Below, in pieces: positions 1-64,000 of a stretch of 64,000 bases of DNA; the first letter of the stretch is position 1; each line of letters opens with the position of its first letter. A program made the position numbers and the translations under genes. Below the pieces are notes generated by a model. The model was not told the DNA's origin, made no database searches, and saw nothing but the letters and a program-made list of their open reading frames with translations. The stretch covers positions 62,001 to 126,000 of the forward strand of contig NZ_JOII01000027.1 in assembly GCF_000719955.1 (NCBI RefSeq), written 5' to 3'. This stretch comes from Streptomyces albidoflavus (GTDB lineage Bacteria > Actinomycetota > Actinomycetes > Streptomycetales > Streptomycetaceae).

Positions 1-708
1 GAGGTCGGCGAGGCCGTTCACGTCGTCGCCGACGGCGATCGGGACGGTCGGGACGACGTCGAAGCCCTCCATGGTGAGACCGGCCTTCTCGCGGCCCGCG
101 CGCAGATGGCGGACGGCCGTCTCCTCCAGGTGCTCGGCGGCGGGGAAGATCAGCAGGGCGCCGTCGGCGATCTCGCCGGTCTGCTCCAGGTTCTTCGGGC
201 CGATCGCCGCGATGTAGAGCGGGATGCGCTCGCGCTCGGGGTGGACGGTGAGCTTGAGCGGCTTGCCGGGGCCGCCGGGCAGCGGCAGCGTCCAGTGGTC
301 GCCCTCGAAGGAGACCCGCTCGCGGCTCATCGCCTTGCGGACGATCTCGACGTACTCGCGGGTGCGGGCCAGCGGCTTGTCGAACTTGACGCCGTACCAG
401 CCCTCGGAGACCTGCGGGCCGGAGACGCCGAGGCCCAGGCGGAAGCGGCCGCCGGAGAGCGAGTCGAGGGTGGCCGCGGTCATCGCGGTCATGGTGGGCT
501 GACGCGCCGGGATCTGCATGATCGCGGAGCCGATGTCGATCCGCTCGGTCTGGGCGGCGACCCAGGCGAGGACGGTCGGGCCGTCCGAGCCGTACGCCTC
601 CGCGGCCCAGCAGACCGAGTAGCCCAGCCGGTCGGCCTCCTTGGCGACCGCCAGGTTGTCCGCGTCCATACCGGCGCCCCAGTAGCCGAGGTTGATGCCG
701 AGCTGCAT
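1..708 (-). CDS. LLM-class F420-dependent oxidoreductase, C-terminus beyond window
   Basis: The first 236 codons are visible, starting at the ATG MQLGINLGYWGAG; the 3' end lies outside the window. The N-terminus has the luciferase-like TIM-barrel pattern: GINLGYWG, a WAAEAYGSD segment near residue 35, then GGRFRLGLGVSGPQVSEGWYG near residue 90, which is typical of actinobacterial F420-dependent members. The family uses reduced F420 (or FMN) to oxidise or reduce small molecules; the substrate cannot be told from sequence. It is divergent from the downstream aldo/keto reductase. Family assignment is firm, substrate unknown. Confidence 0.85.
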   Translation of the reverse strand, partial: MQLGINLGYWGAGMDADNLAVAKEADRLGYSVCWAAEAYGSDGPTVLAWVAAQTERIDIGSAIMQIPARQPTMTAMTAATLDSLSGGRFRLGLGVSGPQVSEGWYGVKFDKPLARTREYVEIVRKAMSRERVSFEGDHWTLPLPGGPGKPLKLTVHPERERIPLYIAAIGPKNLEQTGEIADGALLIFPAAEHLEETAVRHLRAGREKAGLTMEGFDVVPTVPIAVGDDVNGLADL

Positions 709-720
709 GCGCAAATCCCC

Positions 721-734
721 TTACCCATCGGTAA
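721..734. promoter_or_regulatory. Small inverted repeat upstream of the F420 oxidoreductase
   Basis: TTACCCATCGGTAA has 5-bp arms (TTACC/GGTAA) around 4 bases and lies 13 bases before the ATG at 708. It may be an operator or part of the promoter. The arms are short, so it could be chance. Confidence 0.25.
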
Positions 735-887
735 CGTCCCGTTCCGGGGGACTCTAGCGCTCCCACCCGTCCGGACGGTATGCCTGGGCACGTCGCCCCC
801 GTCACGTGGCGGCGTACGGCGCGCCGTGCGGCCGTGGTTGTCCACAGGCCACCACGAACCGGTGTGCGGCCAGTACTCTCGGCGACC

Positions 888-1880
888 ATGGAGCAGAGGC
901 ATCTGGGCCGCACCGGCCTGCGCGTGTCCCGCATCGGTCTGGGCACCCTGACCTGGGGCCGGGGCACCGACGAGCACGACGCCGCCGAGCTGGTGAAGAC
1001 CTTCTGGGAGGCGGGCGGTTCGCTCGTCGACACCGCCGACGTGTACGCGGACGGGGAGGCGGAGTACCTCCTCGGCCGGATCGTCGACCGGCTGGTCCCC
1101 CGCGAGGACCTGGTGATCGCCACCAAGGCGGGCAGCGTCCCCGACCCGCAGCGGCGGTTCGACGGCTCGCGCGGCCATCTCCTCGGCGCCCTCGACGCCT
1201 CCCTGCACCGGCTGGGCACCGACCACGTCGACCTGTGGCAGGTCCACGCCTTCGACCCGCTGACCCCGCTGGACGAAACTCTCCAGGCACTCGACATCGC
1301 CGTCACCACCGGCCGCGCCCGGTACGCGGGGGTCTCCAACTTCTCCGGCTGGCAGCTGGCCAAGGCCGCCACCTGGCAGCTGGCCCTGCCGGCCGGGCGC
1401 ACCAGACTGGCCAGCACCCAGATGGAGTACTCGCTGCTCCAGCGCGGCGTGGAGCGCGAGGTGCTGCCCGCCGCCCTCGACCTCGGCGTGGGCCTGCTCC
1501 CCTCCTCGCCGCTCGGCCGGGGCGTCCTCACCGGCAAGTACCGGCAGGCCGCTCCCCCGGGCCCGCCGGGTTCCCGGGGCGCCTCCGAGCAGCTGGCCGG
1601 GTTCGTCGCGCCCTACCTCGACGACGCGGGCGACCGGGTCGTCGACGCCCTCACCACCGCCGCCGACGGCCTGGCCGCCACCCCGCTCCAGGTGGCACTC
1701 GCCTGGGTCCGCGACCGGCCCGGCGTCTGCGCCCCCCTCGTCGGGCCGCGCACCGCCGAGCAGCTCGCGGCGGCACTGTCGGCGGAAGCCCTTACGCTTC
1801 CCGACGAGATCTGCCAGGCGCTCGACGACGTGTCGGCGCCCGTGCACCGCTATCCCGACCAGGACTGGAGCACGCTGTGA
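888..1880 (+). CDS. Aldo/keto reductase
   Basis: A 330-residue protein starting at the ATG of MEQRHLGRTGLRVS, the usual AKR N-terminus. Family features seen are LGTLTWGRG, the catalytic Asp and Tyr in LVDTADVYADGEAE near residues 46-56, the Lys in VIATKAGS, VDLWQVHAFDP and GVSNFSGWQ. These enzymes reduce carbonyl compounds with NADPH in the cytoplasm; the substrate is unknown. The start was chosen because upstream in-frame codons give no recognisable AKR sequence. The stop overlaps the GTG start of the next gene (GTGA), so the two are probably translationally coupled. Confidence 0.9.
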   Translation: MEQRHLGRTGLRVSRIGLGTLTWGRGTDEHDAAELVKTFWEAGGSLVDTADVYADGEAEYLLGRIVDRLVPREDLVIATKAGSVPDPQRRFDGSRGHLLGALDASLHRLGTDHVDLWQVHAFDPLTPLDETLQALDIAVTTGRARYAGVSNFSGWQLAKAATWQLALPAGRTRLASTQMEYSLLQRGVEREVLPAALDLGVGLLPSSPLGRGVLTGKYRQAAPPGPPGSRGASEQLAGFVAPYLDDAGDRVVDALTTAADGLAATPLQVALAWVRDRPGVCAPLVGPRTAEQLAAALSAEALTLPDEICQALDDVSAPVHRYPDQDWSTL

Positions 1881-4075
1881 GTACGGACCCCGCCGCCGCG
1901 CCCGCCGACGAGGACGCGCCCGCCCCCCAGGCGGCGGCCCCCGAGGACGCCCGGCCCCCGGAGCACGGCCCCGAGGAGACGCGGGGCGAGGCCGGCGACG
2001 GCGAGACTCCCGCCCCCTCCGGCGAGGAGGGCGAAGCGGCCGCGCCCGCGCTCTCCGAGGCGGAGGCCGAGCTGGCGGCCCAGCGTGAGCTGCGGCGGCG
2101 CATCGAGGAGCGCAAGGCCGGGCGGGAGGCGCCGGTCGAGGCGGGCGGCAAGCTCCAGGGTGCCGCCGCCGACCTGCTGGCCGCCGTCAAGGCGGTGGAG
2201 GGCGGGGCCGCGCCGACCGCGTACCTCCCCGAGACGGCGCCGGCCGCGCCGCGCAGGCCCGCCCCGGAGCCGGCCCGCCCCGCGCCCGCGCCGGTCGCCC
2301 CGGCGGCGCCCACCGGTCCCTCCGACCGGGCCGTGGACGAGGTCGCGGCAGTGCTCGCCGACGGCTCCGCCCCCGCCGCCCTCGCCCCCGCCGTCGCCGA
2401 GGCCCTGGGCGACGGCGCCGCCGAGACGCTGCGCGAGGACCCGTGGCAACTGCTGCACGCCCGAGGAGTACGCCCCGAGCAGGCCGACGGGTTCGCCCGC
2501 GCCCTCCTCGGCGCCGAGGCCAGGCCCGACGACGCGCGGCGCGGCCGGGCGGTCACCGGGTGGCTCCTGGAGCAGGCCGCCCTCGCCGGGCACACCGCCC
2601 TGGAGGCCGAGGCCCTGCGCGCGGCGCTCGGACAGCGCGCCGTCCCGGACCCGGAGGCCACCCTGCGCGAAGCGGTCGCCGAGGGCGACGTGCTGGTCTT
2701 CCAGGACCCGCTGGACACCGGCGCGCCGACGGCTCCGGTGTCCGGCCCCGGCGCGGACGAGACGGAGGAACCGGCCGAGACCCCGGTGCGGGTGCTGATC
2801 GGCCTGGAGCGGTACGCCCTGGCCGAGGAGAGCCTCGCCGACGGCCTGGCCGGGCTGGTGAACACCCGGCCGGCGGCCGGACCAGGAGCCGAGGAGTGGC
2901 AGGGCGCGGGCGGCGAGGGGCGCGGGTCGGCGGCCGAGCTGATCCGGGCCGCCGCCGGGCACGGCCTCGTCCTCCACTCGGGCGGCGAGGCGGCCCGCGC
3001 CGAACCGGCCGCGCTGCTCACCGCCGCCGCCTCCCTCGGCCTGCGGGCCTGGGGCGCGGCACACGGCCCCGACAGCCGGGCACGGCTCGCGGCGGCGCTC
3101 TCCGGCACCGAGGGCGGGGCGGCCACCGTGGCGGGGCTGCTCTCGGGCGCCGAGGGCCCCGGGCGGGACGCGGAGGGCTCGCTCGCCCTCGACCTGCTGG
3201 TCGTCCTCGACGCGCCGCAACTGGACGTGGAGAGCGCCGCGATGCTGGTCGAGGCGCTGCCCGACGGGGCGCGCCTCGTGCTCAGCGGCGACCCCGGGGT
3301 CCTCGGTTCGGCCGGTCCCGGCCGGGTCTTCGGCGACCTGCTGGCCGCGCGTGCCTGCCCCGTCGTCGTCTCCCGCACCCCGGACCCGGGCCCGGTGGGC
3401 GAGCTGGTCTCGGGCGTGGGCGCCGGTGAGCTGACGGCGGTGGACGCCCCCGGGCACGAGGTGGCGATCGTCCCGGTGCGCGACCCGGCCGAGGCCGTGC
3501 ACCGCACGGTGCAGCTGGTCACGGAGTCCGTGCCGCGCGCCTTCCAGGTCCCCCCGGAGCAGACCCTGGTGGTGACCCCGGGCCACGGAGGCGCGGCGGG
3601 CACCCGCGTGCTGAACGCCGCCCTGAAGGAGAAGTGCAACCCCGGCCCCGGCCGCTTCGCCGGTTTCGACCCGGGCGACCGGGTGGCGTACAGCCCGGCG
3701 CCGGGCCGCACCGAGCTGGGCCAGGTCCTCGGCGCCGAGCAGGAGGGCCTGCGGCTGCGCTGCGCGGGCGGCGAGGTCCTGGTCGCCCGCGACCGGGTGG
3801 CGGCCACCCTCCGCCACGGCTGGGCGGTCACCGCCCACCAGGCGGTCACCCTGCGCGCCCCGGCCGCCGTCGTGGTCGTCCCGGGCGACGCCGGCCCGGC
3901 CCTGGCCCGCGACTGGGTCTACACCGCCTTCGGCCGCGCGGAACGCCACCTCTCCGTCGTCCAGGGAGTCGGCCCGGCCCTCGCCACCGCGGTCGCGGAA
4001 CGCCCCGCCAAGCCCCGCACCACCCGCCTCCCCCTCCTGCTCAGGCCCCAGCTCCCGGCCCCGGCCACAGCCTGA
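1877..4075 (+). CDS. RecD2-like protein with helix-hairpin-helix region and degenerate ATPase motifs
   Basis: A 732-residue protein from a GTG that overlaps the preceding stop. Residues 1-150 are low-complexity, rich in Ala, Pro and Glu. Residues 150-240 resemble the helix-hairpin-helix part of RecD2 (EALGDGAAETLREDPWQLL, then RGVRPEQADGFARALLG). After that the order of a RecD SF1B helicase can be followed with key residues missing: the P-loop position reads GLVLHSGGEAARAEPAALL near residue 362 with no GxGKT; the Walker B region reads LVVLDAPQLDVESAAMLVEA instead of DEA; and LVLSGDPGVLGSAGPGRVF corresponds to motif III. The C-terminal WAVTAHQAVTLRAPAAVVVV resembles the RecD motif with a His-Lys-Ser-Gln core, also altered. 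It probably binds nucleic acid or a partner without ATP-driven unwinding. This is inference from motif comparison by eye. Confidence 0.7.
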   Translation: MSTDPAAAPADEDAPAPQAAAPEDARPPEHGPEETRGEAGDGETPAPSGEEGEAAAPALSEAEAELAAQRELRRRIEERKAGREAPVEAGGKLQGAAADLLAAVKAVEGGAAPTAYLPETAPAAPRRPAPEPARPAPAPVAPAAPTGPSDRAVDEVAAVLADGSAPAALAPAVAEALGDGAAETLREDPWQLLHARGVRPEQADGFARALLGAEARPDDARRGRAVTGWLLEQAALAGHTALEAEALRAALGQRAVPDPEATLREAVAEGDVLVFQDPLDTGAPTAPVSGPGADETEEPAETPVRVLIGLERYALAEESLADGLAGLVNTRPAAGPGAEEWQGAGGEGRGSAAELIRAAAGHGLVLHSGGEAARAEPAALLTAAASLGLRAWGAAHGPDSRARLAAALSGTEGGAATVAGLLSGAEGPGRDAEGSLALDLLVVLDAPQLDVESAAMLVEALPDGARLVLSGDPGVLGSAGPGRVFGDLLAARACPVVVSRTPDPGPVGELVSGVGAGELTAVDAPGHEVAIVPVRDPAEAVHRTVQLVTESVPRAFQVPPEQTLVVTPGHGGAAGTRVLNAALKEKCNPGPGRFAGFDPGDRVAYSPAPGRTELGQVLGAEQEGLRLRCAGGEVLVARDRVAATLRHGWAVTAHQAVTLRAPAAVVVVPGDAGPALARDWVYTAFGRAERHLSVVQGVGPALATAVAERPAKPRTTRLPLLLRPQLPAPATA

Positions 4076-4088
4076 CACCCGAGCCCAA

Positions 4089-4180
4089 GCGCCGGCCGGC
4101 GATCCCGGCCCGGCCGGCGCCTGAGGCCCCCGCGCCCGGGCAAGCGGGCGGGGCCGGACCCCGAAGGACCCGGCCCCGCC
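4089..4180. terminator. Two hairpins between convergent genes
   Basis: Hairpin 1 has 10-bp arms GCGCCGGCCG (4089-4098) and CGGCCGGCGC (4111-4120). Hairpin 2 has 11-bp arms GGCGGGGCCGG (4147-4157) and CCGGCCCCGCC (4170-4180). They separate the RecD2-like gene from the gene on the other strand and lack a T-tract, as is common in Streptomyces. Confidence 0.6.
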
Positions 4181-4193
4181 GCGGGCAAGCTCG

Positions 4194-4928
4194 TCAGATG
4201 CGCCCCCGCCGCTCCTGATACCCGTCCAGCCCCTCGGCGGCGTCCTCGTCGATGTCCATCACGTCGTCGAGCTCCCCGTCGTCGGAGTCGTCCGGGTCCT
4301 CGTCGAACACGGCGCTCATGTCGAAGCGGCAGACGACCAGCTCCGGATCGGCGTCCTCGAAGGGCGCGTCGAGCCACTCCCCGGGCTCGGCGGGCTCCTC
4401 GGCGGCCACCACCCACAGGGTGGAATCCCCCTCCTCCAGCCCGAACTCCTTGTGCCGGGAGGCGACCTCGTCCGCCTCGTACTCGCCGAACAGGATGCCG
4501 AGGGCGGCGTGCACGCTGTCCCCGACCACGCCCTGGGCCCCCGCCCCGGAGCCGGGCGGGGCGGCGGCCCCGGCCCGGTCGTGGTCGGCGATGCGCTGCG
4601 CCTGGGAGAGCAGCCGCCGGGGTTCGGCGACCGCGTAGTCGCGGCGGATGAGGACGCTCAGGGCACTGGGCTCGTCGGGCCCGGTGTACGGCGGCAGGGC
4701 CTCCTCGGCGTCGGGGATGTCGAAGGGGGTGACCTCGTCGTAGCGCTCGTAGAGCAGTTCGTCGTATTCCTCGGCGGCGGCGGCCAGGTCGTTGAAGGCG
4801 GCGTGGACGGCCGGATCGTCCTCGCCCGTCCTGCGCTCCACCGCGGCCAGGTGGCGGTCGAGCGCGGTCTTGACCGCCTCGGCGGCGGCCCGTACCTCGG
4901 CAGCCGTGGGCTGCTCAGCATCAGACAT
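4194..4928 (-). CDS. Conserved acidic hypothetical protein
   Basis: A 244-residue protein starting at the ATG of MSDAEQPTAAEVRAAAEAV; the longer frame upstream lacks support. Residues 5-60 look helical (HLAAVERRTG, FNDLAAAAEEYDELLYERYD). A middle part reads PSALSVLIRRDYAVAEPRRLL, and the C-terminal 60 residues are strongly acidic (DEDPDDSDDGELDDVMD). There is no signal peptide, membrane segment or known catalytic motif. It is divergent from the DUF5703 gene with 47 bp between the starts, so the two share a promoter region. No function can be assigned. Confidence 0.8.
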   Translation of the reverse strand: MSDAEQPTAAEVRAAAEAVKTALDRHLAAVERRTGEDDPAVHAAFNDLAAAAEEYDELLYERYDEVTPFDIPDAEEALPPYTGPDEPSALSVLIRRDYAVAEPRRLLSQAQRIADHDRAGAAAPPGSGAGAQGVVGDSVHAALGILFGEYEADEVASRHKEFGLEEGDSTLWVVAAEEPAEPGEWLDAPFEDADPELVVCRFDMSAVFDEDPDDSDDGELDDVMDIDEDAAEGLDGYQERRGRI

Positions 4929-4975
4929 GGTGCTGACGCTATCCGTACCGGGGCCGCTCCCGCACAATAGATGCG

Positions 4976-5164
4976 ATGCCGGAATACGAATTCACTGACG
5001 TGTATGTCCCGCGAGGGATCACTCGCACCGATACGACCCGCCTGCTCACCGACCACGCCGAGTACGGCCACTGGGAGCTGGACCGGCTGGTGCTGCTCCC
5101 GGACGGCAGCCGCAGGGTGCGGCTTCGGCGGCGGATCATCCGCCAGCTGCGGGCCACCTGGTGA
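4976..5164 (+). CDS. DUF5703 family small protein
   Basis: A 62-residue protein, MPEYEFTDVYVPRGITR..., matching the actinobacterial DUF5703 pattern (tyrosine-rich start, TRLLTDHAEYGHWELDRL, basic end RRVRLRRRIIRQLRATW). The family is short, conserved and of unknown function; the basic tail could bind nucleic acid. It lies just before the convergent chaplin genes, a neighbourhood I recall from other Streptomyces. Confidence 0.85.
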   Translation: MPEYEFTDVYVPRGITRTDTTRLLTDHAEYGHWELDRLVLLPDGSRRVRLRRRIIRQLRATW

Positions 5165-5190
5165 GCGACGGATGAGCCCGGGCACGCCGA

Positions 5191-5217
5191 AGGGCGGCGA
5201 CACGCGGTCGCCGCCCT
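5191..5217. terminator. Bidirectional hairpin terminator
   Basis: Perfect 11-bp stem AGGGCGGCGAC/GTCGCCGCCCT with a 5-base loop, placed between the convergent DUF5703 and long chaplin genes. Confidence 0.7.
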
Positions 5218-5269
5218 CCGTCGTGTGCCGGGCCGTCCTGGCACCGGCCGGGTGGGTACCCGGTCCGGG

Positions 5270-6028
5270 TCAGGCGGCCTGGCGTGCCTTGCGGTAGAGG
5301 ATCGCTCCGCCGAGCAGCAGCCCGCCGGCCGCGGCACCGCCGAGGCCCAGCGGCACGGAGCTGCCCGTCACGGCGAGCTCCTCCGGGACCTCCGGGGTGA
5401 CCGGGGGCTTCACCGGCTTCTCCGGAGTGACCGGGGGCTCCACGGGCTTCTCCGGGGTGACCGGCGGCTCCACGGGCTTCTCGGGCTTCTCCGGGGTGAC
5501 CGGGGGCTTCTCCGGCTCGGGCGCCGTGTTGGCGCAGTTGTTGCCGAAGGCGGGGTTCAGCAGCCCGACCACGGAGACGGAGTTGCCGCAGACGTTCACC
5601 GGCACGTCGACCGGCGCCTGGACGACGTTGCCGGAGAGGAGCCCCGGCGAGCCGGCGGCGACGGCCTCGGCACTCGCACCCGAGGTGGAGTCGCCGCTGT
5701 CGGCGGTCCGGGTGGCTCCGCCCGCCCGGTTGGAGCTGTCCCCCGCCGGCTCGGCCGCGCGCTCGGCGGGCCCGGCCTGGCTCCCGCCGCTGTTGGCGCA
5801 GCTGTTGCCGAAGGCGGGGTTGAGGAGACCCACCACGTCCACGCTGTTGCCGCAGGCGTTGACCGGCACGTGGACCGGGACGGAGACGGAGTTGCCGGAG
5901 AGCACGCCCGGCGAGTTGGTGGCGGCGCTGCCCGCGCCCGCGTCGGCTTGTGCGTAACCGCCGGTGACGGCGATGACGCCGGTGGCCGCGGCCACCGTGA
6001 TCAGGCCCTTGCGCATGACCTGTCGCAT
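5270..6028 (-). CDS. chpC: Long chaplin with two chaplin domains and sortase motif
   Basis: A 252-residue secreted, wall-anchored protein. The start at MRQVMRKG is supported by AGGGA 7 bases upstream; a second ATG lies 12 bases further in. The order is signal peptide (1-28); chaplin domain 1 (GVLSGNSVSVPVHVPVNACG then VGLLNPAFGNSCAN); a Ser/Gly/Ala linker; chaplin domain 2 with the same two-cysteine layout; a Pro/Glu/Lys spacer of repeated PVTPEKP units; LAVTG at 218-222 for a class E-type sortase; a hydrophobic helix; and a basic tail RKARQAA. Chaplins coat aerial hyphae and spores with amphipathic fibres. The pairing with a short chaplin matches chpC/chpH of S. coelicolor as I recall it. 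Confidence 0.92.
   Translation of the reverse strand: MRQVMRKGLITVAAATGVIAVTGGYAQADAGAGSAATNSPGVLSGNSVSVPVHVPVNACGNSVDVVGLLNPAFGNSCANSGGSQAGPAERAAEPAGDSSNRAGGATRTADSGDSTSGASAEAVAAGSPGLLSGNVVQAPVDVPVNVCGNSVSVVGLLNPAFGNNCANTAPEPEKPPVTPEKPEKPVEPPVTPEKPVEPPVTPEKPVKPPVTPEVPEELAVTGSSVPLGLGGAAAGGLLLGGAILYRKARQAA
5400..5515 (-). repeat. 30-bp in-frame repeats coding the chaplin wall spacer
   Basis: Units of 30 bp begin at 5400 and 5430, followed by a 39-bp variant at 5460 and a partial unit. They encode PVTPEKPVEP-type repeats just before the sortase motif. Unit count is expected to vary between strains by slippage. Confidence 0.75.
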
Positions 6029-6097
6029 AGGTTGTTCCCTGCCTTTGACCTTCCGGAGTGTGCGCCACCCGACTGGGTGGCGCCCGTAGATGCCGAC

Positions 6098-6130
6098 GGC
6101 CCCGGAGCGCATGGCGCGCGCTCCGGGGCC
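6098..6130 (-). terminator. Terminator of the short chaplin gene
   Basis: A 13-bp perfect stem (GGCCCCGGAGCGC/GCGCTCCGGGGCC) with a 7-base loop, between chpH and chpC on the same strand. It suggests the two are transcribed separately. Confidence 0.7.
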
Positions 6131-6171
6131 GGCGGACTTCAGCCCCACGTGAGGCGGGGCGAGGCGCAACG

Positions 6172-6405
6172 TCAGGCGTTGACGCAGGCGTTGCCGAAGG
6201 CGGGGTTCAGCAGACCGATCACGGAGACGGTGTTGCCACAGACGTTCACCGGGACGTGGACCGGAACCTGGACCACGTTGCCGGACAGAACGCCGGGGGA
6301 ACCGACAGCGGCACCCTGGGCACCGGCGTCGGCGACGGCCATGCCCGCACCGGCGAGAACGAGGCCACCCGTGGCTGCCGCAGCGGCGACGACCTTCTTG
6401 ATCAT
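6172..6405 (-). CDS. chpH: Short chaplin
   Basis: A 77-residue secreted protein. The ATG is set by GGAGG four bases upstream. The signal peptide is MIKKVVAAAAATGGLVLAGA to about residue 26; the single chaplin domain follows (GVLSGNVVQVPVHVPVNVCG, then IGLLNPAFGNACVNA) with the two conserved cysteines and the terminal NACVNA. Short chaplins self-assemble into surface-active amyloid-like fibrils on aerial structures. An unusually A/T-containing leader at 6406-6480 holds the likely promoter; dependence on the developmental sigma factors of this family is known elsewhere but cannot be shown here. Confidence 0.93.
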   Translation of the reverse strand: MIKKVVAAAAATGGLVLAGAGMAVADAGAQGAAVGSPGVLSGNVVQVPVHVPVNVCGNTVSVIGLLNPAFGNACVNA

Positions 6406-6551
6406 GATTCCTCCTTGTTGGCAATGCGATCCCAGCCGCGGACCGCACCACGTGTAACGAAGAATCCAAGGAGGGGGTACGTGCGGAATCCGACGTTCAC
6501 TCTTCCCAGTCGGATGCGTACGCCCGGCCGAATACGGCGTGAGGCCGGTGG

Positions 6552-6590
6552 GCCGGGGCGCGGCGCGGGGGAGACTGCCCGCGCCCCGGC
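6552..6590 (-). terminator. Hairpin after the M20 hydrolase gene
   Basis: A 10-bp stem GCCGGGGCGC/GCGCCCCGGC with a 19-base loop, 50 bases after the stop codon of the minus-strand hydrolase. Confidence 0.45.
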
Positions 6591-6641
6591 TGCGGCAACC
6601 GGACCAACGGGCGGCCGCCGCCAAGCTCACCCGATAGGGCG

Positions 6642-7976
6642 TCAGGAGGCGTCGAGGAACCGGTCGAGCACCCGCACCCCGAACTTCAGTCCGTCGACCG
6701 GGACCCGCTCGTCCACACCGTGGAACATCCCGGCGAAGTCCAGCTCCGGGGGGAGCTGGAGCGGCGAGAAGCCGAAGCAGCGGATGCCCAGGTCGTCGAA
6801 GGACTTGGCGTCGGTGCCGGCGGAGAGCATGTAGGGCACGGCGCGGGCGATGGGGTCCTCGGCGGAGAGCGCCGTCTGCATGGCGTCGACCAGGGCGCCG
6901 TCGAAGGTGGTCTCCAGCGCCTTGTCCGCGTGCACGTCCTCGCGGCGGACCCGCGGGCCGAGGATGCGGTCGAGGTCGGCGAGGAACTCCTCCTCGTACC
7001 CGGGCAGGAAGCGGCCGTCGACGTGGGCGGTGGCCTGGCCGGGGATGACGTTGACCTTGTAACCGGCGCCGAGCTGGGTGGGGTTGGCGGTGTTCTTCAG
7101 CGAGGCGCCGATGAGCTTGGCGATGCCGCCGAGCTTGGCGAGCGTCTCGTCCATGCTCTCCGGGTCCAGCTCGGTGCCGAGGGCGTCGGAGAGTTCGTCG
7201 AGGAAGTGCCGCAGGGTCTTGGTGACGCGGATGGGGAACTCGTGGCGGCCCAGCCGGCCCACGGCCTCGGAGAGTTCGGTGATGGCGTTGTCGCGGTGGA
7301 TCATCGAACCGTGTCCGGCGGTGCCGTCCACGGTCAGCTTCATCCAGTGCATGCCCTTCTGGGCGGTCTCCACGAGGTAGAGGCGGAGCTTCTCGTTGAC
7401 GGTGAAGGAGAAGCCGCCGACCTCGCCGATCGCCTCGGTGACGCCCTCGAAGAGGCCGGGGTGGTTGTCGACCAGGTGCCGGGCGCCCCAGGTGCCGCCC
7501 GCCTCCTCGTCGGCGAGGAAGGCGAGGACGAGGTCGCGCGGGGGCTTGCGGCCGGTGCGCATCCGCTCGCGGACCACCGCGAGGGTCATCGCGTCCATGT
7601 CCTTCATGTCGACGGCGCCACGGCCCCAGACACAGCCGTCGGCCACCTCCCCGGAGAACGGGTCGTGGGTCCAGTCGGCCGCGTTGGCCGGGACCACGTC
7701 GGTGTGGCCGTGGATGAGCAGGCCGGGACGGGAGCGGTCCTCGCCCTCGATCCGGACCACGGTGGAGGCGCGGCCCGGGTGGGACTCGAAGATCTCCGGT
7801 TCGAGGCCGACCTCGGCGAGCTTCTCCGCCACGTACTCGGCGGCCCGCCGCTCGCCGGGGCCGGAGTGGTCGCCGTAGTTGCTGGTGTCGATCCGGATGA
7901 GGTCGCGGCAGAGGTCGACCACCTCGTCCTCGCCGCGAAGGCTCCCGGTCCCCTGGACGGTCTTCGGCTCGCTCAC
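6642..7976 (-). CDS. M20/M25/M40 family metallo-hydrolase
   Basis: A 444-residue cytoplasmic di-zinc hydrolase. The GTG start (VSEPKTVQGTG) is preceded by AAGGAG. M20 metal ligands and catalytic residues are present: HGHTDVVP, RGAVDMKDMDA, LADEEAGGTWGARH, with a lid-domain histidine in GTAGHGSMIH and a late metal-binding SAGTDAKSFDD. Members split peptides, N-acyl amino acids or carbamoyl compounds; the substrate is not clear. It is transcribed in the same direction as the chaplins but ends with its own hairpin, so it is probably an independent unit. Confidence 0.88.
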   Translation of the reverse strand: MSEPKTVQGTGSLRGEDEVVDLCRDLIRIDTSNYGDHSGPGERRAAEYVAEKLAEVGLEPEIFESHPGRASTVVRIEGEDRSRPGLLIHGHTDVVPANAADWTHDPFSGEVADGCVWGRGAVDMKDMDAMTLAVVRERMRTGRKPPRDLVLAFLADEEAGGTWGARHLVDNHPGLFEGVTEAIGEVGGFSFTVNEKLRLYLVETAQKGMHWMKLTVDGTAGHGSMIHRDNAITELSEAVGRLGRHEFPIRVTKTLRHFLDELSDALGTELDPESMDETLAKLGGIAKLIGASLKNTANPTQLGAGYKVNVIPGQATAHVDGRFLPGYEEEFLADLDRILGPRVRREDVHADKALETTFDGALVDAMQTALSAEDPIARAVPYMLSAGTDAKSFDDLGIRCFGFSPLQLPPELDFAGMFHGVDERVPVDGLKFGVRVLDRFLDAS

Positions 7977-8182
7977 GCTGCTCCTTGGCTTGTCGCCGTG
8001 TTGGGTCCTCTCATCCTCACCCCGGGCGGGCCTCGCGCCCAAGACCGGGTCCCGGCCGACATACGCCCGTCACACGCGGCGCCCCTCCCGGGGCGGGACC
8101 CGGGGGTGATCGGGGACCCCCAGATGTTTGCTATGGTTTTCCACGTCGCCGCAGGGAAGACCCGGCGGACGACAGACACCTT

Positions 8183-8267
8183 GTCCGGGTGGCGGAATGG
8201 CAGACGCGCTAGCTTGAGGTGCTAGTGCCCTTTATCGGGCGTGGGGGTTCAAGTCCCCCCTCGGACA
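8183..8267 (+). tRNA. tRNA-Leu (anticodon GAG)
   Basis: A full class II cloverleaf can be folded. The acceptor GTCCGGG (8183-8189) pairs with CTCGGAC (8260-8266), with discriminator A at 8267. The D-stem is GCG/CGC, the anticodon stem CTAGC/GCTAG has loop TTGAGGT (anticodon GAG at 8216-8218), a long variable arm includes TGCCC/GGGCG, and the T-arm is GGGGG-TTCAAGT-CCCCC. CCA is not encoded. It reads leucine CUC/CUU codons. A truncated gene runs antisense into its 3' half. Confidence 0.95.
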
Positions 8268-8568
8268 TGATCAGCGTCACGGTGCCCTGGTCCATCAGGT
8301 CGAGGAGTTGGCCGACCGCGGCCCGGTGGGCCGGGTCGGCCAGCTCGGTGCGGTACCGCTCGGTGAAGCCGTCGTACCGCTCCTCGGGGTTCTGGTGGTA
8401 CCAGTCGCGCAGCTCGGTCGAGGGGGTGATCTCCTTCAGCCACACGTCGACGGCGGCGCGTTCCTTGGAGACGCCCCGGGGCCAGAGCCGGTCGACGAGG
8501 ACGCGGGTGCCGTCGGAGGGCTCGGCGGGCTCGTACACCCGGCGTACCCGGGGGGCTTCGTCACTCAC
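8209..8568 (-). pseudogene. DUF488 family protein, C-terminus lost at the tRNA-Leu 3' end
   Basis: The frame opens at a GTG (VSDEAPRVRRVYEP) with AAGGA upstream and gives 119 residues. Residues 1-100 match DUF488 well: VRRVYEPAEPSDGTRVLVDR, LWPRGVSKERAAVD, LKEITPSTELRDWY, TVTLI. The family normally continues with about 20 more residues (a T-A-x-x-D core followed by an AVLAE helix). Here the homologous sequence stops exactly where the tRNA begins (8267), and the last residues SEGGLEPPRPIKGTSTSS are simply the antisense of the tRNA. The protein is probably misfolded or inactive; the function of intact members is not established. Confidence 0.75.
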
Positions 8569-8675
8569 GGCGGCGTCCTTCGGCGAGGGGATCCCTACCC
8601 GCGATGAGACCACCGGGAGCGCGGGTGGGCCCGGCGGCCTGCGCCGGGCGGGGGACGGCCGTGGAGAATGGGGCC

Positions 8676-9128
8676 ATGTCACGTCGCGCCCGCAACCGCT
8701 CCGCCGCTCCCCGCCGTGCCGCCGCCGTGGCGGTGCGGCCCGCCGACCCGTGCCCGTGCGGCACCGGGCGGACGTACGGCGCGTGCTGCGGACGGTTCCA
8801 CGCCGGGAGCGCCGAGGCGGCGACGGCGGAGCAGCTGATGCGCTCGCGGTACGCGGCCTTCGCCACCCGTGACGCCGCCTACCTGCTGCGCACCTGGCAC
8901 CCGCGCACCCGCCCCGCCGCGCTGGACCTGGACGACGGGATGCGGTGGACGGGGCTGGAGATCACCGGCACCTCGGAGGGGAGCGCCTTCCACGCCACGG
9001 GGACGGTCACCTTCCGCGCCCACTGGAGCGCCGGGGGCGAGACCGGGGTGATGGCGGAGCACAGCCGCTTCACCCGGGCCGAGGGGAACGGGGCCTGGCT
9101 GTACGTGGACGGGGACGTCCGGGACTGA
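8676..9128 (+). CDS. YchJ family protein with SEC-C-like zinc motif
   Basis: A 150-residue protein starting at MSRRARNRSAAPRR; an upstream in-frame ATG adds 24 residues without family similarity. A CPCGTGRTYGACCGRFH zinc motif lies near residues 26-42, followed by the NTF2-like YchJ domain: AEQLMRSRYAAFATRDAAYL, WHPRTRP, FRAHWSAGGETGVMAEHSRF, WLYVDGDV. The family is widespread and of unknown function. It stands alone, divergent from the DUF488 remnant. Confidence 0.88.
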   Translation: MSRRARNRSAAPRRAAAVAVRPADPCPCGTGRTYGACCGRFHAGSAEAATAEQLMRSRYAAFATRDAAYLLRTWHPRTRPAALDLDDGMRWTGLEITGTSEGSAFHATGTVTFRAHWSAGGETGVMAEHSRFTRAEGNGAWLYVDGDVRD

Positions 9129-9155
9129 GCGGGCCCGCCGGTCTTCCGCTGCCCG

Positions 9156-9881
9156 TCAGCTCCCGGCCGGGGCCGCCGGCGGCGGGTCCAGGATGTCGAG
9201 TTCCTGGAGGGCGCCGATGGTGATCTCCCGGGTGAGGGCCTCCGCGCGGCCGGCGTCGCGTTCGCGGACGGCCTCGGCGAGGCGTACGTGGAGGGTGACG
9301 GCGGCCGGGTCCGGGTCGTGGAACATCACCTGGTGGTGGGTGCGGCCGGAGAGGACCTCGGCGACCACGTCGCCGAGGCGGGCGAACATCTCGTTGCCGG
9401 AGGCGCGCAGGACGACGCGGTGGAAGGCGATGTCGTGGCGCAGGTACCCCTCCAGCCGGTGGCCCCGGGAGTGGGCGACCATGCCGAGGGCGTTCTCGGT
9501 CAGCTCCGCGCACTGGGCCGAGGTGGCGTGGCGGGCGGCGAGCCCGGCGGCGACCGGCTCGACCGCCGAGCGGAGCACGGTCAGTGAGCGGAGCTGGCGG
9601 GGGCGGTCGGCGCCGGCCAGCCGCCAGCGGATGACCTGCGGGTCGTAGACGTTCCACTCCTCGGCCGGGAGCACGGTGACGCCGACCCGGCGCCGGGAGG
9701 CGACCAGGTGCATCGACTCCAGGACGCGGACGGCCTCCCGCATGACCGAGCGGGAGACCTCGTAGCGCTGGGCCAGCTCGTCGGTGCGCAGCACGCTGCC
9801 CGCCGGGTACTGGCCCTCGGTGATCGCGGGGCCGAGCCGTTCGAGGACGCGTGCGTGGAGTCCCCCGCCCTGTGTGGTCAT
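9156..9881 (-). CDS. gntR: GntR-family (FadR subfamily) gluconate regulator
   Basis: A 241-residue repressor. The N-terminal winged helix spans about 12-75 (LGPAITEGQYPAGSVLRTDE, RYEVSRSVMREAVRVLESM). The C-terminal FCD ligand domain has metal-binding histidines in LRHDIAFHRVVLRASGN and HHQVM, and a late VTLHVRLAEAVRERD. It is divergent from gntK and gntP, with the palindrome at 9915-9929 between them. By analogy with the actinobacterial gluconate system it represses gntKP and itself until gluconate or 6-phosphogluconate is present; the effector is inferred. Confidence 0.9.
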   Translation of the reverse strand: MTTQGGGLHARVLERLGPAITEGQYPAGSVLRTDELAQRYEVSRSVMREAVRVLESMHLVASRRRVGVTVLPAEEWNVYDPQVIRWRLAGADRPRQLRSLTVLRSAVEPVAAGLAARHATSAQCAELTENALGMVAHSRGHRLEGYLRHDIAFHRVVLRASGNEMFARLGDVVAEVLSGRTHHQVMFHDPDPAAVTLHVRLAEAVRERDAGRAEALTREITIGALQELDILDPPPAAPAGS

Positions 9882-9914
9882 GTCGATCAGACTACGAGGC
9901 TGCCCGCGGGAACA

Positions 9915-9929
9915 AAAAGTCAGACTTTT
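9915..9929. promoter_or_regulatory. Palindromic GntR operator between gntR and gntK
   Basis: AAAAGTCAGACTTTT is a perfect inverted repeat (7-bp arms, one central base) in an A/T-rich island of otherwise G+C-rich DNA. It lies 34 bases upstream of gntR and 106 bases before the gntK ATG. A second weaker dyad, TTAG...CTAA, lies at 9948-9961. Confidence 0.75.
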
Positions 9930-10034
9930 ATGTCACAGGCTCTTGAATTAGTCGTATCTAATGGGTTTCAGTGTCGTGACCCTCCGGGGCCCGACAGGCG
10001 AACGATGTCGAAGAAGACAGCGAGCGAGGCAGCA

Positions 10035-10562
10035 ATGAACACCCCCCACGTCGTCGTGGTCATGGGCGTCGCAGGAACCGGCAAGACCACGATCGGCCCC
10101 CTGCTCGCCGAACGGCTCGGCGTCCCCTACGCCGAGGGCGACGACTTCCACCCCCCGGCGAACATCGCCAAGATGTCGGCCGGCACGCCGCTGGACGACG
10201 ACGACCGCTGGCCGTGGCTGGACGCCATCGGCGCCTGGGCCCACAGCCGGACCGGGCTCGGCGGCGTGGTCAGCAGCTCCGCCCTCAAGCGCTCCTACCG
10301 GGACCGGCTGCGCGCCTCCGGGCCGGGCGTGGTCTTCGTCCACCTCACCGGGGACCGGGCGCTGATCGAGGAACGGATGGCCGAACGCAAGGGCCACTTC
10401 ATGCCGACGGCGCTGCTCGACTCGCAGTTCGCGACGCTCCAGCCGCTCCAGCCGGACGAGGCCGGGGTCTCCGTCGACGTGTCGGGCACGCCCGAGGAGA
10501 TCGCCGACCGCGCCCGCGCGGCGCTGGCCGCCTACGACCGGGAGCGGGCCGGGTCCTCCTGA
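10035..10562 (+). CDS. gntK: Gluconokinase
   Basis: A 175-residue cytoplasmic kinase that makes 6-phosphogluconate from gluconate and ATP. The P-loop GVAGTGKTT is near residues 10-18, then EGDDFHPPANIAKMSAGTPL, the gluconokinase signature for substrate binding, DDDRWPWLD, and SSSALKRSYRDRLR. The lid region has ERMAERKGHFMP. The ATG at 10035 (MNTPHVVVVMG) fits the family; an in-frame ATG at 10005 would add ten residues. gntP follows after 107 bp on the same strand, presumably in one operon under gntR. Confidence 0.92.
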   Translation: MNTPHVVVVMGVAGTGKTTIGPLLAERLGVPYAEGDDFHPPANIAKMSAGTPLDDDDRWPWLDAIGAWAHSRTGLGGVVSSSALKRSYRDRLRASGPGVVFVHLTGDRALIEERMAERKGHFMPTALLDSQFATLQPLQPDEAGVSVDVSGTPEEIADRARAALAAYDRERAGSS

Positions 10563-10669
10563 CCCTGCCTGACCCCGGACCGCCGGGGGCCGGCGCGGGC
10601 CGACACCCCGCCCGTCCCCCTCCGCTCCACCCCCTCCCCCACCCACTCTTCACACGAGGGAAGAATCCC

Positions 10670-12067
10670 GTGACCCGTCTCAGCGTCGAGATGCTGGCAG
10701 CGGACGCGGCGGAACCGATCACCTCTGCGGGCAACGCCCAGTTGGGGATCGCCGTTCTCGCCGGCATCGCCGTCATCGTCCTGCTCATCACGAAGTTCAA
10801 GGTCCACGCCTTCCTGGCGCTGACCATCGGTTCGCTCGCCCTCGGCGCCTTCGCCGGAGCGCCGCTGGACAAGGCCATCACCAGCTTCACCGCCGGGCTC
10901 GGCTCGACCGTGGCGGGCGTGGGTGTGCTGATCGCGCTCGGCGCGATCCTCGGCAAGCTCCTCGCCGACTCGGGCGGCGCCGACCAGATCGTCGACACGA
11001 TCCTCGCCAAGGCCGGTGGCCGGGCGATGCCGTGGGCGATGGTGCTCATCGCCTCCGTGATCGGCCTGCCGCTCTTCTTCGAGGTCGGCATCGTGCTGCT
11101 GATCCCGGTGGTCCTGATGGTCGCCAAGCGCGGCAACTACTCGCTGATGAAGATCGGCATCCCGGCCCTGGCCGGCCTGTCGGTCATGCACGGCCTGATC
11201 CCGCCGCACCCCGGCCCGCTCGTCGCCATCGACGCGATCGGCGCCAACCTCGGCATCACCCTGGCGCTCGGCGTCCTGGTCGCGATACCCACCGTGATCA
11301 TCGCCGGTCCCCTCTTCGGCAAGTACGCCGCCCGCTGGGTGGACGTGCCGGCGCCCGAGAAGATGATCCCGCAGCGCGCCACCGAGGAGACCGACCGCCG
11401 CCCGAGCTTCGGCGCGACGCTGGCCACCGTGCTGCTGCCGGTCGTGCTGATGCTCGCCAAGGCCCTCGTCGACATCGTGGTGGACAACCCCGAGTCCGGC
11501 GTCCAGCGGGTCTTCGACGTCATCGGCTCCCCGATGATCGCCCTGCTCGCCGCCGTGATCGTGGGCATGTTCACCCTCGGCCGCGCCGCCGGGTTCACCA
11601 AGGGCCGCCTCTCCACCACGGTGGAGAAGTCGCTCGCCCCGATCGCGGGCGTGCTGCTCATCGTCGGCGCCGGCGGTGGTTTCAAGCAGACCCTGATCGA
11701 CGTCGGCATCGGCCAGATGATCCTGGACTTCTCCGAGAGCTGGGCCATCCCGACCCTGCTGCTCGCCTGGCTGATCGCGGTGGCGATCCGGCTGGCGACC
11801 GGTTCGGCGACGGTGGCGACCATCTCGGCGGCCGGTCTGGTGGCCCCGCTGGCGGCGGACATGTCGTCCTCGCACATGGCGCTGCTGGTGCTGGCGATCG
11901 GCGCGGGCTCGCTCTTCTTCAGCCACGTCAACGACGCCGGCTTCTGGCTGGTCAAGGAGTACTTCGGGCTGAACGTCGGCCAGACCATCAAGACCTGGTC
12001 GGTGATGGAGACGATCATCTCCGTCGTCTCGCTCATCTTCGTCCTGCTGCTCTCGCTGGTGCTGTAG
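10670..12067 (+). CDS. gntP: GntP-family gluconate:H+ symporter
   Basis: A 465-residue permease with about 12 hydrophobic segments. The GTG start (VTRLSVEML) has GAGGGAAG upstream. GntP hallmarks are KFKVHAFLALTIGSLALG, LIALGAILGKLLADSGGADQ, LIPPHPGPLVAIDAIGANLG, and at the end SHVNDAGFWLVKEYFGLN. It brings gluconate into the cell for GntK. The last 35 bp overlap the 3' end of the convergent APC permease gene, so the two mRNAs would be complementary there. Confidence 0.93.
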   Translation: MTRLSVEMLAADAAEPITSAGNAQLGIAVLAGIAVIVLLITKFKVHAFLALTIGSLALGAFAGAPLDKAITSFTAGLGSTVAGVGVLIALGAILGKLLADSGGADQIVDTILAKAGGRAMPWAMVLIASVIGLPLFFEVGIVLLIPVVLMVAKRGNYSLMKIGIPALAGLSVMHGLIPPHPGPLVAIDAIGANLGITLALGVLVAIPTVIIAGPLFGKYAARWVDVPAPEKMIPQRATEETDRRPSFGATLATVLLPVVLMLAKALVDIVVDNPESGVQRVFDVIGSPMIALLAAVIVGMFTLGRAAGFTKGRLSTTVEKSLAPIAGVLLIVGAGGGFKQTLIDVGIGQMILDFSESWAIPTLLLAWLIAVAIRLATGSATVATISAAGLVAPLAADMSSSHMALLVLAIGAGSLFFSHVNDAGFWLVKEYFGLNVGQTIKTWSVMETIISVVSLIFVLLLSLVL

Positions 12068-13565
12068 CACCCGCTGGCGGCGAGGCCCGGACACCCGAAG
12101 GGGGGACCTCGGGGCGGGTGCGCTTGAGGAGCAGGCCGTAGCCGATCCCGGCGACCGCCGCGAGGCCGATCACGCCGGGCAGCAGCCAGCTGAGCGCCGA
12201 CCCGGACTCGGCGCCGACCAGCACGGAGAAGTCCTTGACGGTGTATCCGGCGATGGTCAGCAGGGCGAGTCCGGCGATGCCGGAGGCGAGCAGCCGCCAG
12301 AGCTGGGCGCGGGCGGCGCCCCGGCGGGCGAAGAAGACGATCACGGCCAGCGACGCGGCGGCCATCAGGACGATGATGCCGAGCGCGCCGACGTTGCCCA
12401 TCCAGGTGAACATCCGCAGCACGGGCGCGGTCGGGTCGCCGACCGGGTTGCCGTCGGTGAGGGCGAAGGCGGCGACCAGGACGACCGAGATGCCGGTCTG
12501 CAGCAACGAGCCGGTGCCGGGGGCGCCGCTGCCGGGGTTGGTACGGCCGAAGGCGGCGGGCAGCAGGCCCTCGCGGCCCATGGCGAAGGCGTAGCGGGCG
12601 ACGACGTTGTGGAAGCTGAGCATCGCCGCGAACATGCCGGTGACGAAGAGGATGTGCAGGACGTCGGTGAAGGTGGTGCCGAGCCGCGACTCGGTGAGGT
12701 GGAAGAGGAGCCCCGCGCTCTGCTCGCGGGCGTCGCCGACGATCCCGGAGGGGCCCGACGCCACGGTGAGCGCCCAGGAGCTGATCATGAAGAAGAGGGC
12801 GACGAAGCCGATGGCGAGGAACATCACGCGGGCGACCACGATGTGCGGGCGCCGGGTCTCCTCGGCGTAGACGGGGGCCTGTTCGAAGCCGACGAAGGCG
12901 GCGATGCAGAAGCAGAGCGCGGTGCCGAGCCCGGCGCCGGTGAGGGTCTCCGGGTTGAAGGCGTGCAGCGACAGGCCCTCGGGGCCGGGGTCGGCGATGG
13001 CGGCGACGTCGAAGATGACGACCAGGACGCACTCGATCAGCAGCAGCACCCCGAGGACGCGGGCGTTGAGGTCGATCTTCAGCCAGGCGAGGACGGCGAC
13101 GGCGGCCACCGAGGCCAGCGCGAAGATCCACCAGGCGATGTCGAGCCCGAGGTAGGTCGAGCAGATCACCGACACCTCGAAGCCGAAGATCCCGTAGATG
13201 CCGACCTGCATCGCGCTGTACGCCACCAGCGCGACCAGCGAGGCCCCGGCGCCGGCGGTCCCGCCGAGGCCGCGGGAGATGTACGCGTAGAAGGCGCCGG
13301 CGTTGTGGACGTGGCGGCTCATCTCGGCGTAGCCCAGGGAGAAGAGGGCGAGGACGATGCCGAGGATCACGAAGAGCAGGGGCTGCCCGGTGATGCCCAT
13401 GACCCCGAATGTCGTGGGCATGACACCCGCGACGACCATGAGGGGGGCGCTGGCGGCGAGGACGGACAGCAGCAGCCCGGTGGTGCCCAGGCGGTCGGCC
13501 CGCAGGGCGCGCTCTTCGCCCTTGTAGGTGCGGATTCCCTCGGAGGAGGGGGTCTCGGCGGTCAT
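12033..13565 (-). CDS. APC-family amino acid/polyamine permease
   Basis: A 510-residue integral membrane protein starting at MTAETPSSEGIRTYKGEERA. Twelve or more hydrophobic segments are visible. The APC signature appears early (TTGLLLSVLAASAPLMVVAG, ITGQPLLFVILGIVLALFSL), with HVHNAGAFYAYISRGLGG in TM3 and FVGFEQAPVYAEETRRPHIV in the TM6 loop. The tail is Pro/Ala/Arg-rich. It transports an unknown amino acid or amine. The gene follows an uncharacterised gene by 59 bp on the same strand, so they may be co-transcribed. Confidence 0.88.
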   Translation of the reverse strand: MTAETPSSEGIRTYKGEERALRADRLGTTGLLLSVLAASAPLMVVAGVMPTTFGVMGITGQPLLFVILGIVLALFSLGYAEMSRHVHNAGAFYAYISRGLGGTAGAGASLVALVAYSAMQVGIYGIFGFEVSVICSTYLGLDIAWWIFALASVAAVAVLAWLKIDLNARVLGVLLLIECVLVVIFDVAAIADPGPEGLSLHAFNPETLTGAGLGTALCFCIAAFVGFEQAPVYAEETRRPHIVVARVMFLAIGFVALFFMISSWALTVASGPSGIVGDAREQSAGLLFHLTESRLGTTFTDVLHILFVTGMFAAMLSFHNVVARYAFAMGREGLLPAAFGRTNPGSGAPGTGSLLQTGISVVLVAAFALTDGNPVGDPTAPVLRMFTWMGNVGALGIIVLMAAASLAVIVFFARRGAARAQLWRLLASGIAGLALLTIAGYTVKDFSVLVGAESGSALSWLLPGVIGLAAVAGIGYGLLLKRTRPEVPPSGVRASPPAGATAPARAAGRR

Positions 13566-13624
13566 CGGTTCGGGGTCCTCTCGGAGGGTGGCGGTGGTGC
13601 GGCGGTACAGGGGCCGACGGCGGC

Positions 13625-14578
13625 TCAGGCGGCGCCCAGGGCGGCGCTGCGGGCGGCGTGGAAGGCGTCGTACGGGTCGCGGTCCGGGTAGGCCCAGGGG
13701 GCGCGGGTGGCGTGCGGGCCGATGCGGTGGAAGAGGGCGGCCGCCTCGGCGGGGCGGCCCTCGCAGAACTTGGCGTGGGCCAGGTAGTTGAGGTCGGTGC
13801 GGATGCGGCCCCGGTCCAGGCGCTCCTCCCACTCCAGCCACCAGTCGAAGGCGGTGCGCAGGACCTGGCGGGCGCGGCGGGAGCGCCAGTGGCCGGAGGC
13901 GGCCGGGTCCGGGGGTTCGCTGCCGGCGGCGGCCAGCACCCGGTAGCGCTCGGCGTGGGCGACCACCGGGAGCACGGCGAGCGGGGAGTCCGGGGAGGCG
14001 TGTTCGGCGGACCAGGCGGCGAAGTCGTAGACCTCGTGGAGCGGGTCGCGGCCGAGTTCGGGGTGGCGTTCGGCGAGGCGGGCGACCATCAGGTGGTGGG
14101 CCATGTGGTGGTCCTGGTGGCGTACGCGCACCGCGTCGAAGAGGCGGACCACCTCGTCCTCGGTGCCGCGTCTGCGGGCCAGCAGGAGCAGGGCCAGCCA
14201 CGGGGTGGGGTCCTCGGGGGCGAGGGCGGCGGCGCGGTGGCAGGCGTCGGTGGCCTCGGGGCAGTACCGGCGGTCGCCCAGGGCGCGGGCGACGGTGGCG
14301 CAGCCGATGAGGGCGGCGGCGTCGGCGCTGTCGGGCTCGGCGATCCGCCACTCCTCGCCCCAGGCGGCCGCGCCCTGGGCGGCGGCCAGCACGGTGAGGC
14401 GGTGGCCGCGCAGGTCCCAGTCGGTGCCGGTGTGCGCCAGGAGTTCACGGACGGCCGTCCAGCGGCCCTGGATGAGGGCGGCGCGGGCGGCGATCAGGTC
14501 GGCGTCGCCAAGTGCGGGGTCGAGGGGGTGGGTGGCCCGTTTGCGGGCACGGCCGAACGGGGGCGGGGGTGGGGGCAC
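13625..14578 (-). CDS. Uncharacterised helical-repeat protein
   Basis: A 317-residue protein from a GTG with AAGGA eight bases upstream. Apart from the proline-run start it is rich in Ala, Arg and Trp, with helix pairs spaced like TPR or related repeats: LIAARAALIQGRWTAVRELL, ACHRAAALAPEDPTPWLALL, HHMAHHLMVARLAERHPELG, AKFCEGRPAEAAALFHRIGP. There is no signal peptide or membrane segment. Related Streptomyces proteins are, to my knowledge, unnamed. It precedes the APC permease on the same strand and may be co-expressed with it. Confidence 0.75.
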   Translation of the reverse strand: MPPPPPPFGRARKRATHPLDPALGDADLIAARAALIQGRWTAVRELLAHTGTDWDLRGHRLTVLAAAQGAAAWGEEWRIAEPDSADAAALIGCATVARALGDRRYCPEATDACHRAAALAPEDPTPWLALLLLARRRGTEDEVVRLFDAVRVRHQDHHMAHHLMVARLAERHPELGRDPLHEVYDFAAWSAEHASPDSPLAVLPVVAHAERYRVLAAAGSEPPDPAASGHWRSRRARQVLRTAFDWWLEWEERLDRGRIRTDLNYLAHAKFCEGRPAEAAALFHRIGPHATRAPWAYPDRDPYDAFHAARSAALGAA

Positions 14579-14747
14579 CGCGAGGGTCCTTCACGACACG
14601 ACGTGCGAGCGACTGATCACGCGCAGTCAAGCGGGCGGGCGCCCGCCGAGTCAAGGCCCACCCGGGCCCATTGGGGGCAACCCCGTTGTGCCCGGGCGGT
14701 GTTGGGGTGCCCGTGGGCGCCGGACGGGCTTGGGTGTGGACGGTCTC

Positions 14748-15410
14748 TCACAGCCAGGCCGGGTCGGCGAGGAGGGTCTGGAGTTCGTCGGTGAGGCGGG
14801 CCGTGTGGAAGCCGTCGGCGGCGGCGTGGTGGATCTGTACGGAGAGGGGGAGCAGGAGGCGGGCGTCGCGTTCGGTGTAGCGGCCAAGGGTGAAGATGGG
14901 GGCGAGGTGGTCCCAGCCGTCGCGGATGTCGAGGGTGAAGCCGGTGAAGGAGGCCCACGGGAGGCTCGACACGTCGAAGGCGTTGGGGGGCGGATTCCCC
15001 TGCGGGAAGAAGGCGGTGGCGCGGCTGTGCACGGCGAGGAGCGGGGCGGCCGTGTCGTGGAACGTGCCGAAGTCGGGGTCGTAGGGCGCCCAGACGCAGG
15101 CGAAGGTCTCGCGCTCCGGGTTGAAGACCGTGAAGGCGGGGTGCACGACCGGCCAGACGGCCGGGTCGCCCGAGGAGGTCAGGCACATCCTGAACTCCTC
15201 GTGCCGGTTGACGACCGTGGCGAGCGCCCAGACCTGCGCGAGGTACGACTTGCGCGGTGAGCGGCGCAGGGCCGCGGCGAAGGCGGTGACGTCCACCTCC
15301 ACCGTCATCGCGTACGTGCACGGGACGCGCCGGCGGTAGTGGTCGAAGTGCTGCCGGCGCGGCCACGTGTCGAGGTCGATCGGGGCCGGGGTCGGGATCG
15401 GGGCGTCCAT
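14748..15410 (-). CDS. Type A chloramphenicol acetyltransferase
   Basis: A 220-residue cytoplasmic enzyme that would transfer acetyl from acetyl-CoA to chloramphenicol, or to a related natural hydroxy compound. The length equals classical CAT. The signature HHAAADGFH puts the catalytic His at 195 and structural Asp at 199, the canonical CAT numbering. Other conserved parts are WPRRQHFDHYR at 16-26, NRHEEFRM, FTVFNPERETFACVW and LPWASFTGFTL. There is no obvious operon partner and no chloramphenicol biosynthesis nearby, so it looks like an intrinsic resistance gene. The substrate should be confirmed because distant CAT homologues have other acceptors. Confidence 0.9.
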   Translation of the reverse strand: MDAPIPTPAPIDLDTWPRRQHFDHYRRRVPCTYAMTVEVDVTAFAAALRRSPRKSYLAQVWALATVVNRHEEFRMCLTSSGDPAVWPVVHPAFTVFNPERETFACVWAPYDPDFGTFHDTAAPLLAVHSRATAFFPQGNPPPNAFDVSSLPWASFTGFTLDIRDGWDHLAPIFTLGRYTERDARLLLPLSVQIHHAAADGFHTARLTDELQTLLADPAWL

Positions 15411-15490
15411 CGGCTCAGCATGTCAGCCGCCGGTGTGCGGGCCGTAGCGGTTTTCCGCCCGGAGCCCGCCCCTCCCCCGGGGGCGGCCGG

Positions 15491-17146
15491 TCAGGCGGTC
15501 GCCTCGGCGGCGGCCCGGCCGGCGGTGCGGCCGGAGAAGAGGCAGCCGCCGAGGAAGGTGCCTTCGAGGGAGCGGTAGCCGTGGACCCCGCCGCCGCCGA
15601 AGCCGGCGGCCTCCCCGGCCGCGTAGACGCCGGGCAGGGGCTCCCCGGACGCGGTGAGGACGCGGGAGGAGAGGTCGGTCTGGAGGCCGCCGAGGGACTT
15701 GCGGGTGAGGATGTTGAGGCGCACGGCGACGAGGGGGCCGGCCGCGGGGTCGAGGATGGCGTGCGGGGCGGCGGCGCGGATGAGGCGGTCGCCGAGGTAG
15801 GAGCGGGCGCCGCGGATCGCGGTGATCTGGGAGTCCTTGGTGAAGGGGTTGGTGATCTCGCGGTCCCGGGCGGTCAGGGTCCGGTGCAGCGCGGCCTCGT
15901 CGATGAGGGGTTCGTCTGTGAGCGCGTTCATCCCGCGGACCAGGGCGGGCAGTTCCCGCTCGACCACGAAGTCGGCGCCCTGGTCCATGAACGCCTTGAC
16001 GGGCGCGGGCACGTCGGCGCGGGCCCGCTGGAGGACGCCGCGCACCGAGCGGCCGGTGAGGTCGGGGTTCTGCTCGGAGCCGGAGAGGGTGAACTCCTTG
16101 CCGATGATCCGCTGGTTGAGGACGAACCAGGTGTGCTCGTGGCCGGTCCGCATGATGTGTTCGAGGGTGCCGAGGGTGTCGAAGCCGGGGAAGAGCGGGA
16201 CGGGCAGCCGGTTGCCGGTGGCGTCGAGCCAGATCGAGGAGGGGCCGGGCAGGATGCGGATGCCGTGCCGGGCCCAGATCGGGTTCCAGTTCTCGATGCC
16301 CTCGGTGTAGTGCCACATGCGGTCGCCGTTGATCAGGTTGCCGCCGGCCTCGGCGGCCACGTCCAGCATCAGGCCGTCGACGTGCGCGGGGACGCCGGAG
16401 AGCAGCTTCTTCGGCGGGGTGCCGAGCCGCTCCGGCCAGTTCCGGCGGACCAGGTCGTGGTTGCCGCCGATGCCGCCGGAGGTGACGATCACGGCCTGGG
16501 CGCGCAGTTCGAAGGCGCCCGCGACCTCACGGCTGCTGGCCCGCCCCCGGTCGGCGGTGGAGGGTTCGAGGATCTCGCCGGTGACGGTGTCGACGCTGCC
16601 CTCGCCGCGGCCGAGCCCGGTCACCCGGTGCCGGAAGCGCAGCTCGACCAGGCCGCGGGCGACGCCCTCGCGGACCCGGCGCTCGAAGGGCGCGACAAGG
16701 CCCGGCCCGGTGCCCCAGGTGATGTGGAAGCGCGGGACGGAGTTCCCGTGCCCGCCCGCGTCGTAGCCGCCGCGCTCGGCCCAGCCGACGACGGGGAAGA
16801 ACCGGACGCCCTGGCCGTGCAGCCAGGCCCGCTTCTCGCCGGCGGCGAAGTCGACGTACGCCTCGGCCCAGCGGCGCGGCCAGTGGTCCTCCTCGCGGTC
16901 GAAGCCGGCGGTGCCGAGCCAGTCCTGGAGGGCGAGGGCGTGGCTGTCCTTGATGCGCAGGCGGCGCTGTTCGGGCGAGTCGACGAAGAAGAGGCCACCG
17001 AAGGACCAGTGGGCCTGACCGCCAATGGACTGCTCGGGCTCCTGGTCCAGCAGGATCACCTTGCGTCCCGCGTCGACGAGTTCGGCCGTGGCGGCGAGCC
17101 CGGCGAGCCCCGCGCCGATCACGATCACGTCTGCGTCGTACGCCAT
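15491..17146 (-). CDS. FAD-binding dehydrogenase, fumarate reductase/3-ketosteroid dehydrogenase type
   Basis: A 551-residue flavoprotein. The ATG at 17146 (MAYDADVIVIGAG) is preferred over a GTG two codons earlier, which is too close to the GAGG ribosome site. The FAD-binding Rossmann motif GAGLAGLAATAELVDAG is near residue 12, followed by SIGGQAHWSFGGLFFVDSPE. The C-terminal FAD part is PGVYAAGEAAGFGGGGVHGY and SLEGTFLGGCLFSG. Relatives oxidise steroids or reduce C=C bonds. It is divergent from a TetR gene and a hydroxysteroid dehydrogenase, with an operator between, which supports a steroid-like substrate. The exact reaction is unknown. Confidence 0.82.
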   Translation of the reverse strand: MAYDADVIVIGAGLAGLAATAELVDAGRKVILLDQEPEQSIGGQAHWSFGGLFFVDSPEQRRLRIKDSHALALQDWLGTAGFDREEDHWPRRWAEAYVDFAAGEKRAWLHGQGVRFFPVVGWAERGGYDAGGHGNSVPRFHITWGTGPGLVAPFERRVREGVARGLVELRFRHRVTGLGRGEGSVDTVTGEILEPSTADRGRASSREVAGAFELRAQAVIVTSGGIGGNHDLVRRNWPERLGTPPKKLLSGVPAHVDGLMLDVAAEAGGNLINGDRMWHYTEGIENWNPIWARHGIRILPGPSSIWLDATGNRLPVPLFPGFDTLGTLEHIMRTGHEHTWFVLNQRIIGKEFTLSGSEQNPDLTGRSVRGVLQRARADVPAPVKAFMDQGADFVVERELPALVRGMNALTDEPLIDEAALHRTLTARDREITNPFTKDSQITAIRGARSYLGDRLIRAAAPHAILDPAAGPLVAVRLNILTRKSLGGLQTDLSSRVLTASGEPLPGVYAAGEAAGFGGGGVHGYRSLEGTFLGGCLFSGRTAGRAAAEATA

Positions 17147-17249
17147 GTCCACGTCCTCGTTCCCTGGGTTACCGGTGGGTTAGATCCTGTGCGGCGCCGG
17201 TGCGGGCGTCAACACCCGGGGCGCCCCGCCTAGCAGCAATGCTGGACAT

Positions 17250-18713
<1,464 letters not shown>

Positions 18714-18732
18714 GCCCGCCGCGCGGCCGGCG

Positions 18733-18768
18733 CCCCGCCCCCTGACCCGTCCGGGCCAGGGGGCGGGG
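18733..18768 (+). terminator. Strong hairpin after the hydroxysteroid dehydrogenase gene
   Basis: A 12-bp perfect stem CCCCGCCCCCTG/CAGGGGGCGGGG with a 12-base loop, followed by TGTTA. It ends the TetR-dehydrogenase transcript just before the NUDIX gene. Confidence 0.75.
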
Positions 18769-18782
18769 TGTTACATGGGGGC

Positions 18783-19316
18783 ATGGAGAGCGAGCCGTAC
18801 GAGGACCCCGCCGAGGAACTGCTGGACGTGGTGGACGCCGAGGACCGGGTCGTGGGCACGGCCCGGCGCGGCGAGGTGTACGCCCGGGGGCTGCGGCACC
18901 GGTGCGTCTTCGTCCGCGCCCGCGACGCGCGGGGCCGCACCTTCGTCCACCGCCGCACCGCCACCAAGCTCCTGTACCCCTCCCGCTACGACCTCTTCGT
19001 CGGCGGCGTGGTCGGCGCCGGGGAGGAGTACGACGCGGCGGCGCTCCGGGAGGCCGAGGAGGAGCTGGGCGTCAGCGGCCTGCCGGCCCCCACTCCCCTC
19101 TTCTCCTTCCTCTACGAGGACCCGGACGGCCACGGCTCGTGGTGGTCGCGGGTCTACGAGGTGCGGTGCGAACAGCCCGTGGAGCCGCAGGTCTCCGAGG
19201 TGGCGTGGCACGCCTTCCTCACCGACGAGGAGCTGGCGGCCCGGCTCCCCGAGTGGCCGTGGGTGCCGGACGGGCTCGCCGCCTGGGAACGGCTGGCCGA
19301 GCGGGAGGGCCGGTGA
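18783..19316 (+). CDS. NUDIX hydrolase
   Basis: A 177-residue protein; the ATG (MESEPYEDPAEELL) is used rather than an in-frame GTG 15 bases earlier that lies in the terminator tail. The complete NUDIX box is present: G-x5-E-x7-REAEEELGV in GVVGAGEEYDAAALREAEEE. The N-terminal ELLDVVDAEDRVVGTARRGE and later YDLFVGG resemble the IDI-like/YfcD group of NUDIX enzymes. It cleaves a nucleoside-diphosphate-linked compound, identity unknown. Its stop overlaps the GTG of the next gene, so the three genes to 20022 form one coupled unit. Confidence 0.88.
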   Translation: MESEPYEDPAEELLDVVDAEDRVVGTARRGEVYARGLRHRCVFVRARDARGRTFVHRRTATKLLYPSRYDLFVGGVVGAGEEYDAAALREAEEELGVSGLPAPTPLFSFLYEDPDGHGSWWSRVYEVRCEQPVEPQVSEVAWHAFLTDEELAARLPEWPWVPDGLAAWERLAEREGR

Positions 19317-19702
19317 GCCTGCGGCAGGACCTCAGGCTGTGGTGGTCGCCGGCCCGGATCGCCGACGAGGGCGACACCCCCGACTACCGCTTCTCCCTGG
19401 CCAACGAGCGGACCTTCCTCGCCTGGCTGCGGACGGCCCTCGCCCTGATCGCGGGCGGCTTCGCCGTCGACCAGTTCCTGCCCGGGCTCCCCGACGGCTG
19501 GCGGATCGCGCTGGCCCTCGGGCTGCTCGCCTCGGGGGTGCTCTGCGCGCTGCGCGCCGTCCACCACTGGGTGCGGTGCGAGCGGGCCATGCGGCGCGGC
19601 GAGGATCTGCCCGTCTCGCGCTTCCCCGCGCTGCTGAGCCTGCTCGTGGCGGTGGTGGCGGTCGCCATGGTGGTGGTCGTGGTCTTCGGCTGGGCCGGGT
19701 GA
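19313..19702 (+). CDS. DUF202 (YidH-like) membrane protein
   Basis: A 129-residue membrane protein from a GTG overlapping the NUDIX stop. It has the DUF202 signature RFSLANERTFLAWLRTALAL at about 24-43, then three hydrophobic helices (LALIAGGFAVDQFL, WRIALALGLLASGVLCAL, LLSLLVAVVAVAMVVVVVFG). The function of the family is unknown; some members are linked to membrane stress or ion movement. It is followed directly by a second, shorter DUF202 gene. Confidence 0.87.
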   Translation: MSLRQDLRLWWSPARIADEGDTPDYRFSLANERTFLAWLRTALALIAGGFAVDQFLPGLPDGWRIALALGLLASGVLCALRAVHHWVRCERAMRRGEDLPVSRFPALLSLLVAVVAVAMVVVVVFGWAG

Positions 19703-20022
19703 GCACCCCGGCCGTCCGCGACCCCGGGCTCCAGCCGGAGCGGACCCGGCTCGCCTGGCGGCGGACCACGCTCTCCTGCACGGTCGTCGCGGTGCTCGCC
19801 GCCCGCGCCGCCCTGCACCGCTCCGGCGGCGCCGCCGGGGTGCTGGCGCTCGCCGCCTGCTGCCTGCTGTGGATCGGCTTCCTGGCCCTGGCCCACCACC
19901 GCCTGCGCGCCCTGGTCCCGGCCCGGCCGGCGCCGCTGCCGGCGCGGTGGGCGCTGGGCGCGGTCTGCTGCGCGGCCGGGCTGGCGGTGGCCGCCGGGGT
20001 GCTGGTCGCCTCCCCGGCCTGA
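19699..20022 (+). CDS. Second DUF202 membrane protein
   Basis: A 107-residue membrane protein whose GTG overlaps the stop of the first DUF202 gene. It keeps the family core LQPERTRLAWRRTTLSCTVV and has three hydrophobic helices. Tandem coupled DUF202 genes of slightly different length suggest a heteromeric membrane complex; this is inference. It is convergent with the oxidoreductase gene, with only 12 bp between the stops. Confidence 0.85.
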   Translation: MSTPAVRDPGLQPERTRLAWRRTTLSCTVVAVLAARAALHRSGGAAGVLALAACCLLWIGFLALAHHRLRALVPARPAPLPARWALGAVCCAAGLAVAAGVLVASPA

Positions 20023-20034
20023 GGCCGCCGGCGC

Positions 20035-20970
20035 TCACTCCCAGTCGACGGTGATCACCGTCTTGCCCTGCGAACCGGGATACTGGGCGGCGGCCCGGTG
20101 TGCGTCGTCGGCCTGGTCCAGGGGGAAGCTCCGGGCCACCGTGACGCCGACCGCCCCGGCCTCGGCGAGTCCCGCGAGGTCGGCGAGGTCGTGCGGGTCG
20201 GGGCGGACGAAGACGTAGACGCCGCCGAGCGAGAGCACCTCCCCGTCGGCCACCGAGGCCAGCCGGCCGTCCGGGGCCAGCAGCGGCGGGGTCCCGGCGA
20301 GCACCGGCCCGCCGACGGTGTCCAGGGCCGCGTCGACGCCCTCGGGCACCAGTTCCCGTACGGCCGCGCCGAAGCCGTCCTCGTAGGCGACCGGTTCGGC
20401 GCCGAGCGCCTGGACCTGCTCGGCGGCGTCCGCCCGGGAGGCGCCGACGACGCGGGCGCCGAGGTCGACGCCGATCCGGACCGCCATCGAGCCGACCGCG
20501 CCCGCCGCGCCGTGCACCAGCAGGGTCTCGCCGCGCCGGACCCGCAGCCACCGGCGGAGCGCCTGGAGGGCGGTGAGGCCGGCGAGCGGGAGGCCGGAGG
20601 CGGCCAGGAAGCCGAGGTTGCGGGGCTTGTGGGCGAGGGTGCGGACCGGGCAGGCGACGTACTCGGCGCAGGTGCCCTGGCCGAGCCAGTCCTTGCGGGC
20701 GTAGCCGATGACCTCGTCGCCGACCGTGTACTCGTCGACCGACCAGCCGCGCTGCACGACGACGCCGGAGACGTCCCAGCCGGGGATCACCGGGAAGGCG
20801 GTGTCCAGGAGCGGGGCGAGCAGGCCGGAGCGGCAGGCCAGGTCGACCGGGTTGACGGCGGTGGCGACCACCTTGACGAGGACGGCGTCGGGCGCCAGTT
20901 TCGGATCGGGCAGATCGCCGTACTCCAGCACCTCCGGGCCGCCGAAGGTGCGGTAGCTGATCCCCTGCAT
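20035..20970 (-). CDS. Quinone-oxidoreductase-type NADP-dependent MDR enzyme
   Basis: A 311-residue medium-chain dehydrogenase/reductase without the zinc ligands. The start is MQGISYRTFGGPEVLEYGDL. Family features are TAVNPVDLACRSG near 38-50, PVIPGWDVSGVV, and the cofactor site LLVHGAAGAVGSMAVRIGVD near 140-160. The end TVITVDWE is usual for this subgroup. It reduces quinones or enones with NADPH; the substrate is unknown. It is divergent from the acyl-CoA operon at 21163, and the palindrome at 21105 lies between, so it could belong to the same regulon. Confidence 0.85.
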   Translation of the reverse strand: MQGISYRTFGGPEVLEYGDLPDPKLAPDAVLVKVVATAVNPVDLACRSGLLAPLLDTAFPVIPGWDVSGVVVQRGWSVDEYTVGDEVIGYARKDWLGQGTCAEYVACPVRTLAHKPRNLGFLAASGLPLAGLTALQALRRWLRVRRGETLLVHGAAGAVGSMAVRIGVDLGARVVGASRADAAEQVQALGAEPVAYEDGFGAAVRELVPEGVDAALDTVGGPVLAGTPPLLAPDGRLASVADGEVLSLGGVYVFVRPDPHDLADLAGLAEAGAVGVTVARSFPLDQADDAHRAAAQYPGSQGKTVITVDWE

Positions 20971-21104
20971 GGGCTGCCTCCCGGACGGGTCGGGCGGGTT
21001 CCCCCTCCTTCGAGGCTCGGCGGCCGCAAGGCGGGGCGCAACCGGGCGGGGAGCCGGGCGCGGGGAGGCGATCCGGATCACGTCGGGCTCCGCCTCTGGA
21101 CGAC

Positions 21105-21122
21105 ATACCGACTGGTCGGCAT
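21105..21122. promoter_or_regulatory. Operator of the acyl-CoA regulon, site 1
   Basis: ATACCGACTGGTCGGCAT is a palindrome of 8-bp arms around TG with one mismatched pair. It ends 40 bases before the ATG at 21163. The core ATACCGACTGGT recurs at 26659-26676 in front of the other acyl-CoA operon at almost the same distance from the start codon. It is the likely binding site of the TetR protein encoded at 23509-24123. Confidence 0.75.
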
Positions 21123-21162
21123 CATGGGGGGCGACCCTGCACCGCACCACCCAGGAGCCATG

Positions 21163-22227
21163 ATGAGCCCAGAGCGACCGGACACCCCCGCACCGCAGGA
21201 GGACGAGGCCGCCGCCTCCCCGCGCGGCCTGGACCTGGTCCGGCTGCGCGCCTACCTGGACGCGGAGCGGCCCGGGCTGGTCGCCGGGCCGCTGACCGGC
21301 AGACTCATCGAGGGCGGCCGCTCCAACCTCACCTACGCGGTCACCGACGGCACCGCGCGCTGGGTGGTACGCAGGCCGCCGCTCGGCCACGTGCTGGCCA
21401 CCGCCCACGACATGGCGCGCGAGCACCGGGTGATCAGCGCGCTCAGCGACACCCCGGTCCCGGTCCCCGGCACCGTCCTGCTCTGCGAGGACACCGAGGT
21501 GCTGGGCGCCCCGTTCTACGTGATGGAGTTCGTCGAGGGCATCCCGTACCGCACCTCGCAGGAGCTGGCCGCGCTCGGCGAGGAGCGGACCCGGGAGGCG
21601 GTGCTCGGTCTGGTCGACACCCTGGTCGACCTGCACGCCGTCGACCCGGCGGCGGTCGGCCTCGACGACTTCGGCCGGCCCGAGGGCTTCCTGGAGCGGC
21701 AGCTGCGCCGCTGGGGCAAGCAGCTCGACGCCTCCCGCAACCGCGAGCTGCCCGGCATCGACGAGCTGCACGCCGCCCTCGGCGAGGCGCTGCCCGCCTC
21801 CGGTCCGGCCACCGTGGTGCACGGCGACTTCCGGCTCGACAACGCCCTGATCGGCCCGGACGACCGCATCCGGGCCGTCCTCGACTGGGAGATGTCCACG
21901 CTCGGCGACCCGCTGACCGACCTGGGCCTGCTGGTCATGTACAGCACGCCGCTCCAGCTGCCGGGCTCCCCCATCGGCACCACCGCCTCCGCCCCGGGCC
22001 ACCCCTCCCCCGCCGAGCTGGTCGCCCGGTACGCCGAACGCTCCGGCCAGGACACCTCGGCGGTCTCCTGGTACACCGCCTTCGCCTGGTTCAAGCTCGC
22101 CGTGATCCTCGAAGGCATCCACTACCGCTGGACGCTCGGCCAGACCGTCGGCGCGGGCTTCGACCGCATCGGGGAACTCGTCCCCGTCTTCATCGAGCAC
22201 GGTCTCACCACCCTCCAGGAAGGCTGA
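21163..22227 (+). CDS. Phosphotransferase-family protein linked to acyl-CoA dehydrogenase
   Basis: A 354-residue APH-fold kinase. Two ATGs are adjacent; the second (21163) has the better spacing to AGGAG. Kinase motifs are GGRSNLTYAVTD near 50, WVVRRPP (nucleotide-binding Lys position occupied by Arg), the catalytic loop VVHGDFRLDNALIG with Asp and Asn near 225-230, and AVLDWEMSTLGDP as the metal-binding DFG-equivalent. This group is related to the kinase half of ACAD10/11, which phosphorylates hydroxyacyl-CoA before beta-oxidation. It ends two bases before the acyl-CoA dehydrogenase gene, which supports that role. Confidence 0.86.
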   Translation: MSPERPDTPAPQEDEAAASPRGLDLVRLRAYLDAERPGLVAGPLTGRLIEGGRSNLTYAVTDGTARWVVRRPPLGHVLATAHDMAREHRVISALSDTPVPVPGTVLLCEDTEVLGAPFYVMEFVEGIPYRTSQELAALGEERTREAVLGLVDTLVDLHAVDPAAVGLDDFGRPEGFLERQLRRWGKQLDASRNRELPGIDELHAALGEALPASGPATVVHGDFRLDNALIGPDDRIRAVLDWEMSTLGDPLTDLGLLVMYSTPLQLPGSPIGTTASAPGHPSPAELVARYAERSGQDTSAVSWYTAFAWFKLAVILEGIHYRWTLGQTVGAGFDRIGELVPVFIEHGLTTLQEG

Positions 22228-22229
22228 CC

Positions 22230-23444
22230 ATGGACTTCGCGTACGACGCGCGCACCGAGGAACTCCGCACCAAGCTGCTCGCCTTCATGGACGAGCACGT
22301 CCACCCCGCCGAGGCCGTCGCCGACGAGCAGCGGAACCAGCTCGCCTCCCCCTGGGACGAGCCGCCCGTGGTCGCGGAGCTGAAGGCGGAGGCGAAGCGG
22401 CAGGGCCTGTGGAACCTCTTCCTCCCCGACCGTCGGTACGGCGCCGGGCTCACCAACCTCCAGTACGCGCCGCTCGCCGAGATCACCGGCCGCTCCCCGC
22501 AGCTGGCGCCGACCGCGCTGAACTGCGCGGCGCCGGACACCGGCAACATGGAGCTGCTGGCCGAGTTCGCCGACGAGGCGCAGCGCAAGGAGTGGCTGGA
22601 GCCGCTGCTCGCCGGCGAGATCCGGTCGGCCTTCGCAATGACAGAGCCGGAGGTGGCCTCCTCGGACGCCACCAACATCACCACCCGGATCGAGCGGGAC
22701 GGCGACGCGTACGTGGTCACCGGCCGCAAGTGGTACATCTCCGGGGCGATGAACCCCGACTGCAAGATCTTCATCGTCATGGGCAAGACCGACCCCGACG
22801 GCGCCGACATCCGCCGCCAGCAGTCGATGATCCTGGTCCCGCGCGACACCCCCGGCGTCACCGTCAAGCGGGCGATGCGGGTCTACGGCTACGAGGACCA
22901 CTACCACGGCGGCCACGCCGAAGTGATCTTCGACCAGGTCCGCGTCCCGGCGGCCGGCCTGGTCGGCGAGGAGGGCGGCGGCTTCGCCATCGCCCAGGCA
23001 CGGCTGGGGCCGGGCCGTATCCACCACTGCATGCGGCTGATCGGCATGGCCGAGCGGGCCATCGAGCTGATGTGCCGCCGCGCGGTGGAGCGGGAGGCGT
23101 TCGGCAAGCCGCTGGCGGCGCAGGGCGTGGTGCACAACTGGATCGCGGACGCCCGGGTGACCGTGGAGCAGCTGCGGCTGCTGGTGCTGAAGACGGCCTG
23201 GCTGATGGACACCGTCGGCAACCGGGGCGCGCACACCGAGATCCAGGCGATCAAGATCGCGACGCCCCGCGCGGTGGTGGACATCATCGACCGGGCGGTG
23301 CAGCTGCACGGCGCGGGCGGGGTGAGCCAGGACTTCCCGCTGGCCGAGCTGTGGGCGGCCGCCCGCACCCTGCGGCTGGCCGACGGCCCCGACGAGGTCC
23401 ACCAGCGCTCGCTGGCCCGCCGGGAGCTGAAGAAGTACCGCTGA
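22230..23444 (+). CDS. Acyl-CoA dehydrogenase (ACAD10/11 type)
   Basis: A 404-residue FAD enzyme starting at MDFAYDARTEELRTKLLAFM. Signatures present are FAMTEPEVASSDATNITTRI for FAD binding, VVTGRKWYISGAMNPDCKIF, GPGRIHHCMRLIGMAERAIE, and AVQLHGAGGVSQDFPLAELW near the end. It introduces a double bond in an acyl-CoA. Together with the kinase just upstream it forms a two-gene operon resembling split ACAD10/11, which handles 4-hydroxy acids by phosphorylation and elimination. That pathway role is an inference. Confidence 0.9.
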   Translation: MDFAYDARTEELRTKLLAFMDEHVHPAEAVADEQRNQLASPWDEPPVVAELKAEAKRQGLWNLFLPDRRYGAGLTNLQYAPLAEITGRSPQLAPTALNCAAPDTGNMELLAEFADEAQRKEWLEPLLAGEIRSAFAMTEPEVASSDATNITTRIERDGDAYVVTGRKWYISGAMNPDCKIFIVMGKTDPDGADIRRQQSMILVPRDTPGVTVKRAMRVYGYEDHYHGGHAEVIFDQVRVPAAGLVGEEGGGFAIAQARLGPGRIHHCMRLIGMAERAIELMCRRAVEREAFGKPLAAQGVVHNWIADARVTVEQLRLLVLKTAWLMDTVGNRGAHTEIQAIKIATPRAVVDIIDRAVQLHGAGGVSQDFPLAELWAAARTLRLADGPDEVHQRSLARRELKKYR

Positions 23445-23457
23445 CCCGGGAACGGCC

Positions 23458-23491
23458 GAAGGCCCCCGCCCTGAAGTGGGCGGGGGCCTTC
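23458..23491. terminator. Bidirectional hairpin between acyl-CoA dehydrogenase and TetR
   Basis: A perfect 14-bp stem GAAGGCCCCCGCCC/GGGCGGGGGCCTTC with loop TGAAGT, between convergent genes. Confidence 0.85.
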
Positions 23492-23508
23492 GCGGTGCCG
23501 GTTCCGGC

Positions 23509-24123
23509 TCAGGTGCCCGGGTGGGTGAGGGCGCGCAGGAGCAGGTCGGCGAGGTGGGTGGCGACCTGCTGCGGGGTGAGCGGGCCGTCGGGGCGGTACC
23601 AGGTGGAGAGGTGGTGGACGGAGCCGAAGTGGTAGTCGACCACCAGGTCGGCGGGGATGTCGCGGGTGAACACCCCGGCCCGCTGTCCCTCCTCGACCAG
23701 GGCGCGGAACCGCTCGTGGTAGCGGCGCCGCTCGGCCCGGACCTGCTTGTTCTTCTCCGGGCTCAGCTGGTGCATGGAGCGGAAGAAGATGGAGGCGTCG
23801 TCGAGGTTCTCGATGGTGGTGACGACGACGTCGGCGGCGGCCGCGCGCAGCCGCTCCTCGACGGGCTCCTGGGAGCCGGCGTACATGTCGAGGCGCTCCT
23901 GCTGGAGTCTCAGCAGCCGGGCGTAGACCTCCTGGAGGAGGTCCTCCTTGGAGCCGAAGTAGTGGTAGAGGGCGCCCTTGGTGACGCCGGCCGCCTCGAC
24001 GATCTCCTGGACGGAGGTCCGGTCGTACCCCTGGTCGGCGAAGAGGCGGGTGGCGGCGGCCAGCAGCCGCCGGGGTACGGGCGTGCCGTCGCCCTCCGGG
24101 TTTCCGGGCGTGTTCTGGGGCAC
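23509..24123 (-). CDS. TetR-family regulator of the acyl-CoA regulon
   Basis: A 204-residue regulator. The helix-turn-helix is at about 17-62 (RRLLAAATRLFADQGYDRTS, VTKGALYHYFGSKEDLLQEV), a KstR2/FadR-like TetR N-terminus. It lies 30 bp after the acyl-CoA ligase gene on the same strand, so SDR, ligase and TetR form one operon. The same palindromic motif stands before this operon (26659) and before the kinase/dehydrogenase operon (21105), so it likely represses both and is released by an acyl-CoA. The ligand is inferred. Confidence 0.88.
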   Translation of the reverse strand: MPQNTPGNPEGDGTPVPRRLLAAATRLFADQGYDRTSVQEIVEAAGVTKGALYHYFGSKEDLLQEVYARLLRLQQERLDMYAGSQEPVEERLRAAAADVVVTTIENLDDASIFFRSMHQLSPEKNKQVRAERRRYHERFRALVEEGQRAGVFTRDIPADLVVDYHFGSVHHLSTWYRPDGPLTPQQVATHLADLLLRALTHPGT

Positions 24124-24153
24124 TGCGCGCCGCCACCTTCCTCGTCGCTGCCG

Positions 24154-25851
24154 CTAGGCGCGGCCTTCGGTCTCGTTGCCGCCGGAACCGGCGCCACTGG
24201 GTGAACGCAGTTCCCGCCGGAGGATCTTCCCACTGGACGTCTTCGGCAGCTCGGGCAGGACCCGCACCTCGCGCGGGTACTTGTACGCGGCGAGCCGCTC
24301 CTTGCAGTGGGCGACCAGGTCGGCGGGGTCCGCCTCGGCCCGCAGACTGACATAGGCGCGGACGGTCTCGCCCCGGTAGGGGTCGGGGACGCCGACGACG
24401 GCGGCCTCGCGGACGGCCGGGTGGGTGTACAGGACGTCCTCGACCTCGCGCGGCCAGACCTTGAAGCCGGAGGCGTTGATCATGTCCTTCTTGCGGTCGA
24501 CGACGTACAGCCAGCCCTCGCGGTCCATGAAGCCGATGTCGCCGGTGCGCAGCTCGCCGCCGGGGAAGGTCTCGGCGGTCGCCTCGGGGCGGCGCCAGTA
24601 GCCGGGGACGACCTGGGGACCGCGTACCGCGATCTCGCCCTGTTCGCCGAAGGGCACCTCCTGGCCCTCGGGGTCGAGGATGCGCACCACCGAGTCGGGG
24701 CCGGGGACGCCGACGGCGAGGGTGCCGGAGACCGGGTCGACGGGGGCCTCGCGGCCGGGCGGGACGGAGGCGCAGGGGGCGGTGCACTCGGTGAGGCCGT
24801 AGCCGTTGTGGAGGTACGGGCCGAAGCCGGCGCGGAACTTCTCGACCAGGGCGGGCGGCAGCGGGGCGCCGCCGGAGGAGATGAGGACGAAGGAGGAGAA
24901 GTGGCCCGGGGTGGCGGCGGGGTGGGCGGCGAGCGCCATGAAGGCGGTGGCGGGGCCGACGGTGTAGGCGGGCCGGTGCTCGGCGAAGGCGTCGAGGACG
25001 GCGCCGGGCTCGAAGCGGTACGCCAGGGCCAGGGTGCCGCCGTTGAGGACGCAGGCGGCGAACTGGGCGACCATCCCGGTGATGTGGAAGAGCGGGGCGA
25101 GGGCGAAGTAGGTGGAGCCCTCGGGGATGCGGGAGCCGGTGCGCTGGCGTTCGGCGTTGTAGGTGATGTTGCCGTGGGTGTTGGTGGCGCCCTTGGGGGT
25201 GCCGCTGGTGCCCGAGGTGTAGCTGATGAGGGCGGTGTCCTCGGCGGTGCGCTCGCGGCCCTCGGGGGCGCGGTGCCCGGCCCGGGCGACGGTCAGCAGG
25301 TCCTCGGTGTCGGCGAACGCCGGTACCGGATCGAAGGTGAGGACCCGGTCGTCGTCGCGGCTCTGCAGCTGCCGCTCGTCGGCGGTGAGGACGAGGCGTA
25401 CGGCACTCCCGGCGGCAACCTCGCGCAGGTACGCCTCCCAGGTGCGGTCGGCGCAGACCAGGCCGCTGACCTCGGCGTCGGCCAGGACGTGGGCGACCTC
25501 GCCGGACTTGTACATCGGGTTGACCGGGACCACGACGCCGCCGGCCTTCCAGACGCCGAGGACGGCGAGGACGTAGTGCGGGCTGTTCTGCAGCATCACG
25601 GCGACGCGGTCGCCGGGGCCGATGCCGTGGGCGGCGAGGTGCCCGGCGACGGAGTCGCTGAGCAGGTCGGCCTCGCGGTGGTCGATCCGGCCGTCGAAGT
25701 AGGCGAGGGCGGTGCGCCCGGGGTGGCGGGCGGCGCCCGCGCGGAAGGCGTGGACAACGGTGGGCGGGGGCGCGACGGGCGCCTTCTGGACGTCGTCGAG
25801 GAGTGCGAGCCACGGCTTGGTCTCGTAGCCGTGCCGGGGAGCGGTCGTCAT
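24154..25851 (-). CDS. Acyl-CoA synthetase (AMP-forming ligase)
   Basis: A 565-residue ANL-superfamily ligase starting at MTTAPRHGYETKPWLALLDD. Motifs are the P-loop ISYTSGTSGTPKGATNTHGN near 235, YGLTECTAP near 360 (A5), the hinge LRTGDIGFMDREGWLYVVDR and the catalytic Lys in LPKTSSGKILRREL near 545. It activates a carboxylic acid with ATP and CoA; chain length is unknown. The ATG overlaps the SDR stop by four bases. It supplies substrate for the acyl-CoA dehydrogenase of the same regulon. Confidence 0.92.
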   Translation of the reverse strand: MTTAPRHGYETKPWLALLDDVQKAPVAPPPTVVHAFRAGAARHPGRTALAYFDGRIDHREADLLSDSVAGHLAAHGIGPGDRVAVMLQNSPHYVLAVLGVWKAGGVVVPVNPMYKSGEVAHVLADAEVSGLVCADRTWEAYLREVAAGSAVRLVLTADERQLQSRDDDRVLTFDPVPAFADTEDLLTVARAGHRAPEGRERTAEDTALISYTSGTSGTPKGATNTHGNITYNAERQRTGSRIPEGSTYFALAPLFHITGMVAQFAACVLNGGTLALAYRFEPGAVLDAFAEHRPAYTVGPATAFMALAAHPAATPGHFSSFVLISSGGAPLPPALVEKFRAGFGPYLHNGYGLTECTAPCASVPPGREAPVDPVSGTLAVGVPGPDSVVRILDPEGQEVPFGEQGEIAVRGPQVVPGYWRRPEATAETFPGGELRTGDIGFMDREGWLYVVDRKKDMINASGFKVWPREVEDVLYTHPAVREAAVVGVPDPYRGETVRAYVSLRAEADPADLVAHCKERLAAYKYPREVRVLPELPKTSSGKILRRELRSPSGAGSGGNETEGRA

Positions 25852-26618
25852 CGGCCTGCTCCTTCCCAGGTCTGCTGGAGGTGGTTCATGGAGCCGAGCC
25901 AGCGCTCGGGGTCCTTGGCGCGGGCCGCGTAGTACCCGGCGACCTCGGGGTGCGGAAGGATGAGGAAGCGGTCCTCGGCGATGCCCGCGAGGAGGGCGTC
26001 GGCGACGTCCTCGGGGTCGATGGCGGTGGGGGCGAGGACCAGGTCGCCGGCGGAACCGGCGGCGGTGAGCATGTCGGTGCGCACGCCCTGCGGGCAGATG
26101 GCGTGGACCTTCAGGCCGCGGTGGCGGTAGGTCAGCGAGAGCCATTCGGCGAAGGCGTACGCGCCGTGCTTGGAGACGCTGTACGGGGCGGCCCCGATCA
26201 TGGTGAGCAGGCCGGCGGCGGAGACGGTGGAGACGAAGCGGCCGTGGCCGCGCTCGAGCCAGCCGGGGAGCAGGGCGCGGGCCGCGCGGACGTGGGCCAT
26301 GACGTTGACGTCCCAGGCCGCCGCCCAGATCTCCTCGTCGGCCTCCTCGGTGCCGGGGGAGGTCAGGCCGGCGTTGGCGCACCAGGTGTCGACGGTGCCG
26401 CCGAGGGCGTCGCGGGCGGCGTCGACCACGGTGGAGGCGTCGCCCCAGACCGGGATGGCGCCGGTGCGTTCGGCCACCTCCTTCGTGCGGGTCTCGTCCA
26501 GGTCGTTGACGACGACGCGGGCGCCCTCGCGGACGAAGCGCTCGGCGAGGGCGGCGCCGATGCCGCCCGCGGCTCCGGTGACGACGATTCCTGTTCCCTG
26601 CACGGAGGAGGTGTCCAC
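25848..26618 (-). CDS. Short-chain dehydrogenase/reductase
   Basis: A 256-residue SDR from a GTG (VDTSSVQGTGIVVTG) with GGGAG four bases upstream; the longer upstream frame is not supported. The cofactor motif is VTGAAGGIGAALAERF at 13-28, the NAG-like ANAGLTSPG near 88, and catalytic Tyr/Lys in YSVSKHGAYAFAEW near 150. It oxidises or reduces a hydroxy/keto group, probably on the same acyl chain that the co-transcribed ligase activates. It is the first gene of the SDR-ligase-TetR operon. Confidence 0.88.
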   Translation of the reverse strand: MDTSSVQGTGIVVTGAAGGIGAALAERFVREGARVVVNDLDETRTKEVAERTGAIPVWGDASTVVDAARDALGGTVDTWCANAGLTSPGTEEADEEIWAAAWDVNVMAHVRAARALLPGWLERGHGRFVSTVSAAGLLTMIGAAPYSVSKHGAYAFAEWLSLTYRHRGLKVHAICPQGVRTDMLTAAGSAGDLVLAPTAIDPEDVADALLAGIAEDRFLILPHPEVAGYYAARAKDPERWLGSMNHLQQTWEGAGR

Positions 26619-26658
26619 GTGGCTCCCAATCAGCGATCTGCCTGCGGCTGGCCTTGGC

Positions 26659-26676
26659 AGACTAACCAGTCGGTAT
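26659..26676. promoter_or_regulatory. Operator of the acyl-CoA regulon, site 2
   Basis: On the minus strand the sequence reads ATACCGACTGGTTAGTCT. The first 12 bases are identical to site 1 at 21105, and the second arm is weaker. It ends 40 bases before the SDR start, mirroring the spacing of site 1. Confidence 0.72.
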
Positions 26677-26778
26677 GTGGTTGGGAAGAGCTGGGGCGGG
26701 GGTCGGTCCTGCCGCCACCCCGGGCCATTGGTGGTGGCCTCAGGCACCGGCCGGGCTCCGAGAGGGGCGGGCGGGCGT

Positions 26779-27426
26779 TCAGCGGGGTGCTGCCGCCTCC
26801 AGGGCGTCGACGGTGCCGGACATGACGGTGGGGAGGTGGGCGGTGAGGTGGTCCAGGGGCCAGTCCCACCAGGCGAGGTCGAGGAGGCGGGCGGTGTCCT
26901 TCTCGTCGTAGCGGTGGCGGATGACGCGGGCGGGGTTGCCTCCGGCGACGGTGTAGTCGGGGATGTCCCGGGTGACGACGGAGCCGGCGGCGACGATCGC
27001 TCCGTGGCCGATGCGGACGCCGGGCATGACGGTGGCGCCGTGGCCGATCCAGACGTCGTTGCCGATGACGGTGTCGCCGCGGACGGGCAGGTCGGCGAGG
27101 AGGCCGCGGTGGTCGGTCCAGGAGCCGCCCATCATCGGGAAGGGGAAGGTGGACGGGCCGTCCATGCGGTGGTTGGCGCCGTTCATGAGGAACCGCACGC
27201 CCGTGGCCAGCGCGCAGAACTTGCCGATGACCAGCTTCTCCGGGCCGTAGTGGTGGAGGACGTTGCGGGTCTCGAAGGCGGTCGGGTCGTCGGGGTCGTC
27301 GTAGTAGGAGAACTCCCCCACCTCGATGAGCGGGGAGGTGACGAGGGGCTTGAGGAGCACGACGCGCGGCTGGCCCTCCATCGGGTGCAGCGCGGTGGGG
27401 TCGGCGGGGGCGGGGAACGGGGGCAC
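26779..27426 (-). CDS. Vat/CatB-family xenobiotic O-acetyltransferase
   Basis: A 215-residue left-handed beta-helix enzyme from a GTG with GAAGGA upstream. The xenobiotic acetyltransferase signature is clear: [20 protein letters not shown] and [10 protein letters not shown] with the catalytic His, then hexapeptide repeats [20 protein letters not shown] and [13 protein letters not shown], and [12 protein letters not shown]. Vat enzymes acetylate group A streptogramins; CatB enzymes acetylate chloramphenicol. The neighbouring ABC-F gene (same strand, 47 bp) makes an antibiotic-resistance role more likely. The acceptor needs a test. Confidence 0.86.
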
Positions 27427-27473
27427 GGGTGGGCGTCCTTCCGGTGGTGCGGGAGTCAGGGGTGTGACGGGAT

Positions 27474-29093
<1,620 letters not shown>

Positions 29094-29177
29094 GCGGGTT
29101 CTCCGAAACGTTCGAGGACGGGGCGGCCTGGGGCCGGACGGCCGGGGGAACGCTTCGCAGGAACATCGATCACTCCA

Positions 29178-29201
29178 CTAGTGCGACAACTGATGCATTA
29201 G
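29178..29201. promoter_or_regulatory. Inverted repeat between ABC-F and TetR genes
   Basis: CTAGTGC (29178-29184) and GCATTAG (29195-29201) form 6 of 7 paired bases around a 10-base centre, in an A/T-rich patch between divergent genes. The sequence ATGCATTAGGAT can also hold a -10 element. It is a likely TetR operator controlling both directions. Confidence 0.6.
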
Positions 29202-29259
29202 GATGCTGACACAGCGGCGGCGCCCGCGCAACGGATATCGGCGAGAAGGGCGGACGAGG

Positions 29260-29904
29260 ATGGGTTCCGAGACGGCAGACCCGGAGACGGCTCCGCCTCC
29301 CGGCCCCCGCCCCCGGCCCGGGGGCCGCACGGCCCGTACGCGGCGCCAGGTGCTCGACGCGGTCCTCGCGGAACTGGGCGAGCACGGGTACGACGGGCTC
29401 ACCGTGGAGGCGGTCGCGACCCGGGCGGGCGTGCACCGCACCACGGTGTACCGGCGCTGGCGGGACGTGGGCGGGCTGCTCGCCGACGTGCTCGACGCGG
29501 CGGGCGCGGACGACTGGGGGCCGCCGGACACCGGCTCGCTGGAGGACGACCTGACCGGGCTGAACGAGGAGATCCACGACGCCCTGACCGCGCGGCCGCC
29601 CGTCGTCCCCGCGCTGATCGCCGCCTCGTTCCGCTCCCCGCAGGCGGCCGAGGCGCAGCGCCGCCTGTGGGACGACCGGTACGCGCGCTGCGAGGTGGTG
29701 ATCGAACGGGCCCTCGCGCGTGGTGACCTCCCGGCGGGGACCGAGGCCCGGCCCCTGCTCGTCGCCGCCACCGCCCCCCTCTACCACCAGCTGCTGCTCC
29801 TCGGCGCGGCCCCCGATCCGCAGTTGGCCCGCCGCGCGGCGCGGGCCACGGCGCTCGCGGCGGCGGCGGGCGCCTTCACCGGGCAGCCGGCCGCGGACAC
29901 CTGA
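29260..29904 (+). CDS. TetR-family regulator next to ABC-F
   Basis: A 214-residue protein starting at MGSETADPETAPPPGPRPRP; an earlier in-frame ATG lies inside the probable operator. The HTH is at about 25-72 (TRRQVLDAVLAELGEHGYDG, RAGVHRTTVYRRWRDVGGLL), and the C-terminal domain is of the TetR_C_16-like/AcrR type. It is divergent from the ABC-F gene, with the inverted repeat at 29178 between, so it may turn on the resistance genes in response to a drug. The effector is unknown. Confidence 0.86.
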   Translation: MGSETADPETAPPPGPRPRPGGRTARTRRQVLDAVLAELGEHGYDGLTVEAVATRAGVHRTTVYRRWRDVGGLLADVLDAAGADDWGPPDTGSLEDDLTGLNEEIHDALTARPPVVPALIAASFRSPQAAEAQRRLWDDRYARCEVVIERALARGDLPAGTEARPLLVAATAPLYHQLLLLGAAPDPQLARRAARATALAAAAGAFTGQPAADT

Positions 29905-30019
29905 GAAGCCTCCGGCCGCTCCGGCGGAATGCGATCGTCCGGCGCGGGTTCGTTCCCTGGGGGCGCTCGGCGCGTTAGCGTGCGTGCACATGACAGCCCC
30001 GCACTCCGGAGGTCCGCGC

Positions 30020-31279
30020 ATGACCCTGTCCCGACGCAGTCTCCTCGCCGCCACCACGGCCGCCGGAGCCCTGACGGCCACCGCCGCGGCCCCCGCCCTG
30101 GCCCAGGGCGGCCCTCCGGGGCGGGGCGGGCGCGGGCTGCGCACCGGTTTCGAGCAACTGGCCGACGGCGGCTACCGGGTGCTGGCCGGACAGAAGGTCG
30201 GCGTGGTCACCAACCCCACCGGCGTCACCCGCGAGGTGCGGCACATCGTCGACGTGATGCACGCCGACCGCCGCGTCGACCTGCGCGCCGTCTTCGGGCC
30301 CGAACACGGTTTCCGGGGCACCGCGCAGGCCGGGGGTTCCGAGGGCCGCTACGACGACCCGGCGACCGGGCTGCCGGTCTACGACACGTACCTGACCACG
30401 GGCCAGAAGCTCGCCGACATCTTCACCGAGTCGGGCGTGGACACCGTCGTCTTCGACATCCAGGACGCGGGCGCCCGCTTCTACACCTACATCTGGACGC
30501 TGTACGACTGCATGGAGGCGGCGGCGCTCGCCGGCAAGCGGTTCGTGGTGCTGGACCGGCCCAATCCGCTGACCGGCCGGGAGGCGCTGGGCCCGGTGCT
30601 GCACAAGGAGTTCGCGACCTTCGTGGGGCGCGAGCCCATCTCGCAGGCGCACGGGATGACCGTGGCGGAGCTGGCCGGGCTCTTCAACGGCGAGTTCCTG
30701 GCCCGGCCGGCCGAGCTGGAGACGGTCCGCATGACCGGCTGGCGGCGGGACGACTTCTACGACGCCTCGGGGCTGCCGTGGGTGCCGCCGAGTCCCAACA
30801 TGCCGACCCCAGAGACCGCCGTGGTCTACGCGGGCACCTGCCTCTTCGAGGGCACCAACCTCTCCGAGGGGCGCGGCACCACCCGCCCGTTCGAGCTGAT
30901 CGGCGCCGAGGGCATCGACCACGCCTGGGCGGCCGCCGCCAACAAGCTGGGCCTGAAGGGCGTGCACTTCCGCGAGGCGTACTTCGCGCCGGTCTTCTCC
31001 AAGTTCCAGGGGGTGACGGTCGGCGGGGTCCAGGTCCACGTCCACGACCGGGAGGTCTTCGACCCCGTCCGGACCGGCATCGGGCTGCTGGTGACGGCGC
31101 GCCAGGTCTGGCCGGGCTTCGCCTGGCGCGAGGACAACTGGATCGACAAGCTCACCGGCTCCACCCAGGTCCGGACCGCGATCGACGCGGGCGCGACCAC
31201 GGACGAGGTGGTGGCGGGCTGGCGCGCCGAGCTGGCCGAGTTCCGGCGGACGCGGCGGAAGTACCTGCTCTACCGCTGA
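30020..31279 (+). CDS. Secreted DUF1343 exo-beta-N-acetylmuramidase (NamZ type)
   Basis: A 419-residue exported enzyme. The start is fixed by GGAGG seven bases before the ATG. The twin-arginine signal is MTLSRRSLLAATTAAGALTA with cleavage near residue 29. DUF1343 core motifs are GQKVGVVTNPTGVTREVRHI, LRAVFGPEHGFRGTAQAG, VDTVVFDIQDAGARFYTYIW, VPPSPNMPTPETAVVYAGTC and LFEGTNLSEGRGTTRPFELI. Characterised members (NamZ of Bacteroidota and Bacillota) release MurNAc from peptidoglycan fragments, so this is likely part of wall recycling. A strong hairpin follows. Confidence 0.88.
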   Translation: MTLSRRSLLAATTAAGALTATAAAPALAQGGPPGRGGRGLRTGFEQLADGGYRVLAGQKVGVVTNPTGVTREVRHIVDVMHADRRVDLRAVFGPEHGFRGTAQAGGSEGRYDDPATGLPVYDTYLTTGQKLADIFTESGVDTVVFDIQDAGARFYTYIWTLYDCMEAAALAGKRFVVLDRPNPLTGREALGPVLHKEFATFVGREPISQAHGMTVAELAGLFNGEFLARPAELETVRMTGWRRDDFYDASGLPWVPPSPNMPTPETAVVYAGTCLFEGTNLSEGRGTTRPFELIGAEGIDHAWAAAANKLGLKGVHFREAYFAPVFSKFQGVTVGGVQVHVHDREVFDPVRTGIGLLVTARQVWPGFAWREDNWIDKLTGSTQVRTAIDAGATTDEVVAGWRAELAEFRRTRRKYLLYR

Positions 31280-31291
31280 GCCGCGCCACAG

Positions 31292-31329
31292 GGCGGCGCC
31301 CCCGGCAGGAACGTGCCGGGGGCGCCGCC
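31292..31329. terminator. Bidirectional hairpin between NamZ and penicillin-acylase genes
   Basis: A perfect 16-bp stem GGCGGCGCCCCCGGCA/TGCCGGGGGCGCCGCC with loop GGAACG. Confidence 0.88.
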
Positions 31330-31358
31330 GTGTTCAGGGAGTGCGGTGCGGGTGCGGG

Positions 31359-34193
31359 TCAGCGGTGGCTCGGGAACTCCACCACCTGCTGGTAGGTCGG
31401 ACGGTTCTGCCACTGGATGTTCTTGTGGGTGAGGCCGCCCACGGCACGCTGCACGATGCTGTCGGCGCACCACTGGTCGCCCGCCTCGCAGGTGTCGTCA
31501 CCGGGGTAGACCTCCTCGGCCGGGGTCGCGGCGGCCTCGGTGAGGGTGGTCAGCAGCACCTTGCGGCAGGCGTCGCGGTCGCCGTCGCCGCAGTAGGCGA
31601 CGCCGGGGCCGCCCTCGACGGGCTCGCCGAGAACGCGCCGAAGATCCTTGTCGACATAGCCCCACCAGCCGTTCTGGAAGGCCGACCCGGCGTGCGAGCC
31701 GGTCGGTCCGTGCCCGGCGGACGGCGCCTCGTCGACGGTGAGTTCACCGGTGAGGGCGGTGTACAGCTCCTCGCCGAGACCCGGTTCGAACGAGGCCCGC
31801 ACCAGCTTCGGCCACCAGGCGTCCATGATCCGCACCGCGTCGGAATGGGCGTACGCCTTGGAGCCGGCCGCGCTCTGGTTGCGCTGGGACCCGGCCGCCT
31901 GCCAGGCCCGGAGCTGCTGGACGGCCTTGGTGGTCTCGGGGCTGTCGCCGCCGCCGAGGAGCTTCAGCAGTTCGGGCAGCACCTGCTCGCCGCGGAGGTC
32001 GGTGACGCCGGCCTCGGCCATCGCCCTGGTGAGCGAGGCGCGGGTGACCGAGCCGGTCTCGACCAGCTTCTTCACCCGGCCGTCGAGCAGGTCGCCCCGG
32101 TGCACCGCGCCGTGGCTGAAGTTGGCGGCGGAGTACCCCTTGGCCTGCTTGTTGTTCCAGGAGATGTAGTAGTCCTGGTTGACCGACTGGGGGTGCTCGG
32201 CGGGCGGGGTCTGGTCGGAGGTGTGGGTGGCCGGGTCGTACCCCCGCCACTCGTACTCCGGCTCACCGCGCACCGGCAGGGCCGGGTCGACACCCTCGGC
32301 GCGGACCGGGTTGCCGCCGCTGTTGTAGTACGCCGTGTCCCGCGAGTCGGCGTAGAACCAGTTGAAGGCGTAGTTGATGTGCTGGGCGGCCTCCTGGAAG
32401 GAGGCGACGTCGGTCACCTGGCCGGGGTCGTTGAGCATCTGGAAGCCGATGATGGAGTCGGCCTCGTGCCCGTAGGTGGAGCGGAGCTGGGTGTAGGCGA
32501 CGGGGGTGCCGTCGACGGTGGCCCGGTGGGTCACGATGCCGAGCTCGGTCCGGTACACCTGGAGGCGGTAGGAGCCCTTGGCGGTGGAGTCGGCGAGGCT
32601 GGGCTTCCAGGCGTTGGTCTTCTCCAGCTTCTCCATGGGCAGGCACGCACCCCGGAAGCGGTAGTGGACGGCGTCCTTGCCCGGCGCCGAGCCGTCCGGG
32701 GAGCAGAGTTCGACGGCGTAGGTGTCGGTGATGTCCTGGCCTGCGGAGGTCGCGCTCCAGGAGTAGTCCTGGCCGCGCCCGAGCTGGACGTACATGCCGA
32801 CCCCGGCGAAGGAGACGCCGCGGGCGCTGATGCCCGGGCCCTGGAGCTCCTGCATCATCAGCAGCTGCGGCGCGAAGTAGCCGGTCTGCGGGCCGAAGAC
32901 GGCGACCGGGTGGCCGGAGGCGGTGTGCTCGCCGGAGACCACCAGGGCGTTGGACATGCCCCGGTCGCTGGAGAACAGGTCGGCCGGCAGGACGCCGTCG
33001 TCGTACATGCCCTGGAGGGGCTTCAGCTCGGCGGGTGCCTTCACCGGGTCCTTGGCGGGGTTCTTCTGCGCGGCCGAGCCGGTGCGGTCGTACACGACCT
33101 GCTCGCGGGTGACCGAACCCTTGTCGGGCAGCGCCTGGCCGCGCGCCTTCTCCGGTTTGCCGGCGTAGGGGAAGGAGGTGCCGTCGGTGACGGTCAGCAC
33201 CGTCTCGGGGTCCTCGCGGCCGCGGAACCCCTCCCATATCTCGGTGCCCTTCTCCACGCCGTACTTCTGCTGCGCGGCGAGGAGGGAGAGGGCGGCCTCG
33301 ACCTCACCGCCGCCGCCGTTGCCGAAGAGACCGCCGACCACGGAGGCCAGCGCGATCAGGTCGGTCAGCTTGAACGGCTCGATCTCGCCGATGTTGGTGA
33401 CCGCGCCGATCTTTCCGGTGAGCACGTACTCGCCGGGGAAGGTGCGGCTCTTCTTCGCCTTGACACGGTAGGCGTTGAGCCCGTCGATGTACGCCTGGGC
33501 GTCGGCCATCGCCTGCCTGCCGCGCTCGCCGCCGTGGTCGCGGATGTAGGCGACCTGCGCCTCCAGGTCCTCCTCGGTGTACGGGGCCTCCGGCCAGAAC
33601 TGCTGTTCCAGGCCCTGGTTGGCCTCGGCGCCGCCCGCGAAGGGGGTCAGCTCGCCGCGGCCGACGTGCCGGAAGAGGTCGATGAGCCAGAGCCGGTCCT
33701 GCCCGGCCGCGTATCCGGCGCCGAACTCCGTGCCGTAGCGGGTGGTGCCCTTGATGTGCGGCACCCCGGTCTTCTTGTCGCGGGTGATCGTCACGTCCTC
33801 GCGGGGGCTGGTGACGGAGGCGACCTGATCCTCGGGGACGCCGAAGGAGGCGTCCTGGAAGAACTCGGAGAGCTTGTCGTCGGTGAGCGAGCCGTAGCCG
33901 GAGGCGAGCGCGTCGTACGGCGCGAGCTGGTCGTCGGCGTGCTTGGGCTGGGTGCCGAGTGCCCGGTTAGCCAGGATCTCGACGAGGGTGGCGCTGCCGT
34001 TGTTGCCCGGCGGCAGGATGTCCAGGCAGTTGTCTCCGCAGTGATCGGCGACCGGCGGCGGGTCGTCGGCGGCGGCCGGTGGGAGCGGGGAGAGCAGCCC
34101 CGCGGTGAGGGCGAGCACAGCGGTGGCCGTGACGGCCACCGCCCGGCCGGCCAGTGAGGTGCGTGGGGCGTATCTGGGGGTGCGCCGTCGCAT
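31359..34193 (-). CDS. Secreted penicillin-acylase-family Ntn hydrolase
   Basis: A 944-residue precursor starting at MRRRTPRYAPRTSLAGR. The signal peptide ends near residue 40 (LTAGLLSPLPPAAA). The alpha chain follows with RDKKTGVPHIKGTTRYGTEF, GYAAGQDRLWLIDLFRHVGR and GEL; a spacer precedes the autocatalytic site in DRGMSNALVVSGEHTASGHP, where the Ser of SNA becomes the N-terminal nucleophile of the beta chain. The beta chain has FGPQTGYFAPQLL and several Cys. Family members hydrolyse beta-lactam side-chain amides or acyl-homoserine lactones. At 944 residues it is longer than typical (about 800). The 293 bp upstream hold only a promoter region. Confidence 0.9.
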   Translation of the reverse strand: MRRRTPRYAPRTSLAGRAVAVTATAVLALTAGLLSPLPPAAADDPPPVADHCGDNCLDILPPGNNGSATLVEILANRALGTQPKHADDQLAPYDALASGYGSLTDDKLSEFFQDASFGVPEDQVASVTSPREDVTITRDKKTGVPHIKGTTRYGTEFGAGYAAGQDRLWLIDLFRHVGRGELTPFAGGAEANQGLEQQFWPEAPYTEEDLEAQVAYIRDHGGERGRQAMADAQAYIDGLNAYRVKAKKSRTFPGEYVLTGKIGAVTNIGEIEPFKLTDLIALASVVGGLFGNGGGGEVEAALSLLAAQQKYGVEKGTEIWEGFRGREDPETVLTVTDGTSFPYAGKPEKARGQALPDKGSVTREQVVYDRTGSAAQKNPAKDPVKAPAELKPLQGMYDDGVLPADLFSSDRGMSNALVVSGEHTASGHPVAVFGPQTGYFAPQLLMMQELQGPGISARGVSFAGVGMYVQLGRGQDYSWSATSAGQDITDTYAVELCSPDGSAPGKDAVHYRFRGACLPMEKLEKTNAWKPSLADSTAKGSYRLQVYRTELGIVTHRATVDGTPVAYTQLRSTYGHEADSIIGFQMLNDPGQVTDVASFQEAAQHINYAFNWFYADSRDTAYYNSGGNPVRAEGVDPALPVRGEPEYEWRGYDPATHTSDQTPPAEHPQSVNQDYYISWNNKQAKGYSAANFSHGAVHRGDLLDGRVKKLVETGSVTRASLTRAMAEAGVTDLRGEQVLPELLKLLGGGDSPETTKAVQQLRAWQAAGSQRNQSAAGSKAYAHSDAVRIMDAWWPKLVRASFEPGLGEELYTALTGELTVDEAPSAGHGPTGSHAGSAFQNGWWGYVDKDLRRVLGEPVEGGPGVAYCGDGDRDACRKVLLTTLTEAAATPAEEVYPGDDTCEAGDQWCADSIVQRAVGGLTHKNIQWQNRPTYQQVVEFPSHR

Positions 34194-34486
34194 ACCTGAT
34201 CCTCCCGACGATGGTGAGCCGGAGGTTACCGCCGGTAGGACACGGGCTGAAGGTGAACATGCGTCACTTTTTCCGAATCCCCACACACCGGGGGTGGCCG
34301 GGATACGCCCCTCCGGGGCACGAAAGCGGAATGCAGTGCGTCGGGACGAATGGAGCCGTTTCGACGGCGCATACGTCCCTGTAACGACCTCGCTCCGACC
34401 GCACTCCGCCCGGGCCCCCCTCCGCGGCTCCCGGACGGCGGTGGTCCGGGGCGGAGCCGGCGTTCCGATCACGGAGGTGCACCACC

Positions 34487-35065
34487 ATGGCTGGTTTCCG
34501 GAGTCTGGCGAGACAGGTCCGCGACCCCCGATGCGACCTGGCCCTGCGCCGCTACTCCCTGCGCAAGTGCCTCGAACGATTCGCCCCCTACGGCCACCGG
34601 GCCACCTGGGACCACCTGTGTTCCCGGCACGGCTTCGGCCCCGAGGACCGGTCACCCGATCCCGCCCGGCTGGAGGCGGCCCTGACCGAGGTGGAGGAGG
34701 CGCGGGACCTCTGGCTCGCGCACGAGGCCCGTTTCGCCGCCCGCCGGCGGCGCGAGAAGCACGACGGGCTGCGCCGCCCGGCCGGCGTCGACACCTGGCA
34801 GCGCCGCACCGGCAGCGGCTACGCCCTCGCCTGGTGCGACAACCCCCGCCTGCACCCCTCCCTCCCCCTCGCCGAGGTGCTGCGCCGCCTCCTGGACGCC
34901 CTGGACCGGGAACCCGGCACCGACTGCCCCGTCTGCGCCACCCCCCACCTGGCCTGGGGCGAGGGTCCCGAACCGCACTGCGTCCACTGCGGCATCAGCG
35001 TCCCGCGCGAACTGCTCACCCCCCGGGCACTCACCCAGGTCGCCACTCCCCTGCTCGCGGCCTGA
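34487..35065 (+). CDS. Hypothetical protein with a four-cysteine zinc-ribbon
   Basis: A 192-residue protein; GGAGG lies nine bases before the ATG. The N-terminal part is Arg-rich and helical (PRCDLALRRYSLRKCLERFA, LTEVEEARDLWLAHEARFAA). The C-terminal part carries CPVC (147-150) and CVHC (165-168), a classic zinc-ribbon spacing. There is no membrane segment. I do not recognise the family; nucleic acid or protein binding is plausible. It is flanked by an unrelated secreted enzyme and an uncharacterised gene. Confidence 0.75.
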   Translation: MAGFRSLARQVRDPRCDLALRRYSLRKCLERFAPYGHRATWDHLCSRHGFGPEDRSPDPARLEAALTEVEEARDLWLAHEARFAARRRREKHDGLRRPAGVDTWQRRTGSGYALAWCDNPRLHPSLPLAEVLRRLLDALDREPGTDCPVCATPHLAWGEGPEPHCVHCGISVPRELLTPRALTQVATPLLAA

Positions 35066-35125
35066 GCGACCCGGCCCCGGCCGCGCCCCGAGGGCGGCGG
35101 GGGCCGCGCCCACGCACGGCGCCGG

Positions 35126-35629
35126 TCACTCCGGCACGTGCACGTCCGTCTGTACGGCCAGTTTGAACTCGGCGAGGGTCAGCGCCGCGGGCACCGGCAC
35201 GTCACCCGACGCCCTGGCGGTGACCTTCAGGCCGAGCGGGGTGTCCTTCCGGACGAACATCTGCCACATGTACGTCCGGAACTGGTTTCCCCCGGTCGGC
35301 GCCGAGTCGGTGGTCGCCGTGGAGTCGTACCCGGTGGAACTCCCGAGCGGGTCCCGCACGAACCGGGCCCGGTACTCCACGGGCCGGCTGTCCGGCGCCC
35401 AGAACACCAGCGCCGAGACGGTCCCCCACCCGTCGTGGCTCGGCACGATCAGCCCCGACTCCGGATCGGGGTACGCCTTCCCCGGGTCGTGCATCCCCCA
35501 CGGGTCGTACGACTCCTCGCTCTCCTCGTACGGAAAGCGCACCAGGTGGTAGCCGTCGCTGTCGTAGACGATGCGCTGACTCCCGGTCCGGGCGGCTTCC
35601 CACTTCAACGAGCAGACGGCCACTCCCAT
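35126..35629 (-). CDS. Conserved Streptomyces hypothetical protein
   Basis: A 167-residue protein with a strong GGAGGGAG site before the ATG. It starts MGVAVCSLKWEAARTGSQRI and contains DSDGYHLVRFPYEESEESYD, GLIVPSHDGWGTVSALVFWA and RFVRDPLGSSTGYDSTATTD, a mostly beta-strand composition rich in aromatic residues. Similar proteins are, as I recall, frequent in Streptomyces without a known role. There is no signal peptide. Confidence 0.75.
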   Translation of the reverse strand: MGVAVCSLKWEAARTGSQRIVYDSDGYHLVRFPYEESEESYDPWGMHDPGKAYPDPESGLIVPSHDGWGTVSALVFWAPDSRPVEYRARFVRDPLGSSTGYDSTATTDSAPTGGNQFRTYMWQMFVRKDTPLGLKVTARASGDVPVPAALTLAEFKLAVQTDVHVPE

Positions 35630-35862
35630 CCGGCTCTCCCTCCCTCAGCATCGACATCTCGCCCCTTATGTACCCTCGGCGCCCCGCGCTCCACCGGGGG
35701 GGTGGGGGTACGCCTGGGGGCGCGCGGGCCGGTGAACACGCCCTCCGGGCCGGGGACATGAAGTCCGGCACCCGCCCTTGCCCGGGGCAGCACGCCCTCC
35801 TGGCCTGGGCCACCCGCCCCCGGGCGGACGCGTCCTGTCCGTTCGCGAGAGACGGAGTTGTC

Positions 35863-36460
35863 GTGACAGCGCCCGCCGCGGCGGACCGAGGTCTCCCGCC
35901 CTCCTTCCGGCGGTTCTGGGCCTCCGCGGCGGCGGCCAACGTCGCCGACGGCATCCGCGCCGGGGCCCTCCCGCTGATCGGCGCCCTGCTCTTCGCCACC
36001 GCCATGTTCGTCCCGCTGGCCGTGGACGCCTCGGCCCTGGTGGTCGCCGTCATCCTGGTGCTCACCCTGCCGAGGGCCGCCTCCACCGTGGCCGCTCCGC
36101 CCGCCCGCGAGGAGCGGCCCCGCCTGCTGACCGAGTTGCTGGGCGGTGCCCGCCGGCTCCTGGGCCACCCCCGGCTCGCGGTGGTGACCTGCGCCGCCTC
36201 GGCCATCGCCTTCGCCGACGCCGCGTGGTGGTCGGTGCTGGTGGTCTACAGCGGCAGCGTGCTCGGGCTGCCGGAGGCCGGGTTCGGGCTGCTGCCGGCG
36301 GCCGGGGCGGTCGGCGGCACGGCGGGGGCCGCCTGTGCGGCACAGCTCGCCGGACGCTTCCCGCCGCACCTGGTCCTGACCTTCTCGGCCCTGCTGTGCG
36401 GGCTGCCGGCCGTCGCGGTCGCGGTGAGCGGCACCACCGCCGTCACCGCCGTGTGGCCGT
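35863..36460 (+). pseudogene. Decayed MFS transporter: internal deletion and lost C-terminus
   Basis: The frame opens at a GTG (VTAPAAADRGLPPSFRRFWA) with GGAG upstream. It begins like a drug-exporting MFS protein (FWASAAAANVADGIRAGALP), then jumps at about residue 40 from TM1 (LPLIGALL) to the middle of the protein (FATAMFVPLAVDASALVVAV), skipping roughly 130 residues. The later part LLGHPRLAVVTCAASAIAFA and GLLPAAGAVGGTAGA is recognisable. After AVAVSGTTAVTAVW, about 36460, the family match ends; the open frame to 36621 is only the antisense of soxR. It lacks several helices and cannot be a working transporter. Confidence 0.75.
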
Positions 36461-36499
36461 CGTCTTCCACCGGTCCGGGCGGCCCCGCCCCTGAACCTC

Positions 36500-36964
36500 C
36501 TACGCCTTGCGCCGTGCCCCCATCAGCCGCGACCCCGTCAGCGACGCGCCCACCGTGTCGTCCGGGTTGGACAGGACGCAGGTCTCCAGGGAGAGGCAGC
36601 CGCAGCCGATGCAGTCGGTGAGGTGGTCCCGCAGGCGGTGCAACTGGTTGATGCGCTCGTCGAGTTCGGCGCGCCAGACGTGGGAGAGGCGGGCCCAGTC
36701 CTCGTGGGTCGGGGTGCGTTCCTCGGGGAGTTCGGCGAGGGCGTCGCGGATGGTGGCCAGCGGGATGCCGACGCGCTGGGCGGCGCGGACGAAGGCGACC
36801 CGGCGCAGGGTGTCGCGGTGGTAGCGGCGCTGGTTGCCCGAGGTGCGGCGGCTGGAGATGAGCCCCTTGGCCTCGTAGAAGTGCAGGGCGGAGACGGCGG
36901 CCCCGCTGCGCGCGGAGAGCTGCCCGACGGTGAGCTCGTGGATCTTCTGCGGAATCTGCGGCAC
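36500..36964 (-). CDS. soxR: Redox-sensing MerR-family activator SoxR
   Basis: A 154-residue regulator from a GTG ([16 protein letters not shown]). The MerR HTH is at 11-50 ([31 protein letters not shown]), with a dimerisation helix to residue 115. The [2Fe-2S] ligands are Cys118, 121, 123 and 129 in [12 protein letters not shown]. In Streptomyces SoxR responds to redox-active antibiotics such as actinorhodin rather than general superoxide. The remnant MFS gene beside it may once have been a target exporter. Confidence 0.92.
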
Positions 36965-37082
36965 CCGCCCGACCCTACGTGGCGCGGGTGAACGCCGGGC
37001 CCACGGGCGGGCCCAGTGGCGGGAGGGGGAACCGGCGGGCCGGTGGGGCGTTTCATTGACAGCCGGAGGCGGCCGGTCCATG

Positions 37083-37098
37083 CTGAGCAAGCGCTTAG
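37083..37098. promoter_or_regulatory. TetR operator before the MaoC gene
   Basis: CTGAGCAAGCGCTTAG is an imperfect palindrome, 25 bases before the MaoC ATG. The same 16 bases occur at 38361-38376. It resembles the KstR2-type consensus A-n-CAAG-nn-CTTG-n-T. Confidence 0.75.
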
Positions 37099-37123
37099 AC
37101 ATGTGGATGAGAGAGGTCGGGAC

Positions 37124-37585
37124 ATGGCAGAACCGAGGATCTTCGCATCGGTCGACGAGCTGCGCGCGGCCGTCGGTGAGCAGCTGGGGCACACCGACTG
37201 GCTGGAGATCGAGCAGAAGCGGATCGACCAGTTCGCCGAGGCGACCGGCGACCACCAGTGGATCCACGTCGATCCCGAGCAGGCGAAGGAGGGCCCGTTC
37301 GGCACCACCATCGCGCACGGGTACCTGACGCTCTCGCTGCTGCCCGTCTTCGGCCCGCAGCTGATCTCCGTCGAGGGCGTGCGGATGGGCGTCAACTACG
37401 GCGTGAACAAGGTCCGCTTCCCCGCCCCCGTGCCGGTCGGCTCGCGGCTGCGCGCCACCGCGCAGGTCACCGAGGTGGGCGAGGTCACCGGCGGCATCCA
37501 GGTCACCACCGTCTTCACCGTGGAGCGCGAGGGCGGCGACAAGCCGGTCTGCGTCGCCGAGGCGGTCGTCCGCTACTACCTCTGA
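37124..37585 (+). CDS. MaoC-family dehydratase
   Basis: A 153-residue hot-dog-fold protein starting at [18 protein letters not shown]. The R-specific hydratase motif is present: [20 protein letters not shown] with catalytic Asp and His, then [20 protein letters not shown]. It hydrates or dehydrates 2-enoyl-CoA or a related thioester. Its promoter carries the same 16-bp operator as the convergent TetR gene, so it is a regulated acyl-CoA gene. Confidence 0.92.
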
Positions 37586-37594
37586 ACACCGCGC

Positions 37595-37631
37595 GTACGG
37601 CCCGGGGGCGTCAGGCGCTCCCGGGCCGTAC
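37595..37631. terminator. Bidirectional hairpin between MaoC and TetR
   Basis: A 12-bp stem GTACGGCCCGGG/CCCGGGCCGTAC, extended inward by GGCG/CGCT, between convergent genes. Confidence 0.75.
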
Positions 37632-37637
37632 GTCTGC

Positions 37638-38315
37638 TCACTTCTCGCCGGCGCCGACCATCCGCAGGACCAGACCGGCGTAGAGCGCGCCGATCTCCTC
37701 GGGGGTGCGGGCGCCGCCGACCTTGAACCAGCGGGCCACGTCGATGCAGAGGGAGATCACCGCGAGGGTGGTGCCGGGGATGTCGGGGACCTCGAACTCG
37801 CCGTCCCGGACGCCGTCGGAGATCATCTCGCGGACGGCCGCGTCGGTGCCCCGGCGCAGTTCGATGATCTCGGCGCGGTGCTCGGGCCCGAGCGCGTCCA
37901 GTTCGTACTGGACGACGCGGGCCGTGGTGTGGCGCAGGGCGTGCCAGCCCACGAAGGAGCGGACGGCGCGGTCCAGGCGTTCGGCCGCGGTGCCCCCGCT
38001 GTCGGCCGCGTCCCGCATGATCTTCAGCGCCCGGTCGTGGCCGATGCGGCTGATGCGGTGGAGCAGCTCTTCCTTGGTCTTGTAGTGGATGTAGAGGGCG
38101 GCGGGGCTCATCCCCGCGCGTCCGGCGATGTCGCGCGTGGTCGTGGCGTGGTAGCCGCGTTCGGCGAAGGCGTCGACGGCGGCGACCAGCAGCCTGCGGG
38201 CCGCGTCCGGGGTCACCTCGGCCCAGGCCGCGTCGTCCGGCTCACCGGCCGCCTCCCCGGCGCTCTCGTCCACAACCTCGTCGGACCCCTCGGGGTCCCG
38301 CTCCACCGCGCTCAT
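37638..38315 (-). CDS. TetR-family regulator, KstR2-like
   Basis: A 225-residue protein; the ATG of [15 protein letters not shown] has GGAGGGAAGGG upstream. After an acidic, Ala-rich N-terminal tail of about 45 residues, the HTH is [40 protein letters not shown]. The ligand domain [20 protein letters not shown] and [20 protein letters not shown] resembles acyl-CoA-responsive TetR members. The identical operator before its own gene (38361) and before maoC (37083) indicates autoregulation and control of the dehydratase. Targets elsewhere on the chromosome are likely. Confidence 0.88.
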
Positions 38316-38360
38316 GACCAGCCCTTCCCTCCGTACCGGTGCCACACCCTACCCCCGACA

Positions 38361-38376
38361 CTGAGCAAGCGCTTAG
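38361..38376. promoter_or_regulatory. TetR operator before the KstR2-like gene
   Basis: CTGAGCAAGCGCTTAG, identical over all 16 bases to 37083-37098, lies 46 bases upstream of the TetR ATG. Confidence 0.75.
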
Positions 38377-38430
38377 CGTGCGGGGCCGGGAGAGGGACGC
38401 CCGGCACCCGCCGGGCGCCGGGCGCCGTCC

Positions 38431-39525
38431 CTATCGGCCCGCCTGCCCGAACTCCACCAGGGCCCGGCCGCCCTTGCCCGCGGTCATCCGCTCGAAGGCG
38501 CCGGGGATGTCCTCCAGCCCGATCCGGTCGGTCACCATCGAGGCGAGGTCGAGCCGCCCGGCCCGGATGTGCTCGGCGAGGACCGGCAGGTCGCGGACGG
38601 GGTCGGAGTTGCCGTAGACGCAGCCGGAGAGGGTGCGGCCCCAGTGGAAGAGTTCCAGGGCGTTGAAGGTGACCTGCTGGTCGGTGCCGCCGATGCCGAC
38701 GACGGTGGTGCGGCCGCCGCGCCGGGTCGACTCCCAGGCGGTCCTGATGGTGGCGGCCCGGCCCACGCACTCGATCGCCACGTCGGCGCCCTCGCCGCCG
38801 GTCAGGGCGCGGATCTCCTTGGCCGTGGTGTCGGAGGCGAGGACGAACTCGGTGGCGCCGGCCTGGTGGGCCAGGTCCCGCTTGGCCTCGGAGACGTCCA
38901 CGGCGATCACCGCGCCGGCCCCGGCGATCCGGGCGGACTGGAGGACGGCGAGGCCCACTCCCCCGACGCCGAAGACCACGACGGACTCGCCCTCCCGGAC
39001 ACGGGCGTTGTGGTGGACGGCGCCGTAGCCGGTGAGGACGGCGCAGCCGAGCAGGGCGGCGTCGGTGAGCGGCACCCCGTCGGGGACGGGCAGCACGCAG
39101 TTCTCCTCGACGACGGTCTCCTCGGCGAAGGCCGCGACGTTCAGGCCGGGGTGCAGGACGGTGCCGTCGGGCCGGTGGGCGTGGACCCGCGCGGCCCCGG
39201 CCAGCGCGTTGCGGCAGAGCCACACCTCGCCCCGGCCGCAGGCCCCGCAGTCGCCGCAGGAGGGCGCCCAGTTGAGGACCACGCCGTCGCCGGGGGCGAC
39301 CGAGGTGACGCCCTCGCCGACCGAGACGACGGTTCCGGCGCCCTCGTGGCCGAGGACGGCCGGGACGGGGACGGCCATGGTGCCGTTGGTCAGGGACAGG
39401 TCGGAGTGGCAGACCCCGGCGGCGGCGAGCCTGATCCGCACCTGGCCGGGGCCGGGGTCGGGCAGGTCGATCTCACCGACGGTGAGGGCGGAGCCGGTGG
39501 CGGGCAGGAAGGCGGCACGGACCAC
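38431..39525 (-). CDS. Zinc-dependent alcohol dehydrogenase (MDR, class III-like)
   Basis: A 364-residue enzyme. The GTG of VVRAAFLPATGSALTVGEID with GGGAG eight bases upstream is chosen; an ATG 78 bases earlier adds residues without similarity. Catalytic zinc ligands lie in AAAGVCHSDLSLTNG and LGHEGAGTVVSVGEGV; the structural zinc lobe is CGDCGACGRGEVWLC. The cofactor motif is VFGVGGVGLAVLQSARIAGA. It oxidises alcohols or formaldehyde adducts with NAD. It follows a TetR gene by 81 bp on the same strand. Confidence 0.9.
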   Translation of the reverse strand: MVRAAFLPATGSALTVGEIDLPDPGPGQVRIRLAAAGVCHSDLSLTNGTMAVPVPAVLGHEGAGTVVSVGEGVTSVAPGDGVVLNWAPSCGDCGACGRGEVWLCRNALAGAARVHAHRPDGTVLHPGLNVAAFAEETVVEENCVLPVPDGVPLTDAALLGCAVLTGYGAVHHNARVREGESVVVFGVGGVGLAVLQSARIAGAGAVIAVDVSEAKRDLAHQAGATEFVLASDTTAKEIRALTGGEGADVAIECVGRAATIRTAWESTRRGGRTTVVGIGGTDQQVTFNALELFHWGRTLSGCVYGNSDPVRDLPVLAEHIRAGRLDLASMVTDRIGLEDIPGAFERMTAGKGGRALVEFGQAGR

Positions 39526-39606
39526 GTCGAGTTCTCCCGGCTGCTGGGCGAGGGTGGGCGGCGGCCAACCTAACGCCCCGGCCTCGGCCCGCACCAGGGT
39601 CACGGT

Positions 39607-40248
39607 TCAGCCGCCCGGTCCCCCGGGCGGCCGGTCGAAGGTGTGCGCGAAGTAGGCGTGCAGCAGGGTGCGGGTCTCCCCGACGAGGGCCTCGTCGCCC
39701 GCCGGGTCGGTACGGAAGGCCAGGTGGAGCAGGGAGTCGGTGGCCTCGACGCCGACCAGGACGGCGCGGCGCAGGGCGTCGTCGAGCGGGCGGCCGAGGT
39801 GGGCCGCGAGGAGCGCCGCGACCCGGTCGGCGACCTGGTGGTTGGCGTGCGGTTCGCCGTCGGTGGGCGGGGCGGGCACGCCGAAGTCGATGAGGGTGAA
39901 GCCGGGGACGGTCCGCTTCATCGTCAGGTACTCGTCCAGGCAGGCGTCGACGGCGCCGCGCCAGTCGGACCCGTCGACCTCGCCGACGCGGCGGGCGATG
40001 CGGTCGGCGTACCGGTCGAGGTTGCGGTGGGCCAGGGCGTCGGCCAGGGCGCGCTTGTTGTCGAAGAACCGGTAGACGGAGCCGATCGGGACCTGGGCGC
40101 GGTCGGCGACGGCGCGGGTGGTGAGCTGTTCGTAGCCGACCTCGTCGAGGAGGTCGGCGCAGGCGTCGAGGATGCGGACGAGCCGTTCGGCGCTGCGCTG
40201 CTGGACGGGAGCGCGGCGCAGGGAGGTGAGGTGCTGCACAGGGTCCAT
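39607..40248 (-). CDS. TetR-family regulator
   Basis: A 213-residue protein from the ATG of MDPVQHLTSLRRAPVQQRSA, with GGGAGGG upstream. The HTH is at about 20-68 (ERLVRILDACADLLDEVGYE, DRAQVPIGSVYRFFDNKRAL). The C-terminal part (DACLDEYLTMKRTVPGFTLI) is the TetR_C_17-like type. It precedes the alcohol dehydrogenase in the same direction and follows a membrane protein gene, so the three may form a loose operon. No operator is evident. Confidence 0.86.
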   Translation of the reverse strand: MDPVQHLTSLRRAPVQQRSAERLVRILDACADLLDEVGYEQLTTRAVADRAQVPIGSVYRFFDNKRALADALAHRNLDRYADRIARRVGEVDGSDWRGAVDACLDEYLTMKRTVPGFTLIDFGVPAPPTDGEPHANHQVADRVAALLAAHLGRPLDDALRRAVLVGVEATDSLLHLAFRTDPAGDEALVGETRTLLHAYFAHTFDRPPGGPGG

Positions 40249-40307
40249 GGTGCCCTCCCGGCGGGCGCCCGCGCGAGCGTCGGGCGGGGCCGGGCCGCGC
40301 GGGGACC

Positions 40308-41588
40308 TCAGGCGACGAGCAGGCCGAGGCCGCCCAGAGTGTACGTGATCATGAGGACGAGGAGCGGGATCTGCCCGCTGACGGCGCGTTCGGGCGGCTG
40401 GAGCCGGACGGCCCGGTCGTGCGCCGCGACGACGCCGAGCACATGGCCGGTGACGACGGCGCAGACCTGAAGCGCCGCCAGGGCACCCGGCTCCAGGGGT
40501 GGTTCGGGTACGGGCCCCGGGCCGGCCCCCACGGCGAGGGCGACGGCGTGGGGCGCCTCGGTGGTGAAGAGCGTGAAGTAGTGGGCGACGAGGTAGCCGA
40601 GCGCCACCGGCACCAGGCTGTGCGCGAAGGCGGCCCCGGCGCCCCGGACCCGGGTGGCGGCGGTGCACAGCGCGTAGACGGCCCCGGTCACGCCGATCAC
40701 CGCGAGGAGGCCGAGGGTGGCGGTCGGGGTGCGCCCCAGCGGCGAGGTCTGGAGGGTGCCGGTCCCCCCGGCGGTGCCCGAGAGGCCGTCGTACGCGGTG
40801 GAGCCGAGGAGGACGCAGAGGGTGGCGGCGAGGCCGGGGACCCGCTCGGTGGCGTCGAGGCCGTCGAGCGGGTTGCGGACGACGAGCCGGCCGTCGGCAC
40901 GGCGGCCGAAGGGCGAGAGCCGGGCGAGCAGCCCCGCGTACGCCTCGAAGGCGTCGCCCCGGGCGAACCACGCCTCGCCCCAGCGGGCGGCGGCGGCCAG
41001 CTGGAGCACGGTGTACGCGCCGAGGAAGGTGAGCAGCGCGGCGCGCGAGGCCGGGGCGGGCGAGGCGAGTTCGAGCCAGGTGAAGGCGGCGAGCCCGAGC
41101 GCGGCCGGCCACAGGCCCAGCGGGGCGGGCGGCACGCGGTCCGGCTCGGGGCGGCGGAGCAGGGCGCGGCCGAGGAGGTGGAGGGTGCGCAGCGGGTTGA
41201 GCCGGCGCCAGAGCGGGCCGCAGAGCAGGGAGAGCGGGACGAGCCCGGCCCAGAAAAGGGCGTAGACGGCGGCCGGGGCGGGGTTGCGGGCGGGGTCGTC
41301 GGGGCCGAGGAGGAGGTGGGCGAGGAGGGTGAGGTACGCGGCGAGGCCGAGGGCGCGCAGGGCGAGGGTGGTGGCCCGGGCGTCGGCGCACCGCTGGACG
41401 GCGGCGGGCAGCGGGCGCCCGGCGGCCTCCCCGGTGAGGCGGGAGCGGGACCAGAGCAGGCCGAGCCCGAGGAAGGAGACGAGGAGGGCGGCGAAGGCTC
41501 CGGCGAAGGCGTAGAAGGGGGAGACGGGCAGGTCGTGCCGGGTGCCGATGCCGTGGGCGCTGCGGGCGACGTGCTCGCTGTCGGCCAT
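40308..41588 (-). CDS. Polytopic membrane protein of unknown function
   Basis: A 426-residue protein starting at MADSEHVARSAHGIGTRHDL. About ten hydrophobic helices are visible, e.g. YAFAGAFAALLVSFLGLGLL, LALRALGLAAYLTLLAHLLL, LGLAAFTWLELASPAPASRA and TLGLLAVIGVTGAVYALCTA, with a conserved-looking loop CGPLWRRLNPLRTLHLLGRA. No transporter signature is recognised. I recall similar unnamed integral membrane proteins in other Streptomyces. It is the last gene before the IS element. Confidence 0.78.
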   Translation of the reverse strand: MADSEHVARSAHGIGTRHDLPVSPFYAFAGAFAALLVSFLGLGLLWSRSRLTGEAAGRPLPAAVQRCADARATTLALRALGLAAYLTLLAHLLLGPDDPARNPAPAAVYALFWAGLVPLSLLCGPLWRRLNPLRTLHLLGRALLRRPEPDRVPPAPLGLWPAALGLAAFTWLELASPAPASRAALLTFLGAYTVLQLAAAARWGEAWFARGDAFEAYAGLLARLSPFGRRADGRLVVRNPLDGLDATERVPGLAATLCVLLGSTAYDGLSGTAGGTGTLQTSPLGRTPTATLGLLAVIGVTGAVYALCTAATRVRGAGAAFAHSLVPVALGYLVAHYFTLFTTEAPHAVALAVGAGPGPVPEPPLEPGALAALQVCAVVTGHVLGVVAAHDRAVRLQPPERAVSGQIPLLVLMITYTLGGLGLLVA

Positions 41589-41774
41589 CTGCCGTGCGAG
41601 GTGACGGCTTGGCCGACGTGACGGCCGGGCCACCACCGCGGCGTCCGGGCGGTAGCGCAATCGCACTATCTGGCGGCCAGCGGCTCGGGCGCGCCTTCAT
41701 GCATGAGGAGATCGCTTCTCCGGGCTGCTTCGACCTCAACTTCCGTCGCGATCCTGTTCCTTTGACCACGGCGA

Positions 41775-41799
41775 ACTATACGTGCGGCATGTGTATAGT
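41775..41799 (+). repeat. Left-end hairpin of the IS element
   Basis: ACTATAC (41775-41781) pairs with GTATAGT (41793-41799), with an imperfect extension inward. Such subterminal hairpins are recognised as single strands by TnpA. Confidence 0.7.
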
Positions 41800-41806
41800 G
41801 ATCGTC

Positions 41807-42244
41807 GTGACTGCGACGCGATCGATCCGCCGTTACTCCGGCGCCGTGTACGACTTGGGGCTGCACGTAATGTGGTGCTCGAAGTACCGCCGCCGCGTGC
41901 TCGGTGGCAGCGTGGCGACCCGGCTGCATGAGCTGATCGAGCAGAAGGCGGCCGAGAAGGGGTGGGAGATCGCCACCCTTGAGATCGCCCCTGATCACGT
42001 GCGCGTGTTCGTCAGACACGATCCGAAGGCTTCCGCCTCCTACGTGGCGAACCAGTTCAAGGGTTTCACTTCTCGCGTACTCCGCTCGGAGTTCCCGCAC
42101 CTCAAGAGCCGGATGCCCACGCTGTGGTCGTCGTCGTTCTTCGTCGCCTCGGCCGGCACCCTCAGCGCGGACGCGATGGAGAAGTACATCGACACTCAAT
42201 GGGAGCGGCCCGGGTCGAAGAAGCAGGGTGGAGACAACTCGTGA
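41807..42244 (+). CDS. tnpA: IS200-type TnpA transposase with altered HUH motif
   Basis: A 145-residue protein if read from the GTG at 41807; an upstream ATG at 41789 lies inside the left-end hairpin. The family pattern is clear: VYDLGLHVMWCSKYRRRVLG, EIAPDHVRVFVRHD, FKGFTSRVLRSEFPHLKSRM, SSFFVASAGTLSADAMEKYI. With this start the catalytic Tyr is 127 and the first HUH His is 64, as in IS608. The second HUH position is Arg66 (codon CGC) where His (CAC) is expected. This single-base change should damage metal binding and strand cleavage. The stop overlaps the tnpB start. Confidence 0.85.
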   Translation: MTATRSIRRYSGAVYDLGLHVMWCSKYRRRVLGGSVATRLHELIEQKAAEKGWEIATLEIAPDHVRVFVRHDPKASASYVANQFKGFTSRVLRSEFPHLKSRMPTLWSSSFFVASAGTLSADAMEKYIDTQWERPGSKKQGGDNS

Positions 42245-43449
42245 TTCGTGCCTACAAGTTCCTGCTTCGCCCCACCGTCAGACAGCGCCAGGCACTCGGC
42301 GAGATGCTGCGAGATCACTGCTCCCTCTACAACGCGGCCTTACAGGAACGCCGGGACGCCTACCGGCACAGCTCGAAGACCTCCGTCAAGTACGGCGAGC
42401 AGTCCGCACAGCTCAAGGAGATCCGAGCGTTCGACCCCGAGCAGCAAGGCCGCTGGTCTTTCAGCTCTCAACAAGCAACACTGCGCCGCCTGAACAAGGC
42501 GTTCCAAGCATTCTTCCGACGCGTGAAGGCGGGCGAAAAGCCCGGATACCCCCGATTCCGAGGCGTGAGCTGGTTCGACACGGTCGAGTTCCCCAAGGAC
42601 GGGGACGGCTGCCGGTGGAACTCCATCCCGCTCGACTCCGTCACCCGTGTCCGTCTGCAAGGGGTCGGACACGTCCGCGTGCACCAGCACCGCGCAGTGA
42701 AGGGCCGCATCAAGACCGTCAGCGTCAAGCGCGAGGGGCGGCAGTGGTACGTCATACTCGTCTGCGACCAAGTACCCACCGAGCCGCTCCCGACGGCGGG
42801 CACGGTGACCGGCATCGACATGGGCATCACCCACTTCCTCACCACGTCCGAGGGAGTGCACGTCGAGAACCCGAGGCACGGCAAGCGCGGCAACCAAGCC
42901 TTGGCGAACGCCCAGCGAGCACTCAAAGCGTTCCCCCGGTGCAAGCGAGAGCATCGCACCGCCAACCACCGCCGGGCGGTCGAGAAGGCCGCCAAGCTGC
43001 ACCGCAAGATCCGCCGTCAGCGCACCGATCATGCGCACAAGGCCGCACTGGCTCTGGTCCACGCCTACGACCAGATCGCGCACGAACGGCTGAATATCGC
43101 GAACATGGTCCGCGTCCCCAAGCCGAAGCCCGACCCCGAGACCGCCGGCTCATTCCTGCCGAACGGTGCCGCCTCGAAGGCCGAACTCAATCGCAGTATT
43201 CATGACGCGGGTTGGGGGGTGTTCCTGGGCATCCTCGCGCAGAAGGCTGAAAGCGCCGCTCGCGTCCTGATCCCGGTGGACCCCCGCAACACCTCGCGCA
43301 CGTGCCCGCAGTGCGGGCACGTGGACCGCGAGAACCGCGACGGTGAGAAGTTCCAGTGCACCGCCTGTGATCACCGCGACCACGCGGATCGGGTCGGCGC
43401 CTGGAACGTCAAGCTCAGGGCCGGGCTGGTCCTTCCTGACGTGATTTGA
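42241..43449 (+). CDS. tnpB: TnpB RNA-guided nuclease of IS605 family
   Basis: A 402-residue protein from a GTG that overlaps the tnpA stop (GTGA). All nuclease features remain: Asp193 in GIDMGITHF (RuvC I), Glu282 in HERLNIANM (RuvC II), zinc cysteines 355, 358, 373 and 376, and Asp383 in HADRVGAWN (RuvC III). The N-terminal YKFLLRPTVRQRQALGEMLR and FFRRVKAGEKPGYPRFRGVS are typical. TnpB uses an RNA made from the right end of its element to cut DNA next to the target motif, which helps retain the element. Length is usual for the family. Confidence 0.93.
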   Translation: MIRAYKFLLRPTVRQRQALGEMLRDHCSLYNAALQERRDAYRHSSKTSVKYGEQSAQLKEIRAFDPEQQGRWSFSSQQATLRRLNKAFQAFFRRVKAGEKPGYPRFRGVSWFDTVEFPKDGDGCRWNSIPLDSVTRVRLQGVGHVRVHQHRAVKGRIKTVSVKREGRQWYVILVCDQVPTEPLPTAGTVTGIDMGITHFLTTSEGVHVENPRHGKRGNQALANAQRALKAFPRCKREHRTANHRRAVEKAAKLHRKIRRQRTDHAHKAALALVHAYDQIAHERLNIANMVRVPKPKPDPETAGSFLPNGAASKAELNRSIHDAGWGVFLGILAQKAESAARVLIPVDPRNTSRTCPQCGHVDRENRDGEKFQCTACDHRDHADRVGAWNVKLRAGLVLPDVI

Positions 43450-43497
43450 ACCGCGTACTGGAGAAGCCCACCGGATCGAACCGGAGGGAGGAGTCAC
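43300..43497 (+). ncRNA. Candidate reRNA (omega RNA) scaffold at the right end of the element
   Basis: In IS605 elements the guide RNA covers the end of tnpB and the right end, and its guide is the DNA just after the element. The right end here folds into CCC-A-CCGG/CCGG-A-GGG (43467-43488) with loop ATCGAA. The guide would start at 43498 (GTTGTGGTCGAACTCG). The 5' boundary is a guess. Confidence 0.4.
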
Positions 43498-44331
43498 GTT
43501 GTGGTCGAACTCGTTGTCGCTGTCGCGCCTTCAGACGTACACCGAGCCCCCCGTCATGCCCGAGTCGCCGTTGCCGTAGGACTCGCAGTTCTTGTAGAGG
43601 CCGTGGTCGCCGGCGAAGGTGAGGAAGCCGTACTCGTCGTTCCAGCGGGTGAGGACGTCGTCGATGACGAAGCCGTCCCCGGCGAGGACGTAGAGGGCGT
43701 TGAAGGTGGTGCGCTGGGCGGTGAAGTTCTTGAAGTAGATCCCGTCGGAGGAGTCGGCACGGATCGCGTTGAGCTTCTGGTACTTGGCGTCGATGACGAC
43801 ATCGGTGCGGCGGGCGCCGGTGCCCTCGATCTGGAGGTCCTTCTTGCCGAGGATCGCGACGAGGTTCTGGTTGTGCGGGCACTGCTTCTGCTGGGCGAAC
43901 GAAAGGATCTGGTAGCCGAGCTGGGAGTCGGGGGCGTCGAGGCGGGCGCAGGCTCCCGAGGGGGCGGGCTGGGAGGGCTCCTCCTCGTAGAGGCCGGGGA
44001 GGATCGCGATGGTCGTTCCCGGGCGGTCGACGGCGTCGACGGCCTGCTGGAGGTGGCGGTACCCCTCGCGCAGGCAGCGGTCGTACAGGGTGCGGTTCTT
44101 CTCCAGCAGGGCCTGGGGAAAGGAGGCGATACGCCGCTCGAAGGCGGCCCGGCCCTTCTTGCAGACGAGGAGGTCGGGTTGCTCGTCGCGGTGGACGGGG
44201 ACGCTGCCGGAACCGTCGGGGAAGTCGACGGGGCGCTCCTCGTGGGCGAGGGCGGGCGGGGCCGTCAGCAGGGCGGCGAGGAGCGTCCCGGCGACGGCGA
44301 GGACGGCGAGGAACCTGCGTGTCCACGACAT
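43498..44331 (-). pseudogene. Secreted right-handed beta-helix protein, truncated beside the IS element
   Basis: The open frame gives 266 residues: signal peptide MSWTRRFLAVLAVAGTLLAA to about 29, then QQAVDAVDRPGTTIAILPGL, LQIEGTGARRTDVVIDAKYQ and beta-helix turns GIYFKNFTAQRTTFNALYVL and GFLTFAGDHGLYKNCESYGN. It ends at TGA (43531-43533). In the same frame after the stop comes RRDSDNEFDHN, again beta-helix-like, which runs to the inferred IS border at 43498. Full-length relatives are roughly twice as long. The rest of the gene is not found on the other side of the IS, so a deletion accompanied or followed the insertion. Confidence 0.75.
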
Positions 44332-44464
44332 GTCCCGGGAGAGTAGAGCAATGTCCAGTTTTTGAGAGCCCCCCGCGCACGGACCCGTCCGTGCGGAGGC
44401 TTGTCACCGGACCTCCGCAATCCTATGGTGCTGCAGAGGAATTGGCGGAAAAGGGAGTCACCAG

Positions 44465-45787
44465 ATGAGCGCTGACGGACACGCACCGGCCACCCCGGCC
44501 TACCTGACCGGCTTCGGCAACGAGCACAGCTCCGAGGCGGTCCCCGGCGCCCTCCCCGAGGGCCGCAACTCCCCGCAGCGCGCCCCGCTCGGCCTCTACG
44601 CCGAGCAGCTGAGCGGCACCGCCTTCACCGAGCCGCGCGCCCACAACCGCCGCTCCTGGCTCTACCGCATCCGCCCCTCCGCCGCCCACCCCGCCTTCGT
44701 CCGGACCGGGAACGGCACGCTGCACGGCGGCCCGTTCACCGACGCCGTCCCCGACCCCAACCGGATGCGCTGGGACCCGCTGCCCGACCCGGCCCCCGGC
44801 ACCGACTTCCTGGCCGGGCTGTGGACCCTCGGAGGCAACGGCGACCCGGCCCGCCGCGAGGGCATGGCCGTCCACCTCTACGCGGCCGACATCTCGATGG
44901 AGCGGGTCTTCTCCGACGCCGACGGCGAACTACTGATCGTCCCTCAGGAGGGCACGCTGCGGCTGCGCACCGAGTTCGGCCTGCTGGTCGCCGGGCCCGG
45001 CGAGATCGCGCTGATCCCGCGCGGCGTCCGCTTCCGCGCGGAACTGTCCGGCGCCCCGGCCCGCGGCTACGTCTGCGAGAACTTCGGCCGCCCCTTCCAG
45101 CTCCCCGACCTCGGCCCGATCGGCGCCAACGGGCTGGCCAACCCGCGGGACTTCCGCGCCCCGGTCGCCGCCTACGAGGAGGCGGAGGAGCCCGTCGAGG
45201 TCGTCACCAAGTACTGCGGCAACCTCTGGCGGGCCACCTACGGCCACTCCCCCCTGGACGTCGTCGCCTGGCACGGCAACCACGTCCCCTACGTCTACGA
45301 CCTGCGCCGGTTCAACGTCATCGGCTCGATCAGCTACGACCACCCCGACCCCTCGATCTTCACCGTGCTCACCTCGCCCTCGGACACCCCGGGCCTGGCC
45401 GGCGTCGACTTCGTCGCCTTCGCCCCGCGCTGGCTGGTCGGCGAGGACACCTTCCGCCCGCCGTACTTCCACCGGAACGTGATGAGCGAGTACATGGGGC
45501 TGATCGACGGCGCCTACGACGCCAAGCGCGGCGGTGCCGGCGGCTTCGTCCCCGGCGGCGGCTCGCTGCACCCGATGATGTCGGCGCACGGCCCCGACCG
45601 GGACACCTTCGAGAAGGCGTCGGCGGCCGAGCTGCGGCCGCAGAAGATCGACGACGGGCTGGCCTTCATGTTCGAGACGCGCTGGCCGATCCTGCCGACC
45701 GCGCAGGCGGCCGGCGCCGCCCACCGCCAGCAGGGGTACGACGGGGTGTGGCAGGGCCTGGAGCGACACTGGGGAACTGCGGGATGA
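44465..45787 (+). CDS. hmgA: Homogentisate 1,2-dioxygenase
   Basis: A 440-residue enzyme of tyrosine and phenylalanine breakdown that opens the ring of homogentisate to maleylacetoacetate with non-haem iron. The start ATG begins [20 protein letters not shown]. Conserved parts are [60 protein letters not shown], and the iron site in [20 protein letters not shown] with [19 protein letters not shown] GntR regulator gene starts 75 bp downstream on the same strand and may control it. Confidence 0.97.
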
Positions 45788-45862
45788 TCCCCTGACCCAC
45801 CCGTGGCCCGGCCGCCCGCACCGGCGGCCGGGGACGCCCCGTCCCGTCCTCCCGGAGAAGCC

Positions 45863-46609
45863 GTGACCGCATTCGCACCGGACTCCATCGTCCTGAACCG
45901 GAAACTGCCCCTCTGGTACCAGGTCTCGCAGTCCCTGCGGGCCTCCGTACTCGGCCGCTCCCCCGGCGACCCGCTCCGGCTGCCCACCGAGGAGCAGCTC
46001 GCCGCGCACTACGGCGTCAGCGTGCTGACCATGCGGCAGGCGCTCAAGGAGCTGGAGGACGAGGGGCTCATCACCCGCCACCGCAGGCGCGGCACCTTCA
46101 TCGAGCCCAGCGCCCGCCCGGGCGCCCCGGTCCGTCTGCTCGGCTCGGTGGACGCCATCGTCGCCCAGCAGTCCGGCATGCGCGCCCGCCTGCTCGACCA
46201 CGGCCCGGCGCCCGTCCCCGCCGGCCTGGCCGAGTACTTCCCCGGGCGCACCGAGGTGACGGCGTACCACCGGCTGCGCCACGACGAGGAGACGGGCGAG
46301 CCGACCAACCACGCCCGCAACTACCTCCCGCCGGAGATCGCGGCCCGGGTCGACCCCGCCGAGCTGGAGATACGGCCGATGACCAAGGTGCTGCGGGACA
46401 CCGTCGGCCTCAGCATCGCCCGCATCACCGACACGGTCGAGGCCCGCCTCGCCGACCCGGAGACGGCCCGCCTGCTCGACGTGCCGCTGCTCAGCCCGAT
46501 CCTGCACTACACCGGGGTCACCGTGGACGAGGAGGGCCGCACCCTCGACGTGACCCGCATCCACTACCGGGGGGACCGGTTCTCGTTCACGGTCACGCTG
46601 GACGCGTAG
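45863..46609 (+). CDS. GntR-family regulator with UTRA domain (HutC subfamily)
   Basis: A 248-residue protein. The GTG of VTAFAPDSIVLNRKLPLWYQ has GGAG five bases upstream. The winged helix is at about 15-85 (PLRLPTEEQLAAHYGVSVLT, ALKELEDEGLITRHRRRGTF); the UTRA effector domain follows (EYFPGRTEVTAYHRLRHDEE, LLDVPLLSPILHYTGVTVDE, TLDVTRIHYRGDRFSFTVTL). Directly downstream of hmgA, it is a candidate regulator of tyrosine catabolism, sensing an aromatic intermediate. This link rests on position only. Confidence 0.88.
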   Translation: MTAFAPDSIVLNRKLPLWYQVSQSLRASVLGRSPGDPLRLPTEEQLAAHYGVSVLTMRQALKELEDEGLITRHRRRGTFIEPSARPGAPVRLLGSVDAIVAQQSGMRARLLDHGPAPVPAGLAEYFPGRTEVTAYHRLRHDEETGEPTNHARNYLPPEIAARVDPAELEIRPMTKVLRDTVGLSIARITDTVEARLADPETARLLDVPLLSPILHYTGVTVDEEGRTLDVTRIHYRGDRFSFTVTLDA

Positions 46610-46688
46610 GCGGGCCGGGGGCGCCGGGGCAGAAAGAAAGGCAACGAGCGCCTCGGCGCTCCTTGCCACTCTCAAGGTATAGCTCAAG

Positions 46689-46711
46689 GGGGGCCTTGCG
46701 GCAAGGCCCCC
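46689..46711 (+). promoter_or_regulatory. Rifamycin-associated element (RAE) upstream of helR
   Basis: A perfect palindrome with 11-bp arms GGGGGCCTTGC and GCAAGGCCCCC around one G. It matches the known RAE pattern (a GCTTGC/GCAAG-type inverted repeat in front of rifamycin-inactivating genes and helR in actinomycetes). It lies 46 bases before the helR start. TATAGC (46678-46683) just upstream may be the -10 element. Confidence 0.88.
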
Positions 46712-46757
46712 TCCACCAGGCAGAATCACGGGCCGTCGCCCGATCCTGCCGAAATGA

Positions 46758-48947
46758 GTGGTTCCCGTAGTGCGCACCCCTTCGCCCGTCCCCGGGGCGG
46801 ACTCCCCGGCCGCCTTCACCGCCTTCGCCCTCCCCGGCCGCCTGGCGGCCAAGGCCGACCCGGCGCTGACCGGCGGCGACGACCGGCACTTCGCCGCCGT
46901 CACGGCCGCCCTGGAACAGTCGGTCGCCGAGCTGACCGCGAGCCTGGACGCCGCGCTCCGCTCCCCCGGCGGCGCCGGGCGGGCCGCGATGGACCGGGAC
47001 ACCGAGGTGCACCGCCTCGGGGCGCGACTGCGGACCCTGCGCCGTTTCGGCCTCGACCTCTGCCTCGGCCACTTCGTCCGCGAGGACGACCCCGAGCCGG
47101 TGTACATCGGCCGCCTCGGCCTCACCGACGGCGACGGCCGCCGCCTGCTGACCGACTGGCGCTCCCCCGCCGCCGAACCGTTCTTCGCGGCGACCCACGC
47201 CCGCCCGATGGGCCTGGCCAGCCGCCGCAGGTACCGCTGGAGCGGCGGCCGGATCAGCGACTACTGGGACGAGGTCTTCACCGCCGACGGCCTGGAGGGC
47301 CACGCCGCCCTGGACGACCAGTCGGCCTTCCTCGCCTCCCTCGGCGGCCACCGCTCGGACCGGATGCGCGACGTGCTCGCCACCATCCAGGCCGACCAGG
47401 ACGCGATCATCCGCGCCGGCTCCCGGGGCACCCTGGTGGTGGACGGCGGCCCGGGCACCGGCAAGACGGTCGTCGCCCTGCACCGCGCCGCCCACCTCCT
47501 CTACGCCGACCCGCGCCTGGGCCACCGGCGCGGCGGCGTCCTCGTCGTCGGCCCGCACCAGCCGTACCTGAACTACGTGGACGACGTGCTGCCCAGCCTC
47601 GGCGAGGAGGGCGTGCGCACCTGCACCCTGCGCGACCTGGTCCCCGAGGGCGCCGCCGCCCGGCCCGAGGCGGACCCGGAGGTGGCCCGGCTGAAGTCCT
47701 CGGCCGCGATGGTGCGGGCCGTCGAACCGGCCGTCGCCCTGTACGAGGAGCCGCCCACCGAGGGCATGGAGGTCGTCACGCACTGGTCCACGCTCTGGCT
47801 GAGCGCCGCCGACTGGGCCGCCGCCTTCGACGCGGTGGAGCCCGGCACCCCGCACAACGAGGCCCGCGGCCAGATCCGCGACGAACTCCTCACCCTCCTC
47901 ATGGACCAGGACGAGAGCGACGCCCCGCCCGCGCTGCTCCGCCGCTCGCTCCTCGGCAACCGGAAGCTGATCGGCGCCCTCAACCGGGCCTGGCCCGTCA
48001 TCGAGGCGACCGACCTGGTCGGCGACCTCTGGACGGTCCCCGCCTACCTGCGCCGCTGCGCCCCGCACCTGACCGTCGAGGAGGTCCGCGCGCTGCAACG
48101 CCCCGTGCCGGACGCCTGGACCCTCGCGGACCTGCCGCTCCTGGACGCCGCCCGGCAGCGGCTCGGCGACCCCCGGTCCTCCGTACGCAAGCTCCGCCAG
48201 GACGCCGCCGTCGCCGCCGAGCGGGAGCGCCGGGCCGCCGTCGTCGACACCCTGGTACGGGCCGACGACGACGGGGAGGGCGCGGTGACGATGCTCCTCC
48301 ACGACGACCTGCAGTCCACCCTGATCGACGAGGGGGCGCTGCCGGGGGCCGAGCGGGAGCCGTTGCAGGGCCCGTTCGCGCACATCGTCGTGGACGAGGC
48401 GCAGGAGCTGACCGACGCGGAATGGCAGATGCTGCGGTCGCGCTGCCCCTCGCGGAGCTTCACCGTCGTCGGCGACCGAGCCCAGGCCCGGCACGGCTTC
48501 GCCGCCACCTGGCCCGAGCGGCTGGAGCGGGCCGGCCTCGACCGGATCACGGTGGCCTCGCTCGGCGTCAACTACCGCACCCCCAGCGAGGTCATGACCG
48601 AGGCCGAGCAGGTCATCCGCGCCGCGCTGCCCGACGCCAACGTCCCCTCCTCCGTGCGCAGCACCGGTGTCCCCGTCCACCACGGCCCGGCCGCCGACCG
48701 CGACGCCCTCCTCGACGCCTGGCTGGCCGAGCACGCCGAGGGCGTGGCCTGCGTCATCGGCGACCCCACCTTCACGGCCACCTCCCGCGTCCGCTCCCTC
48801 ACCCCGGAGCTGGCGAAGGGACTGGAGTTCGACCTGGTCGTCCTGGTCGGCCCGGAGCGGTTCGGCGAGGGCGTCGAGGGCGCCGTCGACCGCTACGTGG
48901 CGATGACCCGCGCGACCCAGCGCCTGGCCGTCCTCACCGGCCCCTGA
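46758..48947 (+). CDS. helR: RNA polymerase recycling motor ATPase HelR (HelD family)
   Basis: A 729-residue UvrD/PcrA-like ATPase, read from GTG 46758 (GTG 46770 is possible). Walker A GGPGTGKTVVALHRAAHLLY is at about 230, Walker B IVVDEAQELTDAEWQMLRSR near 546, then VVGDRAQARHGFAATWPERL and NYRTPSEVMTEAE. The late motif VDRYVAMTRATQRLAVLTGP is SF1-like. The N-terminal long helices (LEQSVAELTASLDAALRSPG) replace a true helicase domain. HelR pulls RNA polymerase off DNA and displaces rifamycins, giving tolerance. The RAE immediately upstream predicts rifampicin-inducible expression. Confidence 0.93.
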   Translation: MVPVVRTPSPVPGADSPAAFTAFALPGRLAAKADPALTGGDDRHFAAVTAALEQSVAELTASLDAALRSPGGAGRAAMDRDTEVHRLGARLRTLRRFGLDLCLGHFVREDDPEPVYIGRLGLTDGDGRRLLTDWRSPAAEPFFAATHARPMGLASRRRYRWSGGRISDYWDEVFTADGLEGHAALDDQSAFLASLGGHRSDRMRDVLATIQADQDAIIRAGSRGTLVVDGGPGTGKTVVALHRAAHLLYADPRLGHRRGGVLVVGPHQPYLNYVDDVLPSLGEEGVRTCTLRDLVPEGAAARPEADPEVARLKSSAAMVRAVEPAVALYEEPPTEGMEVVTHWSTLWLSAADWAAAFDAVEPGTPHNEARGQIRDELLTLLMDQDESDAPPALLRRSLLGNRKLIGALNRAWPVIEATDLVGDLWTVPAYLRRCAPHLTVEEVRALQRPVPDAWTLADLPLLDAARQRLGDPRSSVRKLRQDAAVAAERERRAAVVDTLVRADDDGEGAVTMLLHDDLQSTLIDEGALPGAEREPLQGPFAHIVVDEAQELTDAEWQMLRSRCPSRSFTVVGDRAQARHGFAATWPERLERAGLDRITVASLGVNYRTPSEVMTEAEQVIRAALPDANVPSSVRSTGVPVHHGPAADRDALLDAWLAEHAEGVACVIGDPTFTATSRVRSLTPELAKGLEFDLVVLVGPERFGEGVEGAVDRYVAMTRATQRLAVLTGP

Positions 48948-48996
48948 GGCCCCGGACCGGCGGCGGGGCGGGGCGGGCGGTTTGTACGATGCGAGG

Positions 48997-50205
48997 ATGA
49001 GCGAGCGAGGGGGCGGCGGAGCGGGCCGGCGGGGTGTGCGGCTGGCGGAGTTGATGCCCTGGTCGGTGGCGCCCTGGCGGCCGGGCCGCGACTGGCCGCT
49101 GGCGGCCGAGCCGGAGACGCTGCGGCGCCGCTGGCGGGCGCTGGCCGAGGCGGAGGGCGAGCGGCGTGAGGAGCTCTTCGGCCCGACCCGGGCCCGCACC
49201 ACCCGCTCCTCGGTCGCGCCGCTGCCGGGCCGCACCACCGCCACCGGCCGCCTCGCCCGCGACCCCGGCCCGTGCCCCGAACCGGTCCGCGTCCTCGACG
49301 GCCCCTTCGACGCGCGGTGGCTCCTGCCCGACCACCGGCTCCTGGACACGGCCCGGCCCGAACTCTGGCGCGCCCACGGCCCCCACTCCCGCTACCTGCT
49401 GGAGACCGGCCCCGGCGGCCCCCCGATCCTCGCCACCGCCCTGCTGCCGACCGGCCGCAACCCGTACGGCAGGGCCCGCCCGGTCCGCCCCCTGCACCGC
49501 GGCCCCGACCCCGCCGATCCCAACCTCGCGCCCGGCCTCCTCCCGTACCTGGCGAAGGAGTGGGGCCTGCCGGTGAGCGCCGGGGACGTCTTCGCCTGGA
49601 TCGTCTGCGCCGCCGTCCCCGGGGCCGGCGGCTGCGAGGTCCCGCTGCCCCGGCAGGCCCGCGAGTGGGAGGCCGGCGTGGCCTGGGGCACCGCCGTCCT
49701 CGCCCTGCTGGCCCCGCTCGACGGCGACCGTCCCCGCCTGCCCGGCGGCCGGCGGCCGTACGTCCGGGCGCCGCTGGTCCCCGTCGCGGCAGGCGAGGAG
49801 GGGCCGTACCCCGTGGCGTACGACGCGGAGAGCGAGAGCCTCATGGTCGGGGGCGGGCGGATCGCGCCGGTGCCGCCGGGGGCCTGGGAGTTCACCTGCG
49901 GCGGGGTGCGGGTGCTGGCGGAGTGGGTGGCGCGGCGGACGGCGCTGGGGGCGCCGGGCACGCTGGAGGGGCTGGCGCCCGGCGAGTGGCCGCAGGAGCG
50001 GACCCGGGAACTGCTGGAGCTGATCACGGTGCTGGCGCTGCTGGCCGAGGCGGAGGCGAGCCGTCCGGAGGTGGCGGGGCCGGTGCTCGGCGAGGCGGAG
50101 CTGCGGGCGGTGGGGGTGCTCCCGGTCCCGGCGGCGGCGCGGCGGCCCGGTCCGGCCCTGGCGGTGCGCGAGGAGGGGCCGGAGGGGCAGTCCGCCCTCT
50201 GGTGA
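48997..50205 (+). CDS. Stand-alone type ISP restriction-modification specificity-domain-like protein
   Basis: A 402-residue protein starting at MSERGGGGAGRRGVRLAELM, 49 bp after helR on the same strand. Phrases such as MPWSVAPWRPGRDWPLAAEP, LFGPTRARTTRSSVAPLPGR, FDARWLLPDHRLLDTARPEL, DVFAWIVCAAVPGAGG and PVPPGAWEFTCGGVRVLAEW match, as I recall, the C-terminal target-recognition domain of type ISP restriction-modification enzymes. No nuclease, helicase or methyltransferase motifs are present (no DPPY/NPPY, no SAM-binding motif), and no such gene is nearby apart from helR, which is an RNAP motor. The function alone is unknown. Confidence 0.68.
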   Translation: MSERGGGGAGRRGVRLAELMPWSVAPWRPGRDWPLAAEPETLRRRWRALAEAEGERREELFGPTRARTTRSSVAPLPGRTTATGRLARDPGPCPEPVRVLDGPFDARWLLPDHRLLDTARPELWRAHGPHSRYLLETGPGGPPILATALLPTGRNPYGRARPVRPLHRGPDPADPNLAPGLLPYLAKEWGLPVSAGDVFAWIVCAAVPGAGGCEVPLPRQAREWEAGVAWGTAVLALLAPLDGDRPRLPGGRRPYVRAPLVPVAAGEEGPYPVAYDAESESLMVGGGRIAPVPPGAWEFTCGGVRVLAEWVARRTALGAPGTLEGLAPGEWPQERTRELLELITVLALLAEAEASRPEVAGPVLGEAELRAVGVLPVPAAARRPGPALAVREEGPEGQSALW

Positions 50206-50317
50206 GCGGGGCCCGGGCAAAAAGAAACCGCCGGGCGGGGCGCCGTCATGTGCCGGGGAGTGGTGGCACAGCTGTTGCGCCCCGAACCGGACGGTGTCTG
50301 GAACAGGGGGAGGGGGA

Positions 50318-50344
50318 GGCCGGCCGGATGGTTGACGGCCGGCC
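50318..50344 (-). terminator. Hairpin after the small conserved gene
   Basis: GGCCGGCC (50318-50325) and GGCCGGCC (50337-50344) form an 8-bp stem with an 11-base loop, just after the stop of the minus-strand gene. Confidence 0.4.
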
Positions 50345-50349
50345 CGGGG

Positions 50350-50619
50350 TCAGTGGCCGCCGAACAGCGACCTGCGCAGCCGCCTGAGCGGTGCGAACAG
50401 CGATACCCGACTGACCCGCGCACCCCTGCCGGTGCGATCGTGCGCGGCCTTCCGTGAGGTGAGCTCACGCATCAGCGTCGTCGCCTCGGCCGTCTCGCGC
50501 TGCGGGACGGCAGGACCGCCCAGCACCGAGAGATGGCGGTCGAGGCGCGAACTGGTCGCGCTGCTCCCGCACGTGATCGCAGGCACTCGCGGCCTGCTGC
50601 GCACAGTTATCTGTTCCAT
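50350..50619 (-). CDS. Small conserved Streptomyces protein
   Basis: An 89-residue protein starting at MEQITVRSRPRVPAITCGSS with GGGGAG four bases upstream; the longer upstream frame is less likely. It contains TSSRLDRHLSVLGGPAVPQR, TAEATTLMRELTSRKAAHDR and a basic end SLFAPLRRLRRSLFGGH. Similar short proteins appear, from memory, in other Streptomyces and have no known function. The basic amphipathic tail could associate with membrane or nucleic acid. Confidence 0.65.
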   Translation of the reverse strand: MEQITVRSRPRVPAITCGSSATSSRLDRHLSVLGGPAVPQRETAEATTLMRELTSRKAAHDRTGRGARVSRVSLFAPLRRLRRSLFGGH

Positions 50620-50929
50620 GTCACTCCCCACCCGTACGAGGGCACCCGGCCCCGGGCAGGGCAACCCTATCGCCCTTGGGGTCCACGCCGGTATCCCGGG
50701 CACGGGATCGGCCCTGCCCGCAAGGTTGTTGACGGATACCCACACGTGACCGGGACATGTCGCACGGGACCGCTGTGACGCTGCGTGAAGCGGCGTGCGA
50801 GCGCCGGGGGCGGACTCCGGCGCACCCGCGCGAGGGCGGGCGCGTGCCGGAATCACCAGCGCGGCGGCGCTGCGGATACGCCCTCACGGGGTACTTGTGT
50901 GAGAAATGGCGCTCCCCCACGGAGGGTTC
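50620..50929. other. 310-bp divergent promoter region
   Basis: Between the small minus-strand gene and the kinase gene. It contains the dyad ATCCCG-GGCA-CGGGAT (50693-50708) and, next to the kinase start, an A/T-containing stretch GTACTTGTGTGAGAAATGG (50891-50909) that probably holds the kinase promoter. No convincing coding frame is seen. Confidence 0.4.
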
Positions 50930-52033
50930 ATGAACACATCGGGTACGTCGGGCAGGCAGGGCAGAGCGGGCGGCGAAGGACACGGTGCGCCACCGGCGGC
51001 GCGCGGGCGGCTGCTGGCCGGGCGGTACCGGCTCGTCGGGGAACTGGGCCGGGGCGGCATGGGGACGGTCTGGCGGGCGCGGGACGAGACGCTCCGGCGC
51101 GAGGTGGCCGTCAAGGAGGTGAGCGTGCCGTTCGGCCTCCCCGAGGAGGACGTGGCCCGGCTCCACGCCCGGCTGGAGCGGGAGGCCCGGGCGGCGGGAC
51201 GGATCGAGCACCCGAGCGTGGCCGAGGTGTTCGACGTCGTACGCCAGGACGGGCGGCCGTGGATCGTGATGGAGCTGGTGCGCGGAATCACCCTCCAGGA
51301 CGTGCTGGAGGCGGACGGGCCGCTGGAGCCGGAGCGGGCCGCCTCGGTCGGCGCCGAGGTGCTCTCGGCGCTGCGGGCGGCGCACGGCGCCGGGGTGCTG
51401 CACCGGGACGTGAAACCGGCCAATGTGCTGCTCGCCCTCGACGGGCGGGTGGTGCTCACCGACTTCGGCAGCTCGCTGGTGGAGGGCGGGGAGGAACTGA
51501 CGGACGCGGGAGAGGTGGTGGGGTCCCCCGAGTACCTGGCCCCGGAGCGGGCGCTGGAGGCGGAGCCGGGCCCGGCCTCGGACCTGTGGGCGCTCGGGGT
51601 GCTGCTCTTCGCCTCGGTGGAGGGGCGGACCCCGTTCCGCCGTGAGACGGCCCTGGCGACGCTGGGCGCGGCGGTGGACGACGCGCTTCCGGCGCCGGGC
51701 CGGGCGGGTCCGCTGCGGCCGGTGATCGAGGGGCTGCTGCGCAAACACCCGGACGACCGGCTGTGTGCGGCGGAGGCCGAGCGGCTGCTGCACCGGGTGG
51801 CGGGCGGGTCGCGGTCGCGGGGTGGCGCGATGGCCGTGGTGCCGGGGGCGCGGCGCGGCGGCGGGCGCGCGGAGGACGGCGGTCCTGCGGGGCGGCGGTC
51901 CGGGCGGGGCCGCGAGGCGTCCGGGGCGCAGCGTGGGCTCCGGGGGGCCGGGCGGAAGGCTCCGGTCCTGGTGGCGCTGGCGGCCCTGGTGGTGCTGCTG
52001 GCGGCCGCGGCGGGGTGGCTGCTGGGCTGGTGA
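50930..52033 (+). CDS. Membrane-anchored Ser/Thr protein kinase
   Basis: A 367-residue Hanks-type kinase; GGAGG four bases before the ATG sets the start (MNTSGTSGRQGRAGG). The glycine loop GELGRGGMGTVWRARD is at 37-52, catalytic Lys62, HRDVKPAN with Asp160, TDFGSS at 177-182, and SPEYLAPERAL. After the kinase domain (to about 285) comes an Arg/Gly-rich linker, then a single membrane helix (PVLVALAALVVLLAAAAGWL) at the C-terminus with only a few residues outside. There is no PASTA or sensor domain, so it senses through partners or the membrane. Targets are unknown. Confidence 0.93.
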   Translation: MNTSGTSGRQGRAGGEGHGAPPAARGRLLAGRYRLVGELGRGGMGTVWRARDETLRREVAVKEVSVPFGLPEEDVARLHARLEREARAAGRIEHPSVAEVFDVVRQDGRPWIVMELVRGITLQDVLEADGPLEPERAASVGAEVLSALRAAHGAGVLHRDVKPANVLLALDGRVVLTDFGSSLVEGGEELTDAGEVVGSPEYLAPERALEAEPGPASDLWALGVLLFASVEGRTPFRRETALATLGAAVDDALPAPGRAGPLRPVIEGLLRKHPDDRLCAAEAERLLHRVAGGSRSRGGAMAVVPGARRGGGRAEDGGPAGRRSGRGREASGAQRGLRGAGRKAPVLVALAALVVLLAAAAGWLLGW

Positions 52034-52054
52034 GCGCCTGGGGGGGAAGGCCGT

Positions 52055-52086
52055 GAGGAGGCCCCGCTTGGTGGCGGGACCTCCTC
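52055..52086. terminator. Hairpin between kinase and lipase genes
   Basis: GAGGAGGCCCCGC (52055-52067) and GCGGGACCTCCTC (52074-52086) pair over 13 bases with one mismatch and a 6-base loop, between convergent genes. Confidence 0.7.
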
Positions 52087-52131
52087 TGCCGCGTGCTCGT
52101 GGTGCGAGGCGCGGGACCGTTCGACGCCCGG

Positions 52132-52941
52132 TCAGGCCTTGGAGTTCAGCACCGGCAGGTAGCCGCCGGACTGGCCGGCGGCCGTCGGGTGGTAGGAGTC
52201 GTTGATGCCGGTCCACTTGACGCTGTGGAGCCAGGAGTCGCCGGAGCAGATCTCGTGGCCGGTGAAGGCGGCGGCGATGTCCCCGTAGGCGTAGCCGTGG
52301 TCGGCGGCACGCTTGGAGATGACGGAGTTGAGGAGGTCGGCGGCGCCGTTGATGGCGGTGCGCTCCCCCTCGGTCAGGCCGGCCACGCAGGTGCCGTTGA
52401 GCTTGTAGAACCGCGGGTAGCCGAGGACGACGACGTTGGCCGAGGGGGCCTTGGCGCGGACCTGCGAGTAGACCGAGTCGAGCCGGCCGGGCAGGGTGCT
52501 CTCGACGAAGGCCTTGGCCGTGTTGACCCGGGCGATGCAGTTGGCCTCGGACTGGAGGACGCAGGTGGTCATGACGTCCGCGAACCCGGCGTCGTTGCCG
52601 CCGATGGTGAGCGAGACGAGGCTGGTGGAGGAGTTCAGCGGGCCCATCTGCTTGTTGAGGACATCGCTGGTCACCGCACCGGAGCAGGCCACGAAGTCGA
52701 AGCTGGCGGGCGAGTTCGCGGCGGCCCACAGGGCGGGGTACGCCTTGGGGGTGCGCCGGCAGTCGCCGCTGCCGCTGTCGTAGGAGCCGGCACCGACCCC
52801 GGAGGAGTAGGAGTCACCCAGGGCGACGTAGCCGCCTGCGGCCTGGGCGTCGGCGGCCGCTGCGGCACTGGCCCCGGTGAGGGCGAGGGTGACGGCGGCG
52901 AGGAGCGAGGTCACATATGTCGCGGTTCTACGCAGTTTCAT
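52132..52941 (-). CDS. Secreted SGNH/GDSL lipase
   Basis: A 269-residue exported esterase/lipase. GGAGG four bases upstream sets the ATG. Signal peptide MKLRRTATYVTSLLAAVTLA to about residue 30-35. SGNH blocks: GDSYSSGVGAG with nucleophile Ser44, Gly in ACSGAV, Asn in LTIGGNDAGF, and Asp/His in DSYHPTAAGQ near the end. Six cysteines in the mature part fit the three disulfides of Streptomyces lipases of this type (e.g. the S. rimosus enzyme). It cleaves lipid or ester substrates outside the cell. Confidence 0.93.
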   Translation of the reverse strand: MKLRRTATYVTSLLAAVTLALTGASAAAAADAQAAGGYVALGDSYSSGVGAGSYDSGSGDCRRTPKAYPALWAAANSPASFDFVACSGAVTSDVLNKQMGPLNSSTSLVSLTIGGNDAGFADVMTTCVLQSEANCIARVNTAKAFVESTLPGRLDSVYSQVRAKAPSANVVVLGYPRFYKLNGTCVAGLTEGERTAINGAADLLNSVISKRAADHGYAYGDIAAAFTGHEICSGDSWLHSVKWTGINDSYHPTAAGQSGGYLPVLNSKA

Positions 52942-53252
52942 GAAGCCTCCATCTGCGGGGGGGTCGGCGTGCACTTGGTAGCACGCGGCGACGGAGCCTC
53001 GGAAGTGTTCATGCCAAAACATCTACGCGCGGAGAGAGGGGCCTGCGCTGCACTCTTTGCGAAAGCAATAGGTCGGGCAACGATGTGACGCCTGGTCATT
53101 CCGATAACACGAACCACTCGTTCGTGAACGCATGGCCTCAGACGGGCGGGACCGCCGCCCGCATCTGCACACTCTCTCCGCATCTTGACGGCCCGGCAGC
53201 TCTGCGCCACATTGAAGTCCGGCATCCGGCGCGCTGGGGGGCAAAGTCGCCA
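52942..53252. other. 311-bp divergent promoter region
   Basis: Between the lipase and the membrane protein gene at 53253. It is less G+C-rich than the coding DNA around 53040-53120 and contains the small dyad CGTTC-GT-GAACG (53118-53129). It probably holds promoters in both directions. I see no convincing gene. Confidence 0.35.
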
Positions 53253-53684
53253 ATGCAGACCATCGGCATGAAGCCATCGTCTTCTCTCACGGAACGACAT
53301 CGCGGCTCACCGGGGGGTGAGGCGCCGACGCCGGTACTGGCGGCCGCGTGGTGCGCGGCCGTCGCGGCCGGTGCCCTGCTGGCCCTGACCGGGCCCGGGG
53401 CGCCCTGGCACTCCGCGCTCACCTTCGCCTTCCTGGCGGCCGCACCCGGCGGCGCCGTCGCCCTGGCCCTGTCCGGGCTCGACCCGTGGAGCCGGGCGGT
53501 GGCCGCCCTCGGCGCGGCGCTGGCGGTCAACACCCTGGTGGCGCAGGCCCTGTTGACGCTCGGCACCTGGTCGGCGCGGACCGGGGTGGTCGCGGTCGGC
53601 GCGGTCGGCTGGCTGGTCCTCACCGGGGCGCTCGCCGGGCGGCTCGTCCGGCGCCGCCGCACCGCGCGAGAGCGGGTCGGCTGA
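53253..53684 (+). CDS. Small membrane protein at the head of the exopolysaccharide locus
   Basis: A 143-residue protein from ATG 53253 (MQTIGMKPSSSLTERHRG); the second ATG at 53268 is equally possible because neither has a strong ribosome site. Four hydrophobic helices follow (LAAAWCAAVAAGALLALTG, SALTFAFLAAAPGGAVALAL, AVAALGAALAVNTLVAQALL, GVVAVGAVGWLVLTGALAG) and a basic tail RLVRRRRTARERVG. There is no recognised family. It ends one base before the acetyltransferase-like gene, so it belongs to that transcription unit. Confidence 0.65.
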   Translation: MQTIGMKPSSSLTERHRGSPGGEAPTPVLAAAWCAAVAAGALLALTGPGAPWHSALTFAFLAAAPGGAVALALSGLDPWSRAVAALGAALAVNTLVAQALLTLGTWSARTGVVAVGAVGWLVLTGALAGRLVRRRRTARERVG

Positions 53685-53685
53685 C

Positions 53686-54780
53686 GTGGACATCACCGTG
53701 CACCGCCCGGGGGAACTGACCGCCGCCGACCGGGCCGCCTGGTCCGCGCTCCAGCGGGCGAGGCCGCCCGCCGAGGCTCCGCAGCTCCACAACCCCTTCC
53801 TGGCACCGGAGTTCACTCTGGCCATGGGTGCCTGCCGACGGGACGTCCGGATCGCCGTGGTCCGCGACGACGGGGTCCCGACCGCCTTCTTCCCGCACCA
53901 GCGGACCCCGGCCGGCGTCGGCCGCGCCGTCGGCCTCGGCGTCTCGGACTGCCAGGGGCTGGTCCACGGGCCGGGGTTCACGGGCGACGCGGGCGAGCTG
54001 CTGCGCGGCGCGGGCCTCGCCCTCTGGGAGTTCGACCACCTCGCGGCGGACCAGCCGGTTTTCGCGGACGGGGCCGGGGCCCGCTTCGGCTCGCCGGTGA
54101 TGGACGTGGCGGACGGCTGGGAGAGCTACCTCGCGGGACTGCGGGAGCGCTCACCGAAGTTCACCCGCACCACCCTGGCCAAGGAACGCCGGCTCGACCG
54201 CGACCTGGGCCCGCTGCGGTACGTCCACGACGAGCGCGACCCCGAGCTGCTGCGTGTCCTGATGGCCTGGAAGTCGGCCCAGTACCGCCGCACCGGACGC
54301 GGCGACCGCTTCGCCAAGCCGTGGATCACCCGCCTGGTGGAGCACCTGTTCCACACCGGCCCCGGCGAGGTCCGGGGCCTGCTCTCGGTGCTGTACGCCG
54401 GCGAGCGGCCGGTCGCCGCCCACTTCGGGCTCCGCTCGGCGGCGGTGCTGGCCTGCTGGTTCCCGGCGTACGACCCGGCGTACGCGAAGTACTCCCCCGG
54501 GCTGGTGCTGCACCTGGCGATGGCGCGCGGAGCGGCGGAGGACGGGATGACGCTGCTCGACCTCGGGCGTGGGCGCAAGGAGTACAAGGACTCCCTGAAA
54601 ACGCGGGAACTGACCGTGGCGGAGGGGTGGGTGACCCGGCAGCACCCGGTGGCGTTCGGGCACCGGATGCGGCGGGCACCGGTCCGCGCGCTGCGCAACA
54701 CCGTGCAGGGGCGGCCGGAGCTGTTCCGTCCCGCCGACGCCCTGCTGAAACGGATGGGCCAATTCCGTACCGGCGGCTGA
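53686..54780 (+). CDS. GNAT-fold protein of the CelD/BcsL type
   Basis: A 364-residue protein from a GTG (VDITVHRPGELTAADRAAWS). It has the two-lobed GNAT pattern of proteins linked to cellulose and exopolysaccharide synthesis: LHNPFLAPEFTLAMGACRRD, RSPKFTRTTLAKERRLDRDL, VLMAWKSAQYRRTGRGDRFA, VLYAGERPVAAHFGLRSAAV, YDPAYAKYSPGLVLHLAMAR and LLDLGRGRKEYKDSLK. It probably adds an acyl group to a polysaccharide precursor, or another aminoacyl-type transfer. It lies immediately upstream of the glycosyltransferase operon. Confidence 0.82.
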   Translation: MDITVHRPGELTAADRAAWSALQRARPPAEAPQLHNPFLAPEFTLAMGACRRDVRIAVVRDDGVPTAFFPHQRTPAGVGRAVGLGVSDCQGLVHGPGFTGDAGELLRGAGLALWEFDHLAADQPVFADGAGARFGSPVMDVADGWESYLAGLRERSPKFTRTTLAKERRLDRDLGPLRYVHDERDPELLRVLMAWKSAQYRRTGRGDRFAKPWITRLVEHLFHTGPGEVRGLLSVLYAGERPVAAHFGLRSAAVLACWFPAYDPAYAKYSPGLVLHLAMARGAAEDGMTLLDLGRGRKEYKDSLKTRELTVAEGWVTRQHPVAFGHRMRRAPVRALRNTVQGRPELFRPADALLKRMGQFRTGG

Positions 54781-55281
54781 GGAATTCATCTCTCCGCCAC
54801 ACCGGGAGGGCGTTCACGAAGAGAATGCGTCATTCTGCGGAACTCATCCGGCTGAATACCGGAAAGCAGGATCTGATCCTGGTTTCTGCCATAAAGTAGC
54901 GCGAGCACACAGACGTCGGCGCACTCGCCGGAACACAGGTCGCGACACAGATCAGCACGCAGATCAGCACGCAGGTCAGCACGCAGGTCAGCACGCAGGT
55001 CAATACCGATGAAATGCACCACCGCGCCGGCCCGTGGCCGCCGGGCTCCTGGGGAGGGCCCGGCGACCGTGACGGACCGGGGCGGAGCGCGGCAGGGGGG
55101 TGCCGCGGCGGGTCCCGCCATGCGGGGCGCGCCACGGGCCGCGCGGCGGAATCACCAGCTCACACACCATGTCCGTGGTCCGCCACGGGCACGGACGGGG
55201 TGGGCTCACGCCCCCTTTCGCACCGGACACAGTGCCGGGCCGCCCGACCGGGCGGCCCGCCGGACGAGAGGGAACGGACCC
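54781..55281 (+). other. 500-bp leader region before the glycosyltransferase genes
   Basis: The first 120 bases are A/T-richer and hold a likely promoter. The region carries the 12-bp tandem repeats at 54936-55007, then G+C-rich sequence up to the ribosome site AGGGA before 55282. The forward frame through the repeats (Q-I-S-T and Q-V-S-T units) is closed by a TAG at 54897 and has no start codon, so I do not call a gene. Confidence 0.5.
54936..55007 (+). repeat. Six tandem 12-bp repeats
   Basis: Units of CAGRTCAGCACG begin at 54948, 54960, 54972 and 54984 (two with A and two with G at the fourth base), flanked by degenerate copies at 54936 and 54996. They lie in the leader of the exopolysaccharide genes. 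They have no spacers, so they are not a CRISPR. Confidence 0.85.
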
Positions 55282-56139
55282 GTGACTTTTCTTCAGCCGG
55301 CAGTACCTGGCCGGAACCCGCTGCCCGCGCCTTCGGCCAACGGCAGCCAGGAGCACAGTGCCACCGCCCGTATTCCGGACGCCTATCGCCGTATCTCCTC
55401 GCATCTCGCGATCACACCGCCGGTGAGCGTGGTCATTCCGGCCATGAACGAGGCGGAGAACCTGCCGTACGTGTTCAAGACGCTGCCCGCCTGGATACAT
55501 GAGGTCGTGCTGGTCGACGGGAATTCCACCGACCGCACGGTGGAGGTCGCCCGGGAGCTGTGGCCGGAGGTGAAGGTGGTCCGCCAGCGCGGCAGGGGCA
55601 AGGGCGACGCCCTCATCGCGGGGTTCGCCGCCTGCACCGGCGAGATCATCGTCATGGTCGACGCGGACGGCTCCGCCGACGGCGCGGAGATCGTCAGCTA
55701 CGTCTCCGCGCTGGTCTCCGGCGCCGACTTCGCCAAGGGCTCGCGCTTCGCCAACGGCGGCGGCACCGACGACATGACGCCGGTCCGCAAGCTCGGCAAC
55801 CGCGTCCTGTGCGCGGTGGTCAACGCCAAGTTCGGCGCCCGCTACACCGATCTCTGCTACGGCTACAACGCCTTCTGGCGGCACTGCCTGGACCGCATCG
55901 ACCTGGACTGCACCGGGTTCGAGGTGGAGACCCTGATGAACATCCGCGTGGTCAAGGCCGGGCTGCGGGTCCAGGAGATACCGAGCCACGAGTACCTGCG
56001 CATCCACGGCGCCAGCAATCTGCGGGCCGTCCGCGACGGGCTGCGGGTGCTGCGAGTCATCCTGCGCGAACGTTCCGGCCGTACCCGCGCACGCGGCGTG
56101 CGCCGCCCGTCGGTGACCCCGCTCGGGGGCGCCTCGTGA
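55282..56139 (+). CDS. Family 2 glycosyltransferase (dolichol-phosphate-mannose synthase-like)
   Basis: A 285-residue enzyme from a GTG (VTFLQPAVPGRNPLPAPSAN) with AGGGA eight bases upstream. The GT-A fold starts near residue 53: VSVVIPAMNEAENLPYVFKT, EVVLVDGNSTDRTVEVAREL, GKGDALIAGFAACTGEIIVM, then the DxD motif in VDADGSADGAE. The late part DLCYGYNAFWRHCLDRIDLD and GFEVETLMNIRVVKAGLRVQ is typical of GT2 members that act on a lipid carrier. There is no C-terminal membrane helix. Its stop overlaps the next GTG, so it leads a coupled operon. Confidence 0.92.
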   Translation: MTFLQPAVPGRNPLPAPSANGSQEHSATARIPDAYRRISSHLAITPPVSVVIPAMNEAENLPYVFKTLPAWIHEVVLVDGNSTDRTVEVARELWPEVKVVRQRGRGKGDALIAGFAACTGEIIVMVDADGSADGAEIVSYVSALVSGADFAKGSRFANGGGTDDMTPVRKLGNRVLCAVVNAKFGARYTDLCYGYNAFWRHCLDRIDLDCTGFEVETLMNIRVVKAGLRVQEIPSHEYLRIHGASNLRAVRDGLRVLRVILRERSGRTRARGVRRPSVTPLGGAS

Positions 56140-57173
56140 CCGCCGTGCCGAAGGGGTTCTCGGTGGTGGTCTGCGTGCACACCGAGGAGCGCTGGCAGGA
56201 CATCCTGGACGCGGTCGGCTCGCTGGGCGCCCAGACGCTGCCGCCGCTGGAGATCCTGCTCGTGGTCGACCATCACCCGGTGCTGCTGGAGCGGCTGGAG
56301 CGGCACTTCGCCGACGGTCCGCACGGGGTCCGGGTGCTGCCCAACGACGGGCCGCGCGGCCTCTCCGCCGGGCGCAACACCGGCGTCGGCGCGGCCCGGG
56401 GCGACCTGGTCGCCTTCCTCGACGACGACGCCGTCGCCGACCCCGACTGGCTGCGCCACCTCGCCGCCGGGTACGCCGACCCCCGGGTCCTGGCGGTCGG
56501 CGGGCGGACCCTGCCCCGGTGGGCCTCGGGGCGGCGGCCGGCCTGGTTCCCCGAGGAGTTCGACTGGGTGGTGGGGTGCACCTACCGGGGGCATCCGCCC
56601 GGGCGGGTCCGGGTGCGCAACGTGCTCGGCGGGAACGCCTCGTTCCGCCGCTCGGCCTTCGGCCTCGCCGGCGGTTTCGCCCTCGGGATCGGCCGCGACG
56701 GCGGGCGGCGGCCGCTGGGCGGGGAGGAGACCGAGTTCTGCGTACGTCTGGCGCGGGCCCGGCCCGGCGCGGTGCTGCTCGTCGACGACCGGGCCGTCAT
56801 CCACCACCGGGTGGTGCCGGTGCGGGAGCGGTTCGCCTACTTCCGCTCCCGCACCTGGGCCGAGGGGCTCTCCAAGGCGCTGGTGGCGCGCAGCGTCGGC
56901 GCCGGTGACGGGCTGGCGTCCGAGCGCCGGCACGTCACCCGGGCGCTGCCCGCAGCCGTGGCCCGGGGCCTGGCCGACGCCCTGCGCGGCAGGCGGGGCG
57001 GGGCCGCACGGGCCGGCGCGGTCCTGGTGGGCACAGCGTCGGCGGCCGGGGGCTACCTGGCCGGCTCCTGGCGGGCCCGCCGCGCGGACGCGCCCTCCTT
57101 CACCGTGCCGCGCATCCCGGGGATCTCCCCGGCCACGGACGCGGCGGACGGTCCTCCCCGGGCACGGTCATGA
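56136..57173 (+). CDS. Family 2 glycosyltransferase
   Basis: A 345-residue enzyme from a GTG overlapping the preceding stop. GT-A motifs: FSVVVCVHTEERWQDILDAV, PLEILLVVDHHPVLLERLER, GLSAGRNTGVGAARGDLVAF and the metal motif LDDDAVADPDWLRHL. An acceptor-side NVLGGNASFRRSAFGLAGGF and GGEETEFCVRLARARPGAVL with a catalytic-base ED-like pair follow, and IHHRVVPVRERFAYFRSRTW. Such enzymes add a sugar to a growing saccharide in the cytoplasm. Sugar identity is unknown. The C-terminus (ASAAGGYLAGSW) is weakly hydrophobic. Confidence 0.9.
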   Translation: MTAVPKGFSVVVCVHTEERWQDILDAVGSLGAQTLPPLEILLVVDHHPVLLERLERHFADGPHGVRVLPNDGPRGLSAGRNTGVGAARGDLVAFLDDDAVADPDWLRHLAAGYADPRVLAVGGRTLPRWASGRRPAWFPEEFDWVVGCTYRGHPPGRVRVRNVLGGNASFRRSAFGLAGGFALGIGRDGGRRPLGGEETEFCVRLARARPGAVLLVDDRAVIHHRVVPVRERFAYFRSRTWAEGLSKALVARSVGAGDGLASERRHVTRALPAAVARGLADALRGRRGGAARAGAVLVGTASAAGGYLAGSWRARRADAPSFTVPRIPGISPATDAADGPPRARS

Positions 57174-58072
57174 GCGGCGACCTGCTCAGCCGGTACCCGC
57201 CCGGCGGCGGGGCCCTGCGGGAGAGGGCGGCGCGTGCGCCCGCCGGGGAGGCGGACGGCCGGGCGAGGGGACCGGAGGACCAGCCGGTGCCGATCCTGAT
57301 GTACCACGCCGTCACCCGCTCCCCCGCCGCCGCGACGCGGGCGCTCTCGGTGACCCCGGACGCCTTCGCCGAGCAGATGGCGATGGTGACGGCGTACGGC
57401 TGCACCCCGCTCACCACCGCCCAGCTCGCCACCCGGTGGCGCACCGGCCGCCCGCTGCCGCCCCGGCCGGTCCTCATCACCTTCGACGACGGCTACGAGG
57501 GGGTGCACCGGCACGCCCTGCCGGTCCTGGCCGAACTGGCGCTGCCCGCGACGGTGTTCGTCACCACCGGCTGGCTGCGGGGGCTCCACGAGGCCGGGGG
57601 CGCCCCGGACCGGATGCTCGACTGGGGGCAGGTGCGCGAACTGGCCGCCGCCGGAGTGGAGATCGGCGGCCACAGCCACACCCACCCGCAGCTCGACCAG
57701 CTCACCCCCGGCCGCCTCGCCACCGAGCTGGCGTACTGCCGGGAGCTGGTCGGTGCCGAACTCGGCGCGCCGCCCGCCTCGTTCGCCTACCCGTTCGGCT
57801 ACTCCGACCGGCGGGTGCGGCAGGCGGTGCGGGCGGCCGGGTACGCCCAGTCGCTGGCGGTCGGCAACGTCCCGGCGCGCCGCGCCCAGGGCCCGTACGC
57901 GCTGCGGCGGGTGACGGTGCGCCGTTCGACGGGGCCGGAGCTGTTCGGGCGGCTGCTGGAGTGCCGCGCGCTGACCCGGGCGTACGCCCCGGACCGCGCC
58001 CTGACCCGGGGGTACGCCGTCGTGCGGCGCGCCCGGCAGGCCCGGCGGAAGGCGATCCGGTCCCGTGGCTGA
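57170..58072 (+). CDS. Polysaccharide deacetylase (NodB homology domain)
   Basis: A 300-residue enzyme whose ATG overlaps the previous stop by four bases. NodB motif 1 is ITFDDGYEG with Asp106/107; motif 2 is GGHSHTHPQLDQLT with metal ligands His168 and His172; motif 3 is SFAYPFGYSDRRVR. The N-terminus ILMYHAVTRSPAAATRALSV is typical. It has no clear signal peptide, so it may act on cytoplasmic lipid-linked sugar or be exported by another route. It would remove N-acetyl groups from the polymer made by this locus. Confidence 0.9.
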   Translation: MSGDLLSRYPPGGGALRERAARAPAGEADGRARGPEDQPVPILMYHAVTRSPAAATRALSVTPDAFAEQMAMVTAYGCTPLTTAQLATRWRTGRPLPPRPVLITFDDGYEGVHRHALPVLAELALPATVFVTTGWLRGLHEAGGAPDRMLDWGQVRELAAAGVEIGGHSHTHPQLDQLTPGRLATELAYCRELVGAELGAPPASFAYPFGYSDRRVRQAVRAAGYAQSLAVGNVPARRAQGPYALRRVTVRRSTGPELFGRLLECRALTRAYAPDRALTRGYAVVRRARQARRKAIRSRG

Positions 58073-59402
58073 CACCGGCACCGCCCGTCCCGGCGCACCG
58101 GCGGGACCTGTCCCGGCCGGTGCGCCCGGGCGGGCCCCGCTGCTGCGCAACGCGTACGCCCTGATGGTCAACACGGGGGTCTCGGCCGTGCTCGGGCTCG
58201 GCTTCTGGGTGGCGGCGGCCCGCTACTACTCCGAGGAGGCGGTCGGCCACGGCTCGGCCGCCATCGCGGCGATGAAACTGCTGGCGGGGCTGACCGCGGT
58301 CACCCTGATGGGGGCGCTGGCACGGTTCGTGCCGGTCTCCGGGGCGGCCACCGGCACCCTGGTCCGGCGCACCTACGCGGGCAGCGCGCTGCTGGTCGCC
58401 GCGGCGGCCGGGGTCTTCCTGCTCACCCTCGACCTGTGGGGCCCGGCCTACTCCTTCCTGCACGGTCCGCTGCCGGCCGCCGGTTTCCTGCTGGCGGTGG
58501 TGGCCTGGGCGCTGCTGACCCTCCAGGACGGGGTGCTGACCGGGCTGCGCAGCGCCGTCTGGGTGCCGGTCGGCAACACCGCCTTCTCGCTGGTGAAACT
58601 GGTCCTGCTGGTGGTGCTGGCCGGGGCGGTGCCGGTGGCGGGGGTCTTCGTCTCCTGGGCGGTGGCCATCGCGGTCTCCGTGGTGCCGCTGGGCTGGCTG
58701 GTGCTGCGTCGTCTGGTGCCGCGCCACGAACGCGAGACCCGGGCCACGGCCCGGCCGCCCACCCTGCGCGAACTGGGCCGCTTCCTGGCCGGCGACTGCA
58801 CGGGCGCGCTCTTCTCCCTGGCCGTGGTCTACCTGGTGCCGGTCATCGTGGCCGCCCAGGTCTCCCCGGCCGACAACGCGTACTTCTACGTGACGATCAC
58901 CATCGGCGGCACCGTCAACCTGCTCGCCGTCAACATGGGCGCCTCGCTGACGGTGGAGGGCGCCCACGACCCGGCGCGGCTGGGCCGCAACACGCGGGCG
59001 GCGCTGCTGCGGACGGCCCGCATCATGGTGCCGGTCTGCGCCGTGCTCTTCCTCGGGGCGCCGTACATCCTGGGCGTCTTCGGCGCGGAGTACGCCGGGG
59101 CGGCGACCGGGCTGCTGCGCTGGTACGCGGTGGGGGCGCTGCTGCGGGTGGTGACCGAGGTGTACTTCAGCGTGGAGCGGGCGCGCAGCCGCACCTCGGG
59201 ACTGGCCTGGCTGCAGGGCGTGTTCTGTGTCGTGATGCTGGGGCTGACCCTGCTCCTGCTGCCCCGGGCGGGGCTGGTGGGGGCCGGGGTGGCGGAGGTG
59301 GCGGGGCTGGCCGTGGTCGCGCTGGTGGCGGCGGTGCGGCTGGTCCCGGTGGTGCGGGCGGCGCCGGAGGGCGCGGCCCCGACGGGCGGAGGCGGACGGT
59401 GA
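58065..59402 (+). CDS. Polysaccharide flippase (Wzx/MATE-like)
   Basis: A 445-residue membrane protein from a GTG that overlaps the deacetylase gene by eight bases. About 12-14 hydrophobic helices are present, opening with NAYALMVNTGVSAVLGLGFW and including LAGLTAVTLMGALARFVPVS, FLAGDCTGALFSLAVVYLVP, TITIGGTVNLLAVNMGASLT and GVFGAEYAGAATGLLRWYAV. It probably moves the lipid-linked repeat unit across the membrane. It overlaps the next gene by four bases. Confidence 0.9.
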   Translation: MADTGTARPGAPAGPVPAGAPGRAPLLRNAYALMVNTGVSAVLGLGFWVAAARYYSEEAVGHGSAAIAAMKLLAGLTAVTLMGALARFVPVSGAATGTLVRRTYAGSALLVAAAAGVFLLTLDLWGPAYSFLHGPLPAAGFLLAVVAWALLTLQDGVLTGLRSAVWVPVGNTAFSLVKLVLLVVLAGAVPVAGVFVSWAVAIAVSVVPLGWLVLRRLVPRHERETRATARPPTLRELGRFLAGDCTGALFSLAVVYLVPVIVAAQVSPADNAYFYVTITIGGTVNLLAVNMGASLTVEGAHDPARLGRNTRAALLRTARIMVPVCAVLFLGAPYILGVFGAEYAGAATGLLRWYAVGALLRVVTEVYFSVERARSRTSGLAWLQGVFCVVMLGLTLLLLPRAGLVGAGVAEVAGLAVVALVAAVRLVPVVRAAPEGAAPTGGGGR

Positions 59403-61537
59403 GCGGCGGGACGGCGGCGCGGGAGAAGCCGGCGGCGGAGCACCGCCCGGCCTGGGCGAAGGACCCGGCGCCCGAGGCCCCGCCCGCGACGGCGCCCGTC
59501 ACCCCGGCCCGGCGGCGCCCGCGCCTGCGCGCGGTGGTGCCGGCGGTGCTGCTGGCGGCGGGGCTCGCGCTGTACTGGCTGCCGGTCCCGGGCCTGGACG
59601 AGGCGGCGCTGGACGCGATGGGCGGTCTCGGCCTGGTCGGTGTCCTGCCCTGGCCCGTCTTCGCGGGGGCGGCGCTGCTGGTGGTGGCGTTCGCCGCGCT
59701 GCTCTGGCCCTCCCGCCCGCAGCGCCTCCTGCTCGGCCTGGTCCTGGTGGCGACGGTGGTCTCGCTCCACGCGCTGCCCGCCGTGGTCGAGGAGCAGCCC
59801 CGGTTCGCCACCGCCTGGCAGCACCTCGGCTTCCTGGAGTACCTGGACCGGACCGGCGGTTCGGCCCCGGCGCTGGACGCGCGGTGGAGCTGGCCCGGGT
59901 TCTTCGCGGCGGCCGCCTTCGTGCTGCGCGCGTGCGGCGTCACCGATCCCGCCCAGCTGGCGGAGGTGGTGCGCTGGTGGCCCCTGGCGGTGAACCTGCT
60001 GGCCCTGGTCCCGCTGGCGCTGCTGGCACGGTCGGTGCGGGCGGGGTGGCGGGCGCGCTGGTGCGGGGTCTGGTTCTTCGCGCTGAGCAGCTGGGTGGGG
60101 CAGGACTACTTCTCCCCGCAGAGCTTCACGTACCTGCTGTACCTGGCCTTCGCGGCGCTGCTGCTGCGGTGGTTCCTGGCGCCCTCGGCGCCGTCCGGCG
60201 GGATGCTGCCGGGTGCGGAGGCGCCGCCGGACGCGCTGCCCGGGCGGCGGGCGGTGCTGCTCGGGGTGGCGCTGGCGCTCTTCGCCGCCGCCGTCCCCGC
60301 CCACCAGCTGACGCCCTTCGTGATGCTGGGCGTGGTGACGGTCCTGGTGGTGCTCGGCCGGTGCGCCCTGCGCGGGCTGCCGATGCTCCTCGGGGTGGTG
60401 GCGGTGGGCTGGGTCTGCTTCCTCGCCGAGCCCTACTGGTCCGGCCACTTCGACGAACTCTTCGGCGGCATCGGCGGCCTGGGCGCCAACGTCACCTCCT
60501 CTGTCTCCGGCCGCATCGAGGGCGGCTCCGCCACCCACCAGCTCGTGCTGTACTCCCGGGTGGCGCTGGCCGGGCTCGTCATGGCCCTGGCCTGCTGGGG
60601 CTGGTGGCGCAGGAGGGAGGCCGGGTACCGCGAACGGGCCCTGCCGGTCCTGGCGTTCGTCCCGGCCGCCGGGTTCGCCCTCCAGGCGTACGGCGGGGAG
60701 ATGGCGCTGCGGGTCTTCCTCTTCGCCCTCCCGGGCGCGGCCCTGCTGGCGGCCCTCGCCTTCTTCCCCCGCGCCGGGACGAGCGAGAGGGAACGGGCCT
60801 GGGACCGGGTCTCCCTGGCCCCGCTGGCGGCCCTGCTGGCCGGGCTGGTCCTGGTCGGCGGCTTCCTGGTGGCCCGCTGGGGCAACGAGGCGTTCGAACG
60901 GGTACGGCCCGGCGAGGTCGCCGCGATGGAGTGGGTCCATGCCCAGGCCGACCCGACCGTGCGCCTGCTCTGGCTCAGCGAGGACCCGGAGGAGAGCGTC
61001 ACCCCCGCCCTGCCTTGGGGCTCCCGGGCGATGGAACGCGTCCGCTACGTCCCCACCCAGGCCCCCCGCGACCCGGTCCTGGCCGGCCCGCTGGCCGAGG
61101 CCCTGCGCGAGGCGGGCCCGGTCTCGTACCTGATCGTGGGCCGCGGCCAGTCCGCCTACCTGGAGCTGGACGCCGGCTACTCGACGAGCTGGGAGCGGCG
61201 GCTCCTCGCCACCCTGGACGCCCGCGACGACCTGGTCCCGGTGGTGCGCAACGCCGACGCCGCCGTGTACGCGCTGCGCGAGGCGCCGCCGGGCATGCCG
61301 GAGGCGGCCACGCCCGGACCGCCGGGGCCGACGGTCACCTGGACACCGTGGTCGGTCCTGGGCGCGCTGTCGGCCGGCCTGCTCGTCCTCCTGCTGGGCG
61401 CACGGGAGTTCCTCCGCCTCCGCGCGGCTCCCGACGCCCCGCCCTCCCCGGCGGTCCGCGCCCTGTTCTGGTTCGCGGTACCGCTGCTGCTGGTGACGGT
61501 GAGCGCACTGGTGCACCGCTTCTGGACACTGGCCTGA
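59399..61537 (+). CDS. Large polytopic membrane protein, possible GT-C transferase or polymerase
   Basis: A 712-residue protein from a GTG overlapping the flippase stop. After a 45-residue Pro/Ala-rich tail there are about 12 membrane helices (e.g. VVPAVLLAAGLALYWLPVPG, VFAGAALLVVAFAALLWPSR, RRAVLLGVALALFAAAVPAH). A conserved-looking extracellular loop reads FFALSSWVGQDYFSPQSFTY and PAHQLTPFVMLGV. A soluble 130-residue part (ERVRPGEVAAMEWVHAQADP, VSYLIVGRGQSAYLELDAGY) precedes a final helix pair. The shape fits a GT-C transferase or polymerase of the polymer, but I find no signature that proves it. Confidence 0.75.
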   Translation: MSGGTAAREKPAAEHRPAWAKDPAPEAPPATAPVTPARRRPRLRAVVPAVLLAAGLALYWLPVPGLDEAALDAMGGLGLVGVLPWPVFAGAALLVVAFAALLWPSRPQRLLLGLVLVATVVSLHALPAVVEEQPRFATAWQHLGFLEYLDRTGGSAPALDARWSWPGFFAAAAFVLRACGVTDPAQLAEVVRWWPLAVNLLALVPLALLARSVRAGWRARWCGVWFFALSSWVGQDYFSPQSFTYLLYLAFAALLLRWFLAPSAPSGGMLPGAEAPPDALPGRRAVLLGVALALFAAAVPAHQLTPFVMLGVVTVLVVLGRCALRGLPMLLGVVAVGWVCFLAEPYWSGHFDELFGGIGGLGANVTSSVSGRIEGGSATHQLVLYSRVALAGLVMALACWGWWRRREAGYRERALPVLAFVPAAGFALQAYGGEMALRVFLFALPGAALLAALAFFPRAGTSERERAWDRVSLAPLAALLAGLVLVGGFLVARWGNEAFERVRPGEVAAMEWVHAQADPTVRLLWLSEDPEESVTPALPWGSRAMERVRYVPTQAPRDPVLAGPLAEALREAGPVSYLIVGRGQSAYLELDAGYSTSWERRLLATLDARDDLVPVVRNADAAVYALREAPPGMPEAATPGPPGPTVTWTPWSVLGALSAGLLVLLLGAREFLRLRAAPDAPPSPAVRALFWFAVPLLLVTVSALVHRFWTLA

Positions 61538-61552
61538 GGCGGCCGGGTGGCG

Positions 61553-61999
61553 TCAGGAGCTGTGGGCGGCTTGCGTGGGCCAGGTGCCGTCGGCGGTGAA
61601 GGCCGGGCCCCAGTAGTGGGGGTTCAGCCCGGCGAGGGTGACGGCGCGCCAGCCCCCGGGAGCGGTGTCGTCCGGCACGGCCGCCTCCACCTCGGGTCCC
61701 CAGAGCGCCAGCCGCTCCTGGCAGATGCCGCAGGGCGGCAGGACCAGCACGCGGCCCCGCTCCCGGTCGCGGCAGAGGCAGACGGTCGCGGTGACGGCGA
61801 CGTCCAGGGTGTACGCCTGGATCAGGGCGCCCGTCTCGTGGCAGAGCGTCACGCTCATGTTGAGGTTGTCCAGCCCGACGCTGGTCAGCACCCGCCCGTC
61901 GGCGAGCCGCACGGCCGCCGCGCCGCCGTCCTCGCCGGCTGGCCAACGCCGGTCGAGCTGGTCACGTGCGGCGTCCACGAGTGCCTGGTCGAGTGCCAT
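61553..61999 (-). CDS. Cytidine deaminase-family enzyme
   Basis: A 148-residue zinc enzyme starting at MALDQALVDAARDQLDRRWP. Zinc site: Cys53 and the proton-shuttling Glu55 in LCHETGAL, then Cys90 and Cys93 in PPCGICQE. Length and motif spacing match small homotetrameric cytidine deaminases and blasticidin-S deaminase-like proteins. It would deaminate cytidine or a cytosine nucleoside antibiotic; His54 in place of the usual Ala of CAE and the GLNPHYWGP tail make this choice uncertain. It is convergent with the exopolysaccharide operon, 15 bp between the stops. Confidence 0.88.
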   Translation of the reverse strand: MALDQALVDAARDQLDRRWPAGEDGGAAAVRLADGRVLTSVGLDNLNMSVTLCHETGALIQAYTLDVAVTATVCLCRDRERGRVLVLPPCGICQERLALWGPEVEAAVPDDTAPGGWRAVTLAGLNPHYWGPAFTADGTWPTQAAHSS

Positions 62000-62022
62000 G
62001 ACCGGAGCCTACGAGCAGAGCA

Positions 62023-62062
62023 GGGTGGCCGCCACGGGATTTCCCTCCCGTGGCGGCCACCC
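62023..62062 (-). terminator. Strong hairpin after the 196-residue unknown gene
   Basis: A perfect 17-bp stem (62023-62039 with 62046-62062, arms beginning GGGTGGCCGCC and ending GGCGGCCACCC) and a 6-base loop. It separates the unknown gene from the cytidine deaminase gene. Confidence 0.85.
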
Positions 62063-62082
62063 CTCGGTACGCCGAACCGGTG

Positions 62083-62673
62083 TCAGCCGCCGAGCCGGTC
62101 GAGGAGGCGTCCCGGTGCGGAGATGAGCGCGCCCCGCAGGGAGAGGTTCCGGGTGTAGACGCCTTCGAGGAGGATGGCGAGGCTGAGGTCGACCGAGTCC
62201 ACCGCGCCGCCCGCCGTCCCGCGCAGGGTCTCGGAGGCGAGCGACGCGCTCGACCGCGTCATCTCGACCCGCGCGCCCGCCCGTTCCAGCACGTGGTGCC
62301 GGCGGTTGCCGCGTTCCTGGTAGTGGTACTCCCGCCCCACCACGCGGATGCGCAGGGCACGGCCCTCACGGCTGGTCCGCCAGGAGCCGCGCGACAGCGC
62401 GGCTTCCTGGCCGGCCACCTGGAGGCGGCCCCGCGCCAGACGGGGACGTCCGCCGTAGGCGAGCCCGGTGAACGACGATGGAGGCACGCTCTCCCCCGTC
62501 ACCGCCGCACCACCGGTCTCCCGGTCTCCCACCGGAATGACCTCCAGCGCGGGCACGACCAGCTCGACCGCACCCAGTTGCCCCACGGTCCCGCCCCAGA
62601 AGGCGACGTGGCGTTGTTCCCGCGAGGTCACCGTGTTGGCGGACCGCCGCAGTTCGAAGGAGAGTTCTGACAT
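62083..62673 (-). CDS. Hypothetical beta-rich protein
   Basis: A 196-residue protein starting at MSELSFELRRSANTVTSREQ. It has alternating strand-like segments (HVAFWGGTVGQLGAVELVVP, LRIRVVGREYHYQERGNRRH, HVLERAGARVEMTRSSASLA), many Arg and Ser, and ends LEGVYTRNLSLRGALISAPG. There is no signal peptide, zinc motif or membrane helix. I do not recognise the family. A perfect 17-bp terminator follows, which supports it being a real single-gene unit. Confidence 0.75.
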   Translation of the reverse strand: MSELSFELRRSANTVTSREQRHVAFWGGTVGQLGAVELVVPALEVIPVGDRETGGAAVTGESVPPSSFTGLAYGGRPRLARGRLQVAGQEAALSRGSWRTSREGRALRIRVVGREYHYQERGNRRHHVLERAGARVEMTRSSASLASETLRGTAGGAVDSVDLSLAILLEGVYTRNLSLRGALISAPGRLLDRLGG

Positions 62674-62839
62674 GGTCCTCAGGTTTCGGGTGGCGGGCGG
62701 GCTCCCTTGACGGTGGAGCGCGCATCACCACGTGTTGACAGACAGTCACCCTAAGGCCGGCGCAGGTGACCCCGTCCCGGCACCTGCCCATCTTTCACAC
62801 AACGGCCACCGCCGGACGGCAGGGGACGGACTCCGTCGC

Positions 62840-64000
62840 TCACCCCCGCTCCAGCCACCTGACCTCGTACGCCTCCAGCCGCACCCGGGCCCCGGCGACG
62901 CGTACCGTCCGGGCGGTGGGGCGGTGGTTGACGATCAGGGTGGCGTGGTCGTCGGCGAGGACGGTGAGGCCGGGGGACGTGTCGCCGGGGACGGAGGTGA
63001 AGCGGGTGCCCGGGCCGAACTCGCGCTGGAAGCGGGCCAGGAGGTCGAGCATGGGCAGCGGGGTGCCGCCGTCGGGGAGGTGGGTGGGGCGCCAGAGGCA
63101 GCCGGGGCAGGGGGTGGTGGTGCGTTCGGGGTTCCAGTAGAAGGCGGTGGTGGCGCCGCCCCGGGCGAGGGCGGCGAGGCCGGCGGCGTGGACGGCGCGG
63201 CGGCGGGGTTCGGGCCAGCCGGCGCGCTGGTCGTCGGCGTCGCCGGGTTCGACGTAGTACTCGGCCCACCAGAGCGGGAGCCCGCCGGTCTCCTCGCGGA
63301 CCCAGCGGCCGACGTCGGTGAACTTGGCGGTGGCGGCGAAGGCGTCCGGGACCAGCTCGCCGTCGGTGGTGTAGCTGGAGCCGTCGGCCACCACGAAGTC
63401 GGCACCGTCCTTGTGCCGGTTCCAGTACCGGAAGGCGTCCACGGTCCGCCGGTCGAGCGCGCCCCAGTCGCCGCGCACCTCGCGGGAGGCGCCCTCGGTG
63501 CGGCCGGGCGGGAAACTGTCCATGACGAGGTAGGGGCCGCCGACGCGGAGGGCGGGGTCGACCTCCTTGAGGGCGCGGCGGACCTGGTTGTACAGCTCGG
63601 TGTAGCCCTCGTGGTCCCAGCGGCCCTCGGCCTCGTTCCAGAAGCCCTTGAACTCGTTCCAGACGAGGTAGTGGCGGACCTGGGGGTAGCGGCGGGCGGT
63701 GGTCGCGGCGAGCTCGGCGAAGTCGGCGAAGTGCTCGGGGTCGGGGGCGCGTTCCAGGGACCGGGTGCTCCAGTCGGTGCGCCCCTCCCTCCCGCCCTTC
63801 ATCCAGTCGGGCGCGCAGCACAGGGTGATCACGGGGGTGGCCCCGGTCTCCTCGGCGAGCGCGATCCGGCGGTCCATCGCGGCGAAGTCGTACGTACCGG
63901 GCCGGGGTTCGGGGTTGGCGGAGCCCCAGCCCATCAGGTGCTGGACCTGTGGCAGGCCGGTGCCCTCCAGGGTCGTGCGGGCCCGGCGCACCGCCCGGTC
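62840..64000 (-). CDS. GH39-like glycoside hydrolase, N-terminus beyond window
   Basis: The last 387 codons are visible; the start is outside. A clan-A TIM barrel is evident: MGWGSANPEPRPGTYDFAAM, ATPVITLCCAPDWMKGGREG, the acid/base Glu in YLVWNEFKGFWNEAEGRWDH, and the nucleophile Glu in LWWAEYYVEPGD. The C-terminal part (PGLTVLADDHATLIVNHRPT, RVRLEAYEVRWLERG) is the usual small beta-sandwich. GH39 enzymes act on xylosides, iduronides or exopolysaccharide. Being next to a polysaccharide locus, it might trim that polymer; this is inference. Confidence 0.83.
   Translation of the reverse strand, partial: DRAVRRARTTLEGTGLPQVQHLMGWGSANPEPRPGTYDFAAMDRRIALAEETGATPVITLCCAPDWMKGGREGRTDWSTRSLERAPDPEHFADFAELAATTARRYPQVRHYLVWNEFKGFWNEAEGRWDHEGYTELYNQVRRALKEVDPALRVGGPYLVMDSFPPGRTEGASREVRGDWGALDRRTVDAFRYWNRHKDGADFVVADGSSYTTDGELVPDAFAATAKFTDVGRWVREETGGLPLWWAEYYVEPGDADDQRAGWPEPRRRAVHAAGLAALARGGATTAFYWNPERTTTPCPGCLWRPTHLPDGGTPLPMLDLLARFQREFGPGTRFTSVPGDTSPGLTVLADDHATLIVNHRPTARTVRVAGARVRLEAYEVRWLERG

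What the first reader, a model, noticed from the sequence alone, without database searches (positions are those of the whole stretch)
1877..4075. RecD2-like protein that has lost its ATPase motifs
The protein keeps the domain order of a RecD2 helicase (helix-hairpin-helix, then the RecA-like region, then the C-terminal motif), but the Walker A position has no GxGKT, Walker B reads LDAPQ instead of DEAQ/DEAS, and the late His-Lys-Ser-Gln motif is changed. It is full length, uninterrupted and translationally coupled to an aldo/keto reductase. That suggests a kept pseudo-helicase rather than a decaying gene, possibly a DNA-structure or protein adaptor.
Basis: partly seen in the sequence, partly recalled or inferred. 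Interest (0 to 1): 0.72.

Follow-up and report, generated by a model that had tools for sequence, protein, structure and literature searches.

The report
A RecD2 helicase without its motor
This Streptomyces gene makes a protein shaped like the DNA-unwinding enzyme RecD2 but lacking the parts needed to burn ATP, and it has been kept intact by selection alongside a normal RecD2, so it probably works as a scaffold rather than as a motor.

The parts
1877..4075 (+). pseudo-RecD2 gene, 732 aa, GTG start, TGA stop
   Evidence: one open frame over the family profile in 100 of 100 Streptomycetaceae loci read
888..1880 (+). aldo/keto reductase whose stop overlaps the GTG start by 4 bases (start codon at 888 is my choice; the heuristic ORF began at 864)
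   Evidence: Pfam PF00248 E 6.2e-62; sequence; immediate upstream neighbour in 90 of 101 Streptomycetaceae loci, gap -4 in 80 of those 90
1877..2050 (+). residues 1-58, disordered tail
   Evidence: pLDDT < 50 for residues 1-4 and 6-55; dN/dS 0.77
2051..2212 (+). residues 59-112, conserved segment in place of the canonical N-terminal domain
   Evidence: dN/dS 0.285; helices 61-82 and 96-108, the second with low confidence; only other hit in the genome at chance level, E 0.28
2327..2596 (+). HHH_RecD2 domain, residues 151-240
   Evidence: Pfam PF14490 E 1e-10
2924..3361 (+). RecA-like domain 1A, residues 350-495 (boundary approximate, my choice)
   Evidence: alignment to RecD2 structures, motif positions
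2972..3010 (+). former Walker A (P-loop), residues 366-378, reads LHSGGEAARAEPA
   Evidence: Lys column is Glu (E376) in 121 of 121; strand 364-368, two residues, then helix 371-386 in the model
3194..3232 (+). former Walker B, residues 440-452, reads LLVVLDAPQLDVE
   Evidence: D444->L and E445->D in 121 of 121
3272..3352 (+). former motif III, residues 466-492 (the Gln of GDxxQLP is lost)
3362..4036 (+). domain 2A/2B, residues 496-720 (boundary approximate), on the whole strongly constrained
   Evidence: dN/dS 0.15 (496-560), 0.23 (561-645), 0.125 (646-718)
3812..3856 (+). former motif V, residues 646-660; TVHRAQG of active relatives reads TAHQAVT here (position 658 is Gly in 80 of 81 Streptomyces sequences)
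3920..3952 (+). motif VI, residues 682-692; arginine of TRA kept (YTAFGRAERHL)
   Evidence: R687 in 79 of 81 Streptomyces sequences

Best explanation
It is a stand-alone SF1B pseudo-helicase: the orthologue, by sequence and in part by position, of an ATPase-competent RecD2-like helicase found in other Actinomycetes. Its nucleotide site was most likely dismantled once, in an ancestor shared by Streptomycetaceae and the f17 (Nocardiopsis-type) bacteria, and it has since been kept by selection. Shown here: fold, loss of motifs I, II, III, IV and V, one-clade distribution, purifying selection, co-existence with canonical RecD2 in the f1 and f17 genomes checked. Inferred: it cannot bind or hydrolyse ATP or translocate, and it acts as a rigid adaptor that presents domain 2A (and the conserved segment 59-112) to partner proteins of DNA metabolism, the motor job being left to canonical RecD2. 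The partners are unknown.
Against: No biochemical data. The motif V His (H654, 81 of 81) and the motif VI Arg (79 of 81) are kept, and 2A/2B is not acidic in the Streptomyces group (+0.45 per 100 aa), so DNA binding is not excluded. The charge argument does not generalise: in the Nocardiopsis group HHH is less acidic (-0.80) than in active relatives, motifs Ia-Ic are only slightly below the mean there (-0.039), and the active lineage is itself more acidic than canonical RecD2. The intact motif VI pattern TAxTRA survives in 8 of 16 f17 loci. No partner was identified. The trimmed form rests on two incomplete genomes (87 and 84% complete).
Confidence: 0.6

Rival explanations
1. It is a pseudo-helicase that still binds ssDNA or forks and works as a DNA-structure sensor or loading platform that recruits other replication or repair proteins, as D. 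radiodurans PriA and the TraI vestigial helicase do.
For: D. radiodurans PriA lost ATPase and unwinding but binds ssDNA and fork DNA and contacts DnaB (PMC4504706, passages). The TraI vestigial RecD2-like domain lost helicase activity but binds ssDNA (PMC3912908, passages). Motif V His and motif VI Arg are retained, and 67 positions are kept in all three protein groups compared.
Against: Motifs Ia-Ic changed and poorly conserved in the Streptomyces group; acidic HHH there; the P-loop half of 1A is missing in two relatives.
Confidence: 0.3
2. It is a decaying gene: a redundant RecD2 paralogue on its way out.
For: Helicase motifs are lost. In the class search, 27 f17 genomes matched; 17 have the paralogue and 10 show only matches of the size canonical RecD2 gives (my count), so the gene has been lost in part of f17. 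One f17 locus (L150) is split over two frames.
Against: Open over the profile in 100 of 100 Streptomycetaceae loci; eight further family matches that the search listed with a stop inside also have one open frame across the profile to position 731-734, the stop lying at its edge. dN/dS well below 1 even in the ex-catalytic blocks; residues fixed to new identities in 121 of 121 proteins.
Confidence: 0.03
3. It is a cryptic ATPase or binds another nucleotide through a rebuilt pocket.
For: The cleft blocks (ex-Walker A, B, III) are among the conserved parts, as if the pocket still mattered; motif VI Arg kept.
Against: The Lys column is Glu and the Walker B Asp is Leu in 121 of 121; the P-loop has collapsed in the model; no other GxxxxGK[ST] in the window protein, and the three matches among 121 family proteins lie in the N-terminal tail or segment 59-112.
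Confidence: 0.05
4. It works with the adjacent aldo/keto reductase as an enzyme-scaffold pair.
For: Immediate neighbour in 90 of 101 Streptomycetaceae loci, with a four-base overlap in 80 of these; adjacent also in 9 of 17 f17, 4 of 7 f14 and 4 of 6 other loci.
Against: Adjacency is also found beside active helicases, so it predates ATPase loss, and it was seen in none of 10 f18 (Frankia-type) loci. I know of no link between the two protein families.
Confidence: 0.07

Closest known systems
RecD2 (SF1B 5'-3' helicase; B. subtilis, D. radiodurans)
   Different: ATPase motifs lost except the motif VI Arg; canonical N-terminal domain replaced; NCBIfam score 101.6 against a cut-off of 500
Short RecD2-like helicase of Frankia-type (f18) and f14 Actinomycetes (often named AAA family ATPase)
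   Same: Same family in the tree; same locus beside the same reductase in f14; 36-40% identity of the 30 Frankia-type rows to the window protein
   Different: Keeps Walker A, Walker B, III and V in 16 of 16 loci counted
Vestigial helicase domain of relaxase TraI
   Same: RecD2-like fold that lost helicase activity (PMC3912908, PMC5422253; passages seen)
   Different: A domain inside a relaxase with an active helicase next to it; here a stand-alone protein without a relaxase domain
AddB and RecC inactivated helicase domains
   Same: SF1 fold lacking most motifs, kept for another role (Chi recognition; PMC4824097, passages seen)
   Different: UvrD-like and part of a helicase-nuclease complex
Deinococcus radiodurans PriA pseudohelicase; ImuB
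   Same: Catalytically dead DNA-metabolism proteins kept for another role (PMC4504706, PMC6511836; passages seen)
   Different: Other protein families; in Deinococcus-Thermus PriA the Walker A Lys became Arg, here the whole site is rebuilt

Membership tests
RecD2 helicase (TIGR01448) | NCBIfam equivalog score of at least 500 bits | tested here: not met
   101.6 bits; the genome's own canonical RecD2 scores 839.6. The active short orthologues also fall below it (414.1 and 409.6 bits)
RecD2 helicase (TIGR01448) | Walker A GxxxxGK[ST] | tested here: not met
RecD2 helicase (TIGR01448) | Walker B DE[AST]S | tested here: not met
RecD2 helicase (TIGR01448) | HHH_RecD2 domain above Pfam cut-off | tested here: met
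   41.8 bits, cut-off 27
RecD2 helicase (TIGR01448) | RecD2 fold | tested here: met
RecD2 helicase (TIGR01448) | ATP-driven 5'-3' unwinding | not testable with these tools
   needs purified protein
Pseudohelicase (as defined in PMC4504706) | descent from an active helicase | tested here: met
   tree rooted on canonical RecD2, active groups outside one degenerate clade
Pseudohelicase (as defined in PMC4504706) | catalytic residues lost | tested here: met
Pseudohelicase (as defined in PMC4504706) | no ATPase or unwinding activity in vitro | not testable with these tools
   needs purified protein
RecD subunit of RecBCD (TIGR01447) | score of at least 310.15 bits | tested here: not met
   38.7 bits
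TraI-type relaxase with vestigial helicase | relaxase domain in the same protein | tested here: not met
   no such Pfam family listed for the protein at E up to 1

The most novel reading that the evidence does not exclude
A helicase family is caught losing its motor in stages: intact helicase in Frankia-type and f14 bacteria, a dead but complete RecA-pair scaffold in Streptomycetaceae and Nocardiopsis-type bacteria, and a remnant of about 350 residues without the P-loop half in two f31 genomes. The conserved function would be a partner-binding surface on domain 2A that already existed in the active enzyme, so that an SF1B helicase has a selectable role that needs no ATP.
Probability: 0.35. Interest if true: 0.72.

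Novelty: new variant of a known kind. Interest (0 to 1): 0.56.

Why it matters
The Streptomycetaceae genomes checked carry two RecD2-fold proteins. Only one looks able to be a motor, yet source names given to members of the dead family include 'ATP-dependent RecD-like DNA helicase' and 'DNA helicase RecD'. A family-wide, stand-alone pseudo-RecD2 with living active orthologues gives a natural experiment for separating the scaffold role of an SF1B helicase from its motor role.

Tried and rejected
Intact P-loop elsewhere: none in the window protein. Three of 121 Streptomyces-type proteins match GxxxxGK[ST], two in the disordered tail and one (P0049) in segment 59-112; the Lys is not conserved there, so I count it as coincidence.

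Decaying gene: rejected on dN/dS, open frames and conservation. The dN/dS is a Nei-Gojobori count on 800 random pairs of 81 sequences; in GC-rich genomes synonymous change is partly saturated, so absolute values are rough and the comparison with the neighbouring genes (674 and 737 of the same 800 pairs) carries the weight. All 3240 pairs gave a median of 0.294.

Defence system: PADLOC gives only weak partial matches.

Obligate partnership with canonical RecD2: not supported. Ten f17 genomes appear to have canonical RecD2 without the paralogue (judged by score and position only), and three genomes with eroded copies (G127, G158, G175; 84-96% complete) showed no RecD2 over the cut-off.

Other copies of segment 59-112 in the genome: nothing convincing, best other hit E 0.28.

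Spread beyond the class: 346 genomes of the phylum gave 14 matches at E 1e-35; 10 are of the window's genus, and four f54 genomes scored 125-130 bits and were not examined.

Literature: searched an open-access library (RecD2 with Streptomyces; pseudo-helicase; Walker A loss with pseudoenzyme; pseudohelicase, vestigial, inactive or degenerate helicase; RecD-like with Streptomyces; guessed locus tags) and listed no paper on this protein. Subscription papers are mostly not held. The locus tags SCO1669-1672 were guessed from memory of chaplin gene numbers. Motif numbers and the statement that motifs Ia-Ic contact DNA are recalled.

Full report
What is there. The reading frame 1877-4075 on the + strand is open from a GTG at 1877 to a TGA and encodes 732 residues. 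The GTG overlaps the stop of an aldo/keto reductase gene. Pfam recognises HHH_RecD2 and AAA_30 above their cut-offs; NCBIfam recognises RecD2 at 101.6 bits against a cut-off of 500.

Motifs. I aligned 121 Streptomyces-type, 120 Nocardiopsis-type and 120 Frankia-type proteins: the window protein plus the listed top 120 of each of three searches, so capped lists and not random samples. All 120 Frankia-type proteins contain GxxxxGK[ST] and none of the 120 Nocardiopsis-type do. In the 121 Streptomyces-type proteins the Lys column is Glu in 121, the Walker B Asp column is Leu in 121 and the catalytic Glu column is Asp in 121. The Lys-to-Glu assignment depends on the placement of a gap in the shortened loop; the Walker B assignment needs no gap. 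Pattern counts on loci agree: Walker A, B, III, IV and V patterns in 0 of 80 named Streptomyces, 0 of 20 further Streptomycetaceae and 0 of 16 f17 loci; the motif VI pattern TAxTRA in 0 of 80, 1 of 20 and 8 of 16; Walker A, B, III, V and VI in 9 of 9 f18 and 7 of 7 f14 loci, IV in 7 of 9 and 7 of 7; among six loci of other families Walker A, B, III and IV in 3, V in 2 and VI in 4.

Distribution. In 121 Streptomycetaceae genomes the family profile matched in 121; 119 had a best E of 5.2e-77 or lower, and two (G038, G075) had only weak matches, 1.8e-16 and 8.1e-15. In 296 genomes of the class, 99 matched at E 1e-20. Many of the stronger matches outside Streptomycetaceae are orthologues of this gene; those near 85-115 bits look like canonical RecD2. 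Protein names place most of the degenerate f17 type in Nocardiopsis, Streptomonospora, Thermobifida and relatives and the active f18 type in Frankia, Parafrankia and Pseudofrankia.

Open frames. One frame runs over the profile (from position 180 or lower to 720 or higher) in 80 of 80 named Streptomyces loci, 20 of 20 further Streptomycetaceae loci and 16 of 17 f17 loci; the exception, L150, is split over two frames. Eight family matches that one search listed with a stop inside were fetched and also have one open frame reaching profile position 731-734.

Two RecD2-fold proteins. The window's own genome has a canonical RecD2 elsewhere (839.6 bits, G000 contig 20). Among 26 chosen genomes, RecD2 over the cut-off was found in 18: 5 of 5 Streptomycetaceae, 8 of 8 f17 and 5 of 5 f18. 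It was found in 0 of 5 genomes of f14, f12 and f7, where the short active form (395-425 bits) was the best match, and in 0 of 3 genomes with eroded copies (f31, f8).

Same locus. With gene calls from a home-made GC3 rule, the reductase lies immediately upstream on the same strand in 90 of 101 Streptomycetaceae loci (window, 80 named Streptomyces contigs, 20 others), overlapping by four bases in 80 of those 90; in 9 of 17 f17 loci; in 4 of 7 f14 loci, with one further predicted frame between in the other 3; in 4 of 6 loci of other families; and in 0 of 10 f18 loci. In 5 of 7 f14 loci the next predicted gene on the other side is the M20 peptidase that also lies downstream of the Streptomyces locus, there beyond the chaplin genes. 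The Streptomyces gene is therefore in the position of an intact helicase elsewhere, and the reductase neighbour is older than the loss.

One loss. In a tree of 81 sequences with motif columns removed and rooted on canonical RecD2, all degenerate sequences, including the eroded f8 and f31 ones, form one clade (SH-aLRT 98; long branches flagged). A second tree of 69 sequences, without the three long-branch rows and nine of the 17 canonical rows, gave bootstrap 98 and SH-aLRT 98 for the 42 degenerate rows and one change of state. The f17 group within it is weakly supported (83/39).

Selection. Across 81 Streptomyces sequences dN/dS is 0.30 overall; 0.77 in the tail; 0.285 at 59-112; 0.27 in HHH; 0.22 around the former Walker A; 0.42 at 386-435; 0.14 at Walker B/III; 0.15 at 496-560; 0.23 at 561-645; 0.125 at motifs V-VI. 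The reductase gives 0.13 and the M20 peptidase 0.17, so the pseudo-helicase as a whole evolves faster than its neighbours.

What it may do. The constraint pattern differs from that of the active relatives. Motifs Ia-Ic stand +0.140 above the protein mean in the active group, -0.141 below it in the Streptomyces group and -0.039 below it in the Nocardiopsis group, while Walker B/III, 2A and motifs V-VI stay above the mean in the Streptomyces group. HHH is very acidic in the Streptomyces group (-7.75 per 100 aa) but not in the Nocardiopsis group (-0.80). In two f31 genomes the gene next to the reductase encodes only 375 and 347 residues, matching from Walker B to 2A and then motifs V-VI, with the P-loop half and the 2B region missing; the two products are 46% identical, so the short form is not one recent deletion. 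In one f8 genome the stretch between HHH and Walker B is also largely gone. This favours a role carried by domain 2A and its surroundings, most simply protein binding, over tracking on ssDNA. That step is inference: retained motif V and VI residues keep DNA binding possible, and known pseudo-helicases such as D. radiodurans PriA and the TraI vestigial domain do bind DNA.

Known precedents. Inactivated helicase folds kept for another role are established: the RecD2-like vestigial domain of TraI (PMC3912908, PMC5422253), AddB and RecC (PMC4824097), D. radiodurans PriA (PMC4504706), and, by analogy, the dead polymerase ImuB (PMC6511836). Of each I saw passages around search terms only. For RecD2 itself I saw passages of PMC12143592 and one methods passage of PMC3757182. 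My searches listed no paper on a stand-alone RecD2-type pseudo-helicase in Streptomyces, within an open-access library.

Noticed in passing
L155:4740-5867 and L156:2096-3139: Trimmed orthologues of 375 and 347 residues that lack the P-loop half and 2B region but still sit next to the aldo/keto reductase (four-base overlap in L155, 83-base gap in L156).
   Followed up: partly
window 4194-4967 (-): Conserved acidic protein with no Pfam or NCBIfam match at E 0.001, convergent with the pseudo-helicase gene in 97 of 101 Streptomycetaceae loci by my gene calls.
   Followed up: no
window 8182-8268 (+) and 8209-8613 (-): A tRNA-Leu (GAG) gene overlaps the 3' end of a DUF488 frame whose best Pfam match is the 'inactive' DUF488-N3i subclade, so that frame reads into the tRNA.
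   Followed up: no
window 5270-6169 (-) and 6172-6630 (-): Chaplin genes lie between the pseudo-helicase and the M20 peptidase; the first has two ChpA-C stretches, the second frame looks alike by eye only.
   Followed up: no
G127, G158, G175: Genomes with eroded copies in which no RecD2 over the cut-off was found; completeness 84-96%, so absence is not certain.
   Followed up: no
G126 contig 218, 16453-17820 (-): A further RecD2-like match of 235 bits, besides the short active orthologue, in an f7 genome without canonical RecD2.
   Followed up: no
f54 genomes G435, G457, G595, G661: Matches of 125-130 bits to the family profile outside the class, somewhat stronger than canonical RecD2 gave in the class search (about 80-115 bits); not examined.
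   Followed up: no
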